This document shows, one piece after another, positions 1 to 64,000 of a stretch of DNA of 64,000 nucleotides (position 1 is the stretch's first letter; each line of letters opens with the position of its first letter). The notes under the pieces are model-generated. The model did not search any database. It was not told the DNA's origin and worked only from the letters and a program-made list of their open reading frames with translations. The DNA is from Cryobacterium melibiosiphilum (GTDB taxonomy: Bacteria > Actinomycetota > Actinomycetes > Actinomycetales > Microbacteriaceae): contig NZ_QZVS01000079.1 of NCBI RefSeq assembly GCF_003602235.1, positions 1 through 64,000 on the forward strand, in the 5' to 3' direction. Both the position numbers and the translations under genes were made by a program.

Positions 1-7
1 CTCGCGG

Positions 8-58
8 TGGTTTCGACACGGGCGCGCCAACAGCATGCGCGCCCTGCTCAACCAGCGG
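8..58. repeat. Short inverted repeat at the window edge
   Basis: An arm beginning GGTTTCGACACGGGCGCGC is followed, after a 9-base loop, by GCGCGCCCTGCTCAACC, its imperfect reverse complement. The GGTTTCGAC...CTCAACC pairing resembles short palindromic elements common between genes in many actinobacteria. It lies beyond the 3' end of argF. No gene was recognised between the window start and argF. Confidence 0.5.
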
Positions 59-98
59 GGCGGCCGAGCTGCCATTCCCTGGCGACCTTGACCCGCAG

Positions 99-158
99 CG
101 CGAGTGAGCAATTAATGCACTAAAACTTCGTGGGAAGTGCAAAAAGTGCTCACTCGCG
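99..158. terminator. Inverted repeat downstream of argF, possible terminator
   Basis: CGCGAGTGAGCA and TGCTCACTCGCG form perfect 12-bp arms. The interior holds a second, weaker pairing (GCACT with AGTGC). It starts 16 bp beyond the argF stop codon, so it could end the arg transcript. No long U tract follows on the minus strand, so a dispersed palindromic repeat is the alternative. Confidence 0.5.
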
Positions 159-174
159 AAAACCTGCGAGCGGG

Positions 175-1104
175 TTAGGACACGTTCTTGGCCAGGAGCC
201 AGGCGAGCAGCGCCTTCTGAGCGTGCAGGCGGTTTTCGGCCTCGTCCCAGATGATGCTCTGCGCGCCGTCGATGACGTCCGCGGTGACTTCGAAGCCGCG
301 GTCGGCCGGCAGGCAGTGCAGAAAGTGCGCATCCGGCTTCGCGAGCGCGAGCAGCGCCGCGTCGACCTGGTACGCACCGAACTGGGTGAGGCGCGCCGCT
401 TTCTCGTCTTCCTTGCCCATCGAGACCCAAGTGTCGGTGACGACCACATCGACCCCGGCCACGGCCTCGGCCGGGTCGCGGTAGAGCGTGATGCTGCCAC
501 CGGTCTGCGCGGCGATGGCCGTAGCATCCGCGACGACGGCATCGCTCGGCGAGAATTCGGCGGGCGACGCGATGCGCACATGCATGCCCGCGGTCGCACC
601 GGCGAGCAGGTAGCTCTGCGCCATGTTGCAGGCGCCGTCGCCGAGGAACGCCACGCTCTGCCCGGCGAGGGCGCCGCGGTGCTCACGAATCGTGAGCAGG
701 TCGGCGAGCAGCTGGCAAGGGTGAAAGTCGTCGGAGAGCGCGTTGACGACGGGAACCGTGGTGCCGCGCGCCATCTCTTCGAGTCCGGCCTGGCCGTAGG
801 TGCGCCACACGATCGCGGCGACCTGGCGTTCGAGCACGCGAGCGGTGTCCGACGCGGTTTCCTTGCCGCCAAGCTGACTGCTGGCCGTCGCAATGATGAG
901 CGGGCTGCCGCCGAGGTCGGCGATCCCGACCGCGAACGACACCCTGGTGCGGGTCGAGGACTTGTCGAAGATCACGGCGACGGTCTGCGGGCCTTCGAGC
1001 GGTCGCACCGCGAATCGGTCTCGCTTCATGTCCAGGGCCAGATCGAGGATCTCGGCCTGTTCGGCCGCAGAGATGTCGTCGTCGCGCAGGAAATGGCGGG
1101 TCAC
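175..1104 (-). CDS. argF: Ornithine carbamoyltransferase
   Basis: Converts ornithine and carbamoyl phosphate to citrulline, the sixth step of arginine synthesis, in the cytoplasm. The 309-residue protein has the carbamoyl-phosphate loop SSTRTR near residues 49-54 and the HCLP ornithine/catalytic motif near the C-terminus, and is of normal length for the family. It is the last gene of argCJBDF here and follows argD by 71 bp, the only real gap in the operon. A hairpin lies just beyond its stop. No argR or argG appears before the window edge, so the operon may continue to the left. Confidence 0.97.
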
Positions 1105-1175
1105 GGTGTCACTTTCGTTGTTTCATTCATGGTTCCCAGAAAGATAATGGGAGGTTTCTACCCTAGGGGAACGCG

Positions 1176-2450
1176 CTAGGACCGGGCGACGGGCGCCTGG
1201 GCGACGGATGCCCCGGCCGCGGCGTGCGCGTTCGTCACGACCGCGAGCGCCCGCCCGAAACGCCGCTCGAACTCGGCCACCTCGGCGTCGCCGACGATCA
1301 ACGGCGGCGCGAGGCGGATCGTGAGCGGATTGGGTGCGTTGACGATGAGCCCGGCGGCGAAGGCCGCCGCGGCGAGCTCGACGGCGACCGGTTGCGTCAG
1401 GGCGATGCCGAGCAGCAGTCCGCGCCCGCGCACACCGGAGATCAGCGGGGAGTCGAAGCCGAGGATTAGCTCGCGCAGTTCGGCGCCGCGCCGCGCGGCA
1501 TTGCCCGCCAGGTCGTCGCGCTCGATGACGCCGAGCACAGCGTTGCCGGCGGCCGTGACGAGCGGGTTGCCGCCGAAGGTCGTGCCGTGCTGGCCGCGCT
1601 GCAAGAGTGTCGACGCGGCCCCGAACGTGACGAGGGCGCCGATCGGCAGGCCGCCGCCGAGTCCTTTGGCCAGGGTGAGGGCATCCGGTTGGATGCCGGC
1701 GTGCTCGTAGGCGAACATCGCGCCGGTGCGGCCGATGCCGGTCTGGATCTCGTCGAGGATGAGCAGCGCGCCGTGTTCGGTGCAGAGTTCGCGGGCGCGG
1801 CGGAGGAACCCCTCGGGCAGGTCGATGACACCGGCCTCGCCCTGCACCGGTTCGAGGAACAGGGCCGCGACGGTGTCATCGATCGCCGCTTCAAGGGCTG
1901 CGAGGGTGGGCGCGATGTGTTCGACGCCGCCGGGAACGGGCAGGAACGGTGCGCGCATCGCGGGCTTTCCCGAGAGCGCGAGTGCGCCCATCGTGCGGCC
2001 GTGGAAGGAATCGGTGAGCGTGATCATGCGGGTGCGCTTACCGGTCTCGCCGACGTTGAGTCGGGCCAGTTTGAACGCGGCCTCGTTGGCCTCCGTGCCG
2101 GAGTTGCAGAAGAACACCCGTCCTGCCTCGCCGGCGCCCGTCAGCCGGGTGAGACGTTCGGCCAGCTCGATCTGAGGGGTGGAGGCGAAATAGTTGGAGA
2201 CGTGCGCGACGGCGCCGACCTGCGCGGTCACGGCGGCGACGAGCTCCGGATGCGCGTGGCCGAGCGCGGTCACGGCGATGCCGGCGAGAAAGTCGAGGTA
2301 TTCGGTGCCTGCGTCGTCCCAGACGTAGCAGCCGGCCCCGCGCACGAGCAGCGCGAGCGGCGGCGCGAAGGTCGGCATGATGGCGCCCGCGTAGCGCTGC
2401 GGCCAGGCAGGTGCGGCGGATTCAGGCTGAGCGGGGTCGATCGGGGTCAT
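1176..2450 (-). CDS. argD: Acetylornithine aminotransferase
   Basis: PLP-dependent class III aminotransferase that makes N-acetylornithine from N-acetylglutamate semialdehyde and glutamate. The 424-residue protein has the GTEAN phosphate-binding region (about 118-122), [14 protein letters not shown] (about 230-243) and the PLP lysine K262 in [10 protein letters not shown]. Its start overlaps the argB stop by 4 bp, so the two are translationally coupled. The last 20 or so residues are alanine-rich and not conserved in the family. The enzyme may also serve lysine synthesis as succinyl-diaminopimelate aminotransferase, as is known for other ArgD proteins. Confidence 0.96.
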
Positions 2451-3376
2451 GCGGGGACTACCTCCGTGCCAATGCCGCTGCCGGTGAAAATTTCGAGCAG
2501 GATCGAGTGCGGCACTCGACCGTCGATGATGGCCGCCTTCGCGACCCCGCCGTCGACGGCGTCGAGGCAGGCCGTCATCTTCGGGATCATGCCGCTCTCC
2601 AGGCTCGGCAGCAGCGCTCGCAGCTCGGGCACGGGGATGATCGAGACCAGGGAGTCTCGGTTGGGCCAGTCTCGATACAGGCCGGCGACATCCGTCAGAA
2701 TGACCAGTTTGGCCGCATTGAGCGCGATCGCGAGGGCGGCCGCCGCGGCGTCGGCGTTGACGTTGAGGGACTGCCCAGGCACGTCGGTGTCGGGCGCGAT
2801 CGACGAGATCACGGGAATGCGCCCCGCGTTCAGCTGCGCGTGCACCGCTTCGGGGTCGACGCCGACAACGTCGCCGACGAGTCCGAGGTCGACTTCTTCG
2901 CCGTCGATGACGACTCCGCGGCGTTGGCCGCGGAACAGTCCGGCGTCTTCTCCGCTGAGCCCGGCGGCCAGCGGCCCGTGCTGGTTGATGTGGCTGACCA
3001 GATCGCGGTTGATCTGGCCGGTGAGCACCATGCGCACGACGTCCATGGCTTCGGGCGTGGTCACCCGGTAGCCGCCGCGAAATTCGCTCTCGATGCCGAG
3101 CCGGGCGAGCATGGCCGAAATCTGCGGTCCGCCACCGTGCACGACGACCGGGCGGATGCCCGCGTAGCGCAGGTAGACCATGTCCTCGGCGAAGGCACGC
3201 TGCAGCTCTTCGCTGACCATCGCGTTGCCGCCGAACTTCACGACGACGATCTGGTCATGGAAGCGTTTGAGCCACGGCAGCGATTCGATGAGCGTCGCCG
3301 CCTTGACGGATGCCTCTGCCTGCGTCGTCTCGGACCGATCGCTCGATGCCGGGTAGTTCGCGGTGTCGTCGCTCAT
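2447..3376 (-). CDS. argB: Acetylglutamate kinase
   Basis: Phosphorylates N-acetylglutamate, the second and usually feedback-controlled step of arginine synthesis. The 309-residue amino-acid-kinase-fold protein shows VVKFGGNAM (about 46-54), the substrate loop VHGGGPQI (about 79-86) and a C-terminal nucleotide-binding region ending [13 protein letters not shown]. It carries an N-terminal extension of about 35 residues relative to minimal ArgB, as in arginine-sensitive hexameric enzymes; arginine feedback is therefore likely but inferred. It overlaps argJ upstream by 1 bp and argD downstream by 4 bp. Confidence 0.96.
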
Positions 3377-4557
3377 CAGCTCGCGTACGCGCTGTTCTCT
3401 TCGACGTAGTCGTGGGTGAGGTCGTTGGTCCAGACCGTCGCGGTCGCGTCTCCGGCGTGCAGGTCGATCAGCACGGTCACGGCGCGCGGAGCGAGGTCGA
3501 CGAGTTCCCTCGGCTGGTCAGGCTCGCCGGCGGTGCAGACCTGCACCCCGTTGATGGCGACGTCGATGCCGTAGGGGTCGAAGGCGGCATCCGCTTCGCT
3601 GATCGTGCCCACGGCGGCGAGCACGCGGCCCCAGTTCGGATCGTTGCCGAAGATCGCGGTCTTGAAGAGGTTGCTGCGGGAGACGGCCCGGGCCACGGTC
3701 ACGGCCTCGGTTTCGGTGCGCGCGTTGCGCACTTCGATGGCCACGTCGTGGCCGGACCCTTCGGCGTCGCCCTGCAGCTGCAGGGTGAGGTCGGCGCAGA
3801 GCGCGACGAGCGCGGCCGTGAACTCGGCCTCGTCGGCCTCGATGTCGCTGGCTCCGGAGCCGAGCAGGGTGACGGTGTCGTTGGTGGACATGCAGCCGTC
3901 GGAGTCGAGCCGGTCGAAGGTGACCGCGGTCGCGTGGCGCAGGGCGGTGTCGAGCTGCGGGGAGGTGAGCACGGCATCCGTCGTGATGACGACCAGCATC
4001 GTCGCCAGTCCGGGGGCGAGCATGCCCGCGCCCTTGGCCATGCCGCCGAGCGTCCAGCCGGCGGGTGAGCGGTGCTCGCTCAGTTTGGGGCGGGTGTCGG
4101 TGGTCATGATCGCCTGGGCGGCGGCGAGGCCGGCTTCAGGGCCGGTCGATTCCGCGGTTTTCAGGGCCCGGCCGGCGTCAAAGATGCCGGCGGTGACCAG
4201 GCCGAGGTTCAGCTGTTCGCCGATCAGGCCGGTGGAGCAGACCAGCACATCACCCGAGGACACGTTCAGCTGGGCCGCGACGGCTTCGGCGGTCGCGTGA
4301 GTGGTCTGAAAGCCGATGCTGCCGGTGTAGCAGTTGGCGCCGCCGGAGTTGAGCACGATCGCGCTCACGACACCGTCGGTCATGACCTGCTTGCTCCAGA
4401 TCACCGGGTTGGCCTGGCAGCGATTCATGGTGAAAACGGATGCCGCGCTGGTCAACGGCCCCAGGTTCTGCACCACGGCGAGGTCGAGTCCGCCGCTCTT
4501 TTTGAGGCCGGCGGTGACCCCGGCGGCTGCGAAGCCGGCGGCAGCGGTAACGCTCAC
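3376..4557 (-). CDS. argJ: Bifunctional glutamate N-acetyltransferase / ornithine acetyltransferase
   Basis: Recycles the acetyl group from acetylornithine to glutamate, giving the cyclic form of the arginine pathway, and can also use acetyl-CoA in the bifunctional form. The 393-residue precursor has the self-cleavage motif [16 protein letters not shown] with the nucleophilic threonine at about position 186, so it should split into alpha and beta chains. It overlaps argC by 4 bp and argB by 1 bp. The presence of ArgJ explains why no argE is needed in the cluster. Confidence 0.97.
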
Positions 4558-5597
4558 GGGGCAACTCCATTCGTGCTCAGGCCCGCGGTTTCAGGTAGTC
4601 CCAGGGCGATATTGGCGGATTGGATGGCGGCGCCGGCGGTGCCCTTGGCAAGGTTGTCAACGGCGGTGACCGTGACCACCCGGCCGACGGCTTCGTCGAT
4701 GGCGAGGCCGATCAGGGCGGTGTTCGCGCCGAGCACGTCGCTCGTGCGGGGAAAACGACCGGCCGGCAGCAGATGCACGAAGGGTTCGGCGACGTAGGCG
4801 CTCTCCCAGGCCTCGCGCACGGCTTCGGAGCTCGTGCCGGGCACGAGGCGGGCGGTGACGGTCGCGAGAATTCCGCGCGCCATCGGCACGATCACCGGCG
4901 TGAAGCTGATCGTGGGGTTCACGGCGCCGGCCCAGCGCAGGCTCTGCTGGATCTCCGGGATGTGCCGGTGGGTGCCGCCGACCGCATAGGGGTTGGCCGA
5001 GCCGAGGATCTCCCCCGCCAGGTTCGGCACGGTGAGGGCCTTGCCGGCACCGGACGGACCGACGGCGAGAACGGCGACCAGGTCTTGTGCTTCGATCACA
5101 CCGGCGCGGATGCCCGGGGCGATCGCGAGCGCGACCGTGCTTGCATTACAGCCGGGGGCGGCGATCCGGCGAGCGCCGAGCAGGCGACTGCGCTGCTCTT
5201 CATCGCCGATGGGCAGCTCGGGCACCCCGTAGGCCCAGGCGCCGAAGTACTCGCCGCCGTAGAAGCGCGCCCAGTCGCTTTCGCTTTCGAGGCGGTGGTC
5301 GGCGCCACAGTCGACCACGAGGGTGTCGGGCGAGAGGTGCGCGGTGAGTTCGCCGCTTTTGCCGTGTGGCAGCGCGACGAAGACGACGTCGTGGCCGTTG
5401 AGGGCCTCGGGCGTGGTGTCGACGAGGGTGAGGTGGGCAAGCGAACGCAAATGCGGCTGCACGTCGATGAGTTGCTGCCCGGCGTTGCTGTGCGCGGTGA
5501 CCGTGCGCACCTCAAAATCGGGGTGCCCGGCCAACAGCCGCAACAATTCCCCGCCCGCATAGCCACTCGCGCCCGCCACTGCCACCGAAAAAGCCAT
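4554..5597 (-). CDS. argC: N-acetyl-gamma-glutamyl-phosphate reductase
   Basis: NADPH-dependent reduction of acetylglutamyl phosphate to the semialdehyde. The 347-residue protein begins with a Rossmann motif [15 protein letters not shown] (about 9-23) and has the catalytic cysteine C150 in AAPGCNAS. It is the first gene of the operon. A TAGGTT -10-like box ends exactly 6 nt before the ATG, so the arg mRNA is probably leaderless. In actinobacteria such as Mycobacterium this gene normally follows pheT directly; here pheT lies at the other end of the window. Confidence 0.97.
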
Positions 5598-5603
5598 GCA
5601 TCA

Positions 5604-5609
5604 AACCTA
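5604..5609 (-). promoter_or_regulatory. Putative -10 box of argCJBDF (leaderless)
   Basis: The minus strand reads TAGGTT, then 6 nt, then the argC ATG. The TAnnnT form and spacing match at least a dozen other genes in this window. No clear -35 is visible upstream. No arginine operator could be assigned with confidence. Confidence 0.45.
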
Positions 5610-5667
5610 GCGCGCCCCGGTGACACGGCTTGCCGGATGACCCCCGGACAGGATCGGGCCCGTGGGG

Positions 5668-6627
5668 TCAGTCCTGGTAGCCCGTCTCGGGATCGGCAGG
5701 CGGTGCCGCAGCATAGGCCGAAGCATCCGCCGGGCGGCTAGAGTCGGCTAGCGCCGCTCGCTTGGCGGCGGCGGCATGCGTGGCCGAACGCGCGACGGCC
5801 AGGTCGGCGGCCAGTTCCTCGTCGGTGGCGTCGAGAAAGGCCAGCACGCGGACCTCGAAGCTGCGGCCGGCCTGCGCCCGAATGTGGCCGGCGCCCTCGA
5901 CGAGGTCGAGTTGCCCCCGCAGGATGAGCGCGGCCGTGTCACGGAAGAGATCGTCGGAGTAGAGAGGATCGTTGGCGCCGCCGACCACCAGCGTGGGTGC
6001 GGTGATGTTGGCCAGACGATCCTTCACGTTGAAGCCGTCTTCGGCCCGGATCGTGGCCACGAGGTCGGCACTGGCGTTCTTGAACAGGGTCGCACCGCCG
6101 AGCCAGGCGAGGGCGCGCAGCATCCGCTGCCCGACACGCGTGGTGGACAGCAGGGGCACGATCGCCGTGGCGGCGCTGCGGGGATCGTCGGCCTCGAGGT
6201 AATTGGCGGCTTCTGCCTGCGCCTGACGGGCGAGCGGGCTGAGGCGATAGGCAGCAGAGGCGACCACCAGCCGTTTGACGACATCGGGGTGGTCAGCGGC
6301 GAGCTGCAGGGCGATGCTGCCGCCGGTCGACAGGCCGACCACGTCGACCGGCTTGCCGAACTTGTGGCGCAGGGCTTCGGCATAGTCCCGGGCAAGGTGC
6401 TCCATGGTGGTGCCGGGCTCGAGGTGCGGCCGGCGGTTGACCCACCACACCCGGCGGTTGCCGGCGACGCCCTTCAACTGCTCGGCCTGCGACTGACGGG
6501 CCCGTCCGGTGAGCGCCTCGTGGTTGGGCAGGAGCCCGGGAATCACGACGAGCGGGTCGCCCGACCCGATCGTGATGTAGGTCAGCCCTCCGTGGAGGGT
6601 TCCGTAGCTGCGCGGTTTCGGTGTCAT
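5668..6627 (-). CDS. Alpha/beta hydrolase
   Basis: Predicted cytoplasmic serine hydrolase of 319 residues; substrate unknown. The nucleophile elbow reads GLSTGGS, an acid residue is likely in VVGGANDPLYS, and the catalytic histidine in EGAGHIRA. I chose the start at 6627 because AAAGGGG precedes it with good spacing and the reading frame before it is not conserved-looking. The last 40 residues are alanine-rich. It follows argC in the same direction across a 70-bp gap but has no known link to arginine synthesis. Confidence 0.85.
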   Translation of the reverse strand: MTPKPRSYGTLHGGLTYITIGSGDPLVVIPGLLPNHEALTGRARQSQAEQLKGVAGNRRVWWVNRRPHLEPGTTMEHLARDYAEALRHKFGKPVDVVGLSTGGSIALQLAADHPDVVKRLVVASAAYRLSPLARQAQAEAANYLEADDPRSAATAIVPLLSTTRVGQRMLRALAWLGGATLFKNASADLVATIRAEDGFNVKDRLANITAPTLVVGGANDPLYSDDLFRDTAALILRGQLDLVEGAGHIRAQAGRSFEVRVLAFLDATDEELAADLAVARSATHAAAAKRAALADSSRPADASAYAAAPPADPETGYQD

Positions 6628-6738
6628 GGGTGAGCCCCTTTCACTGGCGTGGTCTGACTGCTGGCGTAATTCTGGCTGGCCCCGAGCCGGGACGAAGCCG
6701 AGAGTACCCCCGAGCGGGGGGTTCGGCATCCCGTACGG

Positions 6739-6840
6739 GGCACAACTCCTGCAGATCGTCGGCGGCGGGGCAGCAGATGCCCGTCATTCCGAGCAACTCA
6801 TCGGCCTACCCGCCCGAATTGCCGGAGTTATGCCGCCGAC
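6739..6840 (-). repeat. CATAACTCCTGC element, copy 1 (reverse)
   Basis: Member of the ~100-bp element found seven times in the window (consensus ends GGCATAACTCCTGC and GCAGGAGTTATGCC). This copy is reversed: its minus strand carries the internal core TCGGAATGACGGGCATC. It lies between the divergent hydrolase and TauE genes. Confidence 0.75.
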
Positions 6841-6901
6841 TGCGCCGCGATGTCGGCGACCGGGTGCCGCGCGCGTAGGGTGGACGAGGCGTTCACTCGC
6901 C

Positions 6902-7699
6902 GTGGGCGGGTCTTCCACATCACTCATTGCGGGAAAGAATAGAAACGAGTTCAGCATCGACGTCTGGACGATCGTGCTGGTTCTCGTGGCCGTTCTGGTT
7001 GGATCCAGCATGCAGCGGGTCACCGGCATGGGCTTCGCGCTCGTCGCCGCACCGTTCCTCGTGCTGTTGCTCGGCCCGATCGAGGGCATCGTGCTGATCA
7101 ATGCGTGCGCGGTGCTGACCGCGAGTGTGATTCTCGCGCGCGTCGTGCGGGAGGTCGACTGGCGCCGTTACGGCGTGCTCGCCGCGTGGGCGCTCGTCGG
7201 CATCATCCCGGGCGCGCTGATTTTGAACGTCGTCTCGCTGGCGTGGCTGGAGATTTCGATCGGCGTGATGGTCGCCGTCGGGTTGGGGGTGTCCCTCAGC
7301 CTGCGCCGAGTCGCACTGAAGGACCGGCCGGTTTACCGGGTCATCGCCGGGGTGCTCGCCGGCTTCATGAACACCACCGCCGGCGTCGGCGGGCCCGCCG
7401 CGAGCGTCTACGCCGTCGCGACCCACTGGCCACAGCGCAGCTTCGCGGCGACCATGCAGCCGTTCTTCCTCACCCTGGGCGCGGCGTCGCTGCTGGCCAA
7501 GTTCGCGACCGGCGCCGCGATCACGCCGAACCTCTCCGGCACGGTGCTGCTGTTGATCGCGGCGGCGTGCCTGATCGGCCTGGTCGTCGGCGAGTTACTG
7601 TCCCGGGTGGTCGAGCCCCACATCGCCCGACGGATGCTGATCGTCGTCGCCTTCGTCGGCGCGGTCGCCACGATCATCCGCGGGCTCACCGAGCTCTAG
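6902..7699 (+). CDS. TauE/SafE family sulfite-type exporter
   Basis: Integral membrane protein with about 8 predicted helices and the family's opening signature (RVTGMGFALVAAPFLVLLLG) plus the second half-repeat opening GVLAGFMNTTAGVGGPAASVY. The family exports sulfite, sulfoacetate or other small organic anions; the substrate here is unknown. No ATG lies near the start of the first helix. I chose GTG at 6902, preceded by GGACGAGGC; a start a few codons later cannot be excluded. The gene is isolated, with an inverted repeat just beyond its stop. Confidence 0.85.
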   Translation: MGGSSTSLIAGKNRNEFSIDVWTIVLVLVAVLVGSSMQRVTGMGFALVAAPFLVLLLGPIEGIVLINACAVLTASVILARVVREVDWRRYGVLAAWALVGIIPGALILNVVSLAWLEISIGVMVAVGLGVSLSLRRVALKDRPVYRVIAGVLAGFMNTTAGVGGPAASVYAVATHWPQRSFAATMQPFFLTLGAASLLAKFATGAAITPNLSGTVLLLIAAACLIGLVVGELLSRVVEPHIARRMLIVVAFVGAVATIIRGLTEL

Positions 7700-7708
7700 G
7701 CCCGCCGC

Positions 7709-7774
7709 CTCGCCGAACGGTGAGTTAAGCGGCCGTTTCGAGTCGATTTCGATGCTTAACTCATCTTCGCCGAG
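7709..7774. terminator. Inverted repeat between convergent genes
   Basis: CTCGCCGAACGGTGAGTTAAGC (7709-7730, split for length as CTCGCCGAA plus TGAGTTAAGC) pairs with GCTTAACTCATCTTCGCCGAG-type sequence at 7754-7774, leaving a 23-bp loop. It sits between the stops of the TauE gene and the oppositely oriented LLM gene, a place suited to a two-way terminator. Confidence 0.5.
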
Positions 7775-7797
7775 GGCCGGCAGCCCGGGAGAGCGCG

Positions 7798-8817
7798 TCA
7801 GCGCCAGCCGAGGGTCGGGGCGACGTGGCGCAGGATGCTGCCCAGCAGGTGCGCGTTGTAGTCCACGCCGAGCTGGTTGGGAATCGTGACGAGCACGGTG
7901 TCGGCCTCCTGCACCGCGGCATCGTCGGCGAGGGCCTCGGCGATGGCGTCGGGTTCCCCCACGTAGCTCTTGCCGAACCGCGCGAGGCCACCGTCGAGGT
8001 AGCCGACCTGGTCGGCGGCATCCGCTTCGGCTTCGCGCCCGAAGTAATGCCGGTCGAGGTCGCTCACGATCGGGATGATGCTGCGGCTCACCGAGACCCG
8101 CGGGGTGCCCTCGTGGCCGGCTTCCCGCCAAGCCTCGCGGTAGATGGCGATCTGTTCGGCCTGCAGATCGCCGAAAGGCACGCCGGTGTCTTCGGTCAGC
8201 AGGGTCGAGCTCATCAGGTTCATGCCCTGTTCGCCGGTCCATTTGGCGCTTGCGCGGGTCCCGGATCCCCACCAGATACGGTCCTGGAGGCCCGGCGACT
8301 GCGGCTGGATGGCCAGCAGTCCGGATCGGCCGGTCATCTGCGGGTTGGCCGGCGCGATGCCGACCCCGCTGATGGCCGTGCGAAAGATTTCGGTGCTCTC
8401 TCGGGCGTCGTCGGCGTCGGTGTTGCCGTCGCGGGGCACGTAGCCGAAGGCTTCGTATCCGTGCAGCGCCGTTTCGGGCGAGCCGCGGCTGAGGCCGAGC
8501 TGCAGGCGTCCGTTGCTGATCAGGTCGGTGATGGCGGCTTCTTCGGCCATGTAGAGCGGGTTTTCGTAGCGCATGTCGATGACGCCGGTGCCGAGTTCGA
8601 TGAGGCTGGTACGGGCGGCCATCGCGGCCAGCAGGGGGAACGGTGACGCGAACTGCCGGGCGAAGTGGTGCACGCGCAGATAGGCGCCGTCGACGCCGAG
8701 CTCCTCGGCAGCCACGGCCAGCTCGACCGTCTGCAGCAGCGCATCCTGCGCGGTGCGCGCGACCGAACCCGGCACGGCCTGGTGGTGACCAAAGGATAAA
8801 AACCCGATCTTCTTCAT
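7798..8817 (-). CDS. LLM class flavin-dependent oxidoreductase
   Basis: Luciferase-like monooxygenase fold, 339 residues, expected to use reduced flavin supplied by a partner reductase; substrate unknown. It starts MKKIGFLSFGHH and has the family's ELGTGVIDMRYENPLYMAEE stretch (about 80-99) and QLGLSRGSPE (about 113-122). I placed the start at 8817 because the preceding open frame is unlike protein and is GC-driven. A luciferase-like protein is often found with transporter and CMD-fold genes like those at 33-39 kb, but this gene is not linked to them here. Confidence 0.88.
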   Translation of the reverse strand: MKKIGFLSFGHHQAVPGSVARTAQDALLQTVELAVAAEELGVDGAYLRVHHFARQFASPFPLLAAMAARTSLIELGTGVIDMRYENPLYMAEEAAITDLISNGRLQLGLSRGSPETALHGYEAFGYVPRDGNTDADDARESTEIFRTAISGVGIAPANPQMTGRSGLLAIQPQSPGLQDRIWWGSGTRASAKWTGEQGMNLMSSTLLTEDTGVPFGDLQAEQIAIYREAWREAGHEGTPRVSVSRSIIPIVSDLDRHYFGREAEADAADQVGYLDGGLARFGKSYVGEPDAIAEALADDAAVQEADTVLVTIPNQLGVDYNAHLLGSILRHVAPTLGWR

Positions 8818-8875
8818 GCTCGGTGCAGCGCACCGGCACCGCCGGCTATTCCCGGGCCGCGGCCAGAACCCGGCG

Positions 8876-8909
8876 GCGGATGCCCCGGGTCGCCACCCGG
8901 GGCATCCGC
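8876..8909 (-). terminator. Perfect 15-bp hairpin downstream of 8918-9322
   Basis: GCGGATGCCCCGGGT, loop CGCC, then ACCCGGGGCATCCGC: a perfect stem. It lies 8 bp beyond the stop of the minus-strand gene at 8918, as expected for a factor-independent terminator, though no U run follows. Confidence 0.65.
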
Positions 8910-8917
8910 GGCGATCG

Positions 8918-9322
8918 TCAGTGCGGCAGTTGCCGCCGCACCCGCACGACGAGCCTGCCGAGCCGCCGCCCGACAACGGAGCCCTCGGGAAGCGCTTCGG
9001 CGAGCGCCAGGAGTGCGTCAACATGCTCGGCGAAAAAGACGGTCCGGCACCGGGAACACAAGCCTCGTGCCTCGAAGCTGCCGCGCAGAGCGTCTTCGTA
9101 GTCTTGGCGGCTCAGGCCGGGCAGGTTCTGCACCATCGCCGTCGTGGTTCGGCCCTGGGAACTCATGCCCAGAAACGTGCGCCCACAATCGCAGGGCCCG
9201 TCGGGGCGGCGCCGGCTGGTGTCGCACGGCGCGACCATCCACACCATTTCGCCCTCCACGCAGTCGGTGCGGTCGGTCGCGCGCAGTCCCTGGGTTGCCC
9301 GGGTTGCCACAAGTGCCTTCAT
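8918..9322 (-). CDS. Conserved hypothetical protein with Cys-rich CxCG motif
   Basis: A 134-residue soluble protein. An excellent ribosome site (GAGGAGA) 5 nt before the ATG fixes the start at 9322. It begins MKALVATRATQG, has VEGEMVW and then a cysteine cluster (CDTSRRRPDGPCDCGRTF, about residues 33-50) and a later CSRCRTVFF, which could bind a metal. I recall similar small proteins in Microbacteriaceae annotated only as a domain of unknown function (perhaps DUF7715, not certain). No function is assigned. Confidence 0.75.
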   Translation of the reverse strand: MKALVATRATQGLRATDRTDCVEGEMVWMVAPCDTSRRRPDGPCDCGRTFLGMSSQGRTTTAMVQNLPGLSRQDYEDALRGSFEARGLCSRCRTVFFAEHVDALLALAEALPEGSVVGRRLGRLVVRVRRQLPH

Positions 9323-9534
9323 GGTCTTCTCCTCTGTTGTCGGCACGGAGTAACTCAATATCGGGAATGTAGCGCCAGCCACCGACACTCCGATCGCGAA
9401 GTCTCGGCGCAGACAAACGGAGTCGCGCGGCGCCGCTGTTAGGGAAGCGCGGGCCAGTCAGCACACTCGCCCCGAGGCCGTGGATCGCTGTGACGGCCGG
9501 GGACCGGCGCGACCGCCTGCCATAGACTCGGCGT

Positions 9535-10773
9535 ATGTCGCTCGGTCGCCCTTTTCGAGCGCCCCGCCCCTTTCGAGCGCCCCGCCCCTTTCGAGCTCTA
9601 TGGACGGCCAGTGCCGCGTCGAACCTCGCCGACGGCATCGCTTTCGTCGCGATGCCGCTGCTCGCGGCGTCGCTCACCGACGATCCGCGACTCGTCGCGG
9701 GTCTGGCCACCACCTACGCCCTGGTGAGGCTACTCGTCGCCCTGCCGATCGGGGTGTGGGTCGACCGGGTCGACCGGCGCACGATGCTGGTCGTCGCGAA
9801 CCTGATTCGTGGAGCTGTCGTCGTCGGGCTGGCCGTTTCCATCACTCGGGAGGCCGGCTCGCTGCCGCTGCTGTACGCCGCGTTCGCGGCGATCGGCACG
9901 CTGGAGAGTGCGGCGGATAATGCATCCGTTTCGCTGCTGCCGGCGATCGTGCCGGACCGGCAGCTGGACCGTGCGAACGGCCGCATCTCGGCCGCGCAGC
10001 TGGTCGCCGACGAGTTCGCGGGTCCGCCGCTCGGCGGCCTGCTGTTCGCGGTAGCAGCCGCCGCGCCCGTGTATCTCATGGGCGGGCTCTGGGCGGTGGC
10101 CGGGATTGTCGCGCTGGCGCTTCCGATCCGACGCCTCGGCGCAACGACCGGCACCGAACTCACAGCCCGCGAGCCCCTCGTTCGGGAGGCGCTGCAGGGC
10201 GCCCGCTGGCTCGCCGGCAACCGCACAGTCGGCGGCCTCGCGCTCATCGGTGCCCTCGCGAGCGTCGGCTACATGCTGCCGTTCTCGATCCTCGTGTTGT
10301 TCGCCGACGAACGGCTCGACCTCGACGCCTTCGGTTACGGCGTGATCCTCGCCGTTTCCGCGCTCGGCGGCTTGGTCGGATCATTCACGACGGCCCGGGT
10401 ACGCCGGTGGATCGGCTACCGTCGCACGATCGTCGCGAGCCTGCTCACGGGCGCGACCTCGCTGGTCGCCCTGTCCGTCACGACGAACGGTGCTGTGGCC
10501 GCCGCCCTGCTCGCGGTCTACATCCTGCACGCGGTGGTGTGGGGCATCTGCGCCACCTCGCTGCGGCAGCGACTCGTTCCCGATGAGCTCAGGGGGCGGG
10601 TCAACGCGGCGTCCCGCGTGCTCAGCCTGCTCGGCCTGGCACTCGGGTCCGCGCTCGGTGGCCTCCTCGCGGTCGTCAGCCTGCCGTTGCCGATAGCGGT
10701 CGGCGGCGTGGTCTTCGTCGCCTGCGCGGTACTGGCGGCGACCCTTCTTCCGAAGGCGAACGATTCGGCCTAG
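9535..10773 (+). CDS. MFS transporter
   Basis: Major facilitator with about 12 predicted helices and 412 residues. It has the loop 2-3 signature form IGVWVDRVDRRTMLVVANLIRG (about residues 75-96) and resembles the enterobactin-exporter/drug-efflux branch, but the substrate is unknown. A TAGACT box ends 6 nt before the ATG, suggesting a leaderless mRNA. The N-terminus contains three tandem PFRAPR-type units encoded by 18-bp repeats, which add an arginine-rich tail in front of the first helix. Confidence 0.9.
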   Translation: MSLGRPFRAPRPFRAPRPFRALWTASAASNLADGIAFVAMPLLAASLTDDPRLVAGLATTYALVRLLVALPIGVWVDRVDRRTMLVVANLIRGAVVVGLAVSITREAGSLPLLYAAFAAIGTLESAADNASVSLLPAIVPDRQLDRANGRISAAQLVADEFAGPPLGGLLFAVAAAAPVYLMGGLWAVAGIVALALPIRRLGATTGTELTAREPLVREALQGARWLAGNRTVGGLALIGALASVGYMLPFSILVLFADERLDLDAFGYGVILAVSALGGLVGSFTTARVRRWIGYRRTIVASLLTGATSLVALSVTTNGAVAAALLAVYILHAVVWGICATSLRQRLVPDELRGRVNAASRVLSLLGLALGSALGGLLAVVSLPLPIAVGGVVFVACAVLAATLLPKANDSA

Positions 10774-10817
10774 GCGCCACCCTCGGTTCCCGACGCTCCG
10801 GGTTCAGCGACGCCGAC

Positions 10818-11246
10818 CTATCGCTCGAGGACGCCATCCGGCGGCTGGTAGCTGTACCAGCGCTCGGTGATGTCGTAGCCGAGCGCCTGATTCACACCGA
10901 GGCTGGCGTCGTTCACGGCCGCACCGCCGGTGCCGAAGACCCGCACCCCATCTTCGGCGCACGCAATGACGGATGCCGCCTTCACGGCCGCGCCGATTCC
11001 CCGGCCCCGATGCGTGGCGAGCACCAAGGTGAACTCGGTCTCCGCGCACATATCGCGCTGCCCGATGACCGTCGCGCCGACCAGCTGCGTGCCGTCTCGG
11101 GCCCCGAATACACGCAGGCCACGGGTCCAGAGTGCCCTTATGGCCTCGAGGTCCATCAGTTCCTGAAAGGTCGCCGGCGTGAAGGGGTAGTCGGGGTTGT
11201 TGGTTTGTTCCAACTCGAACAGTTCGAGCGCGGCGCCAACAGACAA
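10818..11246 (-). CDS. GNAT family N-acetyltransferase, start codon uncertain
   Basis: Acetyl-CoA-dependent acyltransferase fold; acceptor unknown. The acetyl-CoA loop is THRGRGIGAAVK and the C-terminal half reads NQALGYDITERWYSYQPP. The first conserved strand (ISIGELSVGAALELFELEQ) begins before the only usable start, a TTG at 11246. Eight codons upstream, an ACG at 11268-11270 sits 5 nt after AGGGG, exactly where an ATG would be expected. Either the TTG is used, giving a shortened N-terminus, or the start codon has mutated. 142 residues from the TTG. Confidence 0.7.
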   Translation of the reverse strand: MSVGAALELFELEQTNNPDYPFTPATFQELMDLEAIRALWTRGLRVFGARDGTQLVGATVIGQRDMCAETEFTLVLATHRGRGIGAAVKAASVIACAEDGVRVFGTGGAAVNDASLGVNQALGYDITERWYSYQPPDGVLER

Positions 11247-11479
11247 TTCGCCGATCGAGATTCCGGCCGTCTGCGCCCCTGCGACGGCACGGTGAAAGAC
11301 CGCGAGATCCGGGGCATCCGCTAGCCGAAGCCGCGCGCCCCATGACTGCCCGACGATCTTTACCCGTGGGCCTCAAGTTTTGCCCGCCGCGGATCACTGT
11401 CTTGCAGCACCACAAACTCGTTCCCCATGCGGCCTATCCAATCAGAGTCGCGTCTCCAGCGGATGTCCGCCCCCGGTCA

Positions 11480-11580
11480 GCGCATAACTCCTGCTCTGTC
11501 GTCAGGCGAAGGCGACGGACGCGCATGATTCCGCGGCATCCGCTGTGGCCGGTTGCGATGTGCAGGAGTTACGCGCGCAC
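11480..11580 (-). repeat. CATAACTCCTGC element, copy 2 (reverse)
   Basis: CGCATAACTCCTGCTCTG at the left and TGCAGGAGTTACGCGC at the right are the inverted ends. The core on the minus strand reads GCCGCGGAATCATGCGCG. It lies in a gene-poor stretch (11271-12007) that also holds a gene remnant and a copy of another repeat. Confidence 0.7.
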
Positions 11581-11594
11581 GACTGAGGCAATGA

Positions 11595-11807
11595 AGGCAG
11601 CGCCTCGAAGCTGGGAGGACGCTTCCCGGGGCGAGCCTGCTCGCCCCGCTCGCCCGGCCGACGCACGTCACGGCGGCAACGCTCGTGGCGTCCGGCCTCG
11701 GCAAGGGCCGGGTCATCTTCTGGCAGGCCGTCGCGATCGTACTGTGGACCGGCCTGGTCACGGTCTCGGCCCTCGCCGCTCTCGCCGCAGTGGCCGAGAC
11801 CGCCTGA
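11595..11807 (+). pseudogene. C-terminal remnant of a membrane protein
   Basis: One frame reads about 70 codons (…THVTAATLVASGLGKG, RVIFWQAVAIVLWTGLVTVS, ALAALAAVAETA, stop at 11805). This looks like a final transmembrane segment with a normal coding third-base bias. A stop at 11592 closes the frame upstream and there is no start codon with a ribosome site. I cannot name the parent family. It lies between two repeat elements, which suggests deletion of the 5' part. Confidence 0.4.
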
Positions 11808-11844
11808 GCGCGGGCTGCAGACCGGACCAACCCGGGGCATCCGT

Positions 11845-11925
11845 CGCGAAAAAAGGATGACGCGCTCGAAAAGGCCCAGTTCGTCCTGCTTTCGACTGCA
11901 GAGTGCCAATCCGTCCTGTTTTCGT
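11845..11925 (+). repeat. TCCTGTTTTCG repeat, copy 1
   Basis: CGCGAAAAAAGGATG is followed by two direct units, TTCGTCCTGCTTTCG and AATCCGTCCTGTTTTCG, about 30 bp apart. Two further copies lie at 19628-19711 and 21750-21832. It ends about 80 bp before the thioesterase gene. Confidence 0.65.
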
Positions 11926-12007
11926 GACGGCCGACCCAGCCGATACGCTCGGAAGGGCGTGCTCGACGACGAGCGCCGACCTACTCAGACTGGGAGCACA
12001 ACTGCTG

Positions 12008-12790
12008 ATGGATGCCTACTTCGAGCCGATCGCCCCCGGCCAGTACCAGCCCACCGCCTTCGCCGGCGGGGCGTGGCAGGACAATGAGATCCACTTCAGC
12101 CCGCTCGGCGGCCTGATCGTGCACGCGATGGACCGACACCGCGCAGCCACCGCCAGTTCGGGTACCAAGGAACTCGGGCGCATCAGCTTCGACATCCTCG
12201 GCTTTCTGGCAGCGGATGCCTGCACGGTCACGGTAGAAACCATCCGCCCCGGACGCACCATCGAACTGCTCGAGGCGACGGTCACCATCGCCGGCCGAGC
12301 CGCCGTGCTGGCTCGCGCCTGGTACATCGCGACCGCCGAGACCTCAACGGTCGCCGGCGGCGACACCGTACCGATGGTGTCCCCCGACCGCTGCATTCCG
12401 TGGACGATGACCGACACGTGGCCGGGCGGCTTCGTCGCGTCGCTTGAGATGCAGGCCGTCGCTCCCCCGGTGGCCGGCCGCGTCAGCGCCTGGTTGCGCA
12501 CCGACATCGCGCTCGTCGCGGGCGAACCGAGCAGCGCGCACGCTTCCTTCATCGCTCTCGTCGACACGGCGAACGGGGTGGCCGTGCGCGAGCACCCGAC
12601 CGAGTGGATGTTCCCGAACCTCGACCTGACCATCCACCTGCACCGACAGCCGACCGGCGCCTGGGTCGGGCTCGACACTTCCGTCACCTTTGGCCCGGCC
12701 GGCCACGGCCTGACGAGCAGCGTGCTGCACGACGAACTCGGCCCGATCGGCCGGGCCGAGCAGATCCTCACCGTGCGGCCGCTGGGCTGA
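12008..12790 (+). CDS. Acyl-CoA thioesterase-like protein (double hotdog)
   Basis: 260 residues with two thioesterase-like halves, similar in layout to TesB/4HBT-type acyl-CoA thioesterases. The N-terminal half contains FSPLGGLIVHAMDRH and LGRISFDILGFL; the second half is marked by WLRTDIALVAGEPSS and EWMFPNLDLTIHLHRQPTGAWVGLD-type sequence. The ATG at 12008 follows GGGAG at suitable distance; the frame upstream overlaps a repeat element and is not protein-like. The natural acyl substrate is unknown. No catabolic genes adjoin it. Confidence 0.82.
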   Translation: MDAYFEPIAPGQYQPTAFAGGAWQDNEIHFSPLGGLIVHAMDRHRAATASSGTKELGRISFDILGFLAADACTVTVETIRPGRTIELLEATVTIAGRAAVLARAWYIATAETSTVAGGDTVPMVSPDRCIPWTMTDTWPGGFVASLEMQAVAPPVAGRVSAWLRTDIALVAGEPSSAHASFIALVDTANGVAVREHPTEWMFPNLDLTIHLHRQPTGAWVGLDTSVTFGPAGHGLTSSVLHDELGPIGRAEQILTVRPLG

Positions 12791-12808
12791 CCCACCCGGC
12801 CGGAGGGG

Positions 12809-13165
12809 TCAGGCGAGCGCGCGCAACTCATCGATTGCCGGGAAAGACACCGTGAAATTCAGCTGGGGGATGTCGATCGCGCCCCAGTCATCCCGCTTTA
12901 CGGAAATAGTGTGCGCGGAGACCTCGGTGATGCGCACACGCAACCACTGACCCGAGTCGAGTCGCAGCTCGTAGGGATCGGCCAGATACCCGATTCCCAG
13001 TGACTCGAGTGCCTCTTCGCCCGTGAGCCAGTCGACGACCTCGCTGCGGTCACGGCCGAGCAGGTCGACCACGACGAAGCCGTCGCCGGCGGGGCGCAGC
13101 CAGCCCAGAAGCTCCCGGTCGCGGCCGCGGCGGTGCTCGATCCAGTCCTGAAAGTCCTGCTCCAT
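12809..13165 (-). CDS. Conserved hypothetical protein, 118 residues
   Basis: Acidic soluble protein (MEQDFQDWIEHRRGRDRELLGWL…) with no motif I recognise. It has an LGRDRSEVVDWLTGEEALE stretch and a C-terminus rich in beta-strand pattern (DSGQWLRVRITEVSAHTISV). Its start is supported by a TAGGGT box ending exactly 6 nt before the ATG, a leaderless arrangement. A short palindrome spans its stop and that of the convergent thioesterase gene (12788-12811). Function unknown. Confidence 0.7.
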   Translation of the reverse strand: MEQDFQDWIEHRRGRDRELLGWLRPAGDGFVVVDLLGRDRSEVVDWLTGEEALESLGIGYLADPYELRLDSGQWLRVRITEVSAHTISVKRDDWGAIDIPQLNFTVSFPAIDELRALA

Positions 13166-13209
13166 GAAACAACCCTAGGCGCCGAGCCGCAGAAGCGGGA
13201 GGCGCAGCG

Positions 13210-13632
13210 TCAGTGGCGCCTTCGGGCAGCCAGTTCCGTGGCCGTCGTGCTGACGAGGAGCACGAGGGTGACGGGAGCCCAGATCATCCGCTCAAGCCGA
13301 CTCGGGGTGATGACGTTCAGCACCGAGCCCACGGCGAGGAGCCCCACGGCGATCCACATGACCACGGGAACGGCCCGACCCGGCACGACCGACGGCACTC
13401 GATGGCCGCCACGGTTCAGGGTCACCACGGCGATCAGGGCCCAGATGACGGATGCGACGGCGCTGCTCACGCGCATCCGTGCCGTCGGGCGTTCGGTCGC
13501 TCCCCCATAGGCCGCGCGACCCCACGGAGCGCCAACGGCCAGGGCTATCTGGAAACCGACAAGGCCGGTCAGGAGCACTGCAGCGAGCCCCGACGAATAC
13601 CGGGCGATCAGGCGAGGCGGCAGCTGTCTCAT
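13210..13632 (-). CDS. Small integral membrane protein (4 TM)
   Basis: 140 residues starting MRQLPPRLIARYSS, with four predicted hydrophobic segments (AAVLLTGLVGFQIALAVG; VASVIWALIAVVTL; VVMWIAVGLLAVGSVLNVI; MIWAPVTLVLLVSTTA). An ATG lies 12 bp upstream, but TATGAT ends 7 nt before the start chosen here and overlaps that earlier ATG, favouring a leaderless start at 13632. Family not recognised; function unknown. Confidence 0.65.
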   Translation of the reverse strand: MRQLPPRLIARYSSGLAAVLLTGLVGFQIALAVGAPWGRAAYGGATERPTARMRVSSAVASVIWALIAVVTLNRGGHRVPSVVPGRAVPVVMWIAVGLLAVGSVLNVITPSRLERMIWAPVTLVLLVSTTATELAARRRH

Positions 13633-13690
13633 GACGCCGATCATAGGCCCGCACTGCCGCGCACGACCCCGCCGGACCGGGCTTGGTCGC

Positions 13691-13760
13691 GCGCGGCACT
13701 CGTTGTGTCAGCCGGCACTCAGCAGATTTGGTGCCGGCTGGCACAACGAGTGCCGCGTGC
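13691..13760. repeat. GGCACTCGTTGTG inverted repeat, copy 1
   Basis: Arms of about 30 bp: GCGGCACTCGTTGTGTCAGC and its near-perfect complement GCTGGCACAACGAGTGCCGC flank a short loop. Three more copies lie at 61357, 61471 and 62739. It sits between the IclR stop and the start of the membrane gene. Confidence 0.75.
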
Positions 13761-13778
13761 CCCAGCGGTGTCCGGCCC

Positions 13779-14549
13779 CTAGGGCACCCGGTTCAGGTCG
13801 TGCGAGATCGCCTCGGCCGCCGCCCGCAGCAGCGGCACGGCCCGCTCGCCGAAGGCATCGTCGACCCGGGACACCGGCCCCGACACCGAGATCGCCGTGG
13901 GCGTGGGCGCGTTCGGCACCGACATGGCAAAGCAGCGCACGCCGATCTCCTGCTCGTTGTCGTCGATCGCGTAGCCGCGCACGCGGATGAGGGCCAAGTC
14001 CTGCAGCAGATCCTCGGGCGTCGTGAAACTCTGTGCCGTCGCCGCGGGCATGCCGGCGCCCGTGACGAGGGCGCGCGCCGCGGCATCCGTCAGCTGGGCG
14101 AGGATCGCCTTGCCCACGCCGGTGTCGTGCAGGTGTGCGCGCCGACCAACCTCCGTGAACATACGCATGGAGTGCCGACTCGGCACCTGCGCCGCGTAGA
14201 GCACCCGATCGCCGTCGAGCACGGCCATGTTCGCGGTCTCGCCGAGCTGGTGCACGAGGGTCGCGAGGTGGGTGCGGGCGAGCGCACCGAGTTGGCGGCT
14301 GGCGCCCTCGCCGAGGCGAATCAGGCCGGGGCCGAGCACGTAGCGGCGGTTCGCGAGCTGCCGCACATAGCCGGTGGCGACGAGGGTGCGCAGCAGGCGG
14401 TGAATGGTCGGCAACGCGAGGCCGGTGGCCGCGGCGAGCTCGCTCAGCATGGCTTCGCCCCCGGATGCCGCGATCACCTCGAGCAGGTCGAACGCGCGCT
14501 CGACGGACTGCACGCCTCCCGCCCCCGTAGTGGTCACAATCTCGGACAT
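13779..14549 (-). CDS. IclR family transcriptional regulator, likely controller of aceB
   Basis: 256-residue DNA-binding protein with an N-terminal winged helix (VERAFDLLEVIAASGGEAMLS; LALPTIHRLLRTLVATGYV) and the C-terminal IclR ligand domain. It is divergent from malate synthase with a gap of about 90 bp, so regulation of the glyoxylate pathway is the natural inference; the classic E. coli IclR controls aceBAK. The start at 14549 is preferred over 14582 because AGAGG lies about 12 nt upstream, and the longer N-terminus has no family counterpart. The shared gap is AT-rich and could hold its operator. Confidence 0.88.
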   Translation of the reverse strand: MSEIVTTTGAGGVQSVERAFDLLEVIAASGGEAMLSELAAATGLALPTIHRLLRTLVATGYVRQLANRRYVLGPGLIRLGEGASRQLGALARTHLATLVHQLGETANMAVLDGDRVLYAAQVPSRHSMRMFTEVGRRAHLHDTGVGKAILAQLTDAAARALVTGAGMPAATAQSFTTPEDLLQDLALIRVRGYAIDDNEQEIGVRCFAMSVPNAPTPTAISVSGPVSRVDDAFGERAVPLLRAAAEAISHDLNRVP

Positions 14550-14640
14550 GCCCCAGTCGCCTCTTTCCGCTAAACTCGTCAAAACAGAATAATACTTCCA
14601 CTATACGGAAACTTCGCGCATGTGATTCAGAGGATTACCG

Positions 14641-16257
<1,617 letters not shown>

Positions 16258-16274
16258 CAGCGCCCCGCGCACGG

Positions 16275-16319
16275 ATGCGGCGGGTCGGGGGAATCCCCCG
16301 GCCCGCCGCATTTCTGTTT
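16275..16319 (+). terminator. Rho-independent terminator of aceB
   Basis: ATGCGGCGGGTCGGGG pairs with CCCCGGCCCGCCGCAT through one G-U pair, closing a four-base loop, and is followed by TTTCTGTTT. It is the clearest intrinsic terminator in the window and starts 17 bp beyond the aceB stop. Confidence 0.9.
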
Positions 16320-16364
16320 CCGGGGCCGACCTTCGGTTCCCCGCACAGCCAGTGTCGGGCGGCT

Positions 16365-16465
16365 CCGCCGCATAACTCCTGCTGAATTTGCACGCGGCGA
16401 AAGAGTGGCCCGGAATGACGGGCATCCGCCGTCGGAGCCGCACGATCTGCAGGAGTTATGCCGCC
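16365..16465 (+). repeat. CATAACTCCTGC element, copy 3 (forward)
   Basis: GCCGCATAACTCCTGCTG at the left, core GGCCCGGAATGACGGGCATC, and GATCTGCAGGAGTTATGCCG at the right. It is the best-preserved forward copy. It lies between the aceB terminator and the convergent VOC gene. Confidence 0.8.
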
Positions 16466-16541
16466 GATGCCTGCGGATCTGCCGAGGTGCCGGCGGGCCT
16501 GCGGTATTTCGCCGAGGAGCACGCCCGCGCCGAGGTGTCGA

Positions 16542-17003
16542 TCACTGTGTAGCGAAGCCGTCGCGCGCCGGCAGCGGTGCGGCGAAACGCACGAGGTAGC
16601 CGTCCGGGTCTTGCACGAGAAACTGGCGCAGCCCCGCCTCGGAGTCACCGGTCGGGTACCACTTATCTTCGGGGGCGAGAATGAGCGGCTGGCCGGCCGC
16701 ACACATCCGCTCGATCAGTGGTTCGATTGCCGGCACCGAGACCTGAAAGTTCACGCCGCGGCCGAGGGGCTGTTCGAGCGGGCCGGAGACCCAGTCGCGG
16801 CCGAGCCCGATCTGGTCGAGCATGACGTGGGCCGTGCCGAGGTGCAGGTAGGCGAAGCCTTCCGCGGGCCTATCGTAGAGAATCTGGAAGCCGCAGAGGT
16901 CGACCCAGAAGTCGAGGCTCGTGGCGAGGTCGGTCACGAGCAACTCGGGCACGAGATCGGGTAAGACGGGGGCCGCGTGCGGCACCGGTGTGGCGGAACT
17001 CAT
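16542..17003 (-). CDS. VOC family protein (glyoxalase/bleomycin-resistance fold)
   Basis: 153 residues with one VOC module pair: LVPELLVTDLATSLDFWVDL at the N-terminus and a final strand DGYLVRFAAPLP. Proteins of this shape with an FQILYDRPAEGFAYLHLG stretch are often named bleomycin resistance protein; that activity is not shown by the sequence. CAGACT ends 7 nt before the start, a weak leaderless-type box. It stands alone in opposite direction to aceB. Confidence 0.82.
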   Translation of the reverse strand: MSSATPVPHAAPVLPDLVPELLVTDLATSLDFWVDLCGFQILYDRPAEGFAYLHLGTAHVMLDQIGLGRDWVSGPLEQPLGRGVNFQVSVPAIEPLIERMCAAGQPLILAPEDKWYPTGDSEAGLRQFLVQDPDGYLVRFAAPLPARDGFATQ

Positions 17004-17030
17004 GACACCCAGTCTGCCGCCGCGGCGCTG

Positions 17031-17294
17031 CTATTGCTGACGCGAAGGGGGCGCGCGAAACCCGTCGACCACATCGCGGTGTTTCCCGCGCAGGCTTCCA
17101 CCGCCGAGATACAGGCAGAGAACGCCGAACACGATCACGAGCAGGCCGGCCCAGCCGTAGGCAGACTCAGAATAGACCAGGGCGGCCACCGCGAAGTACA
17201 GCCCGAGGAGTGTGCAGAACACGCCCCCGAGCAAGATGAACCAGGCCCCGAACGCGCTCTTATAGAGGTACGGGATGTTGCCTTCGGTGCTCAT
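17031..17294 (-). CDS. Small membrane protein, 87 residues
   Basis: Two predicted transmembrane segments: SAFGAWFILLGGVFCTLLGL with FAVAALVY, and WAGLLVIVFGVLCLYLGGGS, then a basic tail. No family recognised. It lies 27 bp before the VOC gene in the same direction and 36 bp after the EamA stop, so the three may be co-transcribed. Function unknown. Confidence 0.65.
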   Translation of the reverse strand: MSTEGNIPYLYKSAFGAWFILLGGVFCTLLGLYFAVAALVYSESAYGWAGLLVIVFGVLCLYLGGGSLRGKHRDVVDGFRAPPSRQQ

Positions 17295-17330
17295 GATCGG
17301 TCTCGTGTCGGCTGGAACGTGCGGCAGCGG

Positions 17331-18329
17331 TCAGGTCGCATGGGTGTTCCCGGCTCTCTCTCGGCGGTCAAGTCGCGGCACCGGCTCACCCGCCGACCGC
17401 GTTCTCCCACCGTATCGACGGGCCCGGGGCGGGACATCCGTCGCGTGGGGGAGATGACCGCCCCGACAAGCGGATGCCCGCGGTCGCCCGACCGCGGCGG
17501 CAATCGACGCGAGCACCACCACGATGCCCAGCACCTGCCATACCCCGAGCACCTCGCCGGCCAGGCCCCAGCCGAGCAGGATCGCCACCACCGGGCTGAG
17601 CAGCCCGAGGAACGCGGTCGTGCCGGCCGGCAACCGGGCGAGGCCACGAAACCACACCACATAGGCGAAGGCCGTGCCGACAACCGACAGGTAGGCGTAG
17701 CCCGCGAGATTGGTCGCGGTCAGCGGCTCGGTCGGCAGTCCCTCGACGATCAGCAGCACGGCGAGCAGTGTCAGCCCCCCGGTCACCAATTGCCAGGCGG
17801 TGGTGGTGAGCGGCGGCGCCGGCTGGCCCCATTTCTTGGCGAGCACGATTCCGCAAGCCATCGCCACCGTTCCCCCGACGGCCGCCAGCAGCCCGAAAGG
17901 GTCAAGCCGGGCCTGGGCCTGCAGCACGATCAGCGCCACGCCGAGCACCCCGGTTGCGCCCGCCACGAGGACCCGCTTCGTGAGCCGTTCGTGCAGCACC
18001 CGGCTGGCGAGCAGGGCGATCACCAGCGGTTGGAGCCCGCCGACAATTGCGGCAACCCCACCCGGCAGCCGGTAGGCCGCCACGAAGAGCAGCGCAAAGA
18101 AGGCGCCGATATTGAGCACCCCGAGCAGCCAGGACTTCCACCACCAGGCTCCGACGGGCAGGCGGCGGCAGATCAGCAGCAGCAGCAGTCCGGCCGGCAG
18201 CGCGCGCAGGGTTGCCGCGAGCAGCGGGCGATCCGGCGGCAGCAGCGCGGTCGTCGTGAGATAGGTCGTGCCCCACAGGGCCGGCGCGAGGGCGGTCACT
18301 GCCAGGAGAAGTCGTCGATTGCTAAGCAC
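17331..18329 (-). CDS. EamA/DMT family transporter
   Basis: Inner-membrane exporter of 332 residues with ten predicted helices in two EamA halves (ALAPALWGTTYLTTTALLPP starts the first; LLAAVGGTVAMACGIVLAKK the second). Members move amino acids or other metabolites; substrate unknown. The GTG start lies inside the operator shared with the divergent MarR gene, and TATTAT ends 6 nt before it, so the mRNA is almost certainly leaderless and blocked by MarR binding. The C-terminal 50 or so residues form an unusual arginine-rich tail after the last helix. Confidence 0.87.
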   Translation of the reverse strand: MLSNRRLLLAVTALAPALWGTTYLTTTALLPPDRPLLAATLRALPAGLLLLLICRRLPVGAWWWKSWLLGVLNIGAFFALLFVAAYRLPGGVAAIVGGLQPLVIALLASRVLHERLTKRVLVAGATGVLGVALIVLQAQARLDPFGLLAAVGGTVAMACGIVLAKKWGQPAPPLTTTAWQLVTGGLTLLAVLLIVEGLPTEPLTATNLAGYAYLSVVGTAFAYVVWFRGLARLPAGTTAFLGLLSPVVAILLGWGLAGEVLGVWQVLGIVVVLASIAAAVGRPRASACRGGHLPHATDVPPRARRYGGRTRSAGEPVPRLDRRERAGNTHAT

Positions 18330-18355
18330 TTAGCCATAATAGCTAAGTGCTTAGC
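18321..18355. promoter_or_regulatory. MarR operator with overlapping divergent leaderless promoters
   Basis: GCTAAGCACTTAGC, spacer CATAATA, GCTAAGTGCTTAGC: perfect 14-bp inverted repeats, each arm itself close to a palindrome. The minus-strand -10 TATTAT (18336-18341) fills the spacer and ends 6 nt before the EamA GTG at 18329. On the plus strand TAGGGT (18363-18368) ends 6 nt before the MarR ATG. Binding here would cover both promoters. Confidence 0.85.
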
Positions 18356-18374
18356 GAATTGCTAGGGTGACTCC

Positions 18375-18863
18375 ATGACCGATCACGTGGACCGCATCCT
18401 CGCCCAGTGGAACGTTGAGAAGCCCGAACTCGACGTCTCCCCGATGGCCCTGATCGGCCGCCTGAGCCGCACCGCGCTGGCCGTCGAGGCCCGCCTGGCC
18501 GATACCTTTGCCCGCCACGACCTGGACGCGTCGTCATTCGATGTGCTCGCGACCCTGCTGCGCACCGGCGCGCCCTACCGCCTGGCTCCGGCAGCCCTGG
18601 CTCGCGATTCCATGATCTCCACGAGCGCGGTCGCGCAGCGGCTGAACAAGCTCGAAGGCCGCGGACTCGTGGCCCGGCAGACGAACCCGAACGATGGCCG
18701 GGGCACTCTCGTGTCGTTGACGGATGCCGGCCGCCGGCTCGTCGAAACCGCCCTGCCCGACCACGTGTCCACGGAGCTTGCCATCACGGCCGTTCTGAAC
18801 GTCGAGGAGCAGGCCCAACTCGCCTCGCTGCTCCAGCGGCTGCACGACGCGGCCGCGGGTTAA
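18375..18863 (+). CDS. MarR family transcriptional regulator
   Basis: 162-residue winged-helix dimer protein: LDASSFDVLATLLRTG, recognition helix region ISTSAVAQRLNKLEGRGLV and wing RQTNPNDGRGTLVSLTDAG. It is divergent from the EamA transporter with a perfect palindrome in the 45-bp gap, so it very likely represses the exporter and itself until a ligand, perhaps the exported compound, binds. The start follows TAGGGT by 6 nt with no separate ribosome site, indicating a leaderless mRNA. Confidence 0.9.
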   Translation: MTDHVDRILAQWNVEKPELDVSPMALIGRLSRTALAVEARLADTFARHDLDASSFDVLATLLRTGAPYRLAPAALARDSMISTSAVAQRLNKLEGRGLVARQTNPNDGRGTLVSLTDAGRRLVETALPDHVSTELAITAVLNVEEQAQLASLLQRLHDAAAG

Positions 18864-18864
18864 T

Positions 18865-19101
18865 ATGGTGGGCATGAGCGAGGCATCGGAGCACATTGAG
18901 TACCACCGCGCCGGCAGCGTGCGGGCCCGCGGTCCCCAGATCGACGGGGTTCAGGAGGGTTACTGGGAATGGTTTCGCCTCGACGGCACGAAGATGCGGT
19001 CAGGCAATTTCACTCACGGCGAGCAAACCGGCGAGTGGATCACCTATAACAGCGAGGGGCTGCCGCACCGGGTGACCCAGAAGACGCCGAAGAACCCCTA
19101 G
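18865..19101 (+). CDS. MORN/YwqK-repeat-like small protein
   Basis: 78 residues (69 if the second ATG at 18874 is used, preceded by GGTGGGC). It contains the pattern EGYWEWFRLDGTKMRSGNF and then GEQTGEWITYNSEG, typical of YwqK/MORN-variant repeats seen in toxin-immunity-linked and signalling proteins. It begins 1 bp after the MarR stop, so may be co-transcribed. Its TAG stop shares the CTAG palindrome with the stop of the convergent gene at 19098. Function unknown. Confidence 0.65.
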   Translation: MVGMSEASEHIEYHRAGSVRARGPQIDGVQEGYWEWFRLDGTKMRSGNFTHGEQTGEWITYNSEGLPHRVTQKTPKNP

Positions 19102-19595
19102 CCCTGCGGCGCCTCGGACTCAGCGTGTGACGCCGCCGCGGCAGGTTCCGACCCGATCTGGTGCGGTTGCGCACGGGAGGCGCTGCGCACCCGGTAATAC
19201 CGCACGACGAAGACCGCGGAGAGCGTCATGCCCACGATGCCGGCGACCACTCCGCCCGCCAACTGGTACCAGGTCGTGCCGAGGAAGGTCAGGAAGATGA
19301 CTCCGAGCGTCAGGATCGACGTCACCCCGGCGAGGGAGAAGTAACGGTCTGCCCTGTCACTGAACGGGTGGAGGGTGGGGGCCGGGGCCTCCGTTGGTCG
19401 CCCCATCATCACGATCAGGGCCGTCGCGATCGGGCCGAGCAGGATCGACCCGAGGAACCAGGCCAGCCGGGAACGGTTCTTCTGCTCGGCGAGCCCCGCG
19501 TTGACGAGGGCCAGGGCGAACCAGACCCAGCCGTTGAGCGTCCAATTGGTTGAGGAATCGGTGGTCTCCACGATGATTTGGCTAAGAAAAGACAT
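19098..19595 (-). CDS. Hypothetical membrane protein, 165 residues
   Basis: Start at 19595 chosen because the frame before it runs through a repeat element. Hydrophobic segments include WVWFALALVNAGLAEQKNR followed by LAWFLGSILLGPIATALIVM, then SILTLGVIFLTFLGTTWYQL and GGVVAGIVGMTLSAVFVV. The NRSRLAWFLGSILLGPIATALI arrangement is seen in small antitoxin- or superinfection-type and DUF-annotated membrane proteins, but I cannot name a family. The C-terminal 30 residues are charged and probably cytoplasmic. Confidence 0.6.
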   Translation of the reverse strand: MSFLSQIIVETTDSSTNWTLNGWVWFALALVNAGLAEQKNRSRLAWFLGSILLGPIATALIVMMGRPTEAPAPTLHPFSDRADRYFSLAGVTSILTLGVIFLTFLGTTWYQLAGGVVAGIVGMTLSAVFVVRYYRVRSASRAQPHQIGSEPAAAASHAESEAPQG

Positions 19596-19627
19596 ACCCC
19601 ATGGTGGCAGGCGAGCCGGCGTCGGCG

Positions 19628-19711
19628 CGGCGAAAGCAGGATCCACGGCGCCGAAACGTGCAATTCGTCCTGTTTTCGGCAACGGATGCCCCATTCGTCC
19701 GGTTTTCGACA
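19628..19711 (+). repeat. TCCTGTTTTCG repeat, copy 2
   Basis: GGCGAAAGCAGGATCC, then AATTCGTCCTGTTTTCG and, about 30 bp on, ATTCGTCCGGTTTTCG. It lies between the divergent starts of the 19595 membrane gene and the NUDIX gene. Confidence 0.7.
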
Positions 19712-19747
19712 CCCTCCGGTCCGGCGCCCGGTTGCTAGCGTGGACTC

Positions 19748-20170
19748 ATGCTCTCCCCCACGCTCGTCGTCGCTGCCGTCTGCTTTCGCAACGAAAGGGG
19801 CGAGGTGCTCACGGTACGCAAGCAGGGCACGAGCGCGTGGATGCTGCCCGGCGGCAAGCTCGAGTCCGGGGAGGCGGCGCTGGCCGCCGCCGTGCGCGAG
19901 GTCAGCGAGGAGATCGGAATCGAGCTGGCACCGGGTGAGCTCGTGCTGCTCGGCGAGTTCACGGCATCCGCGGCCAATGAGGCCAACACCAGCATCGACG
20001 CGACGATCTACCTGAGCGCGGCCCGCATCACTCCGGTCGCCTCGGGCGAGATCGCCGAGGTGCGCTGGGTACATCCAGCGAATTCCGCGGCACCCCACAC
20101 CCCGCTCGCCCCGCTCCTGGCCGACTGGGTCTTCCCTGCCCTCGTGGCTGGCGGGGTCGACGCCGCATAA
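19748..20170 (+). CDS. NUDIX hydrolase
   Basis: 140 residues with a Nudix box GGKLESGEAALAAAVREVSEEIG (about residues 36-58, first and last parts GGKLESGEAA and REVSEEIG). It hydrolyses a nucleoside-diphosphate-linked substrate, unspecified here; the MutT-like size suggests a housecleaning role. TAGCGT ends 6 nt before the ATG (leaderless pattern). The stop codon TAA lies inside the following dispersed repeat, so the last residues (…VDAA) come from the element. Confidence 0.88.
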   Translation: MLSPTLVVAAVCFRNERGEVLTVRKQGTSAWMLPGGKLESGEAALAAAVREVSEEIGIELAPGELVLLGEFTASAANEANTSIDATIYLSAARITPVASGEIAEVRWVHPANSAAPHTPLAPLLADWVFPALVAGGVDAA

Positions 20171-20261
20171 CTCCTGCAATTTGTGGCGCGCACCCAAAAC
20201 ATCCGCGTCGTTCCGCGGCTCCGTTGGCGGCGCCACACAATCTGCAGGAGTTGTGCCGCCC
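20161..20261 (-). repeat. CATAACTCCTGC element, copy 4 (reverse)
   Basis: CGCCGCATAACTCCTGCAAT at the left, ACAATCTGCAGGAGTTGTGC at the right. The core on the minus strand reads GCGGAACGACGCGGATG. The element's GCATAA provides the NUDIX stop codon. Confidence 0.8.
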
Positions 20262-20305
20262 GTCGCTGGGGCATGGCAGCGGATGCCCGTCGGTAGAGTC
20301 GGGTC

Positions 20306-21160
20306 ATGGAACTTGACGCGTATCCCACCCGGGTGATCCTGATGGAGGAGTACACGGTGACGCTGCCGCTGTGGGACCGCTCCCCCTCGCCGGACAAGAC
20401 CTTCGGCCCGTTCGAACCGGGCGACCTCGGCCTGCCGCCCGACCTCGAGGCGCGCCTGGCAGCGTATAACCAGCGTTTTGAGCGACTGATGGGCAGCGAA
20501 TTCGAATGGCCGTCCGAGCAGGAACACCTCGACTTCGTGATCGACGGGCACCTGCTGGCCGCCGCCCTGCAGCGCGCGTTCGGCCACCGGGTGCTGGTCT
20601 TGTACCGGGAGGATGACTCTGAGCTGTCGCGGATTCCACGGCCGACCGCTGCACCGACGGGGTCAGGGTCGGTGCAGTTCATGGCGCGGCAGAACGGCAT
20701 GCTGAAGCCGCTCACCATGCCCGATCACCCGCCGGGCTCGGTCGTGCAGCAGATTGTGAAGATGGACGACGCCGAGATCGAGGCGGCCGGCGCCGGGATC
20801 GACGTCGCGGCCCTCACCTGGCAGCCGCAGCGGATGCCCACCCGCATCCTGCTGCGCGCCGGCTCCCCCGGGTCCCCGCTCGCGGACCGCTCGCCCCTGT
20901 TCGGCCTGACCGATGACCGTCTCGAGCCCGCGGCCCTCGGACTATCCGCGGAACTCACCGCACGACTGCAGGCCTGGAACATCGCCGGGCTCGCACCATA
21001 CGTCGAATACCTGGTCGTGGGCCACGAACTCGCCGCCGCCGTGCAGCGCGAGATCGGACCGCAGATCACCGTGCTGTTCCCCGAAGCGGATGCCGCCCGC
21101 TCCCGCCCCGCGCCCGAACTGGTCGCGATGCTGGACCGCTTTCACCGACTGACCGACTGA
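20306..21160 (+). CDS. Hypothetical protein with an internal duplication
   Basis: 284 soluble residues made of two related halves of about 80 residues. Half one (about 22-101) reads LWDRSPSPDKTFGPFEPGDL then LGLPPDLEARLAAYNQRF and ends VLVLYRE; half two (about 192-262) reads LADRSPLFG then LGLSAELTARLQAWN, HELAAAVQREIG and ends ITVLFPE. A variable linker separates them. A TAGAGT box ends 6 nt before the ATG at 20306. I do not recognise a family and assign no function. Confidence 0.7.
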   Translation: MELDAYPTRVILMEEYTVTLPLWDRSPSPDKTFGPFEPGDLGLPPDLEARLAAYNQRFERLMGSEFEWPSEQEHLDFVIDGHLLAAALQRAFGHRVLVLYREDDSELSRIPRPTAAPTGSGSVQFMARQNGMLKPLTMPDHPPGSVVQQIVKMDDAEIEAAGAGIDVAALTWQPQRMPTRILLRAGSPGSPLADRSPLFGLTDDRLEPAALGLSAELTARLQAWNIAGLAPYVEYLVVGHELAAAVQREIGPQITVLFPEADAARSRPAPELVAMLDRFHRLTD

Positions 21161-21202
21161 CCGAGCCGCGGCCGCGGGTGGCCACCGACGGGGTGCGCCG
21201 GG

Positions 21203-21709
21203 TCAGGATTCCCAGCGCACCTCGCCGTCGACGACCACAGCCGTGGGATGCAGCCCGAGCCTGCGGGCGACCGCCCCTGAGGCGCCGTGCTCTGGATGGA
21301 TGTTGGCGGCAAACCCGGTAACACCGTGCTCGTTCAACCACCCGACCAAGACGGTTGCGGCTTCCGTCGCGTAACCCCGGCCCTGCTGAGCCGGAGTGAT
21401 CACCCAGGAGAGATCAGCGGCAGCCTGAGACCGTTCCAGCAGGGTCGCCTGCACGACCCCGATCGGGGTCTCCGTCTCGGCGAGCGTGACGATCCAGTTC
21501 AGCCAGCCGATGCATCCGTCGGGGGAATGCCCGACCACCTGTCGGCGGTACTGCCTGGCGAGGGTCAGGGCCGACGGCGGCTCGCCGCCCATGAAGTGAT
21601 AGATACTGGGATCGGCCAGCACGCTGACCATGCGTGTACCGTGCCGCACGGTGAGCGGCTCGAGCCGCAGTCGCTCGGATTCGATCGGTTCGGCGGCCAG
21701 CCATCTCAT
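21203..21709 (-). CDS. GNAT family N-acetyltransferase
   Basis: 168 residues of the RimJ-like branch: ESERLRLEPLTVRHGTRMVS at the N-terminus and the acetyl-CoA region WVITPAQQGRGYATEAATVL (about 105-124), ending ARRLGLHPT. Such proteins acetylate amino groups of proteins or small molecules; the acceptor is unknown. The frame continues upstream of 21709 only through a repeat element, so the ATG there is preferred. Confidence 0.85.
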   Translation of the reverse strand: MRWLAAEPIESERLRLEPLTVRHGTRMVSVLADPSIYHFMGGEPPSALTLARQYRRQVVGHSPDGCIGWLNWIVTLAETETPIGVVQATLLERSQAAADLSWVITPAQQGRGYATEAATVLVGWLNEHGVTGFAANIHPEHGASGAVARRLGLHPTAVVVDGEVRWES

Positions 21710-21749
21710 GCCTCGATCATCGCAGACGGCACCGACGCCCGGGCCAGCG

Positions 21750-21832
21750 TGGCGAAAGCAGGATGGAAGCCTCAGACCGGGCCGATTCGTCCTGCATCGG
21801 GCACCGGATGCGCAATCCATCCTGTTTTCACC
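21750..21832 (+). repeat. TCCTGTTTTCG repeat, copy 3
   Basis: GGCGAAAGCAGGATGG, then GATTCGTCCTGCATCGG and, about 30 bp on, AATCCATCCTGTTTTCA. It lies between the acetyltransferase start and the CoA-transferase stop. Confidence 0.7.
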
Positions 21833-21852
21833 CCGCGCGCCTCGAGCGCGGC

Positions 21853-22509
21853 TCAGGCGGCGATTTCGACCAGCCCGGGGGCGAGGGTGAAGTCGGGCTC
21901 GGTGCAGCCGCGAATCGTCTCGACCGTGACCCCGGGCGCGAGCCTGCAGAGCACGAGCCCGTCAGCGGTCACGTCGAAAACAGCGAGGTCGCTCACGATC
22001 CGGTCGACAACCTTCACGCCGGTCAGCGGCAGGCTGCACTCCGTGACGATCTTCGCCGAGCCGTCGCGGGCGACGTGTTCGGTCAGCACGACGACGCGCG
22101 GGGTGCCGGCGACGAGGTCCATGGCGCCGCCCATGCCCTTGACCATCTTGCCGGGGATCGTCCAGTTGGCGAGGTCGCCGGCGCCGGAAACCTGCATCGC
22201 GCCGAGGATCGCGACCTTCACATGCCCGCCGCGGATCATGCCGAACGAGGTCGCAGAATCGAAAATCGACCCGCCGGGCAGCACGGTCACGGTCTGCTTT
22301 CCGGCGTTGATGGTGTCGGCGTCTTCCTCGCCCTCGTAGGGGAACGGGCCCATGCCGAGCAGGCCGTTCTCGCTCTGCAGGGTCACTCGGATTCCCTCGG
22401 GCAGATTATTGGCGACAAGGGTCGGGATGCCGATGCCCAGATTCACATAGTCGCCGTCGGTGAGTTCTTCGGCCGCGATGGCCGCCATTTCGTCTCGGGT
22501 CCACGCCAT
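21853..22509 (-). CDS. scoB: 3-oxoacid CoA-transferase, subunit B
   Basis: Beta subunit of a succinyl-CoA:3-oxoacid or 3-oxoadipate CoA-transferase. The 218-residue protein has the catalytic glutamate at about residue 47 in [10 protein letters not shown], and [15 protein letters not shown]. The subunit A gene lies 32 bp upstream and the two form one operon. The IclR-type regulator divergent from the pair fits either aromatic (pcaIJ) or ketone-body use; no other pathway gene is nearby, so the acid substrate is open. Confidence 0.92.
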
Positions 22510-22541
22510 GGTTCTGCTCCTTGATCTCGGTGGGAAATGGG

Positions 22542-23258
22542 TCAGACGCCGGCGACAGCCAGCCGGGGCCGCACGGTGCGCTGTTCGATGTCCTTGACCG
22601 GGTTCTCGACCAGAATCAGGCGTTGCACATAGACGCCCGGCGTTACGACATGGTTCGGATCGATCTCCCCCGGCTGCACCAGGTGCTCGGCCTCGGCGAT
22701 CGTGATCACGCCCGAGGTCGCCACGAGCGGGTTGAAGTTGCGGGCGGTGTTTCGGTAAACGAGATTGCCGTCGGTATCGGCGAGGTAGGCGTGCACCAGG
22801 GCGACATCGGCGACGATGCCGCGTTCCTGCACGTAGCGCACACCGTCGAAGTCGGCGTGCGGCTTGCCCACCGCGATCAGGGTGCCCACCCCGGTCTTGG
22901 TGTAGAACGCCGGGATTCCGGCACCGCCCGCCCGCAGCCGTTCGGCGAGGGTGCCCTGCGGGCTGAATTCCACCTCGAGCGAGCCGGCCAGAAACTGTTC
23001 GGCGAAGAGCTTGTTCTCGCCGACGTAGCTCGCGATGACCTTGCGCACCTGGCCGGCCTCGAGCAGCACGCCGAGGCCCTTGCCGTCGACGCCCATGTTG
23101 TTGCTGACCACGGTGAGGTCGCCCACCCCGGAGTCGCGCACCGCGTTGATCAGCGCGCTCGGAATTCCGCAGAGACCGAACCCGCCAACGGCGAGCACCA
23201 TCCCGTCTCGCAGTATGCCCTGCAGCGCTTCGGCTGCGTGTGCCTGAACTTTGGACAC
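22542..23258 (-). CDS. scoA: 3-oxoacid CoA-transferase, subunit A
   Basis: 238-residue alpha subunit with the CoA-binding motif [10 protein letters not shown] (about 20-30), [18 protein letters not shown] and [19 protein letters not shown]. It is first in the two-gene operon. A promoter is visible upstream on the minus strand (CTGACG, 17 bp, TATTAT), whose -10 falls inside a TGTCCATAATATAGAC box, so an IclR-type repressor probably controls it. Could equally be named pcaI or atoD-like. Confidence 0.92.
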
Positions 23259-23328
23259 GAAAATCTCCTCATTGAGTCGGTGTTGCCGGGTGGTCGCCCT
23301 GACTGACGCTGATCCGCGGGCCGCATGC

Positions 23329-23344
23329 TGTCCATAATATAGAC
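23329..23344. promoter_or_regulatory. IclR-type operator over the scoAB promoter
   Basis: TGTCCATAATATAGAC. On the minus strand TATTAT inside it is spaced 17 bp from CTGACG (a TTGACA-like -35), giving a plausible scoAB promoter. The same word with one change recurs at 23415. Confidence 0.7.
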
Positions 23345-23414
23345 CGCGCTTTCGCTCGTCAGCCTATTGCGGTCGGAGTTTTCTTGTCAATAGTTGTTCC
23401 ATCTGCGCTAGACT

Positions 23415-23430
23415 TGTCCACAATATAGAC
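23415..23430. promoter_or_regulatory. IclR-type operator before the iclR-family gene
   Basis: TGTCCACAATATAGAC, one base different from the box at 23329, ending 9 bp before the GTG start of the regulator. It overlaps the likely -10 region, so autorepression is expected. Confidence 0.7.
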
Positions 23431-23439
23431 AGGAGCCTC

Positions 23440-24237
23440 GTGCCGGATTTTGCCGAACTCAGCGCCACCGCCCCGCCCGTCGCGGGCGCCCAGGTCGTCA
23501 GCCGCATCGCCCAGCTCTTGCGGCTCGTCGGCCGCGACCCGAACGGCTCCCCGCTCGCCGACATCGTTCGCGACTCCGGGCTCACCCGACCCACGGTGCA
23601 TCGCCTGCTCAGTTCTCTCGCCGCCGAGGGCCTGCTCGTGCTGGATCCGGCCAGCCACACCTGGCGCTACGGCCCGGAGATCTTCGTGATGGGAACCGTC
23701 GCCGCACCGCGCTATCCGGTCGACGAGCTCGCCCGCCCGGCACTGCAGCGGCTCGCCGACGCCACCGGGGAGAGCGCTTTCCTGTCGATCCGGCGAGGAC
23801 TGGAGACGGTCTGCCTGATGCGGGAGGAGGGCAGTTTTCCGGTGCGCTCGTTCGTGCTGCACGAGGGTGTGCGGTTCCCGCTCGGGGTGGCGTCGGCCGG
23901 CCTCGCCATCCTGTCGGCCCTGCCCGACACCGAGGTCGACGAGGTACTCCGCGCGCAGGCGGGGCTGACCGAGCGGTGGGGCGCGCAGAACGCGGCAGGG
24001 AGCATCCGTCTGAATGTGCGGGCGACCCGCGACCGTGGCTGGGCGCTGAACCCCGGTCTGGTCCTGGAAGGGAGCTGGGGCATGGGTGCCGCGGTGTTCG
24101 ACCGGGCCGGTCGTCCGGCCTGGGCACTGTCACTGACCGGCATCGAGCCGCGCTTTCGTCCCGACCGGCAGCAGTTTCTCGCCGCCCTGCTCACGCAGGA
24201 GTCCGCCCTGCTCACGGCCCGCCTGGCCGAGCGTTAG
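23440..24237 (+). CDS. IclR family transcriptional regulator of scoAB
   Basis: 265-residue regulator: winged helix (VVSRIAQLLRLVGRDPNGSP; GLTRPTVHRLLSSLAAEGLL) followed by the effector domain with GVRFPLGVASAGLAIL. GTG start preceded by AGGAG. Two nearly identical 16-bp boxes occupy the 181-bp gap shared with scoA, one over each promoter, so this protein most likely controls both units. The effector may be the acid or CoA ester handled by the transferase. Confidence 0.9.
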   Translation: MPDFAELSATAPPVAGAQVVSRIAQLLRLVGRDPNGSPLADIVRDSGLTRPTVHRLLSSLAAEGLLVLDPASHTWRYGPEIFVMGTVAAPRYPVDELARPALQRLADATGESAFLSIRRGLETVCLMREEGSFPVRSFVLHEGVRFPLGVASAGLAILSALPDTEVDEVLRAQAGLTERWGAQNAAGSIRLNVRATRDRGWALNPGLVLEGSWGMGAAVFDRAGRPAWALSLTGIEPRFRPDRQQFLAALLTQESALLTARLAER

Positions 24238-24247
24238 AGCGGACTGC

Positions 24248-24336
24248 GCCGCATAACTCCTGCTCCGCACCGCGGCGGCATGCGAATTATCGCAACTGGG
24301 CGCAGGTTCCACAGAACGCGCAGGAGTTATGCCGGA
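24248..24336 (-). repeat. CATAACTCCTGC element, copy 5 (reverse, divergent)
   Basis: GCCGCATAACTCCTGCTCC and ACGCGCAGGAGTTATGCCGG are clear ends; the interior is shorter and more diverged than in other copies (minus-strand core GCGATAATTCGCATGCC). It lies just after the IclR stop. Confidence 0.7.
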
Positions 24337-24399
24337 TCCAGACCGGTGAATCGTGCGGGAACCGCCACCAGTGCCCGGCATCCGACCTATGATGACCCT

Positions 24400-24420
24400 G
24401 TGAAAAAGTTGACGCTGTGA
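24400..24420 (+). CDS. Six-codon leader ORF coupled to the DUF1206 gene
   Basis: GTG AAA AAG TTG ACG CTG TGA. TATGAT (24388-24393) ends 6 nt before its GTG, as for leaderless genes, and its stop overlaps the GTG start of the next gene (GTGA). The main gene has no ribosome site of its own, so coupling through this leader is plausible but unproven. Confidence 0.35.
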   Translation: MKKLTL

Positions 24421-25229
24421 AAATCGACTCGACGTCTGACCTCGCCCGTTCCGCCCAGAACAGCGGAGCCCTGCAGGCCCTGGCCCGGTTGGGGTATGCC
24501 GTGAACGGCCTGCTGCACATCCTCATCGCCGGCATCGCGATTGCCGTAGCCCTCGGTGGCAGCGGCGGCGAGAGCGCAGACCAGTCCGGCGCCCTCGGCC
24601 AGCTCGCGAGCAGCCCCGGCGGGGTGTTCGTGCTCTGGACGGTCGTGGTCGGACTCGCCGCCCTCGGGCTGTGGCTGCTGCTCAGTGCATTCCTGCTGAA
24701 GGGTGGCGATCCGAAGAAAAAATGGTCCCATCGAGCGAGCGAGATCGGCAAGGCCGTCGTGTACTTTCTGCTCGCCGCCACTGCCTCCACCTTTGCCTCC
24801 GGCGGGTCGACGAGTTCGTCGGCGAGCGCCAGCGACGCCAGCGCCCAGCTGTTGGCGGCTCCGGGTGGCGTGGTGCTGCTCGTAGTCGTGGGCCTGGGTG
24901 TGCTGGCGATCGCCGTCTACTTCGTGCAGAAGGGTGCGCGCCAGAAATTCACCGAGGACATCTCCGTGCCGGGCGGGACCACTGGCCGGGCCATCATCGC
25001 CCTCGGTGTCGTGGGCTACGTCGCCAAGGGCATCGCACTCGCAGTCGTGGGCGTGCTCGTCGTGATCGCCGCTGTCACCCTCGATCCGAGCAAGTCCAGC
25101 GGCCTTGACGGCGCTCTCAAGAGCCTCATCGCCCTGCCCTACGGCGGTCTGGTTTTAGGCACGATCAGCGTCGGGCTCATGGCCTACGGCGGGTATTGCT
25201 TCGCTCGCGCCTGGCGCGCCCGGCTCTGA
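24417..25229 (+). CDS. DUF1206 family membrane protein
   Basis: 270 residues composed of three repeats of the DUF1206 two-helix module: ARLGYAVNGLLHILIAGIAI, then ASEIGKAVVYFLLAATAS, then ALGVVGYVAKGIALAVVGVL, each followed by a PGG or PYGG turn and a second helix. Six helices in total. The family is common in actinobacteria and has no established function. The last 75 bp overlap the convergent PAP2 gene on the other strand. Confidence 0.88.
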   Translation: MKIDSTSDLARSAQNSGALQALARLGYAVNGLLHILIAGIAIAVALGGSGGESADQSGALGQLASSPGGVFVLWTVVVGLAALGLWLLLSAFLLKGGDPKKKWSHRASEIGKAVVYFLLAATASTFASGGSTSSSASASDASAQLLAAPGGVVLLVVVGLGVLAIAVYFVQKGARQKFTEDISVPGGTTGRAIIALGVVGYVAKGIALAVVGVLVVIAAVTLDPSKSSGLDGALKSLIALPYGGLVLGTISVGLMAYGGYCFARAWRARL

Positions 25230-26606
25230 GCGAGCGCCCCACCAGACATCGACGATGATCACGCACCCGAGAACGATCAGCGCCAGCGCGACGGATGTGA
25301 GGACATCCGTCACCCAGTGGTACCCCAGATAGACGCGGCTCAGCGCGGCGAGAACGATGCCCAGCGCGGCGACGGCCGAGCCGATCACCGTTCCGCGCCG
25401 ACTCGGCCGCCGGGACAGCACGAGATAGGTCGTGATGAGCGCAAAGTCGGCGGCCCCGAGCACGTGACCCGACGGGAAGCTGAACGACGCGTCCGCTCCG
25501 AAGAGCATCAGATCGACCGGCGGGCGCTGCCGGTCGACGGCCCGACCGACGACCTGGCCGAGCACCACCCCGAACGCCATCCCGGCGACGAGCAGCGCGG
25601 GCCGCCAGGCATGCCGACTGGTGATTCCCCAGCCGACGGCCACCACCAGCACGATGATCGGCAGGACGACCGGGCCGAACACGATCGCCAGGGCGATCAT
25701 GATGCCGGTCAGCTCGGCCGAGCGCCAGGACAGCACGAGGTTCTGCGCCGGAACATCCATGATGGTCAGCCCGGTACTCCCCAGCACCGAGACCAGCAGC
25801 GCCACACACACCGTGGCGCCGAGCGACGCAACAGTGACGGCGGTGCGAACGAGGCGACGCCGGGCATCCGCGTCATGGTCGTGGTGCACCACGAGCCCCG
25901 CATGTCGGGCCCAGAAGGTGTGCCAGACCGCCGGCTGCCCGGCCGAGAGAGCCCGCTCTCCCTCGATTCGTGCGGCGAGCGGGGTCCAGACGAGCAGCGC
26001 GACCCCGACGGCCAGAAGCACCGCGCCAACCGCGTCGCTCAGCCAGTGTGCGCCCAGATAGGTGCGACTGAGCATCATCAGGATCGTGTAGACACCGCCG
26101 ACGACCCACACCCAGACACGCGGAACGAGCAGGGCCAGCACCGTGGCCACGACCGCCGCGTTGGCCACGTGGCCAGAGGGAAAGGATCCATAATCGAGGG
26201 TGGTCAGCACGTTCATCGGCCGGTCCCGGCCGAGGAGCTGCTTCAGTATTTGCACGGATGCCCCGGCCAGCACCGTCGCGATCAGCACGTACGCAGCGCC
26301 CCAGCGACGTCGAACCAGGAGCAGCGCCACGATGATCGCGCCGGGAATCAGGAGGGACGCCACGATCCCGCCGCCGAGCACCGCGAGGGTGTCCGCGACG
26401 ACATCCCCGGCCACGGAGCGGTTCTGGTTGAGCAGACCGAGCCAGGCCGTGTCCACGGCGAGCGGCCCGTCCGTGCGTGCCGCGATGAGGGCGCCGAGCA
26501 CCACCGCCAGTGCTACGGCGCCCAAACCCGTCACCGGCAGCCAATGGCGAGTCAACCAGCGGGCGCGGGGCGGGGTAGTTACGGCGGGATCCCTCGGCGC
26601 GTTCAT
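25155..26606 (-). CDS. Membrane phosphatase with two tandem PAP2 domains
   Basis: 483 residues holding two complete PAP2 (lipid phosphate phosphatase) domains. Domain one has KQLLGRDRP, SFPSGH and SRTYLGAHWLSD; domain two has RAVDRQRPP, SFPSGH and SRVYLGYHWVTD, so both keep the catalytic histidines. Each is flanked by about five helices. Single-domain PAP2 proteins are about half this length. Likely substrates are undecaprenyl pyrophosphate or phosphatidic acid. TACCAT ends 6 nt before the ATG. A soluble C-terminal tail is antisense to the DUF1206 gene end. Confidence 0.9.
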   Translation of the reverse strand: MNAPRDPAVTTPPRARWLTRHWLPVTGLGAVALAVVLGALIAARTDGPLAVDTAWLGLLNQNRSVAGDVVADTLAVLGGGIVASLLIPGAIIVALLLVRRRWGAAYVLIATVLAGASVQILKQLLGRDRPMNVLTTLDYGSFPSGHVANAAVVATVLALLVPRVWVWVVGGVYTILMMLSRTYLGAHWLSDAVGAVLLAVGVALLVWTPLAARIEGERALSAGQPAVWHTFWARHAGLVVHHDHDADARRRLVRTAVTVASLGATVCVALLVSVLGSTGLTIMDVPAQNLVLSWRSAELTGIMIALAIVFGPVVLPIIVLVVAVGWGITSRHAWRPALLVAGMAFGVVLGQVVGRAVDRQRPPVDLMLFGADASFSFPSGHVLGAADFALITTYLVLSRRPSRRGTVIGSAVAALGIVLAALSRVYLGYHWVTDVLTSVALALIVLGCVIIVDVWWGARSEPGAPGASEAIPAVGHEPDADRA

Positions 26607-26684
26607 GACGTCATGGTAGAGGCTGCCCCGACTTTCCGACCCGGTAGACGCCGAGTTCGGATCGATCTCGACGGCGTGGGCCGC

Positions 26685-27035
26685 CTAGGCGACGCTGTGC
26701 TCGCGCGCCAGGGACTCGGTGCGGGCGTGGAACTGGGCGTGGTGCTCGGCCGTCGCGATGATGATCGACCACGGCGAGCCGTCCAGCCCCGCGAGCATCG
26801 CTGCGTTCTGCCAGATGTACAGCCACAGTCCGCGCATGGCCTCGTCCACGGCATCGGGCGTGCCCAGGTGGTGTCGGCAGATCGCGAACGTGGCGAGGTT
26901 GAGCTGGTCGTAGATTTCTCCGAACGCGGCCTGGTCGCCGGCCACCAGCAGGTTCATCAATTGCCGCTGGCTCGGATCGGACCCGCTCGCCCCGGACCCG
27001 CTCGCACCCGGCTCCGGCGACACGAAACTCGACAT
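26685..27035 (-). CDS. Sigma-70 region-2-only protein
   Basis: 116 residues. After a low-complexity start, residues 25-105 follow the ECF sigma region 2 pattern: LMNLLVAGDQAAFGEIYDQL, then the core-binding-like helix DAVDEAMRGLWLYIWQNAA and a degenerate 2.3-2.4 segment. No region 4 follows; the frame stops at 26685 and no other frame downstream shows one. GAGGT precedes the ATG at 27035. It cannot be a normal sigma factor; it might bind core polymerase or be a decaying gene. The 166 bp upstream hold a GCTTCCGGAAGC palindrome and no gene. Confidence 0.65.
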   Translation of the reverse strand: MSSFVSPEPGASGSGASGSDPSQRQLMNLLVAGDQAAFGEIYDQLNLATFAICRHHLGTPDAVDEAMRGLWLYIWQNAAMLAGLDGSPWSIIIATAEHHAQFHARTESLAREHSVA

Positions 27036-27201
27036 AGCTACCTCACGTGCCGGTCCGCCGGGTCCACGGCAGAGATTCACAAAATCGTAGTTGTATCCGC
27101 CCCCTTTCAGGGGTGGCAGTACGAAAATAGCATCCTCGGTTAGCTTCCGGAAGCGCAGTCGCGGGCCGTTACGCATCCGTTATTAAACTCCCGATCAGAC
27201 C

Positions 27202-28098
27202 CTACGGGCGCAACGCATCCCGCACCCGGGAGCGGTACTGCGTGGGGGTCTCCCGGAGCTCACGCAAAAACTGTCGATTGAAGTTCGACAGGTTCTCGTA
27301 GCCCACTTCGAGCGCGATGCGGGCGACCGGGTCACCGGTCTGCTGAAGCAGCTTCGCCGCGTGCGCGAGCCGCAACTTGCGCACGAGCGCTGTGAAATTT
27401 TGCCCGCTGGACCGGGCGAAATACCGGGAGAAGGCCGACTCACTCATGCCCGCGAGGGTCGCCGCGGTCGACAGGCGCACGGTGCCGCTGATGTTCTCGA
27501 GAATGTAGTCGAGGCTGCGGCCCACGATTTCGGCGGCCAGCGGGTCGTGCAGGGGCGGCACCCATTCCCGGGCGAGGGTGCGCGTCTCCGGGGCTGGTGC
27601 CGTGGCGAGCGCGCTGAAGAGAGCGAAGATGTGCGACAGCCGCGCGGCGCCGGTTGCTGTTCCGATCTTTTCCAGCGCCGCGACGCCGAGCCGGGCGGCA
27701 TCTCCGGTGAACTCGATGCCCGACAGCGAGCGCTGCCAGAGTGGATGCAGCGCGGCCACCTCGGGCATCGCCGCCTCACACTGCACGAGCCACTCGTGCC
27801 GAAACTGAAAGACCAGGTCACTGTGCGGGATCGACTCCCCCGCGCCCAGATCGGTGATCCAGTCGTGCGGAACGTTCGGGCCGATCAGCACCAGCTGGCC
27901 GGCGTCGAACACGCCGACACTATCACCCACGATGTACCGGCCGCCGCGCCGCCGCGCGTAGTGAATCTCGTATTCGGGGTGGTAGTTCCAGCGCGCGAAC
28001 GGTCCCGGATAGTCGTGGGAATGCCAGCGCGCCGAGAACCGCGGGTCCATCGGGATCACCTCGCGCACGGCACTCCCGGGCACCCAGACCTCCACCAC
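27202..28098 (-). CDS. AraC family transcriptional regulator
   Basis: 298 residues: an N-terminal cupin-like sensor (HPEYEIHYARRRGGRYIVGD) and a C-terminal pair of helix-turn-helix motifs, AATLAGMSESAFSRYFARSS and PVARIALEVGYENLSNFNRQ. GTG start at 28098 after GGAGAGGGG. It is divergent from the dehydrogenase at 28231 with a 132-bp gap, so it probably controls polyol or sugar use by that gene. Confidence 0.88.
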   Translation of the reverse strand: MVEVWVPGSAVREVIPMDPRFSARWHSHDYPGPFARWNYHPEYEIHYARRRGGRYIVGDSVGVFDAGQLVLIGPNVPHDWITDLGAGESIPHSDLVFQFRHEWLVQCEAAMPEVAALHPLWQRSLSGIEFTGDAARLGVAALEKIGTATGAARLSHIFALFSALATAPAPETRTLAREWVPPLHDPLAAEIVGRSLDYILENISGTVRLSTAATLAGMSESAFSRYFARSSGQNFTALVRKLRLAHAAKLLQQTGDPVARIALEVGYENLSNFNRQFLRELRETPTQYRSRVRDALRP

Positions 28099-28230
28099 GC
28101 GTTCCGCCCCTCTCCAGATCGTGCAAAAAAGTACCGGTATCGGTCATGACCCACGCTAGTGGCTGCGATAGACCTTCTCCTAGCCTAAGAAGACACCGCC
28201 ACCGGTGTGCACGCAAAGGAGCGAACCGGT

Positions 28231-29262
28231 ATGAATCTGCCCACACCCCGTGAGAGCCGCACCAACTTCAGCGCGGTGCTCCACGGCACCCGTGACGTGC
28301 GCATCGAGCCACGCCCGGTACCCGTTCCCGCTCCGCACGAGGTGCTCGTCGAGATCGCCGCGGTCGGCATCTGCGGCTCCGACGTGCACTACTACGAGCA
28401 CGGACGCATCGGCCCCTACATCGTCGACAGTCCGATGGTCATCGGCCACGAGTCGGCCGGCACGATCGTCGGCGTCGGCGGCGACGTCTCCCCCACCCGC
28501 ATTGGGGAGGTCGTCGCCCTCGAGCCCGGCGTCCCCTGCCGTCGCTGCCCGCAGTGCCTGAGTGGCCGCTACAACCTCTGTCCCGGCGTCGTCTTCTTCG
28601 CCACTCCACCGGTCGACGGGTCGATCAGCACCTACGTCGTGATCGACGCCGCCTTCGCCCACGCCGCCCCGACCGGTCTTGGCTTCGAACAGGCCGCAAT
28701 GGCCGAACCCGTGTCCGTGGGGGTGTGGGCGGCGCGCAAGGCCCGCGTCTCGGTCGGCGATCGGGTACTCGTCACCGGGGCCGGGCCGATCGGACTGCTG
28801 GCGGGTCAGGTCGCGAAGGCGTTCGGGGCATCCGTCGTCCTGATCACCGACGTGAGCGACTTTCGCCTGCAGACCGCGCGGGCCCTGGGACTCGGCGCAT
28901 CACGCGCGGATGCCCCCATCGACGGCAAGTTCGACGTGCTGCTCGAGTGCTCGGGCGCCGAGGCCGCGCTGACGGCCGGCATGCAGGCCCTCGCCCCGGC
29001 CGCCCGGGTCGTGCTCGTGGGAATGGGCGCCGACACGGTGAGCATCAACGTGCCCCTCATCCAGGGCAAGGAAATCACCCTGACCGGCATTTTCCGCTAC
29101 GCCAACACTTACCCGACCGCCCTCGACCTGATCGCGCGCGGCGCCGTGAACGTCGACGCCGTCATCACCCACCACTTCGAACTGGCCCACACGGAGGAGG
29201 CCCTCACCATCGGCCGCCGCGACCCGCACGCCCTGAAGGCCATCGTCACACCGGGTCGATGA
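28231..29262 (+). CDS. Zinc-dependent polyol dehydrogenase (sorbitol/xylitol type)
   Basis: MDR-family NAD(P)-dependent dehydrogenase, 343 residues. Catalytic zinc ligands lie in VGICGSDVHYYEHGRIG and GHESAG; structural zinc cysteines in EPGVPCRRCPQCLSGRYNLC; the Rossmann motif is GAGPIGLLAG. The SDVHYYEHGRIG form is typical of sorbitol and xylitol dehydrogenases. AAGGAG 9 nt before 28231 fixes the start. The AraC regulator upstream and a kinase-like fragment overlapping its stop (ATGA) suggest a sugar-alcohol operon. Confidence 0.9.
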   Translation: MNLPTPRESRTNFSAVLHGTRDVRIEPRPVPVPAPHEVLVEIAAVGICGSDVHYYEHGRIGPYIVDSPMVIGHESAGTIVGVGGDVSPTRIGEVVALEPGVPCRRCPQCLSGRYNLCPGVVFFATPPVDGSISTYVVIDAAFAHAAPTGLGFEQAAMAEPVSVGVWAARKARVSVGDRVLVTGAGPIGLLAGQVAKAFGASVVLITDVSDFRLQTARALGLGASRADAPIDGKFDVLLECSGAEAALTAGMQALAPAARVVLVGMGADTVSINVPLIQGKEITLTGIFRYANTYPTALDLIARGAVNVDAVITHHFELAHTEEALTIGRRDPHALKAIVTPGR

Positions 29263-29810
29263 GCCGGGCGCGGCCGGTGATCCGCGTGATCGGCGAGCTC
29301 CCGGAGGCCGGTGAGCGGGTCGACATTCTGCACACGTCCTCGCTCACGGCTGCCGTGCTGTGGACGGTGCAGTCCATGGAGGACGAGACGATCGTGTCGT
29401 TCTCGCCGTCGCTGCCGGGTGACCGCACGCTCGTGAAGCGGTTTCTCGCGGCCGCCGACGTCGTCACACTGACGGAAACGGACGCGGCGTGGCTCTATCC
29501 CGGGGTCACCGTCGACGCGGTGATCGCCCGGCTCCTGATCCCCGGCCCCGCGCTCGTGGCGGCGCAATACGCCAACGGCTGGGCGCTCGGAACCTCGAGC
29601 ACTGTGCTCACTCTGCCCGCGGTCGCCGCCGACCGGTTCGTGGCGGGGCTCGTGAACGGGCTTGCCGAGCTGTGGGCCGACGGCTTGGAGGCGAGCGACC
29701 TGCGGGATGGCCTCGGCGCGGCTCTTCTCGCCCGAATCGGCCAGTCTGCCGTTGCGGGGGCCCTCAATCGGGTGCCCGACTTCGAGGTACAGCCCGCCCC
29801 CGCGGCATAA
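29259..29810 (+). CDS. Degenerate C-terminal PfkB-type kinase fragment
   Basis: 183 residues, coupled to the dehydrogenase by ATGA. The middle matches the C-terminal half of ribokinase-family kinases: TIVSFSPSLPGDRTLVKRFL for the DPNLRP step, AADVVTLTETDAAWLYPG for ADVVKLSEEE, then the anion-hole region reads AVAADRFVAGLV where active enzymes have TGAGDAFVAGLL. The catalytic aspartate survives but both glycines are lost, and the N-terminal half with the sugar lid is missing. The stop TAA comes from a dispersed repeat. Probably inactive as a kinase; the open frame argues for a retained or recent fragment. Confidence 0.6.
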   Translation: MSRARPVIRVIGELPEAGERVDILHTSSLTAAVLWTVQSMEDETIVSFSPSLPGDRTLVKRFLAAADVVTLTETDAAWLYPGVTVDAVIARLLIPGPALVAAQYANGWALGTSSTVLTLPAVAADRFVAGLVNGLAELWADGLEASDLRDGLGAALLARIGQSAVAGALNRVPDFEVQPAPAA

Positions 29811-29902
29811 CTCCTGCATTTTTTGTCCGAGGCAAAGAACGGCCCCGGAATCACGGGCATCCGTCGCCGGCACCCAACAAAAGTGCAGGAGTTATGCCGC
29901 CC
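29801..29902 (+). repeat. CATAACTCCTGC element, copy 6 (forward)
   Basis: CGCGGCATAACTCCTGCATT at the left, core CCCCGGAATCACGGGCATC, and GTGCAGGAGTTATGCCGCCC at the right. GCATAA within it ends the preceding gene. It lies between that stop and the convergent SOD gene. Confidence 0.85.
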
Positions 29903-29954
29903 GACTGCCGCAGACCGACGCCAAACGGCCGGGCAGCAGTCGGGGAGAGGCGAG

Positions 29955-30578
29955 TTACAGGCGGATCAGGCCTGCGGTCTGGGTGCTCGCGGCCGCGAAA
30001 CGGGCCTGCACATTCGCCCAGTCGACGATGTTCCAGAACGCCTTGACGTAGTCGGCGCGCACGTTGAGGTAGTCGAGGTAGTAGGCGTGCTCCCAGACGT
30101 CGAGCATGAGCAGCGGCACAACGCCGAGGGGCGCGTTGCCCTGCTGGTCGAAGAGCTGGAAGATCACCAGGCGCTGGGCGATGGAGTCGAACGCCAGCAC
30201 CGACCAGCCGGAGCCCTGCACGCCGAGCGCGGTCGCGGTGAAGTGGGCGACGAACTTGTCGAAGGAGCCGAACTGGTCGTCGATCGCCGCGGCAAGGTCG
30301 CCGACCGGCTTGTCGCCACCGTTCGGGGACATGTTCGTCCAAAAGACGGAGTGGTTGACATGACCTCCGAGGTTGAACGCGAGGTCCTTCTCGAGCTTGT
30401 TGACGTTGGCGAGGGTGCCGGCGTCGCGGGCTTCGGCGAGCTGGGCGAGGGCGTTGTTCGCGCCGGTGACGTAGGCCTGGTGGTGCTTGGAGTGGTGCAG
30501 TTCCATGACCTTGCCGCTGATGCTCGGCGCGAGCGCGGAGTAGTCGTAGGGCAGGTCGGGCAGGGTATATGCGGTCAT
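29955..30578 (-). CDS. sodA: Superoxide dismutase (Mn/Fe type)
   Basis: Converts superoxide to peroxide in the cytoplasm. 207 residues with metal ligands in [13 protein letters not shown] (His28), [12 protein letters not shown], and the C-terminal signature [13 protein letters not shown] (Asp and His). The mix of residues is commonest in Mn or cambialistic enzymes, but the metal cannot be fixed from sequence alone. It lies near a SoxR-controlled flavin reductase, fitting a redox-stress role. Confidence 0.95.
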
Positions 30579-30609
30579 AGTGATGCCTTTCGTTGAGGTG
30601 AGAGGAAGG

Positions 30610-31110
30610 TCAGGCGAGGCGCCGAAAATGGCGGTCGTGGTAGATGAGGGGCGGCGCCGGTTCGCCGATGCGGATGTCGAGAACTTCGGCGAGCACCACC
30701 GACGACGACCCCACCTTGATGATGTGGGTCACGCGGCACAGCAGCGTCGCGCGGGCATCGTCGAGCAGGGGTTCGCCGCCCTCGAACGCACTCCAGCCCT
30801 GTTCCGGCGTGAACCGGGGCGCGCCCGACCGGGCGAACGCGTCGGCGAGGTCGACATGGTGCTCGCCCAGCAGGTGCACCGAGATCGTCTGGGCCTCGAG
30901 CAGGCCGCCCGCTGACCCGTTCGTTCGAGTCACCGAGAACGACAGCGTCATCGGATCCACGGCGACGGATGCCACGCTCGACGCCGTCAGCCCCACCGGC
31001 CCCGCCGCGCTCATCGCGGAGATGACCGCGACGCCCGCTGGATGCTCGCGAAAGGCGGACTTGAAGAGTTCCTGCCGGCTTCGTGTTTCGGCGGCGGCTG
31101 TCTGTTCCAT
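30610..31110 (-). CDS. Flavin reductase family protein, SoxR-activated
   Basis: 166 residues with the flavin reductase-like fold: [40 protein letters not shown] and a C-terminal [12 protein letters not shown], so it likely reduces FMN or FAD with NAD(P)H. Its promoter has TTGACT and TAGGCT separated by 19 bp, with a near-perfect sox box filling the spacer, and TAGGCT ends 6 nt before the ATG. This marks it as a direct SoxR target. It could feed reduced flavin to a monooxygenase or limit redox-cycling compounds. Confidence 0.9.
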
Positions 31111-31116
31111 GTATTG

Positions 31117-31147
31117 AGCCTAAAACCTCAAGTACACTTGAAGTCAA
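31117..31147 (-). promoter_or_regulatory. SoxR-type promoter (19-bp spacer, sox box)
   Basis: Plus strand CCTCAAGTACACTTGAAG at 31126-31143 matches the known sox box core (CCTCAAGTTAACTTGAGG in E. coli soxS) at nearly every position. On the minus strand it sits between -35 TTGACT (31147-31142) and -10 TAGGCT (31122-31117), 19 bp apart, the overlong spacer typical of MerR-family activation. Confidence 0.9.
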
Positions 31148-31159
31148 AACGGGGGTCAC

Positions 31160-31642
31160 ATGACGCAACAGGAGGATCCATCGGGGCCAGCCGCCACGCC
31201 GCGGCACGCGCCCGACGAGCTGCTCACGGTCGGGGAGATGAGCGACCGCACGGGAGTGGCCACATCCGCTCTGCGCTTCTACGAGCAGCTCGGACTCATC
31301 GCCGCCGCGCGCACGAGCGGCAACCAGCGCCGTTACGCGCGCCACATGATCCGCCGGGTGTCCCTGATTTCGGTCGCGAAACGGCTCGGCATCCCGCTCG
31401 TCGACGTGCAGCACGCCTTTGAGGCGCTCTCGCTCGACGGGCCGCCGACCCAGGAAGACTGGCAGCGGGCATCCGGTCGCTGGAAGAAGACCCTCGAAGA
31501 GCGGCGTCTCGGCATCGAGCGCCTCGAACGGGAGCTGACCGGCTGCATCGGCTGCGGCTGCCTGTCGATGAAGGCGTGCGGCCTGCTCAACCCCGACGAT
31601 GCCCTCGGTGATGCCGGCGCGGGCGCCCGGCGGCTGGGTTGA
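31160..31642 (+). CDS. soxR: Redox-sensing transcriptional activator SoxR
   Basis: MerR-family regulator of 160 residues: helix-turn-helix LTVGEMSDRTGVATSALRFY (about 22-41), dimerisation helix, and the [2Fe-2S] cluster motif with cysteines C129, C132, C134 and C140 (CIGCGCLSMKAC). It senses superoxide or redox-cycling dyes and antibiotics. The box in the gap with the divergent flavin reductase is its evident binding site, probably also lowering its own expression. In actinobacteria SoxR usually controls such reductases and efflux genes, not soxS. Confidence 0.95.
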   Translation: MTQQEDPSGPAATPRHAPDELLTVGEMSDRTGVATSALRFYEQLGLIAAARTSGNQRRYARHMIRRVSLISVAKRLGIPLVDVQHAFEALSLDGPPTQEDWQRASGRWKKTLEERRLGIERLERELTGCIGCGCLSMKACGLLNPDDALGDAGAGARRLG

Positions 31643-31672
31643 GCCCCCTAACGGCCCAACCCGGCCGCCGGC

Positions 31673-32164
31673 TCAGCTCGTGGCGGCTATCACTCGGTGC
31701 AGCGCGTCGCGCAGGGTGATGAGGTCCTCGACCGGCACGTTGAGCGCCGCGACGACCCGCGGCGGAATGGTCTCGGCGACCTGTCGCAGGGCTTCGCCGC
31801 GCACTGTCAGGGTGATGTCGAGGGTGCGTTCGTCGTTCGGGCGGCGCTGACGCTGCACATATCCGGTTGCTTCGAGCCGCTTCAGCAACGGCGACAGGGT
31901 CGCCGGTTCCAGACAGAGCGTGTGGCTGAGGCCCTTCAAGGTGCGGGGGCTTTCGTCCCAGAGGGCGAGCAAGACGAGGTACTGCGGATGCGTCAGCCCG
32001 AGCGGTTCCAGAATCGGCCGATAGAGGGCGATCACGTTGCGCGACGCGATGGCGAGCGCGAAGCAGACCTGGTTATCCAGGGCAAGCGGGTTCTCGAGAG
32101 TCTCGTCCAGCGTGGGAGTGGGCATCCGTGCGGTCCGTTCCGGCCCGGTTGTTTCTCGAACCAT
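31673..32164 (-). CDS. MarR family regulator, OhrR-like
   Basis: 163 residues; the DNA-binding part reads TLKGLSHTLCLEPATLSPLL and the wing RQRRPNDERTLDITLT. The N-terminal LDNQVCFALAIASRNVIALY with LGLTHPQYLVLLALWD is the organic-peroxide-sensing OhrR pattern, with the reactive cysteine at position 34. No ohr peroxidase gene is adjacent. A TTAGTACACTAA palindrome lies 5 bp before the ATG and covers the divergent gene's promoter too. A start at 32125 is possible. Confidence 0.85.
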   Translation of the reverse strand: MVRETTGPERTARMPTPTLDETLENPLALDNQVCFALAIASRNVIALYRPILEPLGLTHPQYLVLLALWDESPRTLKGLSHTLCLEPATLSPLLKRLEATGYVQRQRRPNDERTLDITLTVRGEALRQVAETIPPRVVAALNVPVEDLITLRDALHRVIAATS

Positions 32165-32168
32165 TTAC

Positions 32169-32180
32169 TTAGTACACTAA
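32169..32180. promoter_or_regulatory. Palindromic operator between marR-like and zinc-ribbon genes
   Basis: TTAGTACACTAA is a perfect palindrome apart from its centre. On the plus strand TACACT (32173-32178) is 18 bp from TTGTTT and ends 7 nt before the ATG at 32186, so binding here would block that leaderless promoter. Confidence 0.65.
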
Positions 32181-32185
32181 CAGTT

Positions 32186-32422
32186 ATGACACCCGGCAAC
32201 GATTCCCCCGCACGCAACCGCGGCCCCGGCGGCTTCACCGCCTGGATCAATCGTCGCTTGCTCCCCATTCTCGGCCCGCCGCCGGTCGGCGCAACAGGCT
32301 CCGACCTGTTGCCTGCCGCGCCCGCGCCGGTGCGCGGCTGCCCGGTCTGCCAGCAGCCGATCGCGCGGCACGACATTGACCGCAGCGGCGAGCGCACCCA
32401 ACTGCACTGCCCGGTCGCCTAA
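32186..32422 (+). CDS. Small zinc-ribbon-like protein, 78 residues
   Basis: MTPGNDSPARNRGPGG start, a helix-like TAWINRRLLPILG, then CPVCQQPIARHDIDR and a final QLHCP. C52, C55, H74 and C75 (and perhaps H62) could bind zinc. It is divergent from the OhrR-like regulator and shares its operator, so it may be part of the peroxide response. No family recognised. Leaderless start supported by the -10 spacing. Confidence 0.6.
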   Translation: MTPGNDSPARNRGPGGFTAWINRRLLPILGPPPVGATGSDLLPAAPAPVRGCPVCQQPIARHDIDRSGERTQLHCPVA

Positions 32423-32455
32423 TCGCCCATCGGTCGAACTAACCCGAGCGTCAGC

Positions 32456-32878
32456 TCACAGCATCTGTGCGCTGAGTACAGCTATAGCTACGAGAAGCAC
32501 CAGCGGCACAATGATAATCACGATGCCAGCGATGAGCGCGGCCAACGCCGTGCCCTTGCGCAATCCGCCGAGCCGACGGGCGCGGGAGAGCCCGATAGAA
32601 GCGAAAACCACCGCAATGATCGCGAGAACGATGCAGGCGAACCCACCGAACCAGCTCACGATGATGCCCAGGGTTTGCACGGCCGGGTCCGCGACAAAGG
32701 TCAGCACAATCGCGACGATCCATCCGCCCAACAGCGTTCCCAGTGCCCAAAAGATGAGGTTGCGCGCCGAGACGGCGATCTTGTTGTTCGTCCCGCCGCC
32801 GTCGGGTAGTGCCGCAGCATTCGGTGCGGACCAGGCGGGAAGCGGGGTTTCTGGTTGGTCTTCAGCGTTTTGGTTCAT
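32456..32878 (-). CDS. DUF4190-type membrane protein
   Basis: 140 residues: a 40-residue hydrophilic N-terminus, then helices FWALGTLLGGWIVAIVLTFV, the DUF4190-like core WFGGFACIVLAIIAVVFASI followed by the LSRARRLGGLRKGTALAALI turn, and a final IIIVPLVLLVAIAVL. DUF4190 proteins are small actinobacterial and firmicute membrane proteins of unknown role. TATTGT ends 6 nt before the ATG. Confidence 0.7.
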   Translation of the reverse strand: MNQNAEDQPETPLPAWSAPNAAALPDGGGTNNKIAVSARNLIFWALGTLLGGWIVAIVLTFVADPAVQTLGIIVSWFGGFACIVLAIIAVVFASIGLSRARRLGGLRKGTALAALIAGIVIIIVPLVLLVAIAVLSAQML

Positions 32879-32897
32879 GTCAACACAATAACTCAGT

Positions 32898-33095
32898 ATG
32901 ACGACACTATCCTACCGACTGGCCGGTTTCGGCGAGCGCTTGGCGTTGCGCGGCCCGGCCCTCACCACCTTCACCGTGCGCACAGCGAACGCACACCGTG
33001 CTTTCTCGGGATCTCAGGCCGATCCGCCGCAGCTGCGGCGGGTCAGCCGACGAGCGACCGGGCGCCGCGGCCGGGAATCGCGTCGAGCAGCGTGA
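32898..33095 (+). pseudogene. Possible N-terminal remnant of an acyl-CoA synthetase-like gene
   Basis: The first 40 or so codons (MTTLSYRLAGFGERLALRGP, then ALTTFTVRTANAHRAFSG) resemble the opening of AMP-binding ligases, where a RLAxFGxRxAL step is followed by a TYxEL step. The rest runs antisense into the ABC transporter gene end and looks like arginine-rich noise. No ribosome site. It may be what is left after the ABC operon landed or the gene was cut; it may also be chance. Confidence 0.3.
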
Positions 33096-34713
33096 CGGTG
33101 TACGGATGCTGCGGCGCGGCGAAAACATCCTCCGTGATGCCGGACTCGACCGCGACGCCGTGGCTGAGCACGGTCACGGTCTGCGCCACCTGCCGCACCA
33201 CCGCCAGGTCGTGGGAAATAAAGAGGTACGCCGTGCCGAGTTCACGCTGCACCTCGGCCAGCAGCTCGAGGATGCTCGCCTGCACCGTCACGTCCAGCGC
33301 CGACACGGCCTCGTCGAGCACGAGCACGGTCGGCTCGAGCACGAGCGCCCGTGCGATGGCGACCCGCTGGCGCTGCCCGCCGGACATCTCGTGCGGGCGT
33401 TTCGCGGCCATCGACGCGGGCAGGCTGACCCGATCGAGGGCGGCGCGCATCCGCTTCTCGCGTTCAAGCGGGGACCCGATCCGGTAGTTGCGCATGGGCT
33501 CGATGAGCGTCTGGTGAACACTCTGTCGCGGATCGAGGCTGCCGAACGGGTTCTGGTACACCATCTGCAGGCGTCGCCGCGCCTGCCGCAACGGCTCCCC
33601 CGACGCGGTCGTCATATCGACGCCCTCCACCAGGATGCCGCCGGCGGTCGGCTTCTGAAACGCCATCACGGCGCGCGCGATCGTGGACTTGCCCGAGCCG
33701 GACTCCCCGACGAGAGCGTGCGTCATACCGCGGCGCACCTCGAACGAGACAGTGTCCACGGCGCGCAAGCCGCCCTGCCCCCGGCCCCGGGAGAACACCT
33801 GCACCAGATCATTCACGACGACGACCGGCTCCGCGTGCTGCGGCGACGCGAGCTGTGCCTGCACATCGGCGCTCGTGCGCACCGCGGCGCTGAGCGCGGG
33901 AGCGTCGGCGAGCAGCGCCCGAGTGTACGCGGCCTGCGGTTGCCCGAGCACCTGCGCGCTCTCGCCGTGCTCCTGCACCCGCCCATTTTTCAGCACGATG
34001 ACGTGGGTGGCCCGGTCCGCCGCGACGGCGAGCTCGTGCGTGACGAGCAGAATCGCGGTGCCGCTCTCCTCGCGCAGCTCGTCGAGCAGGTCGAGGATGG
34101 TCTTCTGCACCGTCACATCGAGGGCGCTCGTGGGCTCATCGGCGATGATCAGCGCCGGACGCATCGCGATCGCACTGGCGATCAGCACCCGCTGCTTCAT
34201 GCCGCCCGACAGCTCGTGTGGATACTGCCGCACCCGCAGCTCGGGCTCGGAGATCTGCACCCGCTCGAGCAGTTCGATGACCCTCCGCCGGGTCGCCGGC
34301 GCGCTGCCGAAGCGGTGCAGGTTCATCACCTCGGCGAGGCTGTCCCCGATGCGTTTCACCGGGTTGAGCGAGTTATGCGGGTCCTGCGGCACCAGGCCAA
34401 TGTGCGCCCCCCGCAGCCGCAGCCACTGCTTCGGCGTCCAGTCGGTCACATCCAGACCGCCCAGACGGATGCTGCCGCCCACGATCCGCCCATTCGCCGC
34501 GAGCAGACCGATCAGCGCCTGCGCCGTCGTGGTCTTGCCCGAACCCGACTCGCCGACCAGCGTCAGGGTGTTTCCGCGCTCCAGGCTGAACGAGACGTCG
34601 TGCAGCACCGGGACCTCGCCGCCCCGACCGCGGTAGGCGATCGACAGGCCGTCGACCTCGACGATGGGCGCGGCGGCATCCCAGTGGGGCAGCTGTTTGT
34701 GGACCTGGATCAT
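33043..34713 (-). CDS. Peptide-type ABC transporter, fused double ATP-binding protein
   Basis: 556 residues with two nucleotide-binding domains in one chain (DppD-DppF-like). Walker A motifs GESGSGKTT and GESGSGKST; signatures LSGGMKQRV and MSGGQRQRV; Walker B LIIADEPTSALD and VLVLDEAVSALD. ATG at 34713 overlaps the permease stop (ATGA). It powers import with the two permeases and the lipoprotein upstream. The usual cargo of such a set with CMD-fold neighbours is unknown; oligopeptides, nickel or sulfur-containing acids are all possible. Confidence 0.93.
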   Translation of the reverse strand: MIQVHKQLPHWDAAAPIVEVDGLSIAYRGRGGEVPVLHDVSFSLERGNTLTLVGESGSGKTTTAQALIGLLAANGRIVGGSIRLGGLDVTDWTPKQWLRLRGAHIGLVPQDPHNSLNPVKRIGDSLAEVMNLHRFGSAPATRRRVIELLERVQISEPELRVRQYPHELSGGMKQRVLIASAIAMRPALIIADEPTSALDVTVQKTILDLLDELREESGTAILLVTHELAVAADRATHVIVLKNGRVQEHGESAQVLGQPQAAYTRALLADAPALSAAVRTSADVQAQLASPQHAEPVVVVNDLVQVFSRGRGQGGLRAVDTVSFEVRRGMTHALVGESGSGKSTIARAVMAFQKPTAGGILVEGVDMTTASGEPLRQARRRLQMVYQNPFGSLDPRQSVHQTLIEPMRNYRIGSPLEREKRMRAALDRVSLPASMAAKRPHEMSGGQRQRVAIARALVLEPTVLVLDEAVSALDVTVQASILELLAEVQRELGTAYLFISHDLAVVRQVAQTVTVLSHGVAVESGITEDVFAAPQHPYTVTLLDAIPGRGARSLVG

Positions 34714-35552
34714 GCGCGGTTCCTGTCCGAGACGGCGGTGGAGATGCGGTTCGCGGCGAGCACGGTCAACACGACGATCACGCCGGGGATGGTGGTCAGC
34801 CACCAGCTCGTTGCGATGTAGTTGCGGCCCTCAGCGATCATCAGGCCCCACTCGGGCGTGGGTGGTTCGACGCCGTAGCCGAGAAAGCCGAGCGCGGCAA
34901 TGGAGAGGATCGCGGTGCCGAACTGCAGGGCGGCGAGCGCGATGACCGGGGTGAGGGAGTTCGGCAGCACGTGCCGCAGCATCACACTGAGAAAGGAGCC
35001 GCCGCTGGCGAACGCGGCCTCGACGTAGTCCGTGGCGCGCACCCGCATCACCTCGGCGCGGGCGAGGCGCGCGAACGCGGCGACGCTCGTGATGCCGACG
35101 GCGATCGCGACCTGTGCCGTGCCGAACCCGAGCACGATGATGATGCTCAGGGACAGCAGCAGGCTCGGCACGGCCAGCAGCACGTCGACCAGCCGCATCA
35201 GGGCGGCGTCGACGAATCCGCGCAGCGACCCGGCCAGCAGTCCGACGCCGGTGCCCACGACGAGGCCGAAGAGCACCGCGATCAGGGCCGTGACGAGGGT
35301 GTGCACCGACCCGAACACGACACGGGTGTACATGTCGCGGCCGGTGGCATCCGTTCCAAACCAGTGCGCCGCGCTCGGGGCCTGCAGGCCCTCGGTGGCG
35401 ACGCCGATGACGGGGTCGCCGTGGGCGAAGAGGCCCGGCAGCACCGCCCACGCGATCATGAGCGCGAGGTAGGCGGCGGCACCGACGAGCAGGATCGGGC
35501 GGGGCCGCCCCACCCGACGGGTGCGACGGATGACCCGGGTCGTCTCGGTCAT
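34710..35552 (-). CDS. ABC transporter permease (DppC type)
   Basis: 280 residues, about six helices, with the binding-protein-dependent permease signature EAAFASGGSFLSVMLRHVLPNS (about 168-189 as EAAFASGG and RHVLPNS). The N-terminus has the OppC-like extracytoplasmic segment HWFGTDATGRDMYTRVVFG. Both ends overlap neighbouring genes by 4 bp, so translation is coupled. Confidence 0.93.
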   Translation of the reverse strand: MTETTRVIRRTRRVGRPRPILLVGAAAYLALMIAWAVLPGLFAHGDPVIGVATEGLQAPSAAHWFGTDATGRDMYTRVVFGSVHTLVTALIAVLFGLVVGTGVGLLAGSLRGFVDAALMRLVDVLLAVPSLLLSLSIIIVLGFGTAQVAIAVGITSVAAFARLARAEVMRVRATDYVEAAFASGGSFLSVMLRHVLPNSLTPVIALAALQFGTAILSIAALGFLGYGVEPPTPEWGLMIAEGRNYIATSWWLTTIPGVIVVLTVLAANRISTAVSDRNRA

Positions 35553-36517
35553 GCGGGCACCTTCACGGTCTGGGTCGTCTTCCCGGTCGTCTTCATGGTC
35601 TTCAGCCGAGGATCAAGAATCGGATACAACAGGTCGACGGCCAGGTTGACGAGCACGAACACCGTGGCGGAGATCACGACGACGGCCTGCAGCACGGGGG
35701 TGTCCTGGTTGGTCACCGCCTGCTCGGTGGCCCGGCCGATGCCGGCCCGCCCGAACACGGTCTCGGTGATGACGGCGCCGCTGATCAGCTCGCCGAGCAG
35801 CAGCCCGGCGATCGTCAGCGTCGGCAACACGGCGTTGCGAGCCACGTTGCGGGTGAGGATCCACCAGTCGCTCGCGCCCTTCGACCGCACTACGGTGATG
35901 AAGGGCTGCGTGAGCACGTCATCGATCGAGCGGATCAGCACCTGCGCCATCGGCGCGGCGATCGGCAGGGCGAGCGCCGCGACGGGCATGATCAGGCCCT
36001 CGATCGGGCCGGGGTTGATGACCGGCAACCAGCCAAGCCTGAACGAGAACACCTGGATCAGCACGATACCGAGCCAGAACACCGGCACCGAGATGAACAG
36101 CGACGGCAACGAGCGCAGCAGGCTGCGCAACCACGGAAACCAGCCCAGGTGGGCGAGCACGGCCAGGCCGACCGCGAGCAGAATCGCCACGACGAAGGCG
36201 CTCGCGGCGAGGACCACCGTGTTCGGCAAGGCGGCCGCGATGATCTCGCGCACCGGGGTGCCCGACTGCACCGAATAGCCGAAGTCGCCGACCAGAAATC
36301 CGCCCAGGGTACCGAAAAACTGTTGCCAGATCGGGGTGTTGGCCCCGAGCGACTCGCGTAGCAGCGCGATCTGCTCGGGGCCGAGGCCCGATTCGGGGCT
36401 CTCGAACTTGATCAGCAGGGCGTCACCGGGCAGCGCCTGCAGCAGCACGAACGCCGCCGTGAAAGCGATCGCCAGCACGATGACCGCCTGCCCGATGCGG
36501 CCCAGAATGTATGACAC
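35549..36517 (-). CDS. ABC transporter permease (DppB type)
   Basis: 322 residues with the DppB opening YILGRIGQAVIVLAIAFTAA, six helices and the coupling-loop motif VVRSKGASDWWILTRNVARN. GTG at 36517 is chosen because AAAGGA lies 7 nt upstream; a longer frame to 36550 lacks support. It partners DppC as the membrane pore. Confidence 0.92.
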   Translation of the reverse strand: MSYILGRIGQAVIVLAIAFTAAFVLLQALPGDALLIKFESPESGLGPEQIALLRESLGANTPIWQQFFGTLGGFLVGDFGYSVQSGTPVREIIAAALPNTVVLAASAFVVAILLAVGLAVLAHLGWFPWLRSLLRSLPSLFISVPVFWLGIVLIQVFSFRLGWLPVINPGPIEGLIMPVAALALPIAAPMAQVLIRSIDDVLTQPFITVVRSKGASDWWILTRNVARNAVLPTLTIAGLLLGELISGAVITETVFGRAGIGRATEQAVTNQDTPVLQAVVVISATVFVLVNLAVDLLYPILDPRLKTMKTTGKTTQTVKVPA

Positions 36518-36553
36518 AACGCCGTCCTTTCGATACCTGGTGAGGGGCAAATG

Positions 36554-38230
36554 CTACTTGTCGAGCCAGACCTGCGAGAACGACGGGCGGGCGACGGCCT
36601 CGAAGGTGAGGTCCTGCACGTACGGCGCGATGCCGTACACCTGCGGTTCCTCGAACAACGGCACCACGTAGGCCTGCTCGGCCAGGTAGACCTGGGCGGC
36701 CTGGGTGTCACTGATGCGCGCCTCGGCGTTGGGTTCGGAGGCGACCGCCTGCAAAACCTCGTCAAGGGTCGGGTCGCCAAGGGAGCCATCCGTCTTGTTC
36801 AGATTGAGCGTCACGTTGCGGTTCGTGGAGAAGAACTGGCTTTTGATCACATCGAAGTCGGCGCGTCCGACCATCGAGTGGAACACCTGCACCTGCGAAC
36901 CGTCGAGCACGGCGGCGGCGAAGTCGCCGGCATCCGCCCGAATGATCTTCAGTTCGATGCCGACCTCGGCGAGCTGCTGAGCCACGAGGGTGAGCACGTC
37001 GAAGGAACGCGGCTGCGGGCCGGCCTCCGACGCGGTGATCGAGAGCCGCAGGCCGTCCTTCACGCGGATGCCGTCGCTCCCCTCGGTGAAGCCGGCCTGA
37101 TCGAGCAGGGCGGCCGCCTTCGCGGGGTCGTACTGGAAGTACTCGGAGGTGTCGAGGTAGCCGAGCGCGGTCTGCGAGAGGATCGACGTGGCGACCGGGT
37201 AGTTGTCGGAGAACAACGAGTCAACGATCGCGTCACGGTCGACGGCGGCGATAATCGCCTGGCGCACCCGGATGTCCTGCAGCTCCGGCTCCCGGAACCG
37301 CAGGTTCAGGCTGTTGTTGACGCCGTTGGTCTGCGCCGCTTCGAGGGTGTAGCCGGCATCGGTGACCTGGGTTTCGTCCTGGGCTTCGACCTTGCGGGCC
37401 ACATCCCCCTGGCCGCTGATCAACGAACCAACGCGCACGCTGGTCTCGGGGGTCACGATGAACTGCACGGCATCGATCGAGGGGCGACCCTGGTGGGCGA
37501 AGCTCGCCGGCGCCCAGTCGTAGTCGTCGCGGGCCGAGAGGGTCAGCTGCGCGCCGAGCTGCTCGTCGGTGACGACGAACGGCCCGGATCCGATGATTTC
37601 GGTCGCCGAACCGGCGCCGAAACCGTCGAGGTCCTTCGCGAGGGTGTCCGCGGAGACGAGGCCCGACGTGATGGTCGACGTGGCCTGCAGGAACCCGGGC
37701 GAGGAGGCGCTGAAGTGGAAGGTGACGGTGTCGTCGTCGACGACCTCGCTGTGGTCGTAGTTGTTGACGGCTTCCGAGACCGCGAGGCTGCGGTCAGGGT
37801 CGCCCAGGCCGAACAGGTCGAAGTTCGCCGCGACCACGGATGCGTCGAGCGCCGACCCGTCGGAGAAGGTCACGTCATCGCGCAGGTCGAAGGTGAATTC
37901 GGTGGCATCGTCGTTGACGACCCAGTCGGTGGCGATCCAGGCCTCAAAATCGAGGGTCTCCGGGTTTTGGTACACGAGGCGGTCGGTGATGTTGTTGACG
38001 ACACCGCCGTTGGGATAGAAGCCGGCGGCCGGCGGGTACAGGTTGGTGAATGCGTCGGGCTCGAGGTAGACGAGGGTGCCACCGTCGGCACGTTCGCCGG
38101 TTGCGGTAGTGGCCGTCTGGCCGTCGGCGGCGCACGCGGACAGCAGTAGCACGCCGGCCAGGCCGGCGGCAGCGGCGAGGAGGCGGCGCGAACGGGCGGT
38201 GCGGCCAGGGAGGCGGGTGGAGGGAGACAT
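36554..38230 (-). CDS. ABC transporter substrate-binding lipoprotein (family 5)
   Basis: 558 residues. Signal peptide with lipobox LLSAC, the lipidated cysteine at about position 33. Mature protein has the solute-binding family 5 features: RVGSLISGQGDVARKVEAQD region, the ANFDLFGLGDPDRSLAVSEA stretch and NNSLNLRFREPELQDIRVRQ, the usual conserved segment near the middle. It catches the substrate outside the membrane for the permeases downstream. First transporter gene of the operon, 53 bp after the AhpD-like gene. Confidence 0.93.
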   Translation of the reverse strand: MSPSTRLPGRTARSRRLLAAAAGLAGVLLLSACAADGQTATTATGERADGGTLVYLEPDAFTNLYPPAAGFYPNGGVVNNITDRLVYQNPETLDFEAWIATDWVVNDDATEFTFDLRDDVTFSDGSALDASVVAANFDLFGLGDPDRSLAVSEAVNNYDHSEVVDDDTVTFHFSASSPGFLQATSTITSGLVSADTLAKDLDGFGAGSATEIIGSGPFVVTDEQLGAQLTLSARDDYDWAPASFAHQGRPSIDAVQFIVTPETSVRVGSLISGQGDVARKVEAQDETQVTDAGYTLEAAQTNGVNNSLNLRFREPELQDIRVRQAIIAAVDRDAIVDSLFSDNYPVATSILSQTALGYLDTSEYFQYDPAKAAALLDQAGFTEGSDGIRVKDGLRLSITASEAGPQPRSFDVLTLVAQQLAEVGIELKIIRADAGDFAAAVLDGSQVQVFHSMVGRADFDVIKSQFFSTNRNVTLNLNKTDGSLGDPTLDEVLQAVASEPNAEARISDTQAAQVYLAEQAYVVPLFEEPQVYGIAPYVQDLTFEAVARPSFSQVWLDK

Positions 38231-38283
38231 ACGGGCTCGCTTCTGAGAACTAGACGTGCGAAAAAGTGTGGGTTGGGGTGGTG

Positions 38284-38943
38284 TTAAACGGTGGGGCGGC
38301 GCGGGGTCGACCGCGCCGGCGGCATCTCGGGTTCGCCCAGACAGAGCATCAGCCGGTTCGCCCAGTTGAAGAAGGCCGCGCCGGCGATGGCATCGCTGAT
38401 GTCGAGATCGCTGAGGCCGAGGGCCGTGAGCCGGGCGACGTGGGCGGTGCCGAACTCGTTCGGCGTCACGGTGAGCGCCCGGGACGCGTCGATGAGGGCG
38501 TCCCAGCGCTCGTCGATGGTGACTCCGACGCCCTCATCGAGCAGCGCCTGCACGTCATCTTCTCGCCCGGAGAGTCTCGTGGCATTGCGCGAGTGCACCG
38601 AGGCGCAGAATACGCATCCGTTCACCCGTGACGCGGCCGCCGCGGCGAGTTCGCGCTCGTAGAGCGGCAGCCCGCCGTCATCGTTGCCGAAAATATCGAA
38701 ATCGGTGCGGGTGCGTGCGGCGAGAATCTCGGGTTCGCGGGCGAGCAGGGCGAAGTAGGGCATCTGGGCGCGGGAGCGCTCGACGAGGCCGGTCCAGTGG
38801 CGCTGTTCGAACTCGGCGACCGGCAGCGGCGCGAGCCAGGGCACCCAGCCGAGGCCGGCCTGGGTGAATTCGGTGGGGCGGTTCAGGTCGGGGTAGCCGG
38901 TCACGAGGTCTGCGGGAACGGTCGGGAGCGTGTTCGGTGTCAT
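38284..38943 (-). CDS. Alkylhydroperoxidase (AhpD/CMD fold) domain protein
   Basis: 219 residues. The redox motif CVFCASVH (C110, C113, H117) is that of AhpD-like enzymes. It fits a subfamily (Avi_7169-type) that I recall as occurring with a partner CMD protein and a peptide-type ABC transporter, as here. It may be a thiol-dependent peroxidase or reductase acting on an imported compound. Start at 38943, 3 bp after the preceding gene's stop. Confidence 0.88.
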   Translation of the reverse strand: MTPNTLPTVPADLVTGYPDLNRPTEFTQAGLGWVPWLAPLPVAEFEQRHWTGLVERSRAQMPYFALLAREPEILAARTRTDFDIFGNDDGGLPLYERELAAAAASRVNGCVFCASVHSRNATRLSGREDDVQALLDEGVGVTIDERWDALIDASRALTVTPNEFGTAHVARLTALGLSDLDISDAIAGAAFFNWANRLMLCLGEPEMPPARSTPRRPTV

Positions 38944-38945
38944 GG

Positions 38946-39548
38946 TCAGGCCTTCCACGTCGAACGGAGCACCGCAAGGCCCACGGCCAGGCGAATCTGA
39001 AAGCTGAGGAATGCGACCAGCTGGGAGACGGCGACGATCTCGCCGGCGGTCCAGCCCACGTCCACGAGTTTCTGCAGCTCGTCGGGGCCGCTCTCCCGCG
39101 GGCGGAAGACCAGCAGGTGGGCGTATTCGAGCAGGGCGGTCAGCTCGTCGCCGAGCACTTGCCGGTCATCGGCGGCGATGGTCAGGCGCAGCCCCTCGGT
39201 GGATTCGGCACCGAGCCGGCTCTCGCGGTACTGCCCGAACGGGCCGGTTGTGCGGCCGTAGTCGCTCACGTCGTGCAGGGTGGCGATGACCTCGGCCCGG
39301 GGTTCGACGGCCGCGAACAGCCGCTCGTAGTGCGCGGTGACGGGGGTGTCGCCGTGCAGCCGGGCGACGACGACCGCCACCGCGAACCGTTCGGCAACCG
39401 AGAGGGCGCCGGGGAACTCGGGTTCGAAGATGCTCTGGTAGCTGAGCTGAACGTTGCTGCGGGTCTCGGGCCGGGCGCGACGCAGCCGGTCGAGACGGTC
39501 ACCGGCGCCGACGCCGAGCGCCCGGTCGAGCACATCAGGAACGGTCAT
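38946..39548 (-). CDS. CMD-fold partner protein (Avi_7170-like)
   Basis: 200 residues of the carboxymuconolactone-decarboxylase-like fold (SVAERFAVAVVVARLHGD; GWTAGEIVAVSQLVAFLSFQ) but without the CxxC motif of its neighbour. It opens the six-gene operon. Three CTACG words spaced about one helical turn apart lie upstream. The consistent pairing of an active-site and a cysteine-free CMD protein suggests a heteromeric complex, which is inference. Confidence 0.85.
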   Translation of the reverse strand: MTVPDVLDRALGVGAGDRLDRLRRARPETRSNVQLSYQSIFEPEFPGALSVAERFAVAVVVARLHGDTPVTAHYERLFAAVEPRAEVIATLHDVSDYGRTTGPFGQYRESRLGAESTEGLRLTIAADDRQVLGDELTALLEYAHLLVFRPRESGPDELQKLVDVGWTAGEIVAVSQLVAFLSFQIRLAVGLAVLRSTWKA

Positions 39549-39634
39549 GGGACTCCAGTCACGGAAGAGGTAGAGGGGGCGGTGAGGCCGGGCGACAGCG
39601 ACCGGGTGCAGGCATTCGTCGCCTTGCTGTAGCG

Positions 39635-39658
39635 CTACGAAACCCTACGTCTACTACG
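39635..39658. promoter_or_regulatory. Phased CTACG direct repeats before the CMD/ABC operon
   Basis: CTACG begins at 39635, 39645 and 39654, with GTAGCGCTAC (a palindrome) at the left edge and CTACTACGGTAG at the right. The 9-10 bp spacing puts the words on one face of the helix. The gap is shared with the divergent FAD-protein gene. The 218-bp gap holds no gene. Confidence 0.4.
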
Positions 39659-39766
39659 GTAGATGCCCGCGGGGGTCGGTGGGTGCCAACCGCCACAGAG
39701 CGTCACACAGTGTCCGGGGCACGGTGTGAGCGTGCGCGGCGGCCGGGAAGGGCGTAGACATCTCTT

Positions 39767-41773
39767 ATGCCTTCCCCTCGCCCCACCTCGCTCTGCCTCG
39801 TCGGTGTCGGACCGCGCGGCGCCTCCATCGTCGAACGATTGGCCGCCAACGCGGGACTGATCGGCGAAACGGGAGCGCCGTGGACGCTGCACCTCGTCGA
39901 CGACTCCGAGCTGGGTGCCGGGCGGGTGTGGCGCACCGACCAGCCCCTCGACCTGTGCATGAACACCCTCGCCGGAGCCGTGACCCTCTTCACCGACCCG
40001 TTCGTGACGATGCAGGGGCCGGTGCTCGAAGGGCCAACCCTGTACGAGTGGTGTGTGCTCGTGGCCAACGAGCTGAGCGGCATCCGCGAGAATGAGGTCG
40101 CCCAGATAGACCCGGTGCGCCGGGCGGTCTATGCCGGCGTCGAGCTTCCTGATGTGCTCTTCGACCGGCCGGAACTGATCGACGAGATGACGCCCATGCG
40201 GCCCGAAAGCCATCCCAGCCGGGCGATTTATGGCGCCTACGCCACCTGGGTGCTCGCCCACGCGCTCGAAGCGCTTCCGGTCGGGGTCTTGGTTGAGCAG
40301 CACGAGGCGCGGGCCACATCGGTGCGGCTGGTCGACGGCAGCCCGGTCGTCCAGCTGGATTCCGGCGAGACGCTCGAGGTCGACGACGTGATCCTGTCGC
40401 TCGGCTGGCTGGCCCGGCAGGATACGGCGGCGGATGCCGAGCTGACGCGCCGGACCGCGGGCGACGACCGGTTCGTCTGGGTGCGGCCCGACAGCCCGAT
40501 CGAGCAGGACCTGTCGCAGGTGCCCGCGGGTGCGCCGGTGATCGTGCGCGGCCTCGGGATGGGGTTCTTCGACACGATGATGCTGCTGACGCAGGGGCGC
40601 GGCGGCCGCTTCGTGCCGGGCGCCGACGGGGCCGGGCTCCAGTACGTGCCGTCCGGGCAGGAGCCCGAGCTGCACGTCACGTCCCGGCGCGGAGTGCCGT
40701 TCCGGGCGAAGTCGCTCTACGGCGGGTTGCCCCCGGCCGCGCGGCTGAGTCGGCTGGCCGCTTTTCGAGACGGCGTCGCGGCATCCGCCGTGATTGATTT
40801 TGACCGGGACCTGTGGCCGCGCATCGTGCTCGACGCCCACGAAGCCTGGTATCGCACGCTGGTGGGGCTGCGGCCGGAGGCCTTCGCAGCGCCGCTCGAT
40901 GCCGTGATTCAGGCGTTGGATGCCGGCGCCGTTGACGGGCTCGACGCCCGGCTGGCCACCCTCGTACCCGAGCCGACCGACCGGTTCGACCTCGCCGCCG
41001 CCATGAATCCCGCGGGCGGCCGGTTCGACTCCCCGGCGATCTTCGACGCCTGGGTCGCCGACTACCTGGCCGCCGATCTGCACGAATCTGCGCTGGGGGT
41101 CGCGAGCGAGCTCAAAGCCGCGCTCTGGGTGTTCGGCTCGGCGCGCAAAACGGTCTCCACGCTGCTCGCCTTCGACGGCACCACGGCCGAGAGTTTCGCC
41201 GGGCAGGCGCACCGCGACTTTCTCGCCTTCGGCGGCATGGTCGGCAGCGGCCCGCCGGCGTTTCGCAGCGCGCAGCTGCTCGCCCTGGCGCGCGCCGGGG
41301 TCGTGCACTTCATCGGGCCCGCCGGGCTGCTCCAGGTCTCCGACGGCGAATTCCGCGCGGAGTCACCGAACGTGGCCGGCTCACTGGTGCGCGCACACGT
41401 GTTGGTCGACGCGTGGATGCACGCCCACGACGTGACCGTCACGGCCGACCCGGTCATCGCCGAGCTGAGCGTGTCGGGTTCGCTGCAGGCACACCACCGC
41501 GCATCGCGGGCGGGCGGCTATCCGCTGGCCGACGCCGGCGTCGACATCGAGCGCGTCACGAGCCGCCTGATCGGCAGCGACGGCGTCGCCCTGTCCAACG
41601 TGCACCTCGTCGGGATCCCGGTCAGCGACACCCGCGGCGATACGGTCATCAGCCCGATGCCCCGAGCGGATGCGACCTTTTTGCGCGAAACGGACGGCGT
41701 CGCCCGCGCCGCGCTCGATACGCTGAGCCGGGTCGCCGCCACCACACTGTCATCGGAGCCGAGCTTTGCCTGA
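39767..41773 (+). CDS. FAD/NAD(P)-binding protein
   Basis: 668 residues. N-terminal dinucleotide fold SLCLVGVGPRGASIVERLAA (about 8-27), followed by LGAGRVWRTDQPLDLCMNTL. The family (an FAD-NAD(P)-binding domain seen in large hydroxylase-like proteins) includes partners of peptide or siderophore-modifying systems, but activity here is unknown. Its stop overlaps the SDR start. Being divergent from the CMD/ABC operon, it probably acts on the same imported compound. Confidence 0.8.
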   Translation: MPSPRPTSLCLVGVGPRGASIVERLAANAGLIGETGAPWTLHLVDDSELGAGRVWRTDQPLDLCMNTLAGAVTLFTDPFVTMQGPVLEGPTLYEWCVLVANELSGIRENEVAQIDPVRRAVYAGVELPDVLFDRPELIDEMTPMRPESHPSRAIYGAYATWVLAHALEALPVGVLVEQHEARATSVRLVDGSPVVQLDSGETLEVDDVILSLGWLARQDTAADAELTRRTAGDDRFVWVRPDSPIEQDLSQVPAGAPVIVRGLGMGFFDTMMLLTQGRGGRFVPGADGAGLQYVPSGQEPELHVTSRRGVPFRAKSLYGGLPPAARLSRLAAFRDGVAASAVIDFDRDLWPRIVLDAHEAWYRTLVGLRPEAFAAPLDAVIQALDAGAVDGLDARLATLVPEPTDRFDLAAAMNPAGGRFDSPAIFDAWVADYLAADLHESALGVASELKAALWVFGSARKTVSTLLAFDGTTAESFAGQAHRDFLAFGGMVGSGPPAFRSAQLLALARAGVVHFIGPAGLLQVSDGEFRAESPNVAGSLVRAHVLVDAWMHAHDVTVTADPVIAELSVSGSLQAHHRASRAGGYPLADAGVDIERVTSRLIGSDGVALSNVHLVGIPVSDTRGDTVISPMPRADATFLRETDGVARAALDTLSRVAATTLSSEPSFA

Positions 41774-42503
41774 AACCACACTGACTGAATCTGAAACCAC
41801 ACTGACTGAATCGGCACGCCGCCCGGTCGCCGTCGTCACGGGCGCGACGAGCGGCATGGGCTGGCAGATCGCCCTCGATCTGGCCCGGGACCACGAGGTC
41901 ATCGCGGTGGGTCGCTCCGCCTCGGCCCTGGCCGAGCTCGACGCGCGGCCGAACATCCGGGCCTTCGCGGCCGACCTCACGGATGCCGCCGCCCGCGACG
42001 CTCTCGTCGCCAGCCTCGACCGCGTGGATGTTGTGGTGCACGCCGCCGCCCTCGGCGGCGCGATCTCGCTGCCGGACTCGTCGACGGACTCCTGGCTGGC
42101 CTACCTGCAGATCTGCGTCATCGCCCCCGCCGAGCTGACCCGGTTGTGCCTGCCGCTGCTGCGCAGCGTGCAGGGCACGGTCATCTTCATCGGGTCCGGC
42201 GCGGGCACCCGCCCCGCACCGGGAAGCGCCGTCTACACCGCGTCGAAACACGCGCTGCGCGGCCTGGCCGACGTGTTGCGCATCGACGAAGCGGCTTCCG
42301 GAGTGCGGGTGTCGACGGTGGCTCCCGGGCCCACCGATACCCCCATGTTGCAGTCGTCGCGAGGCGAGGCGGGACTACCCTGGGAACCGGAGCGGTACAT
42401 CCGCCCGGAGTCGATCGCCCGGGCCGTGCGGTTCGTCGTGGACGCCTCCCCCGACGTGCAGATCACCGACGTGGCCGTTCGACCCCGCCGCGAGATCGCC
42501 TGA
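41766..42503 (+). CDS. Short-chain dehydrogenase/reductase
   Basis: 245 residues, Rossmann motif TGATSGMGWQI, the NAG-like step VVHAAALGG, catalytic serine in FIGSGAG, and YTASKHAL with the catalytic tyrosine and lysine. Substrate unknown. TTG at 41766 overlaps the previous stop by 8 bp and follows GGAG by 7 nt. Residues 3-16 are a tandem ETTLTES ETTLTES caused by a perfect 21-bp duplication (41771-41812). A hairpin terminator follows. Confidence 0.87.
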   Translation: MPETTLTESETTLTESARRPVAVVTGATSGMGWQIALDLARDHEVIAVGRSASALAELDARPNIRAFAADLTDAAARDALVASLDRVDVVVHAAALGGAISLPDSSTDSWLAYLQICVIAPAELTRLCLPLLRSVQGTVIFIGSGAGTRPAPGSAVYTASKHALRGLADVLRIDEAASGVRVSTVAPGPTDTPMLQSSRGEAGLPWEPERYIRPESIARAVRFVVDASPDVQITDVAVRPRREIA

Positions 42504-42518
42504 CCGGACCGGCGGCCT

Positions 42519-42573
42519 GAGAACCCGAAAAGCACGGTCGCCACCGCCCACGACCGTGCTATTTCCGGGTCTC
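42519..42573 (+). terminator. Hairpin after the SDR gene
   Basis: AGCACGGTCG and CGACCGTGCT are perfect 10-bp arms with a 10-bp loop; GAGAACCCG...CGGGTCTC extends the pairing outward. It lies 16 bp beyond the SDR stop. Confidence 0.65.
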
Positions 42574-42625
42574 ACCGCAGGCGACCCTCGCTCGGCCCGG
42601 CGGACCGCCGCTAGGCTCGATGGGT

Positions 42626-42973
42626 ATGGGGAACTTGCCGGATCAGCCACCATCTGTTTCACCGCTCGCGGCTGCGGGGCCGGGCCAGCGTCGACCGGGG
42701 CGATGGGCGGCATCCGTCTGTGTGATCGTGGCGCTGGTGAGTGCGGCGATCATGCTGCTCGGCACGTGGAGCGTCGACGACCGGTTGCGCTGGGTGTTCC
42801 TGGCGCTGATCCCGGTGAGCGGCATCGTGGGCGTGGTGCTGTCGGTACGCAACCTGAGCCGCGGCACCGCCGACCAGAGGCTCGACCGGGTCACCCTGAT
42901 TGTCAACGCGTTCGTCGTGATCGCCGTGATCCCGCTGCTGTGGGCGGTCGTGGTGATCGTCAGCGGGCCATGA
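42626..42973 (+). CDS. Small membrane protein (3 TM)
   Basis: 115 residues: a 25-residue hydrophilic start, then WAASVCVIVALVSAAIMLLG, WVFLALIPVSGIVGVVLSVR and LIVNAFVVIAVIPLLWAVVV. TAGGCT ends 8 nt before the ATG at 42626, which is why I prefer it over the ATG six bases earlier. Its stop overlaps the DUF429 start (ATGA). No family recognised. Confidence 0.65.
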   Translation: MGNLPDQPPSVSPLAAAGPGQRRPGRWAASVCVIVALVSAAIMLLGTWSVDDRLRWVFLALIPVSGIVGVVLSVRNLSRGTADQRLDRVTLIVNAFVVIAVIPLLWAVVVIVSGP

Positions 42974-43824
42974 CACGCTTCATCGGGGTCGACCTGGCCT
43001 GGGGCGAGGGCACCGCGACGCGCCGCGCGAATGAGACCGGGCTGGTGCTGCTGGATGCCGCCGGCACCGTTCTCGATGCCGGCTGGGCGCGCGGCATCGA
43101 CGCCGTCGCCGTCTGGCTGATCGACGTGGCTCGCCCCGGCGACGTGATCGCCATCGACGCGCCGCTGATCGTTTTCAACGAGACGGGAATGCGCGAGTGC
43201 GAACGCGAGGTCGGCCGACGCTACGGCCGGTGGAAGGTCGCGGCCAATGCGTCCAACCTGAAGTTGGGGTGGCTCGGCGGAGTGACCCTGCGCGTGGCCC
43301 TCGAAGCCGCCGGGTTTCGCTACACCGACGGCGGGCAGCCGCCAGCGGCCGACCGGGTCGAATTCTTCGAGTGCTACCCGTACACAACCCTGGTCGGGGC
43401 GGCGGAGTTCGGCTACTCCGTGCAGCGCCCGCGGTACAAACGCCCCGCTCTGGCTCTGCCAACCGGCGAACGCCGGGCCTTTCGCGCGGCCGAATGCGAC
43501 GACCTTCTGCAGCGGATGTCCGCCCTCACCACCGCCGATCCGCCGCTCGATCTGCGCTCGCATCCGGTCACCTCGGCCCTGCTCGAGTCGCCGTCACCAC
43601 TCATCGACGCCGCCTACAAGCACCGGGAAGACCTGCTCGACGCGGCGCTCTGTGCGTGGACGTCCGCGCTGTGGTCACGTTTCGGCCTCGCGCGGTGCCA
43701 GGTACTGGGCGCCGCTGACCCGCCGGATTCCGCCGGCCGGCGCCCGGTCATCATCGCCCCGGCGCGGCCGGAACAGCGCCGCACCGTGGCGGCGGTGCCC
43801 GCCTCACCCGGCGCCACGGCATAA
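42970..43824 (+). CDS. DUF429 family protein (RNase H-like fold)
   Basis: 284 residues. It opens FIGVDLAWGEGT and has VIAIDAPLIVFNETGMRECE, the conserved acidic steps of DUF429, a family predicted to have an RNase H-like nuclease fold. EFFECYPYTTL and AAYKHREDLLDAALCAWTS complete the pattern. Biological role is not established. The last residues and the TAA stop are supplied by a dispersed repeat element. Confidence 0.82.
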   Translation: MTRFIGVDLAWGEGTATRRANETGLVLLDAAGTVLDAGWARGIDAVAVWLIDVARPGDVIAIDAPLIVFNETGMRECEREVGRRYGRWKVAANASNLKLGWLGGVTLRVALEAAGFRYTDGGQPPAADRVEFFECYPYTTLVGAAEFGYSVQRPRYKRPALALPTGERRAFRAAECDDLLQRMSALTTADPPLDLRSHPVTSALLESPSPLIDAAYKHREDLLDAALCAWTSALWSRFGLARCQVLGAADPPDSAGRRPVIIAPARPEQRRTVAAVPASPGATA

Positions 43825-43915
43825 CTCCTGCTGCTCGCAGCCGCGGCAGAAAACTGCCGCGAGATCACGGGGTTCCACCGCCCAGGCCGCACAATCTGCA
43901 GGAGTTGTGCTGCGG
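43816..43915 (+). repeat. CATAACTCCTGC element, copy 7 (forward)
   Basis: ACGGCATAACTCCTGCTGC at the left, core CCGCGAGATCACGGGGTTC, and ACAATCTGCAGGAGTTGTGC at the right. It ends the DUF429 frame and separates it from the convergent siderophore operon. Confidence 0.8.
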
Positions 43916-43947
43916 ACGAGCCAGTCAGGTCGGTCGAGTCAGCGGGT

Positions 43948-44745
43948 TCAGTCGGGATCGGTCGGGTCGAGCGGCGCGTGGTGGTCGAGATTCTCCACCC
44001 CGCGCTTCCAATAGCCACTGAGCTGGGCCTGGTCACGGCCGAGGCCGAGCTGACCGCGCAGGTAACGGCGCAGCGGAATCAGCAGCCCCGCCTCCCCCGC
44101 GGCCCAGACGAAGGTACCGTCCTCGATCGGCTGAGCCTGCACCGCCTCGACCAGGGCGAGCGGGTCGCCGGGCACACTGTCGATCTGCACTCCGGGCCTA
44201 CGGGCCTCGGCCAAGTACTCGGCGAACGCCGGGTCGGTGCCGGCGACGATCACTCGCACCGAAACCTCGTTCGGCAGCGCCGCGAGCCACCGAGCGGCGG
44301 CGGGCAGGGCCGTGGCATCGGCTACGAGCACGGCAGAGCGGATGCCCACCGGCAGCAGCTGGGATCCCCGCGGGCCGCCGATCTGCAGCGTGTCTCCGAC
44401 GACGGCGCGGGCGGCCCAGCCGGTGGCGGGGGCATCCGTGCCGTGCAGGGCGAAGTCGAGGTCGAGCTCTCCGCCGGAGCCCTCGGCAGCGCCGACCGGT
44501 GCCGGGCGGAACGCGCGCGGGGTGAAGTCGCGGGCGAAGACATCCGCTGCTGTGCCGGCGGCGGCCGGAAAGAAGACCTTAATGTGGTCGTCGGGCCCGA
44601 CGGCACTGAAGCCGTCGAGGTCGGCGCCGGTCAGCGTGACCCGGCGCAGGGTGGGCGAGAGGTCGCGCACGCCCGAGACGGTGAGGGTGCGGCGCGTGAG
44701 CGCGCTGCGCACGAGGATGCGAACGGGAAAATCGGTGAGGTTCAT
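43948..44745 (-). CDS. Siderophore-interacting protein (ferric-siderophore reductase)
   Basis: 265 residues: FAD-binding half (RRVTLTGADLDGFSAVGPDD, about 29-48; FTPRAFRPAP) and NAD(P)H-binding SIP half ending with the FVWAAGEAGLLIPLRRYLRG motif. Members release iron from imported ferric siderophores by reduction. Last gene of a five-gene iron operon, 29 bp after the ATPase. Confidence 0.92.
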   Translation of the reverse strand: MNLTDFPVRILVRSALTRRTLTVSGVRDLSPTLRRVTLTGADLDGFSAVGPDDHIKVFFPAAAGTAADVFARDFTPRAFRPAPVGAAEGSGGELDLDFALHGTDAPATGWAARAVVGDTLQIGGPRGSQLLPVGIRSAVLVADATALPAAARWLAALPNEVSVRVIVAGTDPAFAEYLAEARRPGVQIDSVPGDPLALVEAVQAQPIEDGTFVWAAGEAGLLIPLRRYLRGQLGLGRDQAQLSGYWKRGVENLDHHAPLDPTDPD

Positions 44746-44774
44746 GGCTGCCTAACGCGTTGGATGTGGGGATT

Positions 44775-45533
44775 TCAGGAGTAGTAGACGCCGATGCGGT
44801 GCCCGTCGATCTCGTGCACGGTCACGTCGATGCCGAAGATGTCGCGCAGCGGCTCCGCGTGGATGACGACCGACGGCGGCCCCTGGTGCACGACGCGTCC
44901 GTCTTTCATCGCCACGATGTGGTCGCTGTAGGTGGAGGCAAAGTTGATGTCGTGCACGACCATCACCACGGTCTTGCCGAGTTCGTCGGCGGCGCGGCGC
45001 AGGATGCGCATCATCGCCACGGCGTGGCGCATGTCGAGGTTGTTGAGCGGTTCGTCGAGCAGCACGTAGTCGGTGTCCTGGCACAGCACCATCGCCACGA
45101 ACGCGCGCTGGCGTTGCCCGCCCGAGAGTTCGTCGAGGTACCGGTCGGTGAAGTCTCCGAGGTCGAGGTAGTCCATGGCCCGGTCGATGTGCTCCCGGTC
45201 CACGGTGGTGAGCCGGCCGCGAGAGTGCGGATAGCGGCCGAAGGCCACGAGGTCCCGCACGGTGAGCCGGGCGGCGAGATGGTTCTCCTGCCGCAGAATG
45301 GCCAGCCGCCGCGCGAGTTCACCGCTCCTGGTCGCCGCGATGTCGTGGCCGTCGACGGTGATGGTGCCGGTTTCGGTGGTCAGCAGCCGGGACACCATCG
45401 AGATCAGCGTGGACTTGCCGGCGCCGTTCGCGCCGATGATCGAGGTGATGCCGCCGGCCGGAATGAGCAGGTCGACGTCGTCGACGACCGCGACGGTGCC
45501 GTATTTCTTGGTGACGCCGGCGATATCGATCAT
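44775..45533 (-). CDS. Iron-siderophore ABC transporter ATP-binding protein
   Basis: 252 residues, FecE/FepC type. Walker A GANGAGKST, signature LSGGQRQRA, Walker B YVLLDEPLNNLD, and the switch histidine in VVHDINFASTYSDHIV. ATG overlaps the permease stop by 4 bp. A longer frame upstream is a shadow of the permease gene. Confidence 0.94.
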   Translation of the reverse strand: MIDIAGVTKKYGTVAVVDDVDLLIPAGGITSIIGANGAGKSTLISMVSRLLTTETGTITVDGHDIAATRSGELARRLAILRQENHLAARLTVRDLVAFGRYPHSRGRLTTVDREHIDRAMDYLDLGDFTDRYLDELSGGQRQRAFVAMVLCQDTDYVLLDEPLNNLDMRHAVAMMRILRRAADELGKTVVMVVHDINFASTYSDHIVAMKDGRVVHQGPPSVVIHAEPLRDIFGIDVTVHEIDGHRIGVYYS

Positions 45534-46570
45534 CGGCGGGCTCCCTTCAGAACGAGCAGGATGAACACGATTCCTCCGATGAATTCGATGATGACGCTCA
45601 GCACGGTCGCCAGGCCGAAGACGTGCTCGAGCACGGTCTGCCCGCCGACGAGCGCGACGACCGCCAGTGCCACGGCGACGGGCAGGTTGGCCGAGTGTCG
45701 GTGGCTGCCCGTAACTTGATAGGCGAGGCTCGCCACGAGCAGGCCGAAGAAGGTGATCGGCCCGACCAGGGCCGTGGAGACCGAGACGAGCACCGAGACG
45801 ATGATGAGGAGGCGCAGCACGAGGTGGCGGTGGTCGACGCCGAGCACGGTCGACAGGTCCCGTCCGAGGGTGAGCACGTCGAGGTCGTGACGCATGCGCC
45901 ACAGCAGCACGCTCGCGGCGGCCAGCAAAACCGCAGAGATCAGCAGCAGGTCGGGTTCCACGGCGTTGAAGCTCGCGAACAGGCGGTCCTGCAGCACCGT
46001 GAACTCGTTCGGATCGATCAGACGCGCCATGAAGGAGGCGATGCTCCGAAAGAACACCCCGCAGACAATTCCGACGAGCACCAGCAGGTGGATGCTGCGT
46101 CGCGCTCCCCCGAACAGCCAGCGAAACAGCAGGGTCGACAGCACCACCATGAGCACGACCTCGCCGGCGAACTGCGCGACCGGCGGGATGCTGCCGAGCG
46201 CCGAACTGCCCACGACGAACACGAGCACGGTCTGGATCAGGGCGAACAGCGCGTCGAAGCCGAGGATGGAGGGCGTGAGGATGCGATTCTCGGTGATCGT
46301 CTGAAAGATGACCGTGGAGACGGCGATCGCGAAGCCGACGAGCACGAGGGCGGCCAGCCGGCGGCCGCGAAAGGGCAGCACGAAGCTCCAGTCGCCCTGG
46401 GCTCCGACGGTGAAGAAGGCAACCACGGTGATCACGAGAAGGGGGATGAGGATCCAAGCGATGCGGCGCATCCGTCGGCTGGAGGGCGACCGCGCGGGGC
46501 GAGGCTTTCGGGCCGGGAGAGGGTTCGTGCGCGCGGGCCGCCGCGTGATCGCGCGCAGGTCAACCGACAC
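45530..46570 (-). CDS. Iron-siderophore ABC permease (FecCD family), second
   Basis: About 346 residues from the GTG at 46570, which overlaps the previous gene by 11 bp; the ribosome site is weak, and the ATG at 46471 (MRRIAWILIPLL) is the alternative. Nine or ten helices; LTLGRDLSTVLGVDHRHLVL precedes ALVGPITFFGLLVASLAYQV, the family's conserved cytoplasmic loop region. The 35-residue arginine-rich N-terminus is unusual for the family and supports some doubt on the start. Confidence 0.88.
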   Translation of the reverse strand: MSVDLRAITRRPARTNPLPARKPRPARSPSSRRMRRIAWILIPLLVITVVAFFTVGAQGDWSFVLPFRGRRLAALVLVGFAIAVSTVIFQTITENRILTPSILGFDALFALIQTVLVFVVGSSALGSIPPVAQFAGEVVLMVVLSTLLFRWLFGGARRSIHLLVLVGIVCGVFFRSIASFMARLIDPNEFTVLQDRLFASFNAVEPDLLLISAVLLAAASVLLWRMRHDLDVLTLGRDLSTVLGVDHRHLVLRLLIIVSVLVSVSTALVGPITFFGLLVASLAYQVTGSHRHSANLPVAVALAVVALVGGQTVLEHVFGLATVLSVIIEFIGGIVFILLVLKGARR

Positions 46571-47624
46571 GGGCGGACTTTCGCAGCAACAGCGCGAGGA
46601 ACAGGGCGGCACCGACGACGCCGACGACCACCCCGATCGGAATCTCATAGGGAAAGCGGATGACCCGCCCCACCACGTCGCACACCAGAACGAACGCGGC
46701 GCCCACCACGGCGACCCACGGCAGCGACTGCCGCAGGTTGTCGCCCATCACCAGGCTGACGATGTTCGGCACGACGAGGCCGAGGAAGGGCAGGGCGCCG
46801 ACGACGACGACCACGACGGCGGTGACGATCGAGACCAGGAACAGCCCGAGGGCGACGGTGCGGCGGTAGTTGAGGCCGAGGTTGGTGGTGAATTCCTCAC
46901 CAAGGCCGGCGACGGTGAACCGGTCGCCGGCGATGTAGATCGCCACGGTGAGGGCGGCGACGCTCCAGATCAGTTCGTAGCGGCCGGCGATGACGCCGGA
47001 GAAGTCGCCGGTCATCCAGGCGGACAGGGTTTGCAGGAGGTCGAAGTCGAAGGCGACATACGTCGAAATGGAGGCGATCACCCCGGAGAGCATCAAGCCC
47101 ACGAGCGGCACCAGCACGATCGAGCGCAGCGGCAGGCCGCGCAGGATACGCACGAACACGAGCGTCGACGCGAGCGCGAACACCGCCGCGACCAGCATTT
47201 TGCCAAACAATGGCATACCGGGCGCCAGGATCGTGACGGCCAGGAGGCCGAGACCGGCGGCCTCGGTGGTGCCGATCGTCGAGGGTTCCACGAAGCGGTT
47301 GCGCACGAGCATCTGCATCACGAGGCCGCAGATCGCCATCGCCGCTCCGGCGAGCACGATGGAGACGGTGCGCGGCACCCGGCTGAGCAGAAAAATCTGC
47401 AGGGCCTGCGGGTCGGCATCCGCTCGCAGCAAGCTGAGCGGCGTCACGTCGCTGACCCCGACGAAGAGACTGAGGGTGGCCAGCATCAGCACCCCGGTGA
47501 CGGCGAGCGGCAGGGCCGCGCCACCCTGCAAGAGCGGGCGGCGCCGGGCGTCGTCGTGCGGGATGTCTGGGTCTGCGTGCGGGTCGGAAGTCACCGCCTG
47601 CATCGCCGTCACCGAGGAACTCAC
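46560..47624 (-). CDS. Iron-siderophore ABC permease (FecCD family), first
   Basis: 354 residues with the FecCD features LLSRVPRTVSIVLAGAAMAI (the R-PR loop), NRFVEPSTIGTTEAAGLGLL and VGALPFLGLVVPNIVSLVMG. Start overlaps the lipoprotein stop by 4 bp. It pairs with the second permease to form the channel. Confidence 0.94.
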   Translation of the reverse strand: MSSSVTAMQAVTSDPHADPDIPHDDARRRPLLQGGAALPLAVTGVLMLATLSLFVGVSDVTPLSLLRADADPQALQIFLLSRVPRTVSIVLAGAAMAICGLVMQMLVRNRFVEPSTIGTTEAAGLGLLAVTILAPGMPLFGKMLVAAVFALASTLVFVRILRGLPLRSIVLVPLVGLMLSGVIASISTYVAFDFDLLQTLSAWMTGDFSGVIAGRYELIWSVAALTVAIYIAGDRFTVAGLGEEFTTNLGLNYRRTVALGLFLVSIVTAVVVVVVGALPFLGLVVPNIVSLVMGDNLRQSLPWVAVVGAAFVLVCDVVGRVIRFPYEIPIGVVVGVVGAALFLALLLRKSARVG

Positions 47625-48616
47625 TCGGCCAGCGCCGCGGCGACCTCGTTGGTTACAGCCTGCAGGTTGACCAGCCCGCCGTTCACGATGTACCAGGACA
47701 CCGGGTCGACGAAGACGATGTGGTCGTCCTGCGCGGCGGCGGTCTGGGCGACGAGCTCGTTGTCGAGTACCTCGGCGGCGTTGCCCGTGCCGGAGGCGGT
47801 CGCGGAATCACGGTCGACGACGAACATCCACGCGGGGTCGGTTTCGACCAGGAATTCGAATGAGACGGCTTCACCGTGCGTCGCGGCTTCGACGTCGTCG
47901 ACGGCCGGGGTGATGCCGAGGGTGTCGTGGAGGAATCCAAAGCGTGAGCCCGGACCGAAGGCGGTGATCTCGCCGGCGTTGGTCATCACGATCAGGGCGT
48001 CGCCCGCGTCGGCCGCGGCGTCTTGCACATCGGCGATGGAGTCTTCGAGGGTGGCGACCATGCTCGCCACTTCGTCCTGCTTTTCGAAGATCTCGCCGAG
48101 GGTCTCGGTGCCCGCGATCACGGATGCCGTGAAGTCGGCCGCGTCGTTGGTCAGGTCGATCGTCGGTGCGATCGCGGCGAGTTCGGGGTAGACCGCCGCC
48201 GAGCGGCCGGCGACGATGATGAGGTCGGGCGCGGCGGCGTTGACGGCCTCGTAGTCGGGCTCGAAGAGGGTGCCGATGTTGAGGTAGTCGTCGGCGTTGA
48301 ACTTGTCGAGGTCGCCGGGCAGGTTCGCCTTCGGCAGGCCGAGCACGTCGACGCCGAGGGCGTCGAGGGTCGTCAGGGATGCGATATCAAAGGTGAGTAC
48401 CCGCACCGGGTTGACCGGAACGATGGTCTCACCCTGGGCGTGGGTCACGCTGATCTCGGTGGGGGTCGCGGTCTCGGCCGACTCGGCGGCATCCGCGGCC
48501 GTCTTCGTCGGCGTTGCGGCGCAGGCGGAGAGCAGGCCGAGGGCGGCGACGGTCGCGAGGGCGGCGGCGGTGCGGGTGGCGGTGCGGGTGCGGGGACGTG
48601 TAGCTCGGAGATGCAC
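47621..48616 (-). CDS. Iron-siderophore binding lipoprotein
   Basis: 331 residues, signal peptide with lipobox LLSAC (cysteine about 32), then a FepB/FhuD-type body: VNPVRVLTFDIASLTTLDAL, VNAAAPDLIIVAGRSA and DHIVFVDPVSWYIVNGGL. It binds ferric siderophore outside the membrane. GTG start 35 bp downstream of a DtxR/IdeR-type box, so expression should rise when iron is low. No biosynthesis genes are nearby, so the siderophore may come from elsewhere in the genome or from neighbours. Confidence 0.93.
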   Translation of the reverse strand: MHLRATRPRTRTATRTAAALATVAALGLLSACAATPTKTAADAAESAETATPTEISVTHAQGETIVPVNPVRVLTFDIASLTTLDALGVDVLGLPKANLPGDLDKFNADDYLNIGTLFEPDYEAVNAAAPDLIIVAGRSAAVYPELAAIAPTIDLTNDAADFTASVIAGTETLGEIFEKQDEVASMVATLEDSIADVQDAAADAGDALIVMTNAGEITAFGPGSRFGFLHDTLGITPAVDDVEAATHGEAVSFEFLVETDPAWMFVVDRDSATASGTGNAAEVLDNELVAQTAAAQDDHIVFVDPVSWYIVNGGLVNLQAVTNEVAAALAE

Positions 48617-48650
48617 GGTGCTCGTTTCGACGAGGGAAGGGTTGACTTAC

Positions 48651-48669
48651 TTAGGATAGCCATACCTAA
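48651..48669. promoter_or_regulatory. DtxR/IdeR-type iron box
   Basis: TTAGGATAGCCATACCTAA, a 19-bp palindrome matching the known consensus TTAGGTTAGSCTAACCTWA at most positions. It lies 35 bp upstream of the iron lipoprotein start and is well placed to block the siderophore operon when iron is plentiful. Confidence 0.88.
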
Positions 48670-48733
48670 GCACAAGCATGGACCACGCGTCTACCCCGTG
48701 TCGGCGTACCTCGCTGCGCCTGAGCCAGGAGGA

Positions 48734-48785
48734 GACCCCGAGAAAGCACGGTCGCAGCACGTCATGACCGTCCTTTGTCGGGGTT
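48734..48785. other. Two-stem hairpin in the gap upstream of the iron operon
   Basis: ACCCCGA (48735-48741) pairs with TCGGGGT (48778-48784) and inside it ACGGTC (48748-48753) pairs with GACCGT (48766-48771), with symmetrical 6-nt internal loops. It lies between the iron box and the divergent gene at 48872; no gene otherwise occupies 48670-48871. Role unknown. Confidence 0.3.
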
Positions 48786-48871
48786 TCACACTCCTCACCG
48801 GTGCCGTCGCCGCTCGTCGCGCGGACTGCCGGCCCACGCCGGCGCGGCGGCCCCGCGCCTACACTCGAGGC

Positions 48872-49546
48872 ATGGCACTCCTTTATGACGCCGTCCTGCG
48901 GCCCTCCAAGACCGAGCTCATTTCCCTGTGGGCGCCCACCCAGCCCTGGTTCGCCGGCGACGCGACCGCTGAGGTCACCCGCGTGGCCGCCTACCGCTTC
49001 GACGATCCAGACGGTGAGGTCGGAATCGAAACGCTGCTCGTGCGGGCCGGCGGCGGTCCCCTGCTGCAGGTCGCGCTGACCTATCGCGGCGCGCCACTGG
49101 CCGGCGCCGAGGACTGGCTGATCGGCACCATGTCCCACTCCGTGCTCGGCGAGCGCTGGGTCTACGACGCCGTCGGCGACCCGGTCTACCTCACGGCCGT
49201 CACCACGGCCGCCCTCACCGGCGGCCACCAAGCCGAGCAGTTTCTCGCGCGCGCCGACGACCGGGCCGGCGCCCAGCAGGTGCGGGTCGAACCCTCCGTC
49301 CAGGTTGTCGGCAGCGGCTCCGCGGGCTCGCCGGTGCCGCCGGTCGGGTCGCCGATCCTCACGCACCACGAGCCCGGTATCACCGTCGCCACCGCGGGCC
49401 GGCTGCGGGTCGTGCTGCGGCGCGAGATCGGGGCATCCGCTGCCCACGACGACACGGCGACGCCGGATGCCGCCCCGCCCGCGACCCTGTCGGCCACCTG
49501 GCCGGGACAGCAGCACCCCTGCAATCTCGTGACCGTCACCGCCTGA
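48872..49546 (+). CDS. Maltokinase N-terminal cap-like domain protein
   Basis: 224 residues. It opens with a stretch (SLWAPTQPWFAGDATAEVTR, then AYRFDDPDGEVGIETLLV) typical of the small actinobacterial CG0192-like proteins that resemble the N-terminal cap of maltokinase. The kinase domain is absent. TACACT ends 6 nt before the ATG. A 25-bp inverted repeat follows the stop. Role unknown; a link to trehalose/glycogen metabolism is only suggested by the domain. Confidence 0.72.
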   Translation: MALLYDAVLRPSKTELISLWAPTQPWFAGDATAEVTRVAAYRFDDPDGEVGIETLLVRAGGGPLLQVALTYRGAPLAGAEDWLIGTMSHSVLGERWVYDAVGDPVYLTAVTTAALTGGHQAEQFLARADDRAGAQQVRVEPSVQVVGSGSAGSPVPPVGSPILTHHEPGITVATAGRLRVVLRREIGASAAHDDTATPDAAPPATLSATWPGQQHPCNLVTVTA

Positions 49547-49557
49547 GTCGGGACGAG

Positions 49558-49618
49558 GCTGAGGTGCGGACTTCGTGCCTTCCCGGTCGGAATGAAGGCA
49601 CGAAGTCCGCATCTCAGC
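49558..49618. terminator. 25-bp-arm inverted repeat between convergent genes
   Basis: GCTGAGGTGCGGACTTCG continuing to 49582 pairs with 49594-49618 with a single mismatch, around an 11-base loop. It separates the convergent cap-like gene and glutamate dehydrogenase, 11 bp beyond one stop and 13 bp from the other, and could terminate both. Confidence 0.6.
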
Positions 49619-49630
49619 GGCCGAAAGCCG

Positions 49631-52600
49631 CTAGCGACGCACGATCGAACGCAGCAGGCGCAGCGCCACCGAGAGTGACGCCATGTCGTCTTGGCCGAGG
49701 GCGTTGACCTCCTCGAAGACGCTGCGGGCACGACCGAGCTGCTCCTGGTTGAGGCCCTCCCAAGTGAGCAGGCGGTCCTCGGCGGTGAGAACATCCGCCG
49801 GGTCGAGGGTCGCGGTCGCCTCCCACACCGCCTTCGTCATGTCGGCGATCGTCGAGTACAGGTCGTCACGCAGCGCGGCCCGGGCGAGGGCCTGCCAGCG
49901 GTCCTTACGCGGCAGAGCCGTGATGCGCTCGAGCACATTGTCGACCTCGAACCGGGCGTACACCTGGTAGTACACGGCCGCGATCGTGGCGATGGGCGCC
50001 TGCGTCTGCGCGGCGACCTTCGCCACGTCGAGCAGCGCGAACGCTTCGAACAGCTCGGACCAGCGCCGTCCGAGGTGTTCGGGCACACCCCACTCGTCGG
50101 CCTTCGCCCGCTGCTCGTCGAGCCGGCGCATGTCAGCACCCTGCAGGTAGTCACCCAGGTGCGCGCGCAACTCATCGATCTGCGGCTTGTATTTGCCCAC
50201 GACCTCGGCGACCGGGCGCGATCCGCCCTGGTTCACCAGCCACCGCACGGCCCGGTCGAGCAGCCGGCGCATGTCGAGGTGGATCGCGGTCCAGTGCTCG
50301 GTCGGGAACGACGACGGCAGTGCGTTCAACTCATCGACCATCTTGTCGAGCTCGAAAATCTCCCGCAGGGCAACAAACGCCCGCGCGACGATGGCCTGGT
50401 TGGCGCTGGTTTCCTCCATCGCGCGGAACGCGAAGGTGATTCCGCCGAGGTTGATCATGTCGTTGGCGACGACGGTGGCGATGATCTGCTTGCGCAGCGG
50501 ATGCGTGTCCAACTCGGCGTCGAAACGCTCGGACAGCTGGGCCGGGAAATACCGGCGCAACGTGGCGCCGAACCACGGGTCGTCGCCGAGGTCGCTCACC
50601 CCGAGGCTCGTCGCCAGTTCGATCTTCGCGTAGGCGGCGAGCACCGAGAGCTCGGGCGAGGTGAGCCCCTGCCCGGTGTCGAGGCGTTCGCGCAGGGTGA
50701 CCGTCGTCGGGAGCGCTTCGAGCTCCCGGGTCAGGTCGCCGGAGGATTCCAGCCAGTTCATCAGGCGTTCGTAGCTGGGGCTCCAGTTGGTGACCAGCAT
50801 GCGGTCGTTCAGCAGGAGGATGTTCTGGTCCACGTTGTCCTGCAGCACGAGTCGGCCGACCTCGTCGGTCATCTCGCCGAGGAACCCAGCGCGTTCGGCC
50901 GGGTCGAGCTTGCCGGCGGTGACCATGCGGTCGACGAAGATCTTGATGTTGACCTCGTGGTCGGAGCAGTCCACGCCCGCGGAGTTGTCGATCGCGTCGG
51001 TGTTGAGGATCACCCCGGCGAGCGCCGCCTCGATCCGGCCGCGCTGGGTGAGGCCGAGGTTGCCGCCCTCGCCGACGACCTTGACCCGCAGATCGCGACC
51101 GTCGACGCGGATGGCATCGTTGGCCTTGTCGCCGACCTGCGCGCTGGTCTCGGTGCTGGCCTTGACGTAGGTGCCGATGCCGCCGTTGTAGAGCAGGTCG
51201 GCCGGGGCGAGCAGAATCGCCCGCAGCAGCTCCGGCGAACTCAGCCGGGTGGTGTTCTCGGGCAGGCCGAGGGCCGCGCGCACCTCGGCGCTGATCGGGA
51301 TCGCCTTCGCCTGGCGCGGAAAGATGCCACCGCCGGTGCTGATCAGGCGGGCGTCGTAGTCCGCCCACGACGAGCGTGGCAGCTCGAACAGGCGCGCTCG
51401 TTCGGCGAACGACACGGCCGGGTCGGGGTTCGGGTCGAGAAAGATGTGCCGGTGGTCGAACGCGGCGATCAGGCGCACGTGCTGCGAGAGCAGCATGCCG
51501 TTGCCGAAGACATCGCCCGACATGTCACCGACACCGACGACGGTGAACTCCTCGCTCTGCGCGTCGAGGGAGAGTTCGCTGAAGTGCCGCTTCACCGATT
51601 CCCACGCGCCGCGGGCGGTGATGCCCATCACCTTGTGGTCGTAACCGACCGAGCCGCCCGACGCGAACGCGTCACCGAGCCAGAATCCGTACTCGGCGGC
51701 CAGGGAATTCGCGATATCCGAGAACGCCGCGGTTCCCTTGTCGGCCGCCACCACGAGGTAGGTGTCGTCGTCGTCGTGGCGCACGACCCGAATCGGCGGC
51801 ACGACATTCTCGGCGGCATCCGTCGTCACGAGGTTGTCGGTGAGATCGAGCAGGCCGCGAATGAAGGTTTTGTAGCTTTCAATGCCCTCCGCCATCCACG
51901 CGGCTCGGTCGACGGATGCGTCGGGCAGCTGCTTCGCAAAGAACCCGCCCTTCGCGCCGGTCGGCACGATGACCGCGTTCTTGACCGTCTGCGCCTTGAC
52001 CAGGCCCAGCACCTCCGTGCGGAAGTCCTCCCGGCGGTCGGACCAGCGCAGCCCGCCGCGGGCGATCTTGCCGAAGCGGAGGTGCACGCCCTCAACCCGC
52101 GGCGAGTACACCCAGATCTCGAACATGGGCTTGGGGAACGGCAGCAGTTCGACCTGCTGCGGGTCGAGCTTGATGCTGAGGTAGGGCTTGTCCTGGAAGT
52201 AGTTGGTGCGCAGGCTGGACTCGATCAGGTTGATGAAGGTGCGCAGCACCCGGTCGGCGTCGAGGGTCGACACCTGCTCCATCGCCAGCGTCAGCTGCTC
52301 GCGGATCGATTCGAGCAGGGTCTCACGGGCATCCGCTTCAAGGTCGGGATGGAACCGGGCCTCGAACAGCGCCACCAGCGCGTTCGCGACCGCCGGGTTG
52401 GCGATGAGGGTGTCCCCGACGAAGCCGTAGGAGTTGGTGTTTCCCATCTGGCGCAGGTACTTGGCGTAGCTGCGCAGAATCACGACTCGCTGCCAGGCCA
52501 TGCCCTCGCGCAGCACCAGCCGGTCGAGGCCGTCGCTCTCGCTGAGCCCGTGCACGGCGGCGCCGAAAGAATCGGCGAGTAGTTGACCGGTCTTGACCGG

Positions 52601-54487
52601 GTCGATGCCATTCGGGTAGGTCAGGCCCAGGTCGTAGAGGTAAAAGGGACGTCCATCAGCGGTTTCGATCTCGAACGGGCGCTCGTCGAGCACCTGGATG
52701 CCGAGGTTGTGGAAGTACGGCAGAATCTGGCTGAGGCTCTGCGGGCGGGTCATATAGATCTTCACCCGGGCGTCCTCGTCCCCGGCCGTGACCTCGGTGC
52801 TGACCGGAAGGTAGACGTGGAAGCCGAGCGGCGATACCGCGTCAGCGGCCAGGCTCGAGGCGGCGACCTCTTCGAAACGGGCGATGTCCTGCAGCGCGTC
52901 ATCGGTTTCATAGTCGACCTGGTAGCTCGCCGGGAACGCCTCGGCCCAGAGGCCGGCGAGGCGTTCGGCGTCGTCCATCGAGTGGACCTCGTGCAGCTGC
53001 TCGGTGATGCCCTCAGGCCACGATCGCACCGCCGTGACGAGCCGGCGCTCGAGGGCGGCCGGGTCGACGTCGCCGATCGGGGCATCCTTCGGCAAGCGGA
53101 TGCGAAAGAACAGCCGGGCCAGGGCCGACTCGCTCATGCGGGCCTCGAAGTCGACCGAGACGGCACTGAAGGTTTCCTGCAGCTCTTTCTCGACGCGCAG
53201 CCGCACGGCGGTGGTGTACCGGTCGCGGGGCAGGTAAACGAGGGCGGACATGAACCGCCCGTAGACGTCGGGACGCAGGAACAGGCGGGTGCGGCGGCGT
53301 TCCTGCAGTCGCTGAATCGCGCGCACGGTCGCGGCGAGCGTGTCGACGTCGATCTGGAACAGTTCGTCGCGGGGGTAGGTTTCCATGATGCCGAGGAGGT
53401 CTTTACCGCTGTGCGAGCCGGGCGGGAACCCGATCTGCTTCATCACGGCGGCGACCTTTTCTCGTAGCACCGGTACGGTCTCGACCGAGCTCGTGTAGGC
53501 GCTCGCGGCGAAGAGGCCGATGAAACGCCGCTCGCCGTTCACGTTGCCGGCGCCGTCGAAGCTCTTGATGCCGATGTAGTCGAAGTAGGCGGGGCGGTGC
53601 ACGGTGGAGCGGGAGTTGGCCTTCGTGATGACCAGGGCGCCACGCTCCCGGGCCTTGTGCCGGCCGGCGTCGGTGAGGTGCTGGATCTGATGGGCGTCGT
53701 CGGCGTGCCGCAGCAGTCCGAGGCCACTGCCGTCGCGGATGGAGAGCACGTCCTCGCCGTCCAGGGATTTGAGGTCGTATTCGCGGTAGCCGAGAAAGGT
53801 GAAGTTGCCGGCGTCGAGCCAGCGCAGCAGGTCCTGGGTCTGCGTGAGGTCGTGGATCTCGTGCGCGTTCGTGACGGAGCCGAGGGAATTGGCGATCTGC
53901 CCGGCCTTCACCAGCATCAGCTGCCAGTCGTCGACGGCGGCGCGCACGTCGCCGAGTACCTTGCCGAGCCCGGCGATCAGGCTGGCTTGGGCCTCCTCGC
54001 TGGCCCGGTCGATCTCGACCGCGATCCAGGATTCGAGGTGTGAGGCGTCGTCGCCGCTCGCGATGAGGTGCGCGATGCTCGTCATTGCGCTGGTGTCGCC
54101 GCTCGAGACGCCGACGCTTGCGGGCATCCGGTTGACACCGACGAGGTCGCCGGTCGCGCGGTTGCGGGCCACCACGAGCAGCGGGTGCACCACGAGGTGG
54201 ATGGCCGAGTTCTGCCGCACCAGTTCGGCGGTGACCGAGTCGACGAGGAACGGCATGTCGTCCGTCACGATGTAGAGCACGCTGCGACCCGGTTCGCTCC
54301 GAATGGCCACGTTCGCGGTCTTCGCCGGCCGGGACTGGGCGACCTCGGTGTGGGCGCGGGCGCGGGCCTCGAGGGTCTCCGCGGTGTAACTGGCGGCGTC
54401 TTCCTCGGCCAGATGCTCGTAATAGTCGGCGATGAAGGAGTCGTGGGTGCCGAGTGGGGACGAGCCCCTGGTGGATTCAAACGTCAT
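49631..54487 (-). CDS. gdh: Large NAD-specific glutamate dehydrogenase
   Basis: 1618-residue enzyme of the 180-kDa class, which oxidises glutamate to 2-oxoglutarate with NAD and mainly serves glutamate breakdown. The long N-terminal regulatory part carries ACT-like segments; the catalytic core holds RGGLRWSDRREDFRTEVLGL and VPTGAKGGF (about 830-870), then VGDMSGDVFGNGML. The C-terminal helical domain is complete. Ribosome site GGAGG precedes the ATG, though spaced long. Single gene, no regulator adjacent. Confidence 0.95.
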   Translation of the reverse strand: MTFESTRGSSPLGTHDSFIADYYEHLAEEDAASYTAETLEARARAHTEVAQSRPAKTANVAIRSEPGRSVLYIVTDDMPFLVDSVTAELVRQNSAIHLVVHPLLVVARNRATGDLVGVNRMPASVGVSSGDTSAMTSIAHLIASGDDASHLESWIAVEIDRASEEAQASLIAGLGKVLGDVRAAVDDWQLMLVKAGQIANSLGSVTNAHEIHDLTQTQDLLRWLDAGNFTFLGYREYDLKSLDGEDVLSIRDGSGLGLLRHADDAHQIQHLTDAGRHKARERGALVITKANSRSTVHRPAYFDYIGIKSFDGAGNVNGERRFIGLFAASAYTSSVETVPVLREKVAAVMKQIGFPPGSHSGKDLLGIMETYPRDELFQIDVDTLAATVRAIQRLQERRRTRLFLRPDVYGRFMSALVYLPRDRYTTAVRLRVEKELQETFSAVSVDFEARMSESALARLFFRIRLPKDAPIGDVDPAALERRLVTAVRSWPEGITEQLHEVHSMDDAERLAGLWAEAFPASYQVDYETDDALQDIARFEEVAASSLAADAVSPLGFHVYLPVSTEVTAGDEDARVKIYMTRPQSLSQILPYFHNLGIQVLDERPFEIETADGRPFYLYDLGLTYPNGIDPVKTGQLLADSFGAAVHGLSESDGLDRLVLREGMAWQRVVILRSYAKYLRQMGNTNSYGFVGDTLIANPAVANALVALFEARFHPDLEADARETLLESIREQLTLAMEQVSTLDADRVLRTFINLIESSLRTNYFQDKPYLSIKLDPQQVELLPFPKPMFEIWVYSPRVEGVHLRFGKIARGGLRWSDRREDFRTEVLGLVKAQTVKNAVIVPTGAKGGFFAKQLPDASVDRAAWMAEGIESYKTFIRGLLDLTDNLVTTDAAENVVPPIRVVRHDDDDTYLVVAADKGTAAFSDIANSLAAEYGFWLGDAFASGGSVGYDHKVMGITARGAWESVKRHFSELSLDAQSEEFTVVGVGDMSGDVFGNGMLLSQHVRLIAAFDHRHIFLDPNPDPAVSFAERARLFELPRSSWADYDARLISTGGGIFPRQAKAIPISAEVRAALGLPENTTRLSSPELLRAILLAPADLLYNGGIGTYVKASTETSAQVGDKANDAIRVDGRDLRVKVVGEGGNLGLTQRGRIEAALAGVILNTDAIDNSAGVDCSDHEVNIKIFVDRMVTAGKLDPAERAGFLGEMTDEVGRLVLQDNVDQNILLLNDRMLVTNWSPSYERLMNWLESSGDLTRELEALPTTVTLRERLDTGQGLTSPELSVLAAYAKIELATSLGVSDLGDDPWFGATLRRYFPAQLSERFDAELDTHPLRKQIIATVVANDMINLGGITFAFRAMEETSANQAIVARAFVALREIFELDKMVDELNALPSSFPTEHWTAIHLDMRRLLDRAVRWLVNQGGSRPVAEVVGKYKPQIDELRAHLGDYLQGADMRRLDEQRAKADEWGVPEHLGRRWSELFEAFALLDVAKVAAQTQAPIATIAAVYYQVYARFEVDNVLERITALPRKDRWQALARAALRDDLYSTIADMTKAVWEATATLDPADVLTAEDRLLTWEGLNQEQLGRARSVFEEVNALGQDDMASLSVALRLLRSIVRR

Positions 54488-54539
54488 CGAAAATGCGCCT
54501 CCATTGGCAATATTTCGTTTTGTTACGGATGGTCCAAGC

Positions 54540-55784
54540 CTACGCTCGGCCCGCCGGGTGCCGTGACATCGGCTCGGGCGTGTGTGTCGACACTGTCAGC
54601 GCCTTGAGAGCCACCGGCCACGGAATCCGCTCCTGCTCCAGCCGCACGTTTCCCTCCGAGCGGATGCGCCGAAGCGCCGCCGCCTCATCGGCCGTCAACG
54701 TCGGATGATTGCCACCCGCCGGGGTCGGCTCGGGCACCCACAGGTCGCGGTAGGCGAGGAGCGTCGCTTCGTCCCTGAGCACGCTCGTCACGTCGGCGCA
54801 GCTGGAGCGCAGCGCGTGCAGAATCGCGAAGCCGTCGCTGTCGAGGTCGCCCCAGTAGCGGATGCGCCCGGTCGCCACCCACGGAATCAGGCGCAGCCGC
54901 CCCACGGCGTACCCGCCGCCGTGCAGCACGACCGCGCCCGGCAGCTCGGGCATCGCCAGAACGGTCTCGAGGTTTTCGAACACGAACACCGTGGTCGGGG
55001 CGATCGGCAGCGCCGCGAGTTCTTCGATCGGCGCGGTCACGTCGACAAGCCCGCCGGGTCGCAGCAGCGGATCGAGAAACCGCACCCGCACGAGTACCGG
55101 AGACCCGAGCAGCCCGAGCGAGGCCCGCCCGCTGACGGCGGCGTGCAGGCCCTCCACGAGCGCCCGATTGCGGCCGAGCCACTTGGTGTCGATCCCGCGA
55201 ATGGGCAGCTGCCGAATCCGCCAGCCGGAGTACGGGTGCGCGGCCAGCCAGGGGACCACCTGCAGCAGGGTCGTGAAATCGACGTCGGTCAGCAGGCGAA
55301 TGGCGCGGCCGTGCGTGCGGATCGCGGCGGGGAGAGCATCCGTCGCCAGCGTCAGCCCGTCACGCTCCGCGGGCGCGACGGGCGAATCTGTGAATGTCGA
55401 GCGCAGCAGGCCGGCCCGGTCCCGCAGCAGCCGCCAGTCCCTCATCGTCGCCGCGCCGGCGAAGGCGGCGATCGCATCGGCCCCGGTGAGCACGCAGCGC
55501 ACCGGAACGCGCTGGGCACCAACGCTCGGCCACTGCCGGTCCTGCCAGTCGACGCGCATTTCGGCCGCGGCCGCGCCGTCGGCGAGCGCCCGCCACGACT
55601 GCACCCACCCGATCACGCCGGGCAGGTCCTGCAGCACCGACTTCTCGGTCGGCGGGTGCAGCACGATCTCGAGTACGGCGGCCGCTCCCCCGGTCGCTGC
55701 CCAGGCGCGTTGGTCCTGCTCGACCCGTTTGCGGGCGCGCTCGCGGGCCGCGGCGACGGTGACCAGGGTGCGTGGCGCGGGCAT
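54540..55784 (-). CDS. jetD: Wadjet anti-plasmid nuclease subunit JetD
   Basis: 414 residues. N-terminal DUF3322 part and C-terminal DUF2220/Toprim-like part. Conserved steps visible: LPIRGIDTKWLGRNRALVE (about 193-211), FENLET with E270, and the metal-binding YWGDLDSDGF with D313, D315 and D317. In Wadjet systems JetD cuts plasmid DNA after loop extrusion by JetABC. ATG overlaps the jetC remnant stop (TGATG). JetD looks intact, but the JetABC motor is deleted, so it has no known way to be targeted. Confidence 0.88.
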   Translation of the reverse strand: MPAPRTLVTVAAARERARKRVEQDQRAWAATGGAAAVLEIVLHPPTEKSVLQDLPGVIGWVQSWRALADGAAAAEMRVDWQDRQWPSVGAQRVPVRCVLTGADAIAAFAGAATMRDWRLLRDRAGLLRSTFTDSPVAPAERDGLTLATDALPAAIRTHGRAIRLLTDVDFTTLLQVVPWLAAHPYSGWRIRQLPIRGIDTKWLGRNRALVEGLHAAVSGRASLGLLGSPVLVRVRFLDPLLRPGGLVDVTAPIEELAALPIAPTTVFVFENLETVLAMPELPGAVVLHGGGYAVGRLRLIPWVATGRIRYWGDLDSDGFAILHALRSSCADVTSVLRDEATLLAYRDLWVPEPTPAGGNHPTLTADEAAALRRIRSEGNVRLEQERIPWPVALKALTVSTHTPEPMSRHPAGRA

Positions 55785-56308
55785 CAGGCGCCCGCAGCGG
55801 GTGGCGAGGCCCCCTCGGCATCGGCCCGGAAGGTGACGCTCGCCGTGCGCGAGTCCCTGCGCGTCGCGTTGGTGATCGAGGTGATGCCGCCGACGTACGG
55901 TTCGATGGTCTGCAGCAGCCTTTCGGGCGTCGCCAGGATCATGTGGAACCCGAACTCGACGAAGACGTCCATCGCCATCCGCGTGTAGCGACTGTCGGCC
56001 TTGTCGAAGGCCTCGTCGAGGATGATGGTCGCGTAGGTGGGCAGGTCGTCTTCGTCGCTCGCGAGCTGGTAGCGCAGCGCGGCCGCAAGGCAGAAGATCA
56101 CGAGTTTCTGGCGTTGCCCGCCCGACAGCCCGGCGCTGGAATCGTGCACGTTGACCGTGCGGCCGGCGAGGTCGACCTCGTGCGCCATGAACGTGACGTG
56201 CTCGCGGGTGTCGAGGCAGCGGCCACGCCAGGCCCGGTCGGCGATCTCGCTCGAACCCAGTGGTGACATGAACCGGTTGAGAACGGCGAAACGCCGTTCC
56301 GCCGCTGA
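55784..56308 (-). pseudogene. jetC: C-terminal remnant of Wadjet SMC-like subunit JetC
   Basis: About 173 codons survive: AAERRFAVLNRFMSPLGSSE, the ABC signature LSGGQRQKLVIF, Walker B TIILDEAFDKAD and FGFHMILATPERLLQTIEPY. These are the last parts of the MukB/SMC-like JetC, normally over 1000 residues with the Walker A at the far N-terminus, here gone. The fragment has no start of its own and begins directly after jetA codons in another frame. Read from the jetA start, this stretch would be translated in the wrong frame. Confidence 0.85.
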
Positions 56309-56471
56309 TGCGTTCGTAGAGGTCGTCGGTGGGCAGCCGACGGTCGTCCCCACCGAGATGTTCGCTGAGCAGCGCGGCGATGACCGGTGCGTTGCCGGCC
56401 CGCAAAAGCCGCCACGTGGCATCCGTCTCGAGCAGCCGGGCGAGGGCGTGGGTCTGGCTCAGTGCACTCAC
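56307..56471 (-). pseudogene. jetA: N-terminal remnant of Wadjet kleisin-like subunit JetA
   Basis: GTG at 56471 after a strong GGAGGA site begins a 55-codon stretch, with LARLLETDATWRLLRAGNAP and LSEHLGGDDRRLPTDDLYER, characteristic of the DUF3375 (JetA) N-terminus. Homology stops at LYERI and jetC sequence follows. The frame stays open through the jetC remnant and into jetD, so one long chimeric frame exists by chance. The remaining jetA, all of jetB and most of jetC are missing. Confidence 0.82.
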
Positions 56472-56735
56472 GGGTTCCTCCAAGTCGCCTGTCGGTGCGG
56501 TGAAATAGCGTCTGAAAACATCATGCAGCACCCCACCGACACTCCAACATCCGCGGGTGCGTCAGCCCGCACATGTCACCGGAATTCAGGCTATCGAAGT
56601 CGCCCTCCCGGTGGCACAATTCGACGTGACGGGGGGTTCCTCGCGAAAACCTCGTCGTCTGGGCCCGCTTACCCCTGGGCAGGGCCTGCGCAGGTGAATC
56701 TCTACCCGACACGACGGTTCCCGACGGAGGCCGCG

Positions 56736-56765
56736 ATGATTCATACCCCGGTGAGCGCGCGATGA
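56736..56765 (+). CDS. Nine-codon leader ORF coupled to the sensor protein
   Basis: ATG at 56736 follows GGAGG by 5 nt, encodes MIHTPVSAR and ends TGA overlapping the ATG of the sensor gene (ATGA). The sensor gene has no ribosome site of its own, so its translation probably depends on this leader. The rest of the gap between jetA and this leader (56472-56735) shows no gene. Confidence 0.5.
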   Translation: MIHTPVSAR

Positions 56766-59485
56766 CCGCACTGCAGGACGACGACCCGCACAAATCCGCC
56801 GACTCCCTGATGCGCGCCGAGGCCCTGCAACAGGCTGTGCTGCACAGCGGCAGCTTTTCCGTGATCGCGACCGACGTCAACGGAATCATCCAGATCTTCA
56901 ACGTCGGCGCGCAGCGCCGTCTGGGCTACCGCGAGGCCGACGTGGTCAACAAGGTCACCCCCGCGGTCTTCGCCGATCAGGCCGAGCTGATGGAGCGTGC
57001 GAGAGAGCTGAGCGCCGAGTTCCACACCGCTATCGCGCCGGGCTTCGAGGTGCTCTCCTACCAGGCCGCCCACGGCGGCGAGCAGGTGCACCGCATCACC
57101 GGTGTCCGCAAAGACGGCGTGCATTTTCCGGCGATCGTGTCAGTCACCGCCCTGCACGACGCCGAGCAGCAGATCATCGGCTACCTGCTGATCGGAACGG
57201 ATGACGCCGCCCGGCACGACGCGGACAACCGTTCCCAGCTCGATGAACAACGACGTGACCAGCAGTTCTATACTCGCTCGGTGATCGAATCCAGCGTCGA
57301 CGCCCTGATCACGATGACGCCGGCCGGCATCATCACCGACGTGAACCAACACACGATCACCCTGCTCGGACGCACCCGCGACGAACTCATCGGGCTGCCG
57401 TTCCGCCTGTGTTTTCTCGACCCCGCGACCGCCGACCGACTGGTTCACCGGGTCCTCGCCGAGGACCGCGTGACCGATGCCGAGCTCACGGTGGCGGCCA
57501 GCAACGGCACCCAGTTTCGCGCCGCCTGCAACGCGGTCGTGTACCGGGATCGCGATCGGGTCGTGCGCGGCGTCTTCGCGTCCGTGCGCGATGTGACGGC
57601 GCTCCGCCCGGGGCAGACCCCCGACCCGCATGCCGCAGAATCCACCGGGAGCCCCGAGGCCTCGACCAGCCTGCCGCACGTCGCGCGCGAGCTGGGCCCG
57701 CCGCTGACATCGATTCTCGAGTTCTCCGAAGTGCTGAAAGACGGCATCCTCGGTGAGCTTTCGGACCAACAGCGGGCCACCGCCGACGCCATCTTCACGA
57801 GCGGCCAGCACCTCGTGAACATGCTCAACGACCTGATCAACCTCGCCCACCTACAGACCGGCACGGTGCCATTGGCCGTGGTCGACGTTCACGTCGAAAG
57901 CCTGCTGTACATGAGCCTGGTGCGGCTGCGCGAGCAGGCCGCCGATCCCACCGTGGGGTTCGACGTGTCCGTCTCCGACGAGGCCTACACGTTTCCCCTG
58001 GATGTGCAGGTCACCATGCAGATTCTGCTGAATGTGCTGGCGAACGCGGTGCGGGCGAGCGCCTCGGGATCGCGGGTCTCCCTCAGCGCCACCCTGGTTC
58101 CCCGCGCCGCGGTGGGCACGATCACGGGACCGTGGCCGGTGCACGCGCTGCCCCTGGTGTCCCCGAGCACCGACGATTTCCTTCAGATCTCGGTTCAGGA
58201 CGCCGGCACCGGCATTCCGCCGCAGCAATTACCGAATCTCTTTGAACCGTTCCCCGTCGTGACGGGCGAGCCGGGCCGCGCCGCGCCGCGCCAGCCCGAG
58301 CGGGACGGCATGGAGCCAACACGCTTCGAACCGAAGCGCTGGCAACCCAACCGCTTCGAGAACTCCGGCCTCGGGCTGGCCGTCGTGAAGGATCTGACCG
58401 TGTACTACGGCGGCACGGTTGCCGTCGCGAGCAGCCTCGGCGAGGGCACTCGGTTTGTCGTCTGGCTGCGCCGCCGCCCGGTGCAGAAAGCCGCCGCCGA
58501 CACGACCTCCGGCGACACGACCTCCGGCGAGGCGACGGATGCCGCACCCGCGGCAACCTCTTCGGCCAGCCTGCCGAGTGATCATCTGACCGCACCGACG
58601 GCGATCCCCTCCCCCGCCGCCGTTCCCACTCCCGCCTCGGTGAGCTTCAGCCCCCCGTCCCCGCCCGTTCTCGTGCCCGCGCCGGAGCCTGCCGACAGCG
58701 CCTTCACGGAGGACTCCCTCACTCGGCATCTGCCCCAGCATTCCCGCATCGCCCTCGTGATCGAGAGCGATGCCCCGACGACCGAATGGCTGCGCCTGCT
58801 CCTCGCCGCCGAAGGATTCACCGTGGTGCACGCGGCCGACGGCGACCGCGGCCTCGAACTCGCCACCCGCCTGCCGGTCAGCCTGATCACCCTCGACGTG
58901 CTGCTGCCCGGCATCGACGGCTGGGGCCTGCTGGCCCGGCTGCGCACCTGGCCGGAGCTCAATCGGATTCCCGTCGTCGTCATCGCGGGGCTGGTCGACA
59001 TGAGCTTTGCCCTCTCGCAGGGCGCGACCGCAGTGCTCGAGAAGCCCATTACCCGGGCCGATCTGCGCCAGTCGCTCAACCTGCTCGGGCTGCGCACCGC
59101 CCACGCCCGCGCCACGAACATCCTGGTGCTCGACGACCGCGAGACCACGGCGAAGCTGGTCGCCGCCCACCTGAAACCGCCGCACTTCCAGGTGGCTTAT
59201 CTGGGGTCGGGCGCTGGCGCCCAGGCCGTCGCCCAGAAGCTCCAGCCCGACCTCATCATCCTCAATCTGCTGATGGACAACCAGACCGGTTTTGCGGTTG
59301 TGCGTGCCCTGCAGGGCGACCCCGTCACCGAACGCATCCCGCTGCTCGTGATGAGTGCGGCGCCCCTGACGCGCGACGAGCGCGACGCGTTGCAGGATCA
59401 TCCCGCCCAGCCGGTGCGACTGATCATGACCCCCGACTTCGACCCCGTCGAGTTCATCACCGAGGTCAAGAACGCGATCAGCTGA
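56762..59485 (+). CDS. PAS-PAS histidine-kinase-like protein with two receiver domains, degenerate
   Basis: 907 soluble residues: PAS (about 20-145), PAS (about 170-280), HisKA-like helix (about 303-365), ATPase domain with N-box LLNVLANAV, G1 DAGTGIPP and G2 GLGLAVVK, a Pro/Ala/Thr-rich linker (about 575-645), then two receivers. The H-box reads ARELGPPL where SHELRTPL is usual, so the phospho-histidine is R309. Receiver 1 keeps D712 and K761; receiver 2 has N835 instead of the aspartate and no lysine. It is unlikely to be a normal phosphorelay kinase. No membrane segment, so it senses inside the cell. Confidence 0.85.
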   Translation: MTALQDDDPHKSADSLMRAEALQQAVLHSGSFSVIATDVNGIIQIFNVGAQRRLGYREADVVNKVTPAVFADQAELMERARELSAEFHTAIAPGFEVLSYQAAHGGEQVHRITGVRKDGVHFPAIVSVTALHDAEQQIIGYLLIGTDDAARHDADNRSQLDEQRRDQQFYTRSVIESSVDALITMTPAGIITDVNQHTITLLGRTRDELIGLPFRLCFLDPATADRLVHRVLAEDRVTDAELTVAASNGTQFRAACNAVVYRDRDRVVRGVFASVRDVTALRPGQTPDPHAAESTGSPEASTSLPHVARELGPPLTSILEFSEVLKDGILGELSDQQRATADAIFTSGQHLVNMLNDLINLAHLQTGTVPLAVVDVHVESLLYMSLVRLREQAADPTVGFDVSVSDEAYTFPLDVQVTMQILLNVLANAVRASASGSRVSLSATLVPRAAVGTITGPWPVHALPLVSPSTDDFLQISVQDAGTGIPPQQLPNLFEPFPVVTGEPGRAAPRQPERDGMEPTRFEPKRWQPNRFENSGLGLAVVKDLTVYYGGTVAVASSLGEGTRFVVWLRRRPVQKAAADTTSGDTTSGEATDAAPAATSSASLPSDHLTAPTAIPSPAAVPTPASVSFSPPSPPVLVPAPEPADSAFTEDSLTRHLPQHSRIALVIESDAPTTEWLRLLLAAEGFTVVHAADGDRGLELATRLPVSLITLDVLLPGIDGWGLLARLRTWPELNRIPVVVIAGLVDMSFALSQGATAVLEKPITRADLRQSLNLLGLRTAHARATNILVLDDRETTAKLVAAHLKPPHFQVAYLGSGAGAQAVAQKLQPDLIILNLLMDNQTGFAVVRALQGDPVTERIPLLVMSAAPLTRDERDALQDHPAQPVRLIMTPDFDPVEFITEVKNAIS

Positions 59486-59507
59486 GCCCGAGCTCGCGGC
59501 TCAACGC

Positions 59508-61256
59508 TCAGCGACACCACACCGTCTCGTTCGGATAGACCACGGTCACGGGCTCACCGGGCAGGTGCGCGCTCGCGAGCAACAGCTCCCGGCCGGGAAG
59601 CGCGACCGCATGCTCGCCACAATTGGTGAGGCTCTGCCATCCGCCGGGCCGGCGAAAATGCACACAGTCGGCGGTGTCCACCCACTCGAGCGACTCCGGT
59701 CCCTGCAGTTCGCGGCGCAGGCGTAACGCCCGCCGGTAGAGCTCGAGGGTGCTGCCGGGCACTCCCGCCTGAGCGGATGCCGCAAGTTCGGCGAACGACG
59801 CCGGCTGCGGCAGCCACGGGGCGCTGCCGCCGAAACCGAGGCCGGGGCCCGACGCCGTCCACGGCAGCGGCACCCGGGCGCCGTCGCGACCCTTGAGCGC
59901 GTGACCGGTACGCTCCCAGATCGGGTCGGCGAGGGTCTCCCGCGGCAGGTCCGCGACTTCGGGCAGGCCGAGTTCCTCACCCTGGAAGAGGTAGGCCGAT
60001 CCGGGCAGCGCGAGCATCATGAGTGTCGCGGCGCGAGCGCGGGCCAGCCCCAACGCCTGGTCGAGCGGCGGCTCGGTGCCGTCGCCGAGCAGCCAGGCGT
60101 CGAGCGGCGTTCCCGCCGGCAACCCGAAGCGCGTCGCGTGGCGCACAATGTCGTGGTTGCTGAGCACCCAGGTCGTCGTCGCTTCGCCGCGCGAGGCATC
60201 CGCCAGCCCGGTCGTGATCACGCGGCGAAACGCGGCGGAGTCCCACTCCGTGGTGGCGAGATCGAAGCTGAAGGCCTGGCCGAGGCTGGTTGCGCGGGCG
60301 TAGCGCGGCAGGCGCTCAGCGGGCGCCCAGGCCTCGGCGACGGCCATCAGCGGTGGCGTGAAAGTATTGAAGACCGCACGCCATTCGGCGTAGATGTTCT
60401 CGAGTTCGTCTCGGTCGTAGAGCGGATCGCTGCCGTCACTCGGCAGCACGTTGTCGAGGTTCGGCTGGCTGCGCAGCGGCTCGGTGAGGTCTTTCGCGAG
60501 GCCGTGGGCGACGTCCACCCGGAAACCGTCGACGCCGAGCTCGCCCCAGAAGCGGATGGTGTGCAGAAAGTCAGCGCGCACGTCCCGGTTCTCCCAGTTC
60601 AGGTCGGGCTGCTCCGCGGCGAACAGGTGCAGGTACCAGTCACCGTCGGGCAGGAGGGTCCAGGCGCTGCCGCCGAAGTGGCTCATCCAGTCCGAGGGCG
60701 GAGCCTCTTCGTTGGGCCCGGTGCCGCGGCGAAAAATGTACCGGTCGCGGGCGGCCGAACCGGGGGCGGCGGCGAGGGCCTGACGAAACCACGGGTGCTG
60801 GTCGGAGGTGTGGTTGGGCACGAGGTCGACGATGAGGTGCAGGCCGCGGGCGTGGGCGCCAGCGACCAGGTCGCGCAGGTCGTCAAGAGTGCCGAGCCGG
60901 GGGTCCACGTCGCGGTAGTCGCTCACGTCGTAGCCGCCGTCCGCGAGCGGCGAGGGATAGAAGGGGCTCAGCCAGAGCGCGTCGACGCCGAGGTCCTTGA
61001 GGTAGTCCAGCCGGCTGGTCACCCCGCGGATGTCGCCGATCCCGTCCCCGTCGGAGTCCGCGAAGCTACGCGGGTACACCTGGTACACCGCGGCCTGCCG
61101 CCACCAGTCCGGGTCGGTCAGCCGTGCTGACGCCGCCCCCGCGCGCTCTGGCCTCGACGACGGATGCCGCACGTCGCGGGTCTCGGTCGGCTGCGCGCCG
61201 CGCGCGCCAGGCTGCGCAGGGGGTCGTGGTGTGCTGGGCGTCTGCGCGTGGCTCAT
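59508..61256 (-). CDS. GH13 alpha-glucosidase
   Basis: 582 residues, cytoplasmic. GH13 regions: VDLVPNHTSD, GFRVDVAHG with nucleophile D248, AVAEAW with acid/base E308, and VLSNHDIVRH with D369. The opening WWRQAAVYQVYPRSFADSDG is that of oligo-1,6-/alpha-glucosidases. AGGGG 8 nt before the ATG at 61256 fixes the start; the longer frame upstream is repeat-derived. The first 45 residues are a proline-rich extension outside the fold. It probably hydrolyses maltose-type sugars. Confidence 0.92.
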   Translation of the reverse strand: MSHAQTPSTPRPPAQPGARGAQPTETRDVRHPSSRPERAGAASARLTDPDWWRQAAVYQVYPRSFADSDGDGIGDIRGVTSRLDYLKDLGVDALWLSPFYPSPLADGGYDVSDYRDVDPRLGTLDDLRDLVAGAHARGLHLIVDLVPNHTSDQHPWFRQALAAAPGSAARDRYIFRRGTGPNEEAPPSDWMSHFGGSAWTLLPDGDWYLHLFAAEQPDLNWENRDVRADFLHTIRFWGELGVDGFRVDVAHGLAKDLTEPLRSQPNLDNVLPSDGSDPLYDRDELENIYAEWRAVFNTFTPPLMAVAEAWAPAERLPRYARATSLGQAFSFDLATTEWDSAAFRRVITTGLADASRGEATTTWVLSNHDIVRHATRFGLPAGTPLDAWLLGDGTEPPLDQALGLARARAATLMMLALPGSAYLFQGEELGLPEVADLPRETLADPIWERTGHALKGRDGARVPLPWTASGPGLGFGGSAPWLPQPASFAELAASAQAGVPGSTLELYRRALRLRRELQGPESLEWVDTADCVHFRRPGGWQSLTNCGEHAVALPGRELLLASAHLPGEPVTVVYPNETVWCR

Positions 61257-61356
61257 CGTTGTGCCCCTAGGTCGAATCTCTACCGGAAACATACCGCCCG
61301 CCTGCGCGAGCGTCCACCATCCGCTTACGGGGGTCGACGCACCGCATGCCTGCGCT

Positions 61357-61427
61357 CGCGGCACTCGTTCGGCCACCCGGCACTCGATGTGCCACGTGCC
61401 CGCTGGCACAACGAGTGCCGCGACACC
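61357..61427. repeat. GGCACTCGTTGTG repeat, copy 2
   Basis: CGCGGCACTCGTTCGGCC at the left and GCTGGCACAACGAGTGCCGC at the right. It is followed 114 bp later by a near-identical copy, so the two are a tandem direct pair with flanking CGACACCCCAA shared. Confidence 0.75.
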
Positions 61428-61470
61428 CCAATCCCCGCGGGCCTCCGCCGCCGCCGTGGTCAAATCAGCG

Positions 61471-61542
61471 TCGCGGCACTCGTTGTGCGACCCGGCACTC
61501 GATCTAACACGTGCCCGCTGGCACAACGAGTGCCGCGACACC
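61471..61542. repeat. GGCACTCGTTGTG repeat, copy 3
   Basis: TCGCGGCACTCGTTGTGCG at the left, CGTGCCCGCTGGCACAACG and AGTGCCGCGACACCCC at the right. The 61257-61658 gap holds only copies 2 and 3; no gene is seen there. Confidence 0.75.
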
Positions 61543-61658
61543 CCAAGCCCGATCGCCTCCGCCAAACCGGTTCCTCCCCAGCGGATGCCTGACGGACCTT
61601 ATTCACAAATGCCCCGTCGCCGACGATGTGAGTCGGCGACTCGCGTCAGAGTGGTCCC

Positions 61659-62661
61659 ATGGCTGAGCTCCTCGACTTCTGCGCTGTGTCCGGCACCGGG
61701 CTCATCCCTGGCTCAGCCCTGCGCGCCTCCGGGATGACGACATACACGGTTCGCCAGCTGCTGGTGCGCGGGGAGCTCGCCCAGGTGCGGCGCGGATGGT
61801 ACGTTCTCGGACACCAGTGGCGGGACGCTCGGCCCGAAGAGCGCTACCGATATCTCGTGCGGGCGACCGCCGCGCAGTCCAGGGCCGAACTCGTGCTCTC
61901 GCACCATTCGGCCGCGGTCATGCACGGGCTGCCCCTGATCGGCCCGTGGCCCGCGACCGCGCATGCGCTCTTCCCCGACGCTGCCGGCGGCAGCAGCCAC
62001 CGTCTTCTCACGTCGCATCGCACTCTTGCCGATCCGCAGCCGATCGTTATCGACGGTGTGACCGTCACCAGCTTGACGCGCACCGTCGTCGATATGGCCG
62101 CCGGATCGACGTTCCTGGTCGGCGTGACCATGGTCGACCACGTGCTCCATCAAGAGGAGGTACGCCTCCAACGCGAACAGCGCACCGGCCTTCGCGGAGC
62201 CGTCCCGATCACCAAGGAATCACTCCTCGCGGAACTGCTCTTGGTACATCCCCGGATCGGCCGGCGCCGGCGAGCGGGCCATCGCCTTCGCGAACGGGCT
62301 CTCAGCCAACCCGGGTGAATCGCTGAGCAGGGTGCGCTTTGAGGAACTGGGCTTCGAGATGCCCGAGCTGCAGGTGCGGTTCGTCGTGCAGGGGCGCACC
62401 TATTTTGTCTACTACTTCTGGCACGGCGTGCGCAAGATCGGTGAGTTCGACGGGGAGATCAAGTACACCCGGGCAGAGGTCATGGCCGGTCGGGACGTGG
62501 TTGGCGTGGTGCTGGACGAAAAGAATCGCGAGAATATCCTGCGCCCCGAGGTCAAGAGTTTCACGCGCTGGGGGTGGGACCTCGCCTACAACTCCCGCGC
62601 CTTCGGCCAGTTCCTGATCGAGCAGGGCGTACCGCGCGCCGGTCGTCGTCGCGCCGGGTAG
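61659..62661 (+). pseudogene. AbiEi-like/DUF559-like gene split by a frameshift
   Basis: The first frame (61659-62318) has an AbiEi-type winged-helix opening (ALRASGMTTYTVRQLLVRGE; LAQVRRGWYVLG) and LVLSHHSAAVMHGLPLIG. The C-terminal part continues in the next frame (…AIAFANGLSANPGESLSRVR, FEELGFEMPELQVRFVV, GEFDGEIKYTR, to 62661), an endonuclease-like fold with the acidic EFDGEIKY step. One extra base near 62262-62272 in GGCGCCGGCGAGCGG would explain the switch. Whole proteins of this kind are common singletons in Microbacteriaceae. CAGAGT ends 6 nt before the ATG. Confidence 0.75.
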
Positions 62662-62738
62662 GAACGCGACCGATGCGCCGGGTCGACCCCGAGGCATCCG
62701 TCGCAGCTGCAGCGCAGCGCGACGAAACGATGTGGCCG

Positions 62739-62807
62739 TCGCGGCACTCGTTTGGCCAGCCGGCACCTGCTAGTACAAGTGCCCGCTTGCACAACGAGTG
62801 CCGCGAG
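62739..62807. repeat. GGCACTCGTTGTG repeat, copy 4
   Basis: TCGCGGCACTCGTTTGGCC at the left and GCTTGCACAACGAGTGCCGC at the right; the middle is more diverged. It sits between the frameshifted gene and the pheT stop. Confidence 0.7.
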
Positions 62808-62830
62808 GGCGACGGGTGCCGCGCGACCCG

Positions 62831-64000
62831 CTACTCGCGCAGGGTCGCCCCGAACGCGAGCCCCGCCGCGGCGACGCCGGCCAGGCGGGCGTCGCTCGCC
62901 TCGGCGGCCGTCAGCGTGCGGTCCGTCGCGCGGAACCGCAGCGCGAAGGTCAGCGACTTCTGCCCCGGCAGCACGCCGGCGCCACGGTAGTCGTCGACGA
63001 GTTCGATGCTCTCGAGCAGCGCTCCGGCACCCTCGACGACGGATGCCGACAGCTCGGCCGCCGACACCTCGGCGGCGACCACGAGCGACAGGTCCTGCGT
63101 TGCCGCGGGCATGGTGCCGATCGGGTGCACGGTCAGCTCACGTTCGGCGTGGTCGAGCACGACGCTCAGGTCGATCTCCGCGACGGCGACGACGGCCGGC
63201 AGGTCGAACGACTTGGCGATGGTGGGGAGCAGTTCGCCGGCGAACCCGACCGACGTGGCGCCGGCATCCGTCGTGACGAACAGTTCGGCCGTGCGCCCCG
63301 GGTGCATCGCCTGATGCAGGCCCTGACACACCTCGATGCGCACCCCGGTCGCGAGGGCGACCTGCTGCACGGCGGCGAGGGCATCCTGCCAGGTGGCAGC
63401 CAGGGCCGGCTGGCTGGGCTGGTGCCGCACGGTGTTGCCCACGATGACGACGCCGACGCGGTACGGCTGCGGCGGGATGCCGTCGTTCAGCGCGGCAACG
63501 GTTTCAGCGCTCGGCCGTACTCCCCCGGCCGGCAGCTCCGCGGTGCCGTACGCGCGGCCGGCTTCGGGCCGGAACACGAGGCCCTGCTCGTAGATGGCGA
63601 GGTCGATGATGCCGCGCGAGCGGTTGCGGTGCGCGATCTGCAGCAATCCCGGCAGCATCGAGGTGCGCAGGAACGGCGCCTCACCGTCCATCGGGTTCTT
63701 GAGGCGAATCTCGGCCGTCGGCCCGGAAGCCGCGCCGAAGACAGCATTCTCGCCCTTGCCCAGGAACGGGTAGGTCAGCACCTCGGTGTGGCCGGTGGCC
63801 GCGAGGGTCTGCGCGACAACCCGGCGCAGGCGCTGCGCGGTCGTCAGTCCGCGGCCGGGCGGGGCGATCGGCAGCACCGAGGGAATCCGGTCGTAGCCCA
63901 CGATGCGGGCGACCTCCTCGGCGAGGGTCCACTTGTCGGTCAGGTCGGGCCGCCAGGTCGGCGGGGTCGCGACCAGGTCGCCATCCGCTTCGATGAGCAG
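62831..64000 (-). CDS. pheT: Phenylalanine-tRNA ligase beta subunit, partial
   Basis: The last 390 codons of the beta chain; the start lies beyond the window. Visible parts are the B5 domain end (ARIVGYDRIPSVLPIAPPGR), the catalytic-like module (YPFLGKGENAVFG; RLKNPMDGEAPFLRTSMLPG) and the C-terminal anticodon-binding fold ending ALRFRATDRTLTAAEASDAR. It should join PheS to charge tRNA-Phe. In many actinobacteria argC follows directly; here 57 kb of other genes intervene. Confidence 0.95.
   Translation of the reverse strand: MLIEADGDLVATPPTWRPDLTDKWTLAEEVARIVGYDRIPSVLPIAPPGRGLTTAQRLRRVVAQTLAATGHTEVLTYPFLGKGENAVFGAASGPTAEIRLKNPMDGEAPFLRTSMLPGLLQIAHRNRSRGIIDLAIYEQGLVFRPEAGRAYGTAELPAGGVRPSAETVAALNDGIPPQPYRVGVVIVGNTVRHQPSQPALAATWQDALAAVQQVALATGVRIEVCQGLHQAMHPGRTAELFVTTDAGATSVGFAGELLPTIAKSFDLPAVVAVAEIDLSVVLDHAERELTVHPIGTMPAATQDLSLVVAAEVSAAELSASVVEGAGALLESIELVDDYRGAGVLPGQKSLTFALRFRATDRTLTAAEASDARLAGVAAAGLAFGATLRE

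Follow-up and report, generated by a model that had tools for sequence, protein, structure and literature searches.

Cryobacterium melibiosiphilum carries the remnant of a type I Wadjet operon (JetABCD/MksFEBG), in which the beginning of jetA (hereafter jetA') is joined to the tail of jetC ('jetC) and is followed by a whole jetD gene. We consider that this arrangement reflects the recent inactivation of a plasmid-restriction operon by one internal deletion of ~4.9 kb, which left the jetD nuclease gene behind, and we place the probability of this reading at roughly 0.87. The remnant lies on the minus strand of the window (the whole 64-kb stretch of DNA analyzed), between a gene for an NAD-glutamate dehydrogenase (49631..54487, minus strand) and a gene for a PAS/histidine kinase/response regulator hybrid (56762..59485, plus strand), both identified by Pfam matches and synteny.

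A preliminary description of this DNA had recognized a jetA start with its ribosome site, a jetC end in another frame at 55784-56308, and a complete jetD, and profile searches bear out the gene assignments. jetA' covers codons 1-55 of a type I jetA, which encodes the kleisin, and runs from a GTG start codon at 56471 (56307..56471, minus strand). Positions 1-55 of the 487 in the PADLOC JetA1 profile PDLC00460 match 56304-56471 on the minus strand (E = 1.6e-14), as do positions 1-44 of the 474 in Pfam DUF3375 (E = 5.2e-10); a solved-structure search with jetA' returned nothing relevant. The GTG is preceded by GGAGGAA (56475..56481, minus strand), the probable ribosome site of jetA, which is the same in the sister genome discussed below. 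The last 172 codons and the stop codon of jetC, which encodes an SMC-like ATPase, occupy 55784..56302 on the minus strand. The open reading frame that contains them (55784-56422, minus strand) matches positions 937-1105 of the 1112 in JetC1 PDLC00518 (E = 1.5e-84) and also SbcC_Walker_B (E = 2.4e-25), and it includes the sequences GLSGGQ and ILDEAF, which we take to be the signature and Walker B motifs. jetD (54540..55784, minus strand) is a complete TOPRIM nuclease gene of 414 codons for amino acids, matching positions 4-387 of the 391 in JetD1 PDLC00530 (E = 6.8e-114) as well as JetD_C and DUF3322. Alignment to MksG (8b7f) pairs JetD residues E270, Y292, D313, E383, and E385 with MksG E236, Y258, D279, E349, and E351, the roles of which are treated in the account of MksG in PMC10123090.

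Measured against a functional type I Wadjet system, the locus retains only the nuclease. JetD is present with DUF3322, the JetD_C TOPRIM domain, and the catalytic acids (54540-55784). A functional system has a full-length JetA (DUF3375), and here only positions 1-55 of 487 remain; it has a complete JetC with Walker A, coiled coils, and Walker B, and here the Walker B part stands without the N-terminal part that carries Walker A in the intact sister protein; and it has a JetB (DUF4194), the genome's sole match to which lies on another contig (C59). Both the profile coverage and the comparison with the intact operon agree with the earlier statement that the rest of jetA, all of jetB, and the Walker A and coiled-coil regions of jetC are missing.

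That these genes were lost by internal deletion, as had been proposed, is strongly supported by a genome of the same genus (G012), in which a complete jetABCD operon is flanked by the same two genes, for the glutamate dehydrogenase and the hybrid kinase. The JetD encoded there is the closest found outside the C. melibiosiphilum genome itself (80% identical; 82% over 372 aligned codons). The C. melibiosiphilum locus aligns with G012 jetA up to 56307 and with G012 jetC from 56302, and 4,930 bases of G012 lie between the two points; jetA' and the region upstream of it align to G012 as one block, with 78.5% identity. The pieces of the remnant are thus in operon order at the place of a relative's intact operon, and the undeleted syntenic locus implies that ~4,930 bases have been lost in C. 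melibiosiphilum.

A single deletion running from codon 55 of jetA to about codon 963 of jetC would account for the present arrangement. Without the JetA, JetB, and JetC motor there would be no loop extrusion, JetD would be neither brought to small circular DNA nor activated on it, and the locus would no longer restrict plasmids. According to the review PMC10586767, defense against plasmids in Bacillus subtilis requires all four subunits, cleavage depends on ATP and a functional JetC, and artificially high concentrations are needed for JetD to cut alone, in which case it shows no preference for circles. MksG of Corynebacterium glutamicum is described in PMC10123090 as cutting in vitro without MksBEF, which counts against reading the stranded nuclease as dead, and as needing MksB in vivo. 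Since the catalytic residues of the C. melibiosiphilum JetD are intact, a weak, unguided activity is possible, and retention of the jetA ribosome site and upstream region means that expression of the locus may continue, probably yielding an idle JetD or a JetA'-linker-JetD protein. In this scheme jetD would persist because the time since the deletion has been too short for decay, and resident plasmids might conceivably have made the loss tolerated or even favored. Also speaking against decay are the intactness of jetD, including its catalytic residues, the frame that stays open from the jetA start into jetD, and an independent deletion with a similar layout in another genome (G201; for both, see below).

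The age of the deletion was approached with a codon model of ten sequences in which the C. melibiosiphilum branch was given a separate omega. For jetA' (55 codons), omega was 0.099 on this branch and 0.065 in the background; for the jetC tail (161 codons), it was 0.037 and 0.028; and for jetD (372 codons), it was 0.165 and 0.081 (2 delta lnL = 3.5). The values on the C. melibiosiphilum branch are therefore low in all three pieces and highest in jetD, on synonymous branches that are long and partly saturated. Profile limits (1.92 log units) give an upper bound of ~0.08 for the jetC tail and a range of ~0.085 to 0.5 for jetD. An ABC-type ATPase lacking Walker A has no ATPase activity, and the jetC tail therefore cannot be an ATPase. 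From the upper limit of ~0.08 we calculate that the deletion is no older than the last ~5% of the branch, provided that the jetC tail has been free to drift ever since; the figure is rough, given the long, partly saturated synonymous branches and third positions with ~89% G+C. Strong constraint is still apparent in the stranded jetC tail, and this indicates that the deletion is young; and with a young deletion the intactness of jetD is to be expected and is no proof of a retained role. By the same token, the dN/dS of jetD was discarded as evidence of function, because the jetC tail and jetA', serving as controls, have low values too; the raised omega of jetD is compatible with recent relaxation. 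The preliminary description had left JetD as either dying or serving a separate role. The first of these is favored, and the conservation of jetD is uninformative about the second, as the jetA' and jetC fragments appear constrained as well.

Loss of Wadjet is not confined to C. melibiosiphilum. A JetD search of 57 genomes of the genus, C. melibiosiphilum included, gave a match in 24, of which 18 have all four genes and 6 have a remnant (C. melibiosiphilum, G019, G020, G022, G030, and G036). The four-gene class includes G021 and G040, which have a longer jetD, and G041, in which jetC is in two frames. A broken jetD had been considered for G021 and G040 on account of stops in the aligned stretches and was rejected, both operons being complete with the longer gene. 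In G041 (L083), the two jetC frames overlap near codon 1088, which could represent a frameshift or an assembly error. The intact operons of G006, G015, G025, and G049 and the jetD remnants of G019, G020, and G036 are all found no more than ~8 kb upstream of the glutamate dehydrogenase gene that flanks the C. melibiosiphilum remnant, and on this evidence of position the region looks like an old Wadjet site that has been lost several times. Among 79 JetD loci from named genomes (79 of the 86 matches), 70 pass the coverage thresholds for all four genes and 9 fail: L149, L172, and L188 at a contig end; L169, L197, and L198 with no detectable JetB or with a partial JetC; and three as remnants, in Cryobacterium sp. 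Y50 (L179), C. levicorallinum (L195), and Agromyces bauzanensis sequence25 (L183). In the last of these (L183:6316-8356), jetC begins at about codon 817 and jetD is split in two, and no jetA or jetB was found there.

The family was surveyed as well. In a sample of 150 Microbacteriaceae genomes there were 17 JetD_C matches, 14 of them within 10 kb of a full-length JetA; of the other three, one is a short remnant (G184), and those of C. melibiosiphilum and G201 stand beside an N-terminal fragment of JetA. No stable motor-less JetD was seen in other genomes among these 17 matches. Conversely, this sample contains 32 near full-length JetA matches, and for 18 of them no JetD_C match lies within 10 kb. 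Among the loci examined, JetD without JetABC occurs only in broken operons, and JetABC without JetD is common, an asymmetry suggesting that the motor without the nuclease is an apparently stable state in the family and that the nuclease without the motor is confined to broken loci. The locus in G201, a member of another genus of the family (contig C19, L202:6399-7997), resembles that of C. melibiosiphilum in that a jetA start, here of 113 codons, is joined to the end of jetC, from about codon 1094, and is followed by an open jetD. It differs in its breakpoints, in the frame of its jetA', which stops after 147 codons, and in having His at the position equivalent to MksG Tyr258, as placed by our own alignment. 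Two deletions of the same outline are curious, but valuable flanking genes would be expected to confine viable deletions to the operon.

The preliminary description did not see that the C. melibiosiphilum genome contains a second, jetD-less jetABC set. Contig C59 (L003:5834-11529) encodes a complete JetA/JetB/JetC set of another subfamily (PADLOC PDLC00464/00496/00517, versus PDLC00460/00518 at the deleted locus), without an adjacent jetD; identity between the two JetC types is ~25-29%. JetC of the C59 type (at least 65% identity) is found in 53 of the 57 genus genomes, and in none of the 53 is there a JetD match nearby, so this set does without JetD as a rule, and it looks like a core MksBEF-type condensin. 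The presence of a complete motor in the same cell raises the question of whether the stranded JetD might work with it in trans and so retain some plasmid restriction. Such a partnership would draw on the intact catalytic residues of JetD, and it has a parallel of sorts in C. glutamicum, where MksG binds the kleisin MksF according to PMC10123090, but the distance between the subfamilies and the invariable absence of JetD from the neighborhood of C59-type genes make it very improbable. We hold similarly little hope for a broader proposal, under which the motor-less combination of a jetA start and JetD, reached separately in two Microbacteriaceae genera, still acts, either because the fusion is an unguided or plasmid-responsive nuclease or because JetD borrows the cell's own stand-alone MksBEF-like complex.

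The fusion itself deserves separate consideration. As had been noted, the frame that begins at the jetA start is open into jetD; it runs from GTG 56471 to 54540 (54540..56471, minus strand) and predicts a protein of 643 amino acids made up of JetA', the jetC tail read out of frame, and JetD. If translated, this could be a new functional nuclease fusion, an idea that draws on the retention of the jetA start and its ribosome site and on the openness of the frame. The same frame of the jetC tail is open in none of 16 undeleted loci (those of the 18 four-gene genomes minus G041 and the distant G023), each having at least one stop; synonymous-codon shuffles that preserve the protein leave it open in only 4-16% of cases, according to the codon usage taken, and one in three random joins would be in the jetD frame. 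An open frame after the deletion is therefore mildly surprising and constitutes the main hint for a fusion protein. However, this hint is a post hoc one, the fusion would include ~172 residues translated from jetC in the wrong frame, jetD retains its own start, and the jetA' frame in the parallel case of G201 is closed, and we judge a functional fusion to be very unlikely.

The junction falls at 56303..56307 (minus strand), between the end of the jetA alignment at 56307 and the start of the jetC alignment at 56302, at the residues before ERRF. In undeleted Cryobacterium relatives ERRF is mostly preceded by A-A-A or A-S-A, and by our reading GCGGCGGAA at the join would fit these residues, so that the join appears to be blunt or to have ~1 base in common. 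The preliminary description had placed the junction in a self-complementary sequence, a claim that does not hold: only 10 of the 20 positions of GGCGGAACGGCGTTTCGCCG agree with its reverse complement, the sequence sits on the jetC side, and its imperfect 8-base arms follow from the codons for A-E-R-R-F-A, residues common to several undeleted relatives. A palindrome-driven deletion was accordingly rejected, as the inverted repeat belongs to the coding part of jetC and is confined to one side of the junction. Deletion between repeats was rejected too: the longest common word within 200 bases of the two G012 breakpoints, and the sole sizeable one, is 11 bases long, lies ~150 bases off the jetC breakpoint, and misfits the observed join. 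Separately, by our reading of the alignment, the jetC residues next to the junction (56202-56302) diverge from G012 more than the remaining tail does, whether by chance or perhaps as a mark left by error-prone repair.

Although the genome is a draft of 97 contigs (4.71 Mb), it is scarcely credible that misassembly produced the deletion and that the organism has an intact operon, since the junction is inside a 93-kb contig (C43), no 14-mer around it recurs in the 64-kb window, the want of a fitting repeat at the breakpoints leaves a collapse by repeat unexplained, and searches of all 97 contigs found the missing genes on no other contig, with DUF3375 only on C59 and in the jetA' fragment, DUF4194 only on C59, and JetC (with the C59 JetC as the query) only on C59 and in the 'jetC tail.

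The suggestion that loss of Wadjet went with acceptance of plasmids is reasonable and has circumstantial support. With four PF03432 relaxase matches, the C. melibiosiphilum genome ranks first among the 57 genomes; the matches lie on contigs C83, C79, C62, and C21 (L225, L226, L228, and L229), which measure 35.2, 20.3, 47.2, and 7.7 kb and have 61-63% G+C, versus 69% in the window. All four resemble actinobacterial plasmids in part: the whole of C21 matches the Cryobacterium plasmid NZ_MN657133.1 over 73% with 88% identity, C79 (20,000 of its 20,287 bases) matches the C. arcticum plasmid NZ_CP016284.1 over 42% with 79% identity, and C83 and C62 (20,000 bases of each) match the latter over 13-14% only, around the relaxase. 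Terminal overlap was found in none of the six C. melibiosiphilum contigs in which it was sought. Across the 57 genomes, an association between plasmids and loss of Wadjet is insignificant except in a subset chosen post hoc. PF03432 relaxases occur in 4 of the 18 four-gene genomes and 13 of the 39 others (P = 0.54), and on contigs under 100 kb in 1 of 18 versus 9 of 39 (P = 0.15), draft contig size being a poor proxy for replicon size; remnant genomes gave 3 of 6 versus 1 of 18 four-gene genomes (P = 0.035, post hoc), falling to 2 of 5 (P = 0.11) with C. melibiosiphilum left out. TrwC relaxase matches, present in 41 of the 57 genomes, do not discriminate, C. melibiosiphilum having three and G012, with its intact Wadjet, six. 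One four-gene genome carries two PF03432 relaxases on a contig of 117.6 kb (L205, G051 contig C2), which is above ~100 kb. Plasmids above ~100 kb are said in PMC10586767 to escape Wadjet.

Overall, this looks like an ordinary kind of defense-system loss in an unusually clear setting and not like a new function. In C. melibiosiphilum the loss of Wadjet has been captured naturally: the operon survives intact at the corresponding chromosomal position of a sister genome, and the host has several plasmid-like contigs. Whether bacteria drop Wadjet on taking up small plasmids thus becomes testable in a natural species pair. Our literature search found no paper treating both Cryobacterium and Wadjet.

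The locus can be set beside several known systems. It matches intact type I Wadjet (JetABCD; MksFEBG; EptABCD) in its JetA1 start, its JetC1 end, its whole JetD1, and the gene order seen in G012, and it differs in having lost jetB, all but the start of jetA, and, from jetC, the Walker A part, hinge, and coiled coils. Inactivation of such operons, natural or spontaneous, is known from Clostridium cellulovorans, where PMC12287153 describes a spontaneous jetABCD deletion, and from Mycobacterium smegmatis, where an ept null mutation is among the cases reported in PMC10586767; in those accounts the plasmid-uptake phenotype was measured, whereas in C. melibiosiphilum it is inferred and jetD has been left whole. 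Pseudomonas aeruginosa, given in the same review (PMC10586767) as an example of MksBEF without MksG, likewise has one half of JetABCD alone. The halves are opposite ones: the P. aeruginosa MksBEF complex is a motor without its nuclease, the C59 set of C. melibiosiphilum is of this same kind, and the deleted locus is a nuclease without its motor.
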